Origin: Deltaproteobacteria bacterium RIFOXYA12_FULL_61_11
Lineage (GTDB): Bacteria > Bdellovibrionota_F > JAHFAK01 > YA12-FULL-61-11
DNA: 13,485 nt
Reading direction: 5' to 3'
Assembly: GCA_001799195.1 (NCBI GenBank)
Contig: MGSU01000083.1
Coordinates: forward strand, 1,088 to 14,572
Of the stretch, positions 1 through 13,485 are shown piece by piece; the stretch's first letter is position 1; each line of letters opens with the position of its first letter. The notes beneath the pieces were generated by a model. That model was given only the letters and a program-made list of their open reading frames with translations. It made no database searches and was not told the origin of the DNA. The position numbers were made by a program, and so were the translations under genes.

Positions 1-946
1 CCTCGGCCGACCCCTTGAGCACGGCGAGCCCGTGGTAGGTCTTGAAATAGCTGGTGAACAGTTCGGGCTGGAGCCCATGCCGGCGCATGATCCGTTCGTT
101 ACCGTGACAGTCGGCGCACAGGGCGGTGGAAACCAGAGCGTGGCTGGTCGCGGCCCCGGTTTCGCTCGGCCGGACGATGTCGTGTTCTCCGTGGCAATCG
201 CTGCAGGAGGGAGCGTCGTAAAAACCCCTGTCGATGGCTCGTTGATGGACGCTCAGCTTGAATTCATCCCTCTCGGTCCCATGGCATTGCCCGCAGGTAT
301 CGGCCATGGACTTTTTGTGGATAGGTGAACGTTCGTCCGCCTGGGGCACGATCAGGTGCCCGCCGTGACAGGTCACGCAGGTGGCGACTTCGCGATCTCC
401 CCCTCGAGCAAGGACCTTGCCGTGCACGCTCGCGCCGTAACGCGCGACGATGTCCCCCTGGCGCAAGCCGAGTAGTTCGGTCACCTCAGGCCGGGAATGG
501 CACTTCCCGCACGTTCCGACCACCCTGGTCCGATGCACCGGTGAGACCGGATCGGAGGACGGGAGGATATCGTGCCCCCCGCCATGGCAACTGAGGCAGG
601 TCGCGGTCTGGTTCCTGGCCGCGAACCGAGGTCGGGCATGGACCGAGGCTCCGTAGGCAACCTCGGCCTCCTCGTGGCAGGCCGCGCAGCGTACCTCCCC
701 GACGGCGGCTCCACTCTCGGCATGGTCGTCTTGAACCCCTGCGTGACAATCGGTACATGCGAGTTCTGCGTGGACCGAGGTGGCGAAGGCCGGAGAGATG
801 CGAGGAACCTCGCTCGCCTGATCCCGGGATGCATGGCATTCCCGACATTCCTCGGCCCGGCTCTCTATGGCCGAGGCCAGCACCAGGAACAAGAAGACGC
901 CGGCCGCGAGATTGCGAGTGGTGGACTCCGGGTTACGGGGCGGCAT
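1..946 (-). CDS. Multiheme cytochrome c, at least 9 hemes, C-terminus beyond the left edge
   Basis: This gene starts at the ATG at 944-946 and runs out of the window with 315 residues visible. A GGAGG-type ribosome binding site lies just upstream. The start overlaps the end of the preceding gene by 14 bases, so translation is probably coupled. Residues 1-31 form a signal peptide. Nine CXXCH motifs begin at Cys34, 64, 87, 117, 146, 190, 218, 248 and 277. Between them a pattern recurs: SVH, about a dozen residues, CXXCH-G, then HDI or HLI. These SVH and CHGxH histidines could supply distal heme ligands. Similar periplasmic multiheme proteins often end in, or sit next to, a cytochrome b-type membrane domain that exchanges electrons with quinones; whether this one does cannot be seen. 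The last visible residues (YHGLAVLKGSAE) begin another such unit, so at least one more heme is expected outside the window. The heme motifs are certain; the periplasmic electron-transfer role is inferred. Confidence 0.9.
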   Translation of the reverse strand, partial: MPPRNPESTTRNLAAGVFLFLVLASAIESRAEECRECHASRDQASEVPRISPAFATSVHAELACTDCHAGVQDDHAESGAAVGEVRCAACHEEAEVAYGASVHARPRFAARNQTATCLSCHGGGHDILPSSDPVSPVHRTRVVGTCGKCHSRPEVTELLGLRQGDIVARYGASVHGKVLARGGDREVATCVTCHGGHLIVPQADERSPIHKKSMADTCGQCHGTERDEFKLSVHQRAIDRGFYDAPSCSDCHGEHDIVRPSETGAATSHALVSTALCADCHGNERIMRRHGLQPELFTSYFKTYHGLAVLKGSAE

Positions 947-1799
947 GGCTCCCCCCTCCGTTCGAAGGCTGGGACCCGGGAAGGATCAGGTCGGAGTGAC
1001 AACGCAGGCAGAGCTCGTCCGCCGTTCCGTTCGCTCTCAGCATCGTCGCGCGGGGGCTGTTCCTTCGGGGAGAGAGGGAGGCGATCCTTCCCGCGGGACC
1101 GGTAAGGGGCTTCGTTCCGACGGTACGCCCCGCGGCTCCGGGGTGTGGAGTATGGCAGGTCGTGCAAGAGATGGTATTCCCCGGCCCCCTCGGAAGACCG
1201 TCTTTGTTCTCGGGGGTTGTCGCGGCAAGGTGCCGCGCCGACAACCCGTGTTCGGCGAGCCCGTGGCAACGGTCAGTACACTGTGTCGGTGACAACAGGA
1301 GGTTCTTCTCGGCGGACTTCGCCCGGTGGCAGGAGGTACAATCGCCCTTGCCGCCGTGCAGGAAGGGGGCTGGTGCGAGGTCCTCGTGGCACGAGAGGCA
1401 CGTTGCACCGATCGTGGCCTCGCGCAGCAGGGCGTGCGAAGAGGTCGAGCCGTGTGGCCGGTGACAGGCAAGGCAATCCTCGGCCACCGGTGGGTGTATC
1501 CCCTCCCTGTGGACCGTCTCGACGAGGTCGTCGTGACAGGCCAGACAGAGGGCCGTGCCGCCTCCCTCGGCGAGGTCGAAACGATGTCCGGCCTCGGGGG
1601 TCTGTCGGTGTTCGTTCACGTGACAGGCCGAGCACTCGCCTTCCTCGATCGGGGTGTGCAGGTGTGGCGAGGAGGAAACCTCGCGGTGGCAGGTTTTGCA
1701 GTCGGGGCCATCGGTGGCCGGTGCTGGCTCCTCGCCGGCCGACCAGGCGAGGAGGGACCAGACGGAAAGACCCAGCAGCAGGCCCAGGTCTCGCTTCAT
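933..1799 (-). CDS. Nonaheme cytochrome c with doubled-CXXCH motif, one CX3CH site
   Basis: I place the start at the ATG at 1797-1799 (288 residues). It overlaps the upstream stop as ATGA and opens directly into a signal peptide (MKRDLGLLLGLSVWSLLAWSA). An in-frame ATG 171 bases earlier adds only a low-quality Arg-rich leader. Heme motifs begin at Cys34, 56, 85, 109, 134, 154, 174, 212 and 264. Eight are CXXCH; the seventh is CTDRCH, a CX3CH variant. Residues 85-138 (CLACH, CLACHRPHGS, CLSCH) match the doubled-CXXCH pattern of a known multiheme family. Most distal-ligand candidates are the many histidines in the first 200 residues. The stretch around 220-260 is heme-free and basic. It is probably a periplasmic electron carrier in the conduit operon. 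The protein ends in a Gly/Ser-rich tail, and its stop lies inside the start region of the next gene. Confidence 0.88.
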   Translation of the reverse strand: MKRDLGLLLGLSVWSLLAWSAGEEPAPATDGPDCKTCHREVSSSPHLHTPIEEGECSACHVNEHRQTPEAGHRFDLAEGGGTALCLACHDDLVETVHREGIHPPVAEDCLACHRPHGSTSSHALLREATIGATCLSCHEDLAPAPFLHGGKGDCTSCHRAKSAEKNLLLSPTQCTDRCHGLAEHGLSARHLAATTPENKDGLPRGPGNTISCTTCHTPHPGAAGRTVGTKPLTGPAGRIASLSPRRNSPRATMLRANGTADELCLRCHSDLILPGSQPSNGGGSHAAP

Positions 1800-2125
1800 G
1801 CTCCACCCCCACTCCCGTTCTCGACCTCTACTCCGTTGGCGCCATGGCAGGAGGTGCAGGAGGCCTGCCCTTCTTCCTCGACAAGCCTTCGCACCCCGGC
1901 CAGGGCCGGTGAGGCCACGGTCCCCGGCGGATCGAGGTGCAGGTTCTTGCGCGGGTGACAGAGAAAACAATCCGCCTGGCTCCAGCCTTCACCGTGTTCG
2001 GACTCGACGAGCCGCACACCGCCGGGTCCATCGACCAGGTTGCCATACTCCTCGGCCGACGGTTCCTGACGCTCACAACCGAGCCCCAGCAAACAACCGA
2101 GCAAGCAGAGAATCCTCAGCGCCAT
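1796..2125 (-). CDS. Small diheme cytochrome c lipoprotein
   Basis: This 109-residue protein starts at the ATG at 2123-2125 behind a strong GGGAGGAG ribosome binding site. The start overlaps the preceding gene by 10 bases. The N-terminus (MALRILCLLGCLLGLGCERQ) is hydrophobic and ends in a Cys at position 17 that could be lipidated. The lipobox is imperfect, with Gly rather than Leu at -3, so lipidation is probable but not certain. There are two CXXCH motifs, CFLCH at 53-57 and CTSCH at 90-94. Few other histidines are present (positions 44 and 63), which is just enough for two distal ligands. The C-terminus is a short Gly-rich tail. I do not recognise a named family. Its size, anchor and position between larger cytochromes suggest a small relay or assembly partner held at a membrane. 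Confidence 0.82.
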   Translation of the reverse strand: MALRILCLLGCLLGLGCERQEPSAEEYGNLVDGPGGVRLVESEHGEGWSQADCFLCHPRKNLHLDPPGTVASPALAGVRRLVEEEGQASCTSCHGANGVEVENGSGGGA

Positions 2126-2724
2126 CTCGGCTCCTCCCGATGACAGTCGATGCAGAACGTCCTCTGGTGGCAGCGATCGCACCGGGACGGCGCGATGCGG
2201 GCTTCTATTGAATGGAGTTGGCGAAAATTGCGATCATGGACCCGTTGCTCGGCGGTACCCCTCTCGTGATGACAGCGATCGCAGGCATCGGGTTGGTGAC
2301 AGGCCCGGCACCGTTCGCCGTCGAGGCGCGCCATGCGGCCGTGCCGATGCTCGAAACGCCCGCGGTGCCATTCGGGCAGCAGCGGTTCGAGTTCCTGGTG
2401 ACAGGTCGTGCAACGCTGGGGTGCCCCCGCGGAGCCTCGGTCCTGATGACACGCGTGGCAAACCCCCGCCGGTACCCTGTCCTCGGTCTGGTCGCCGGAA
2501 ACGTCCTCGGGGCGCACCATGGGGTGGCACTGCAGACAGGTCACCCCGGTCTCGAGCAGGGAGGTGCGATGGCGAGCGTGGTCGAAACGCGCGGTGATGG
2601 CCTGGCGTTCCACGGGTGACACGCCGGTTCGTTGCCGCGGTACGAGACAGGACAGTCCCAACGCGAAAAACAGCAGGAACGGCCAGGGTCGGCGGAACAC
2701 CAGGTTCGAGCTCACGCGAAACAT
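2116..2724 (-). CDS. Heptaheme cytochrome c (periplasmic or membrane-anchored)
   Basis: The start is the ATG at 2722-2724, giving 202 residues. A GAGGA ribosome binding site lies 7 bases upstream, and the beta-barrel gene's stop is only 8 bases away. A longer in-frame reading to 2931 is a shadow that overlaps the barrel gene. The N-terminus has a hydrophobic segment (residues 12-28) that may be a signal peptide or an uncleaved anchor; Cys26 is a weak lipobox candidate. Seven CXXCH motifs begin at Cys63, 89, 105, 139, 148, 182 and 191. The FDHARH at 47-52 upstream of the first heme resembles the F-x-H-x-x-H ligand motif of class III cytochromes, and a similar FEHRH occurs before the fourth heme. 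Hemes 4-5 and 6-7 are very closely spaced (CRACH-x4-CDRCH and CDRCH-x4-CIDCH). Being encoded directly after the barrel, it is the best candidate for the periplasmic cytochrome that enters or docks at the barrel. That role is inferred. Confidence 0.87.
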   Translation of the reverse strand: MFRVSSNLVFRRPWPFLLFFALGLSCLVPRQRTGVSPVERQAITARFDHARHRTSLLETGVTCLQCHPMVRPEDVSGDQTEDRVPAGVCHACHQDRGSAGAPQRCTTCHQELEPLLPEWHRGRFEHRHGRMARLDGERCRACHQPDACDRCHHERGTAEQRVHDRNFRQLHSIEARIAPSRCDRCHQRTFCIDCHREEPRWR

Positions 2725-2732
2725 CGTCGTCC

Positions 2733-3974
2733 TCAACGCAGGTCGAGAGTCAGCAGCACCACCGCACCGAGGCTTCGGTGCACATCGGGATTGTCGGTGA
2801 CCTCGACCTGGAATCCCACATCTCCGGCACCGTGATCCCAAGTCGTTCCGAAGCGCAGCTCCGAAGCCCGACCCTCGACCCCGGTCACCTTCGAGTACCA
2901 GGCCAGGTGGCCGCGTTGACTGAGCCGCCACCGATCGGTCAGACGCTCCCGAGCATCGAACAGGAGAAGAGTCGCTTCTCCTCCCGGTCCCCGGCGCGCT
3001 CCGAGCCCTGCGGTCAGGCTGCAGGGCTCGTCCCCGGCAAGCAGGACAAGGTCGCTCGACCAGCCCCTTGCACTCCCGAAATCCCCCTCGGTGCTGGTCA
3101 GGGCTAACTCCTGGCGCACTTCCAGAGCAGGCCCGAGGCCGACCTGCACGCCTTCGACGAGGCGGTGTTCCCGACCGGACCGGAAGGCCTCGAGGAGGGT
3201 CAGGTCCTCGCCCTCCTGAGAGCGCCCCCCGGCATGCCGCTCGTAGCCCATGTCCAGACTGACCCGAGTACCGAGCTCCTGGACCAACCCCAGGGCGAGA
3301 TACTCGAGAAGCCGTTCCTCGAGGGCCGCGGTCGAGACGAGGTACAGTTCGGGCGCGTTCTCGAGGTACCAGGGCAAGAGGCGATGATCGACCGAGAGCA
3401 GGGTCGCTGCCTCCGCTTCTCCCGGCATCTCTCTGGCCAGGCCGACCGAGGTCTCGTGCAGCTCGCCGAGGGTGACAGCCCGGGCCCCGACCAGAGCATC
3501 CTTCGGCTCGAACCCGAGTGCTTCGGCGGGGCGGGAGAGACCCCCGACGACCTCGATATCGAGTTCCGGGCGTACGCGGTACCGGGCGGAACCCCCGTCG
3601 AGGATCAGCGGCAAACGGTAGGACCGCAAGACCTGCCGGCCCAAGGTCACCGCGAGGCGGTCACCGGCGAGCCGTTGCTCTGCGTGGAATTGGTACAGGC
3701 GCAGCTCGTGTTCGGGGTGCCAGTCGAGCATCGTGTTCTCGGAAGCTGCATTGAGGACCACGGACGTACCCGCCTGCTCCGCGCGTAGCCACAGCCGGTC
3801 CTCGCCCAACAGCTCGCTCTGGTCGAGCAGGCTGCGCCGGTAGAGGTTGACCGTGCTGAACTCACCGTCATAGGTGAGGGCGGCGGCACCCTGGGCAAGA
3901 CAGCAGCCAAGGAGATAGAGCCAGGCGGCCGTCCGCCGGTCCGCTCTACGCGGTCTTAGTGACAGTACCAGCAT
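2733..3974 (-). CDS. Putative outer-membrane beta-barrel protein of a porin-cytochrome conduit
   Basis: The chosen ATG at 3972-3974 gives 413 residues and overlaps the end of the 30-heme gene by 19 bases. Residues 1-32 look like a signal peptide: an Arg-rich n-region, the hydrophobic AAWLYLLGCCLAQ, then an AAA cleavage region. The mature part has no heme motif. It consists of short alternating polar/hydrophobic segments with charged turns (for example LYLVSTAALEERLLEYLALG and LRFGTTWDHGAGDVGFQVEV), as in transmembrane beta-barrels of about 400 residues. The final strand reads VVLLTLDLR and lacks the usual terminal aromatic residue, which is a little odd. In known porin-cytochrome systems (MtrB, OmbB and Ext-type barrels) such a barrel holds a periplasmic multiheme protein and contacts an outer one; here it lies between the 30-heme and 7-heme genes. 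Sequence alone does not assign it to a named barrel family, and a substrate porin remains possible. Confidence 0.72.
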   Translation of the reverse strand: MLVLSLRPRRADRRTAAWLYLLGCCLAQGAAALTYDGEFSTVNLYRRSLLDQSELLGEDRLWLRAEQAGTSVVLNAASENTMLDWHPEHELRLYQFHAEQRLAGDRLAVTLGRQVLRSYRLPLILDGGSARYRVRPELDIEVVGGLSRPAEALGFEPKDALVGARAVTLGELHETSVGLAREMPGEAEAATLLSVDHRLLPWYLENAPELYLVSTAALEERLLEYLALGLVQELGTRVSLDMGYERHAGGRSQEGEDLTLLEAFRSGREHRLVEGVQVGLGPALEVRQELALTSTEGDFGSARGWSSDLVLLAGDEPCSLTAGLGARRGPGGEATLLLFDARERLTDRWRLSQRGHLAWYSKVTGVEGRASELRFGTTWDHGAGDVGFQVEVTDNPDVHRSLGAVVLLTLDLR

Positions 3975-6295
3975 CGCTCGTCGTAGTTCCTCTGTTCGGC
4001 ATGACAGGTTCCGCATTCTTGCCCTGGGTGATCGGTATGTCCGACCGACCACCCCGCCGGATGGGGATAGCCGGCATGACACTCCGAGCAGGCCTGTTTG
4101 CCCTCGGTCGAAGCGAAATCAGCCCCGTGGCAACTCGTCGCACAGCGACTCACCTCGCCGGTCTCGCTGACGGCACGTCCGTGAGAAGCAGGCTCGGCCC
4201 AATCCGCTGGATGCGGATAGAGAGAATGGCAATCCCGGCAGCCGCGTCCGGCCCCCGCGAACCCCACGGAGCGGCCGAGGTCTTCTCCGTGACACGACGT
4301 GGCACACCCCGCGCTGCCGTGCTCGAGGACCTCACGTCGGTGGGCCTCAGCCCAACCCTGACTATGAGGATAGAGCGCATGACAGCCGGAGCAGGCGGCC
4401 TCTTGTTCGACTCCCTCTTCGCCGGCGTGGCAGCGCCCGCAGGCCGCGGCCTCGAGGTCCTCTGCCTCGAGCACCTCCGCGCCGTGCCGAGCGGCCTCTT
4501 CCCAGTCGGAACCGTGTGGATAAGCACTATGGCAAGTACGGCAGGAAACGCCCTCGAGGAGCCGGTCCCCTGCCGGTCCGTGGCACGAGTTTGTACAAGC
4601 CGCGGCTTCCGCTCCACGGCCGGAGGGACCGTGGTCGGAGAGCCATCCGGCGGGGTGGGGATAGGCGGCATGACAATCGCTGCACCGCTTCGGCGAGGCC
4701 TCTGCGCTCCGGTCGTGGCAGCTCCCACAGACCTGTGCGTCCGCCTGGGTTCTGCGTACTTCTCGGTACTCCGCTCCATGCACCCCGGGGGAACCCCATG
4801 TGGTTCCTAGGTGGGGAAAGGTCGGGTGGCAGGCAGCACAGGTGCGCCCGGGTTCTGTCCGGGAATACTCCGCTCCGTGGCAACTCGTCGCGCAGGCAGC
4901 GGCTCCTCCGCCGCGGCGATACGCCGCACCGTGTTCCCCCCTGTCCGACCAGCCCTCGGCATGGGGGAAACCCGGGTGACAGGTGGCGCAATCCCCGCTG
5001 GCGTCGCCCCCGGCACCGAGTTCGTGGCAAGTCCCGCAAGACGTCGCGATTGGGAGTCGCCCGTGCAAGGCAGGGTCCTCCCATCCTCGGGGATGAGGGT
5101 AGTCGGCATGACAAGAATGGCAATCCCCGGAGGCGGTCCCGGTGCCCTCGGTCGCATGACAGCGGGCACACTCGCTTTGGGCCGTCTCGGTTCCCGACCG
5201 GCCGTGCTCTTCCCCGTCGGCCCAGTTCTCCCGATGAGGATAACCAGCATGGCACGTGGCACAGTCTCCCGCCGACCTTCCCCCGGTTCCCGTGCGGTGA
5301 CAACCGGCGCATTGCGCTGTTCCGACCGAGAGGGCGCTCGCCCCGTGCTTGGCTGCTTCCGTCCATCCAGGGGCATGGGGGTAGAGTGCATGGCAATCGT
5401 TGCAGCTCCGCTGGTGTTCGGTTCGGCGCTCGAGGTCGGGACCATGGCAACTCGTTGCGCAGCTCTCCACCCCTCCGAGTTGACCGACCCGCTTCCCGTG
5501 CCCTCCCGCCTCGAACCACCCGGCAGGGTGCGGGTACTCGGGGTGGCAGGAGGTACATCGCCGGCCTTTGTCGAACTTTTGGGGATCTTCTCCGTGGCAC
5601 GAGTTCGAGCATCCCGTTCCCCGATCACCGGCACGTGCCGCAGCCCCGTGGACAGCAGGCTCCGCCCACCCCTTGAGATGGGGATAGTCGGCGTGGCAAT
5701 CGGCGCAATCCCCTGTTCTCCCGCCCGTGGCCCCATGGCAGGCAACGCAGCGCGCCGTGGGTTCCGTGGCCGCTGGACCGTGCTGGCTGGCCAGGCTCCA
5801 ACCCTGGGTGTGGGGATAGTCGGAGTGACAGCCGGTGCACCGGCCGGCAGTGCCGGCGACGAGAGGATCTTGATCATGACACGCGGCAGTGCACAGGAGG
5901 GAACCATTGTCCCGCACGAAACTCCCGTGGCGGCCGCGATCGATCCAGCCCTGGGTATGCGGATAGGTCCGATGACAGGAAGTACAACTCGTCCCGGCCC
6001 AACCTCCGTCGAGGTCTTCTCCGTGGCAGGTTCGGCACGTCTCGAGAGCCCCGGCTTCACCGCGTAGGACGAGGCCATGGGCACCTGCCCCGAAACCGTC
6101 GGGATGGGGGAAGATCGCGCTCGCTGCCGAGGAGGCATCCCCGGCAGGCGGGAGGAACTGGTCGGCGGGGAGTCCTCCCCCGCTGCACCCGAGCAGCAGG
6201 ACGCAACCCATCGCCAGGCTGCCGATGCCGAGTCGTACCCGGGCGGAGCATGAGCCCACGGATGCGCCGGAATGGCACACCTGTGCCTGTCTCAT
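3956..6295 (-). CDS. 30-heme repeat cytochrome c lipoprotein (15 tandem diheme units)
   Basis: From the ATG at 6293-6295 this is a 779-residue protein. The signal peptide ends in LLLGC with Cys37 as the lipidated residue, followed by a short Gly/Pro/Ser linker. From residue 62 to the last residue it is entirely repeats. Each unit of about 44-52 residues reads [Y/F]PHxxGW, HG, first heme motif, then CXXCH. Fifteen units give 30 heme sites: 23 CXXCH and 7 CX3CH. The protein ends exactly on its thirtieth motif (CWYCH). Each unit carries two extra conserved histidines (PH and HG), matching the two distal ligands needed for bis-His coordination. It leads the operon that encodes a beta-barrel and periplasmic cytochromes. 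I infer a surface or periplasm-spanning electron wire. The start is uncertain: the nearest AGGA is about 12 bases upstream. Longer in-frame ATGs exist (for example 6370) but lack a better ribosome binding site. Confidence 0.9.
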   Translation of the reverse strand: MRQAQVCHSGASVGSCSARVRLGIGSLAMGCVLLLGCSGGGLPADQFLPPAGDASSAASAIFPHPDGFGAGAHGLVLRGEAGALETCRTCHGEDLDGGWAGTSCTSCHRTYPHTQGWIDRGRHGSFVRDNGSLLCTAACHDQDPLVAGTAGRCTGCHSDYPHTQGWSLASQHGPAATEPTARCVACHGATGGRTGDCADCHADYPHLKGWAEPAVHGAAARAGDRGTGCSNSCHGEDPQKFDKGRRCTSCHPEYPHPAGWFEAGGHGKRVGQLGGVESCATSCHGPDLERRTEHQRSCNDCHALYPHAPGWTEAAKHGASALSVGTAQCAGCHRTGTGGRSAGDCATCHAGYPHRENWADGEEHGRSGTETAQSECARCHATEGTGTASGDCHSCHADYPHPRGWEDPALHGRLPIATSCGTCHELGAGGDASGDCATCHPGFPHAEGWSDRGEHGAAYRRGGGAAACATSCHGAEYSRTEPGRTCAACHPTFPHLGTTWGSPGVHGAEYREVRRTQADAQVCGSCHDRSAEASPKRCSDCHAAYPHPAGWLSDHGPSGRGAEAAACTNSCHGPAGDRLLEGVSCRTCHSAYPHGSDWEEAARHGAEVLEAEDLEAAACGRCHAGEEGVEQEAACSGCHALYPHSQGWAEAHRREVLEHGSAGCATSCHGEDLGRSVGFAGAGRGCRDCHSLYPHPADWAEPASHGRAVSETGEVSRCATSCHGADFASTEGKQACSECHAGYPHPAGWSVGHTDHPGQECGTCHAEQRNYDERCWYCH
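3959..6112 (-). repeat. Fifteen tandem diheme protein repeats, period 44-52 codons
   Basis: The repeat array fills the 30-heme gene. The anchor histidines of the [Y/F]PH motifs fall at residues 64, 113, 162, 206, 256, 307, 354, 401, 445, 495, 547, 594, 644, 695 and 745, a spacing of 44 to 52 residues. Conserved features per unit are [Y/F]PH, usually W four residues later, HG about 7-10 residues further on, a first heme motif that is CXXCH or CX3CH, and a second that is always CXXCH. Unit 12 has a small insertion before HG (AEAHRREVLEHG), and unit 15 replaces HG with GHTDH. On the plus strand the array shows as regularly spaced GTGGCA/ATGACA-type complements of CXXCH. The units have diverged too far for this to be a recent amplification. 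Confidence 0.93.
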
Positions 6296-6325
6296 AAGCG
6301 CGCCACTTCCTGGCACACTTGTGCT
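6274..6325. promoter_or_regulatory. Pair of 14-bp palindromes around the start of the minus operon
   Basis: GGCACACCTGTGCC (6274-6287) has perfect 6-bp arms around a 2-bp centre. GGCACACTTGTGCT (6312-6325) has the same arms except its outermost base pair. Their centres are 38 bp apart and they flank the proposed ATG at 6295, one inside codons 3-8 and one in the 5' leader. Paired palindromes of this size are typical binding sites for dimeric regulators, so they may form an operator for the cytochrome operon. The factor is unknown. The first copy also lies within coding sequence (AQVCHSG), so coincidence through coding constraint is possible. Confidence 0.35.
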
Positions 6326-6614
6326 GGACCACGACCCCTGCGGTCGGGATAGTTGCTCGTTATTGCTCATCTTATGAAAACACTCGTACAGCATCCGAGG
6401 TGGTACGAATCTTGTTATCGGGACGCACCCTGGAAATTCCGTGCCGGACTGACCCTCCCGGTACGGTAGTATCGTTCCGAAGCCGGCAACGGAGAGGAGA
6501 CGGTAGATGAGTTCGCGTCCAGAGGCAACTGTCTTTTCGATTTCTCCTCGCGACCCGTCAGCCGCGAGTGCAGGTCCGGCAGCACCATCGCTCTCATGCC
6601 TAGGAGGTCGTCGC
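6296..6614. promoter_or_regulatory. Divergent intergenic region between the two cytochrome transcription units
   Basis: These 319 bases separate the start codons of the 30-heme gene (minus) and the collagen-stalked cytochrome gene (plus), so promoters for both should lie here. I could not find a convincing -35/-10 pair for either. What is visible: the second 14-bp palindrome (6312-6325); a small hairpin with arms CGACC and GGTCG (6332-6336 and 6342-6346) that would sit in the minus transcript leader; and two good ribosome binding sites on the plus strand. These are AGGAGA at 6495-6500 before an in-frame ATG at 6507, and AGGAGG at 6602-6607 before the preferred ATG at 6615. No RNA gene is recognisable. 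Confidence 0.5.
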
Positions 6615-9600
6615 ATGTTCCGCACCATCCTGTTCGTCGCCGTTCTTCCACTTTGCTTCTTCTCCGGATGCATCCTCGACGACGACCCTGCTCCCCCCGA
6701 CGCCGAACCCGGGACCTCCGCTCCGGTCGCGATTTCGTCGGTCCTCGGCAACGGCTCCGCCGAGGATCGCTTCACCGACGGGCTCATCATCACCGGTCGG
6801 GGTTTCACCGCGGCGGCTCGGATCAATCTGCTCGACGAGCACGGTACCCTGGTCGCGGAATTGTCCCTGGTCTCGGTCGCCGAGGATCGTCTCGAGGCCG
6901 CGTTGCCCCTTGACCTCGCCGAGGGTAAATACATCGTTCAGGTCACCGAGGACGACGGTACCGACACCTTCGCCCTGACCATCCTGCGCGGCGAACGCGG
7001 ACCGGCCGGAACGAAAGGGGATTCCGGCGAACGTGGCCTGACCGGCCCGGTGGGGGCGCAAGGAGCCCAAGGCCCGCGCGGAGACCTCGGCCCCATGGGA
7101 GGACAAGGACCCATGGGTTCGCAAGGCCTGCCCGGAACCGTTGGTCCCACCGGAACCACGGGTGCGAATGGAATGGCCGGAGCGGCAGGTCCTGCAGGTC
7201 CGGCCGGAGAACCCGGGTCCTCGATCGTCTGGTTGGGCGAGCATGCCGAAGCCCCGGCGGAGCCGGCGGTGAACGAGGCCTATTACGATGCCAAGGACAA
7301 CGCCACGTACCTCTGGAACGGCTCCTCGTGGGACACCCTGGCCTCCGGTAGCTCCCCTCTCGAGACCTTCGGCGCCTATAGCGGTCACTTCGACACCGAG
7401 GCCGAGGCCTTCACCCATTGGGACGGAGAGGGCAGCATCCCGGCCGGTTGCGCAAAATGCCACAGCACCGCGGGGTATCTCTCCTTCCTCGGCGCCGACG
7501 GTACCGAGGCCGGGGTGATCGAAGCAGCCGCGCCGACCGGCCAGACCCTGACCTGTTTTACCTGCCACAGCGGCGCTGCCGTCGAACTCGACCACGTCCT
7601 GTTCCCCTCGGGGACGGTGGTCACTGACCTCGGTCCCGAGGCGCGTTGCATGACCTGTCACCAGGGCAGGGAGTCGACTACCACGGTCGACTCGGCCATT
7701 GCCTCGAAGAATCCGCAGGGTGAAGATGCGGTCACCGACGGACTGAGCTTCCGCTGTGTGCATTACCTCCCGGCCGGCGCGACCCTCTATGGTACGGCCA
7801 GCATGGGCGGGTACCAGTACGCGGGACGTACCTACGATACAAAATTCGCTCACGTGACCGACCGGGACTCCTGCGTCGAGTGCCACGATCAGCACACCCT
7901 GAAGGTCAAGACGGCGGCCTGCCTCGAATGCCATCCCGACCTCGACTATGAAGGAGGAGCCTACAGCTTCGCGAGCATCCGCATGACCAGTTCGAATGCC
8001 GACTATGACGGGGACGGAGATGTGGGCGAGGGCATCCACGGCGAAATCCTCACCCTGCGCGACGAGCTACTCGCGGGCCTCCGGGCGTATGTTTCCGCTC
8101 AGGGGCTCGAAGCGATCGGCTACAATGCCTCCTCGCACCCCTATTTCTTCGTCGACACCAACGGTAACGGCACGATCGATGCGACCGAGACCACCCGTTA
8201 CACCACCTTCACCCCGCGGCTGCTACGCGCTACCTATAACTATCAGTACACGATGAAAGACCTGGGCGGCTTCGCCCACAATGCCAAGTATGTGATCCAG
8301 CTCCTCATCGACAGCCTGGCCGACCTCGGCACAACCACCAACAGCCTGACGGCGAAGACCTTCGTGAGGAACGACCCGGGCGGCCACTTCGACGGTACGG
8401 CCGAGGGTTGGGCGCATTACCGGGATGGTAATTTCGGCAGCAGCGCCTGCAGCCGTTGTCACAGCGCCGACGGCTTCCTGTACTACACCGAACACTTCGA
8501 GAACCGGCCGGGACAGGTCCCTGCCCCGGCCATCAACGGGCTCTCGTGCGAGGCCTGCCACACCGGAGAGGCCTTTTCCGAGGGGGATGCTCCGCGCCGC
8601 TTCATCGAGAAGGTCGTTTTCCCCTCCGGGACAGAGCTGAGCCAGCTCGTCGCCGACGAGGAAGGTATCCTGGTCGAACCGGCGGTCCCGGACGATTCCT
8701 TCCTATGCTTGAGTTGCCACCAGGGACGTGAGTCCGGTCTCTCCCAGGAGACGGCGATCACCGAGGCTGCCCTCGAAGATGCCGACACGCTCTCGACCTC
8801 CCTGGCCTTCCGCAACGTCCACTACCTCGCCGCCGGCGCCGTGCGCTTCGGCGCCATCGCCAAGGGCGGGTACGAATACTCCGACAAACGCTACGACTAC
8901 GAATTCGGGCATGTCGAGGGAGTGACCCGCTGCACCGATTGCCATGCGGTCGATGCAACCGACCATGATTTCGCGCTCGATACCGCCACCTGTCTCGAGT
9001 GCCACGAGGGGACTCTCGCGACCTTCGATCCCGCCGAGCTGCGCATGACCTCGTCGATGGGGGTCGACTATGATGGTGACGGCGAGCTCACCGAAGGTAT
9101 CGCCGGAGAGATAGCAACCCTCGAGGCAGAGTTGCTCCTCGCGATGCAAGCCTATGCCGCCGGCAAGGGGGCGCCGATCGGCTATTACGGCGCCGGCTAT
9201 CCGTACTTCTTCAATGACACCAACGCCAATGGCGTGATCGACGCTCCGGCCGAGACCTCCCGCGCCAACGGGTACAAGAGCTTTACACCCCGTTTGGTCC
9301 GTGTCGCCTATAATTACCAGTTCTCGCACAAGGACCCGGGCGGGTATGCCCACAACGGTAAGTACCTGATCCAACTCCTGGTCGACAGCCTGGCTGATCT
9401 AGGAGTGACCGTCAACAGCTCGACCGCGGCCGCCTTCGAGCGCGATGACCTTGCTACGCACTTCAATGCCACGGCTGAGGGCTGGTGGCACTACCGCGAC
9501 AGCAGCTTCAAGGGCAGCAGTTGTAACAAGTGCCACAGCGCGGATGGGTTCAGTCACTTCGTGGCGACCTTCGAGACCCTTGCCTTTGCCGTACCGACCC

Positions 9601-10463
9601 CGAAGATGAACGGACTGCGCTGCGACACCTGCCACGACAACACGGCCTATGTAGAGGGGGATGCGCCGAGGAAATACGTCGAGAAGGTGATCTTCCCGAA
9701 CGACGTCGAACTCCTGAACGATCAGACCGACGACAGCTTCCTGTGCATGACCTGTCACCAGGGCAGAGAATCCGGTGCCGATGTCACCGCGCGGATCGCG
9801 GCCGATACCGACGGTTTGGACCTGTCCTTCCTCAACCCGCACTACCTGCCCGCGGGCGCGATCCTCCAGGGGGCTGTCGTGGGCATGGGGTTCCAGTACC
9901 CCGCGAAGATCTACGATACCGCCTTCGCCCACGCGGGCAGCAGTGCGACCGATCACCAGTGCGCCTCCTGCCACACGGTCGAGGCCGAGAACCACACCTT
10001 CGAGGTCGAGGTACAGGAGAGTTGCACGGGGTGCCATGACGAGGCAACCCCCGGTGACCCGGAGACCATCCGGAAGAACCGTGCCGCCGATTACGACGGC
10101 GACGGCAGCACGACCGAGGCACTCTCCGATGAACTCGAGGGGCTCGAGGAACACCTCTTGAACGAAATCAAGGCCTACGCCCTCGGAACTATCGGCACGG
10201 CCATCGCGTACGGCGAGAGTCATCCCTACTTCTTCGTGGACACCAATGGCAACGGAGCCGCCGATCCGGCAGAGATGACCAGCGCCAACGCCTATAAGAA
10301 ATTCGACGCGGCACTCCTTGAGGCGGCCTTCAACTACAAGCTCGTCAGCGCCGATCCAGGGGCTTGGGCGCACAACACCCTGTATTCCGGACAACTCCTC
10401 TTCGATTCGATCGAGGATCTATCCTCAGATGCTCCTAGCACCTACGGTCTGACCAGACCTTGA
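6615..10463 (+). CDS. Collagen-stalked 15-heme cytochrome c lipoprotein
   Basis: The 1282-residue product starts at the ATG at 6615, 7 bases after AGGAGG, and opens with a lipoprotein signal (MFRTILFVAVLPLCFFSGC, Cys19). Residues 38-123 resemble an IPT/TIG-type Ig-like fold (GLIITGRGF and a final KYIVQVTEDDGTDTFALTI). Residues 126-200 are 25 uninterrupted Gly-X-Y triplets. Residues 202-243 form a short WLGEH...YLWNGSSW segment like those after collagen stretches in surface and tail-fibre-like proteins, possibly a trimerisation cap. Three homologous modules follow (about 251-572, 586-930 and 944-1270), each with five CXXCH motifs: Cys279, 314, 345, 420, 436; 612, 645, 698, 773, 793; 970, 1003, 1044, 1116, 1137. 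Each module also has conserved non-heme His (HF, THW/HYR, HYLxAGA, F(A/G)H, AHN) and two EF-hand-like loops. I infer an extended, possibly trimeric, cell-surface electron-transfer protein. An alternative in-frame start at 6507 also has a good ribosome binding site. Confidence 0.93.
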   Translation: MFRTILFVAVLPLCFFSGCILDDDPAPPDAEPGTSAPVAISSVLGNGSAEDRFTDGLIITGRGFTAAARINLLDEHGTLVAELSLVSVAEDRLEAALPLDLAEGKYIVQVTEDDGTDTFALTILRGERGPAGTKGDSGERGLTGPVGAQGAQGPRGDLGPMGGQGPMGSQGLPGTVGPTGTTGANGMAGAAGPAGPAGEPGSSIVWLGEHAEAPAEPAVNEAYYDAKDNATYLWNGSSWDTLASGSSPLETFGAYSGHFDTEAEAFTHWDGEGSIPAGCAKCHSTAGYLSFLGADGTEAGVIEAAAPTGQTLTCFTCHSGAAVELDHVLFPSGTVVTDLGPEARCMTCHQGRESTTTVDSAIASKNPQGEDAVTDGLSFRCVHYLPAGATLYGTASMGGYQYAGRTYDTKFAHVTDRDSCVECHDQHTLKVKTAACLECHPDLDYEGGAYSFASIRMTSSNADYDGDGDVGEGIHGEILTLRDELLAGLRAYVSAQGLEAIGYNASSHPYFFVDTNGNGTIDATETTRYTTFTPRLLRATYNYQYTMKDLGGFAHNAKYVIQLLIDSLADLGTTTNSLTAKTFVRNDPGGHFDGTAEGWAHYRDGNFGSSACSRCHSADGFLYYTEHFENRPGQVPAPAINGLSCEACHTGEAFSEGDAPRRFIEKVVFPSGTELSQLVADEEGILVEPAVPDDSFLCLSCHQGRESGLSQETAITEAALEDADTLSTSLAFRNVHYLAAGAVRFGAIAKGGYEYSDKRYDYEFGHVEGVTRCTDCHAVDATDHDFALDTATCLECHEGTLATFDPAELRMTSSMGVDYDGDGELTEGIAGEIATLEAELLLAMQAYAAGKGAPIGYYGAGYPYFFNDTNANGVIDAPAETSRANGYKSFTPRLVRVAYNYQFSHKDPGGYAHNGKYLIQLLVDSLADLGVTVNSSTAAAFERDDLATHFNATAEGWWHYRDSSFKGSSCNKCHSADGFSHFVATFETLAFAVPTPKMNGLRCDTCHDNTAYVEGDAPRKYVEKVIFPNDVELLNDQTDDSFLCMTCHQGRESGADVTARIAADTDGLDLSFLNPHYLPAGAILQGAVVGMGFQYPAKIYDTAFAHAGSSATDHQCASCHTVEAENHTFEVEVQESCTGCHDEATPGDPETIRKNRAADYDGDGSTTEALSDELEGLEEHLLNEIKAYALGTIGTAIAYGESHPYFFVDTNGNGAADPAEMTSANAYKKFDAALLEAAFNYKLVSADPGAWAHNTLYSGQLLFDSIEDLSSDAPSTYGLTRP
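6990..7214 (+). repeat. Collagen-like Gly-X-Y repeat, 25 triplets
   Basis: Residues 126-200 of the 15-heme lipoprotein are perfect Gly-X-Y triplets (GER GPA GTK GDS GER GLT and so on to GEP), with no interruption. Bacterial collagen-like repeats form trimeric triple helices without hydroxyproline. At about 0.29 nm per residue, 75 residues would give a rod of roughly 20 nm, which could hold the heme modules off the membrane. The charged triplets (GER, GTK, GDS) lie at the N-terminal end and the Gly/Ala/Pro-rich ones at the C-terminal end. Confidence 0.92.
7365..8330 (+). repeat. Pentaheme module 1 of 3 in the collagen-stalked cytochrome
   Basis: Residues 251-572. It contains CAKCH, CFTCH, CMTCH, CVECH and CLECH. 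It shares landmarks with modules 2 and 3: GHFDTEAEAFTHW near the start, RCMTCHQGRES at the third heme, HYLPAGA, FAHV, the calcium-loop-like DYDGDGDVGEG and DTNGNGTIDATE, and a C-terminal FAHNAKYVIQLLIDSLADLG. This copy has a 12-residue spacer (KNPQGEDAVTDG) before the HYLPAGA motif. Confidence 0.9.
8370..9404 (+). repeat. Pentaheme module 2 of 3 in the collagen-stalked cytochrome
   Basis: Residues 586-930. It contains CSRCH, CEACH, CLSCH, CTDCH and CLECH. Shared landmarks are GHFDGTAEGWAHYRD, LCLSCHQGRESG, HYLAAGA, FGHV, DYDGDGELTEG, DTNANGVIDAPAE and YAHNGKYLIQLLVDSLADLG. It is closer to module 3 than to module 1 at its start (TAEGWxHYRD, CHSADGF, EGDAPR), suggesting that modules 2 and 3 derive from a later duplication. 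Confidence 0.9.
9444..10424 (+). repeat. Pentaheme module 3 of 3 in the collagen-stalked cytochrome
   Basis: Residues 944-1270. It contains CNKCH, CDTCH, CMTCH, CASCH and CTGCH. Landmarks are THFNATAEGWWHYRD, LCMTCHQGRESG, HYLPAGA, FAHA, DYDGDGSTTEA and DTNGNGAADPAE. Its C-terminal end (WAHNTLYSGQLLFDSIEDL) has diverged from the SLADLG ending of the other two, as expected for a terminal copy with no following module. Confidence 0.9.
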
Positions 10464-10474
10464 CGGAGCGAAAA

Positions 10475-10510
10475 GGCTCTGGTACGAGGAAAACCCTCGT
10501 GACCGGAGCC
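10475..10510 (+). other. Strong intercistronic hairpin between the 15-heme and cytochrome c3 genes
   Basis: The RNA can fold into a long stem: nine outer pairs (10475-10483 with 10502-10510, including one G-U) stacked on six inner pairs (ACGAGG with CCTCGT), one bulged G at 10501 and an AAAAC loop. There is no T-run after it, so it is not a standard intrinsic terminator. It begins 12 bases after the upstream stop codon and ends 46 bases before the c3 start. It could be an RNA-processing or stability element that sets different levels of the two proteins, or a partial terminator. Confidence 0.5.
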
Positions 10511-10556
10511 CGAGACGCCCCTCGGTATCCGCACAGAGATCCAGGAGGTAGCCCCC

Positions 10557-10958
10557 ATGAAGCTCACACTCACCATGTTCTTCTCCCTGCCGCTCCTCGC
10601 AGCGCTGTTCCTCTCCTACACCACGATCCTGATGGCCAAGACCGCGCCCAAGGACGTGATCGAGCTCGGGACCGCCGGGAAGAACGGTCCGGTCACCTTC
10701 AAACACTCCGAGCATATCGCCAAGCACAAGCTCGCCTGCTCCACCTGCCATCACGGCATCAAGACCGACGAGGAAGCCAAGGCCTGTTCCGCCTGCCACA
10801 AAACGGAGAAGGTCGAGAAAACCCCTTCGTACAAAGATGCCCTGCACAAGAACTGCAAAGACTGCCACAAGAAGTACAAAGAAGACGCCGCTGCCAAGGG
10901 CGTGAAACTCGACGCCCTCCCCACCCTCTGCAAGCATTGCCACAAGAAGGCGAAGTAA
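10557..10958 (+). CDS. Tetraheme class III cytochrome c3, periplasmic
   Basis: This is a 133-residue precursor with AGGAGG 8 bases before its ATG and a signal peptide ending near LMA-KTAP (residues 1-27). The mature part is about 106 residues, the usual size of tetraheme cytochrome c3. It has the family signature FKHSEH (48-53) before CSTCHH (61-66), then CSACH at 77-81, CKDCH at 100-104 and CKHCH at 125-129. The extra histidines H50, H53, H57, H66 and H97 are available as distal ligands. Cytochrome c3 is a soluble periplasmic shuttle that exchanges electrons with hydrogenases, formate dehydrogenases and membrane cytochromes. The mature protein is very lysine-rich (23 Lys), so its surface should be basic and suited to docking on acidic partners. 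It follows the 15-heme gene on the same strand after a hairpin, probably in the same transcription unit, and would supply electrons on the periplasmic side. Confidence 0.92.
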   Translation: MKLTLTMFFSLPLLAALFLSYTTILMAKTAPKDVIELGTAGKNGPVTFKHSEHIAKHKLACSTCHHGIKTDEEAKACSACHKTEKVEKTPSYKDALHKNCKDCHKKYKEDAAAKGVKLDALPTLCKHCHKKAK

Positions 10959-11028
10959 GCCGCGCCGGGAAGCCCCTGTTTCTCTTGCTGTAAGTTGTTC
11001 CATTGCGGAATTTGCGAAACCGATTCGA

Positions 11029-12033
11029 TCAATCGGGATCCGAACCGGAAACCCTTCGCAAGGTCCGATATTCGGGGCGGTCCCATCGGGTGGCCATTTC
11101 GTAGGTGTAGACGGGGATGCCGAGGCGTTCGGTGAGGTACTGGAAGGCCTGACTCTCACTGAAAGCGGGGAGTTCGGCCTCGAGCACCAGCACGTGGTTC
11201 ACGTCGGAGAGTTCCAGGGGACCCCATACCTGCGCCTCGAGGTACCCTTGAGGATAAGGTCGGGCTCGCAGCAAGGCATCCTCGAAGGTGCCGGCCAAGC
11301 AGAGCCGGTAATACTCTTCCAGGACCCCGGTCCTATACTTCTCTTCGTCGAAGGTCCACACCCCGAAGGATAACTGGATGGTCGGTTGGAAATGGGCCTG
11401 TACCAGGTCGAGGGAATCGCGATAGGTCCAGGTCGCCCGCTGTTTGACCTGTTCCTTGAAAACGAAGACGAGGTTCCCGTAATGGGCGGCATCGTGTCGG
11501 CGCCCACCGACTACGACCTCGCCGGTAAGGTCGAGGACGAGGTACTTCGGTCTGAGTTCATGGACCCGGTTCGAAGGGTCGGGGTTGTACTCCTCCTCGA
11601 GGCGCAGCAGGGCGAGATCGTCCTCAAGCAAGGCTCGTACCTCGGGTTTATCGAGCCCCCCGGTGCTGCCGGTCTGGTGGAGGTTGAGAAATCCCCTGGT
11701 CACATAACCGGAAAAACGTTGCGGGTCGGTCACAGCCTCGAGCTTGAGGTGCATGAGCAGGCGCGCATCCTTCTGTAGGTCGAAGTGGTGCACCGGCTCG
11801 GTTCTCTTCAATGGTCCGAGCTTGGGCCTCGTATCCTTGGCCCTCGTCAGGCGAAACACCCGTTCGACGAGGGCCTGGGCAAGGGCGTGAGTATCGTGGA
11901 GCTGGTAGAGTTCGGCAGGGACGGTCGCTCCGCGGTCGAGACCTGACAATTCGGGCACGGGCTCGAGCGGTGCGGCCTGGAGCAGGCTGCAGAGGAGCCC
12001 CAGCGCGAGGCCCAGCCCAGAGGTCGGACGCAC
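11029..12033 (-). CDS. Secreted protein of unknown function
   Basis: I do not recognise this family. I favour the GTG at 12031-12033 as the start: GGGAGG lies 8 bases upstream and the product (334 residues) opens directly into a signal peptide (RPTSGLGLALGLLCSLLQAA). An ATG at 12091-12093 would add a 20-residue hydrophilic leader behind a weaker ribosome binding site. There are no CXXCH motifs, no lipobox and no internal membrane segment. Visible features are conserved-looking segments VPAELYQLHDTHALAQALVE, YLVLDLTGEVVVGGRRHDAA and WTYRDSLDLVQAHFQP, rich in charged residues and probably a soluble alpha/beta periplasmic protein. It is convergent with the cytochrome c3 gene, 70 bases away, and divergent from the PAS gene, so it is probably its own transcription unit. 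A role in the cytochrome system is possible only by proximity. Confidence 0.7.
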   Translation of the reverse strand: MRPTSGLGLALGLLCSLLQAAPLEPVPELSGLDRGATVPAELYQLHDTHALAQALVERVFRLTRAKDTRPKLGPLKRTEPVHHFDLQKDARLLMHLKLEAVTDPQRFSGYVTRGFLNLHQTGSTGGLDKPEVRALLEDDLALLRLEEEYNPDPSNRVHELRPKYLVLDLTGEVVVGGRRHDAAHYGNLVFVFKEQVKQRATWTYRDSLDLVQAHFQPTIQLSFGVWTFDEEKYRTGVLEEYYRLCLAGTFEDALLRARPYPQGYLEAQVWGPLELSDVNHVLVLEAELPAFSESQAFQYLTERLGIPVYTYEMATRWDRPEYRTLRRVSGSDPD

Positions 12034-12230
12034 CCAGTTCACCTCCCAGCCTTTCCTCGAGGTTTGAGAACCCCCAGGCCTATCAAGAACCATGCCCGTG
12101 CGAGTCCCCTTTTTATTCAACAAGTTTGCGACCCTGTCGCCCTTGGGCTGCTGAGTGGATTGCAGCCTCCTCCTCCCTCTTGCTAGGATCTTCCTGCATG
12201 CATCGAAGCCCGAGCGAGGGATCCCACCTC

Positions 12231-12258
12231 TCGACAAATCCAGCCTCTCTGCTAGAGT
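12231..12258 (+). promoter_or_regulatory. Candidate sigma70-type promoter for the PAS gene
   Basis: TCGACA (12231-12236, five of six matches to TTGACA) and TAGAGT (12253-12258, four of six matches to TATAAT) are separated by 16 bases. Transcription would begin about 43 bases before the ribosome binding site-preceded ATG at 12308. This is a match by eye in GC-rich DNA. The rest of the divergent gap (12034-12230) shows a small GCGAC-CCT-GTCGC inverted repeat at 12128-12140 and nothing else I can interpret. Confidence 0.3.
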
Positions 12259-12307
12259 TCGCCCCCACGGGAGAGGACGTCCCTCCCGATGACGAGGAGA
12301 CACGGCG

Positions 12308-12640
12308 ATGGACCAACGCTGGGTAAAGGAATTCCCGGGTTCGATCGAAGTCTGCGACCGGCAGGGCATCCTGCTGGACATGAATGACCGGGCTGCCGAA
12401 CGGGAAGGCGGCCGACACCTCCTCGGTTCCAACATCCTCGATTGTCACCCGGAACCGGCCCGCGCGAAGCTCGAGGCCCTGCTCGCGGCCGGCCGACCCA
12501 ACGTCTACACCATCGAGAAGAAGGGGCAGAAGAAGCTGATCTACCAGGCCCCCTGGTTCCAGGGAGGTGAGTACCAGGGGTTCGTGGAACTCTCCCTGGT
12601 GCTCCCCGAGCAGTTGCCGCATTACGTCCGCAAAGGCTGA
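12308..12640 (+). CDS. Small single-domain PAS protein
   Basis: The 110-residue product starts at the ATG 7 bases after AGGAGA. It is a stand-alone PAS-like sensor domain: an N-terminal strand and turn (IEVCDRQGILLDMNDRAAE, residues 13-31), a GSNILDCHPEPA helix region (40-51), and C-terminal beta strands (VYTIEKKGQKKLIYQAPWF, 66-84; YQGFVELSLVLPEQLP, 89-104). The order matches PAS_4/PAS_9-like folds. There is no kinase, GGDEF or DNA-binding segment, so it must act through a partner or as a ligand-binding protein. The Cys-His pair at 46-47 (DCHPEP) is not a heme-attachment motif. There is no signal peptide, so it is cytoplasmic. Similar small PAS proteins are common in anaerobic proteobacteria, but I know of no assigned function. 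It converges on the membrane-protein gene 28 bases downstream. Confidence 0.82.
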   Translation: MDQRWVKEFPGSIEVCDRQGILLDMNDRAAEREGGRHLLGSNILDCHPEPARAKLEALLAAGRPNVYTIEKKGQKKLIYQAPWFQGGEYQGFVELSLVLPEQLPHYVRKG

Positions 12641-12668
12641 CCTCGCCGCCAACCCCACAGGGAGCTTA

Positions 12669-13485
12669 TCAACGGGGTGCTCTGGCCCGACTTTGCCTCC
12701 ATATTCCCCTCGCGGCAAGGCCCGCTCCCCCGGCACCCGTGACGACGCAAGCGGAGAGGAGAGCCATGGCAGCAATTCCTGCCGGACGTTCGAGGGTCAG
12801 TAGGGGCAGGGCCGCGATGGCAGCGCCCGTGCCGAGCCCGCCCAGACTCGCGCCTAACCCGACCACAAGGTAACGCACCCGCAGACTGCACCTCCTGCCG
12901 TAGCCGACCGTGCCTCCTACCGCGAGGAGCGCGAGGAAGAGCAGAGGGAAGGAAAGGGAGGGCGGCAGCATCGCCCCGAGGGGTAGCGTGGCGGGAACGA
13001 GGAGCAGGAACAAGACCTGGGAGAGCCTGGTGACAAGGCCGAGGGCGAGCGCGGCAAGCGCAAGCCACACCGCGAGCGGCAGGGCGAGGAAGCCGTCGTT
13101 GACGACCACCTCCAGTTCGTCGCGCCACCCCGGCTGTTCCAGGGAGATGGGCAGCACCTCCTCGCCCGGCTCGAAGACGAGGTGGAAGCTGCGGCCGCGG
13201 TACTCGATCCTGGTACGTAGGAGGGTCGGATGGGTGAAGCGGAAGACCAGGCCGTTGCGGTAGCGTAGACCAGCGGTCCGGCCGCACCGGTAAGTCCTCA
13301 GGACCTCGAGAACCTGCCCGACCTTGCCCTCCGCGGCCTGGGAGACCTCCTGGCGGGTGAGTTCGCAGGGTTCGAGGCGGTGGTACAGTCCGAGCTCGTC
13401 CCCGAGGAGCCGTTCCAGCGCGAGGCCCGCGCGTTCGTACTCTGCCGGTGAGAGCCGCCAGTCGCCGTCCCGGTCGAGGTCGGTG
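12669..13485 (-). CDS. Membrane protein with EF-hand-like loop and about five TM helices, N-terminus beyond the right edge
   Basis: The reading frame is open from the right edge of the window to the stop at 12669-12671, showing 271 residues without a start. The visible N-terminal part begins with an EF-hand-like calcium loop (DLDRDGDWRLSPAEYE). A soluble domain of about 110 residues follows, with beta-rich segments (LRYRNGLVFRFTH and RIEYRGRSFHLVFEPGEE). Then come five probable membrane helices, around GFLALPLAVWLALAALALGL, QVLFLLLVPATLPLGAML, LSFPLLFLALLAVGGTVG, VVGLGASLGGLGTGAAIAAL and AGIAAMALLSACVVTGAGGA. The C-terminus is short and basic. The order (extracytoplasmic calcium-loop domain, then membrane helices) recalls HupE/UreJ-like proteins, but I do not see their His-rich helix motif, so that link is weak. 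Function is unknown. Confidence 0.72.
   Translation of the reverse strand, partial: TDLDRDGDWRLSPAEYERAGLALERLLGDELGLYHRLEPCELTRQEVSQAAEGKVGQVLEVLRTYRCGRTAGLRYRNGLVFRFTHPTLLRTRIEYRGRSFHLVFEPGEEVLPISLEQPGWRDELEVVVNDGFLALPLAVWLALAALALGLVTRLSQVLFLLLVPATLPLGAMLPPSLSFPLLFLALLAVGGTVGYGRRCSLRVRYLVVGLGASLGGLGTGAAIAALPLLTLERPAGIAAMALLSACVVTGAGGAGLAARGIWRQSRARAPR

What the first reader, a model, noticed from the sequence alone, without database searches (positions are those of the whole stretch)
3956..6295. A lipoprotein made only of 15 tandem diheme units: a 30-heme modular electron wire
After the lipid anchor and a linker of about 25 residues, the whole protein is a repeat of [Y/F]PHxxGW, HG, CX2-3CH, CXXCH, ending exactly on the last heme motif. 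The counts agree: 15 units, 30 heme motifs, 15 PH histidines and 14 HG histidines plus a GHTDH variant in unit 15. That gives one extra conserved histidine per heme, as bis-His ligation requires. Known nanowire cytochromes (OmcS, OmcE, OmcZ) polymerise subunits of 4-8 hemes; here the polymer-like repetition is covalent within one chain. A uniform unit of this kind suggests a linear heme chain of fixed length.
Basis: partly seen in the sequence, partly recalled or inferred. Interest (0 to 1): 0.9.

Follow-up and report, generated by a model that had tools for sequence, protein, structure and literature searches.

The report
Modular 30-heme surface cytochrome wire
The gene encodes a lipid-anchored protein built only from 15 repeats that each hold two hemes, most likely a short electrical lead on an outer-membrane electron channel; the kind of protein is already known, but this repeat family changes its length by whole two-heme blocks and occurs in several bacterial phyla.

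Summary
The 779-aa protein (3956-6295, minus) has 23 CXXCH + 7 CX3CH = 30 heme motifs in 15 units of 37-52 aa; every cysteine of the mature protein is a heme cysteine or the lipobox cysteine. PH and HG histidines are invariant or nearly so across 50 five-unit segments from many phyla, as expected of distal ligands. The protein is not an isolate: a lipoprotein family with 6-39 hemes occurs in Deltaproteobacteria/Myxococcota-type MAGs, KSB1, Calditrichota and Ignavibacteria, beside a porin-like gene and a 7- to 14-heme cytochrome. Best reading: outer-membrane cytochrome of a porin-cytochrome (Pcc) conduit. 'Fixed length' is not supported: two members of one genus have 8 and 10 units, differing by two inserted diheme units. 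A covalent, repeat-built heme wire is prior art (PCC3, up to 85 hemes; GSU2210, 27 hemes; I. album Pcc). Structure prediction was inconclusive (pLDDT 65 and 48), so heme packing, linearity and reach are inferred. New here: a ligand-complete diheme module, its conserved operon and its length variation.

The parts
3956..6295 (-). 779-aa lipoprotein, 15 tandem diheme units, 30 heme motifs
6185..6295 (-). lipoprotein signal peptide with lipobox LLLGC; acylated Cys37, Ser at +2
   Evidence: sequence; sorting to the outer membrane inferred from +2 Ser
5966..6112 (-). diheme unit 1
5819..5965 (-). diheme unit 2 (CX3CH first)
5687..5818 (-). diheme unit 3
5537..5686 (-). diheme unit 4 (CX3CH first)
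5384..5536 (-). diheme unit 5 (CX3CH first)
5243..5383 (-). diheme unit 6
5102..5242 (-). diheme unit 7
4970..5101 (-). diheme unit 8
4820..4969 (-). diheme unit 9 (CX3CH first)
4664..4819 (-). diheme unit 10
4523..4663 (-). diheme unit 11 (CX3CH first)
4373..4522 (-). diheme unit 12
4220..4372 (-). diheme unit 13 (CX3CH first)
4070..4219 (-). diheme unit 14 (CX3CH first)
3959..4069 (-). diheme unit 15, GHTDH in place of HG; chain ends on CWYCH
2733..3974 (-). 413-aa porin-like protein (signal peptide, amphipathic beta pattern), no Pfam family; start overlaps the end of the 30-heme gene
   Evidence: position conserved in relatives
2116..2724 (-). 7-heme periplasmic cytochrome, ortholog next to the same gene pair in at least 12 other loci
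1796..2125 (-). small 2-heme lipoprotein, conserved in the operon
933..1799 (-). 9-heme paired-CXXCH cytochrome (8-heme counterparts in relatives)
2..946 (-). multiheme cytochrome (9 hemes in the part seen), runs off the window; 453 aa on the contig

Best explanation
The protein is the outer-membrane (most likely cell-surface) cytochrome of a porin-cytochrome electron conduit. Electrons from the quinone pool reach periplasmic cytochromes (the 9-, 7- and 2-heme proteins encoded beside it), cross the outer membrane through a cytochrome held in the porin-like protein, and enter a lipid-anchored chain of 30 bis-His hemes that carries them away from the membrane to a mineral, partner cell or other acceptor (or in the reverse direction). 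Each ~47-aa unit is a self-contained module: PH and HG histidines supply the distal ligands of its own two or of neighbouring hemes, so units can be added or lost without breaking ligation, and reach evolves in diheme steps. Shown: repeat structure, motif and His conservation, lipobox, conserved neighbourhood, unit-number change. Inferred: heme attachment, bis-His ligation, surface exposure, linear packing, direction of flow.
For: 30 motifs in 15 units, all mature Cys accounted for. In 50 aligned five-unit segments from different phyla, nearly all columns holding PH His, HG His and both CXXCH are invariant or at least 90% conserved. Conserved operon: lipoprotein - porin-like - 7-heme - 2-heme - 8-heme in deltaproteobacterial MAGs, and porin-like - 11/12/14-heme - lipoprotein in KSB1, Ignavibacteria and family f27; of 58 loci with such a lipoprotein, 34 have the 7-14-heme partner and 22 have both partner and porin-like gene within three genes, many others being cut by contig ends. 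The Ignavibacteria form (porin-like ~450 aa, 14-heme 400 aa, lipoprotein; L100, L108, L078) matches the published Pcc cluster of Ignavibacterium album (IALB_1839, 14-heme 400-aa IALB_1838, IALB_1837; PMC4245776). In L060, L069 and L071 a tetraheme cytochrome, a 4Fe-4S ferredoxin and NrfD lie next to the lipoprotein, in L060 also cytochrome b and Rieske, a quinone-side link. Unit insertion between congeners. 25-26 residues per heme, like PCC3 wires (median 26, PMC5566968).
Against: No reliable structure: AlphaFold2 pLDDT 65.2 (five units) and 47.9 (full length), no Foldseek match. The porin-like protein has no Pfam or PDB profile match; its barrel nature rests on a signal peptide, position and amphipathicity (z about 2-3 against shuffles). 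Surface orientation and expression are untested.
Confidence: 0.7

Rival explanations
1. Periplasm-spanning wire: the lipoprotein is anchored in the inner leaflet of the outer membrane and reaches through the periplasm towards the inner membrane, feeding the conduit from inside.
For: Lipoproteins need an extra step to reach the surface and no sequence here decides it; PCC3 has 21-27-heme periplasmic cytochromes thought to span the periplasm (PMC10734462) and GSU1996/GSU2210 are periplasmic monomeric heme wires (PMC10138318).
Against: The operon already holds several non-wire periplasmic cytochromes (7, 2, 8-9 hemes). Unit number is highly variable (6-39 hemes), whereas periplasm width is roughly constant. 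Some members carry C-terminal Big_5 Ig-like domains, more typical of surface proteins.
Confidence: 0.17
2. Electron capacitor: the chain mainly stores about 30 electrons (or buffers redox state) rather than conducting over distance; heme geometry need not be linear.
For: Storage was proposed for PCC3 and periplasmic multiheme cytochromes (PMC10734462, PMC10138318); unit number varies freely.
Against: The operon context is a trans-membrane conduit, so conduction is at least part of the role; storage and conduction are not exclusive.
Confidence: 0.08
3. Polymerising nanowire subunit like OmcS/OmcE/OmcZ.
For: Multiheme, exported.
Against: A lipid anchor should hinder secretion of a free filament; ligand count is already complete within one chain; no sequence relation to the polymeric nanowires in a profile search of PDB.
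Confidence: 0.03

Closest known systems
PCC3 extracellular multiheme cytochrome (Sideroxydans, Leptothrix, Gallionellaceae; PMC5566968, PMC10734462)
   Same: Single chain, 10-85 hemes, repeats each with at least one heme motif, about 26 residues per heme, variable heme number, encoded with a porin, wire hypothesis already proposed and AF2 models long and linear.
   Different: [quoted passage not shown] here the partner has 7 (or 11-14) hemes, the porin-like protein is about 413 aa, and no such inner-membrane gene is seen. Sequence homology between the two wires was not tested.
Pcc cluster of Ignavibacterium album (IALB_1839-1837; PMC4245776)
   Same: Porin, 14-heme 400-aa periplasmic cytochrome and outer-membrane cytochrome with atypical motifs; Ignavibacteria loci of this family have the same gene set and sizes.
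   Different: Ignavibacteria members have 9-13 hemes and fewer repeats; the window has 30 hemes and a 7-heme partner. IALB_1837 itself was not aligned.
Geobacter GSU1996 (12 hemes, PDB 3OV0) and GSU2210 (27 hemes)
   Same: Monomeric chain of repeated heme modules, described as a nanowire of hemes; hemes 3-5 A edge to edge in GSU1996 (PMC10138318).
   Different: Triheme c7 modules with one His-Met heme each and periplasmic; here diheme modules with two extra His and a lipid anchor. Sequence similarity is marginal (E 0.05).
OmcS / OmcE / OmcZ filaments
   Same: Chain of c-type hemes serving extracellular electron transfer.
   Different: Polymers of 4-8-heme subunits; no sequence relation found.

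Membership tests
[quoted passage not shown]
   A 413-aa heme-free protein with signal peptide and amphipathic beta pattern is adjacent and conserved in position, but matches no Pfam or PDB family.
Porin-cytochrome (Pcc) conduit, general class (PMC4245776) | Periplasmic multiheme cytochrome gene in the cluster | tested here: met
   7-heme protein conserved across loci; profile matches MtrA (6r2q_A, E 4.5e-8) and c7 chains (3ov0, E 1.2e-18).
Porin-cytochrome (Pcc) conduit, general class (PMC4245776) | Outer-membrane multiheme cytochrome in the cluster | tested here: met
   Lipobox plus 30 heme motifs; outer-membrane location inferred.
PCC3 | Extracellular MHC with very many hemes and repeats, low residue-per-heme ratio | tested here: met
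   30 hemes, 26 aa per heme (compare).
PCC3 | Periplasmic MHC with about 21-27 hemes | tested here: not met
   Neighbouring cytochromes have 7, 2, 9 and 9 hemes.
PCC3 | Conserved inner-membrane protein, ~300 aa, five TM helices, two HX13H motifs | tested here: not met
   No such gene seen among the ORFs between 1 and 6500; the contig ends 1.1 kb beyond the window, so it could lie elsewhere.
PCC3 | Sequence homology of the wire protein | not tested
   No PCC3 reference sequence could be fetched by name.
GSU1996-type c7 nanowire domains (TIGR04257) | Triheme c7 domain repeats above the curated cut-off | tested here: not met
   20.5 bits against a cut-off of 40; units are diheme.
OmcS/OmcE/OmcZ polymeric nanowires | Sequence relation to the solved filament subunits | tested here: not met
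   Profile A5 against PDB lists none of them at E 0.1.
OmcS/OmcE/OmcZ polymeric nanowires | Polymerises into filaments | not testable with these tools
   Needs cryo-EM.
bis-His multiheme cytochrome c | One conserved extra His per heme | tested here: met
   15 PH + 14 HG + GHTDH for 30 hemes; columns invariant or nearly so across phyla.
bis-His multiheme cytochrome c | His positioned at distal face in a structure | tested here: inconclusive
   AF2 pLDDT 65/48, no coordinates available.

The most novel reading that the evidence does not exclude
A genetically extensible, non-polymerising molecular wire: each diheme unit is ligand-complete, so the wire grows or shrinks by whole units within a genus, and the reach of an otherwise conserved outer-membrane conduit is set by unit number (3 to about 20 units) in several phyla.
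Probability: 0.35. Interest if true: 0.75.

Novelty: new variant of a known kind. Interest (0 to 1): 0.5.

Why it matters
Large repeat-built cytochromes have been postulated as covalent wires since 2017 but lack a structure. A family whose repeat is short, regular, ligand-complete and present in natural versions from 3 to about 20 units is a ready-made length series: conductance against heme number could be measured on natural homologs or trimmed versions without redesign. It also extends porin-cytochrome conduits to deltaproteobacterial, KSB1, Calditrichota and related uncultured lineages.

Tried and rejected
AlphaFold2 on a five-unit segment with a 50-row register-aligned alignment (pLDDT 65.2) and on the full chain with 30 relatives (pLDDT 47.9): too weak to place hemes; Foldseek and VIA found nothing. 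A first segment alignment with overlapping windows went out of register and was discarded (replaced). Recent tandem duplication as origin: rejected, units 33-58% identical and no DNA array. Assembly artefact or chance: rejected by shuffles and relatives. Plasmid-borne relatives: none. Unit-by-unit correspondence between the window protein and its relatives L048/L049/L056/L069 was looked for and is not visible, so positional orthology of units is not claimed. PCC3 membership: rejected on gene content. A first count of neighbours was superseded because some wire proteins match the partner profile.
Full report
Observation. The minus-strand ORF 3956-6295 encodes 779 aa: a lipoprotein signal peptide (lipobox LLLGC, Cys37), 24 linker residues and then nothing but 15 units of 37-52 aa beginning with [YF]PH. 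Each unit has two heme motifs; the first is CXXCH or CX3CH, the second always CXXCH; total 23 + 7 = 30. The last residue of the chain is the histidine of motif 30. All 61 cysteines of the mature chain are accounted for: 60 heme, 1 lipid anchor. Of its 34 other histidines 15 are PH, 14 HG and 2 lie in the GHTDH of unit 15. Shuffled compositions reach at most 6 motifs.

Not a recent repeat. Units share 33-58% protein identity and the DNA shows no tandem array. The pattern has been kept by selection, not by recent duplication.

Relatives. The window's phylum has only two genomes in the held set, so the organism is from a poorly sampled lineage. A first relative was found in G026 (8 units, 39% identity over half the chain), and its family holds many more. 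A degenerate pattern for CxxCHxx[YF]PHxxGW gave 69 stretches in named genomes, nearly all of them multiheme lipoproteins: Deltaproteobacteria, Myxococcota, Oligoflexia, KSB1, Calditrichota, Ignavibacteria and Bacteroidetes MAGs; a few, such as Akkermansia and Clostridiales, did not give a multiheme ORF and are chance matches. Heme numbers run from 6 to 39 (L048: 39, L056: 33, L105: 29, L049: 25). Regex counts of units are lower bounds, since some relatives have irregular units.

Ligands. Fifty five-unit segments were aligned in register. In nearly all units the PH histidine, the HG histidine and both CXXCH are invariant or at least 90% conserved. Conservation of exactly two extra His per two hemes, across phyla and with otherwise about 35% identity, is what bis-His ligation predicts. 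It is not proof of geometry.

Neighbourhood. Downstream of the 30-heme gene, with overlapping ends, come a 413-aa porin-like protein, a 7-heme cytochrome, a 2-heme lipoprotein, a 9-heme paired-CXXCH cytochrome and another multiheme cytochrome. The 7-heme protein has orthologs next to the same kind of gene pair in L045, L046, L047, L056, L061, L069, L070, L071, L072, L086, L088, L090 and L097, and the 2-heme lipoprotein in eight of these. KSB1, Ignavibacteria and family f27 have the order porin-like, 11/12/14-heme, lipoprotein. Of 58 loci, 34 have the 7-14-heme partner and 22 both it and a porin-like gene within three genes; many contigs end too soon. The 7-heme profile matches MtrA, the cytochrome inside the MtrB barrel, at E 4.5e-8 and GSU1996 at 1.2e-18. 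The porin-like protein matches no Pfam or PDB profile; its amphipathic beta pattern exceeds shuffles by z 2-3, in relatives up to 4-6. In L060, L069 and L071 a tetraheme cytochrome, 4Fe-4S ferredoxin and NrfD (and in L060 cytochrome b and Rieske) lie beside the lipoprotein; the window's genome has NrfD genes on other contigs.

Length is not fixed. G026 and G100 are in one genus. Their lipoproteins have 8 and 10 units; units 1-6 correspond one to one, L004 units 9-10 to L002 units 7-8, and L004 units 7-8 are extra. So the chain gains or loses whole diheme units. Between the window protein and its more distant relatives no unit-by-unit correspondence is visible.

Structure. AlphaFold2 without heme gave pLDDT 65.2 for five units and 47.9 for the full chain, no Foldseek hit. 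The five-unit model suggests, per unit, a loop with PH, a helix with HG, a helix on CXXCH-1 and a short turn on CXXCH-2, nothing more. Any length estimate (some 20-30 nm if packed like known heme wires) is inference from known heme spacings, not a result.

Prior art. PCC3 clusters (PMC5566968) have extracellular cytochromes with a median of 34 and up to 85 heme motifs, repeat regions with at least one heme each, 26 residues per heme, and were proposed as wires in 2017; PMC10734462 reports 10-35 hemes and long linear AF2 models. GSU1996 and GSU2210 are monomeric repeat wires with 12 and 27 hemes (PMC10138318). The Pcc cluster of Ignavibacterium album, with a porin, a 400-aa 14-heme cytochrome and an outer-membrane cytochrome with atypical motifs (PMC4245776), fits the Ignavibacteria form seen here. 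Thus the kind of thing is known; this diheme family, its deltaproteobacterial 7-heme operon and its unit-wise length change were not found described in the papers searched, which cover open-access literature only.

Conclusion. A porin-cytochrome conduit whose outer-membrane cytochrome is a modular wire of diheme units. Shown: anatomy, conservation, neighbourhood, length variation. Inferred: heme loading, ligation, surface location, conduction. Verdict: real, well-read observation; interpretation right in kind, wrong on fixed length, and less novel than claimed.

Noticed in passing
window 6507-10463 (+): 1318-aa lipoprotein, divergent from the 30-heme gene: 26 collagen-like GXY triplets (res 162-239) followed by three multiheme modules (15 CXXCH) with DYDGDG/DTNGNG loops that look calcium-binding; a 39% identical homolog lies in L087 beside a short member of the wire family. 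A collagen-stalked cytochrome may be as unusual as the wire.
   Followed up: partly
L098:956-8000: Three adjacent wire genes with 17, 28 and at least 23 hemes in one Deltaproteobacteria MAG.
   Followed up: no
L061:333-7887: Two wire genes (19 and 23 hemes) flank one porin-like/7-heme/2-heme set.
   Followed up: no
L088:2205-4694: Wire-family protein with C-terminal Big_5 Ig-like domains after the heme units.
   Followed up: no
window 10557-10958 (+): 133-aa four-heme class III (c3-like) cytochrome, next to the collagen-like cytochrome.
   Followed up: no
window 11029-13484 (-): Two proteins, one apparently membrane-spanning, with no convincing family match.
   Followed up: no
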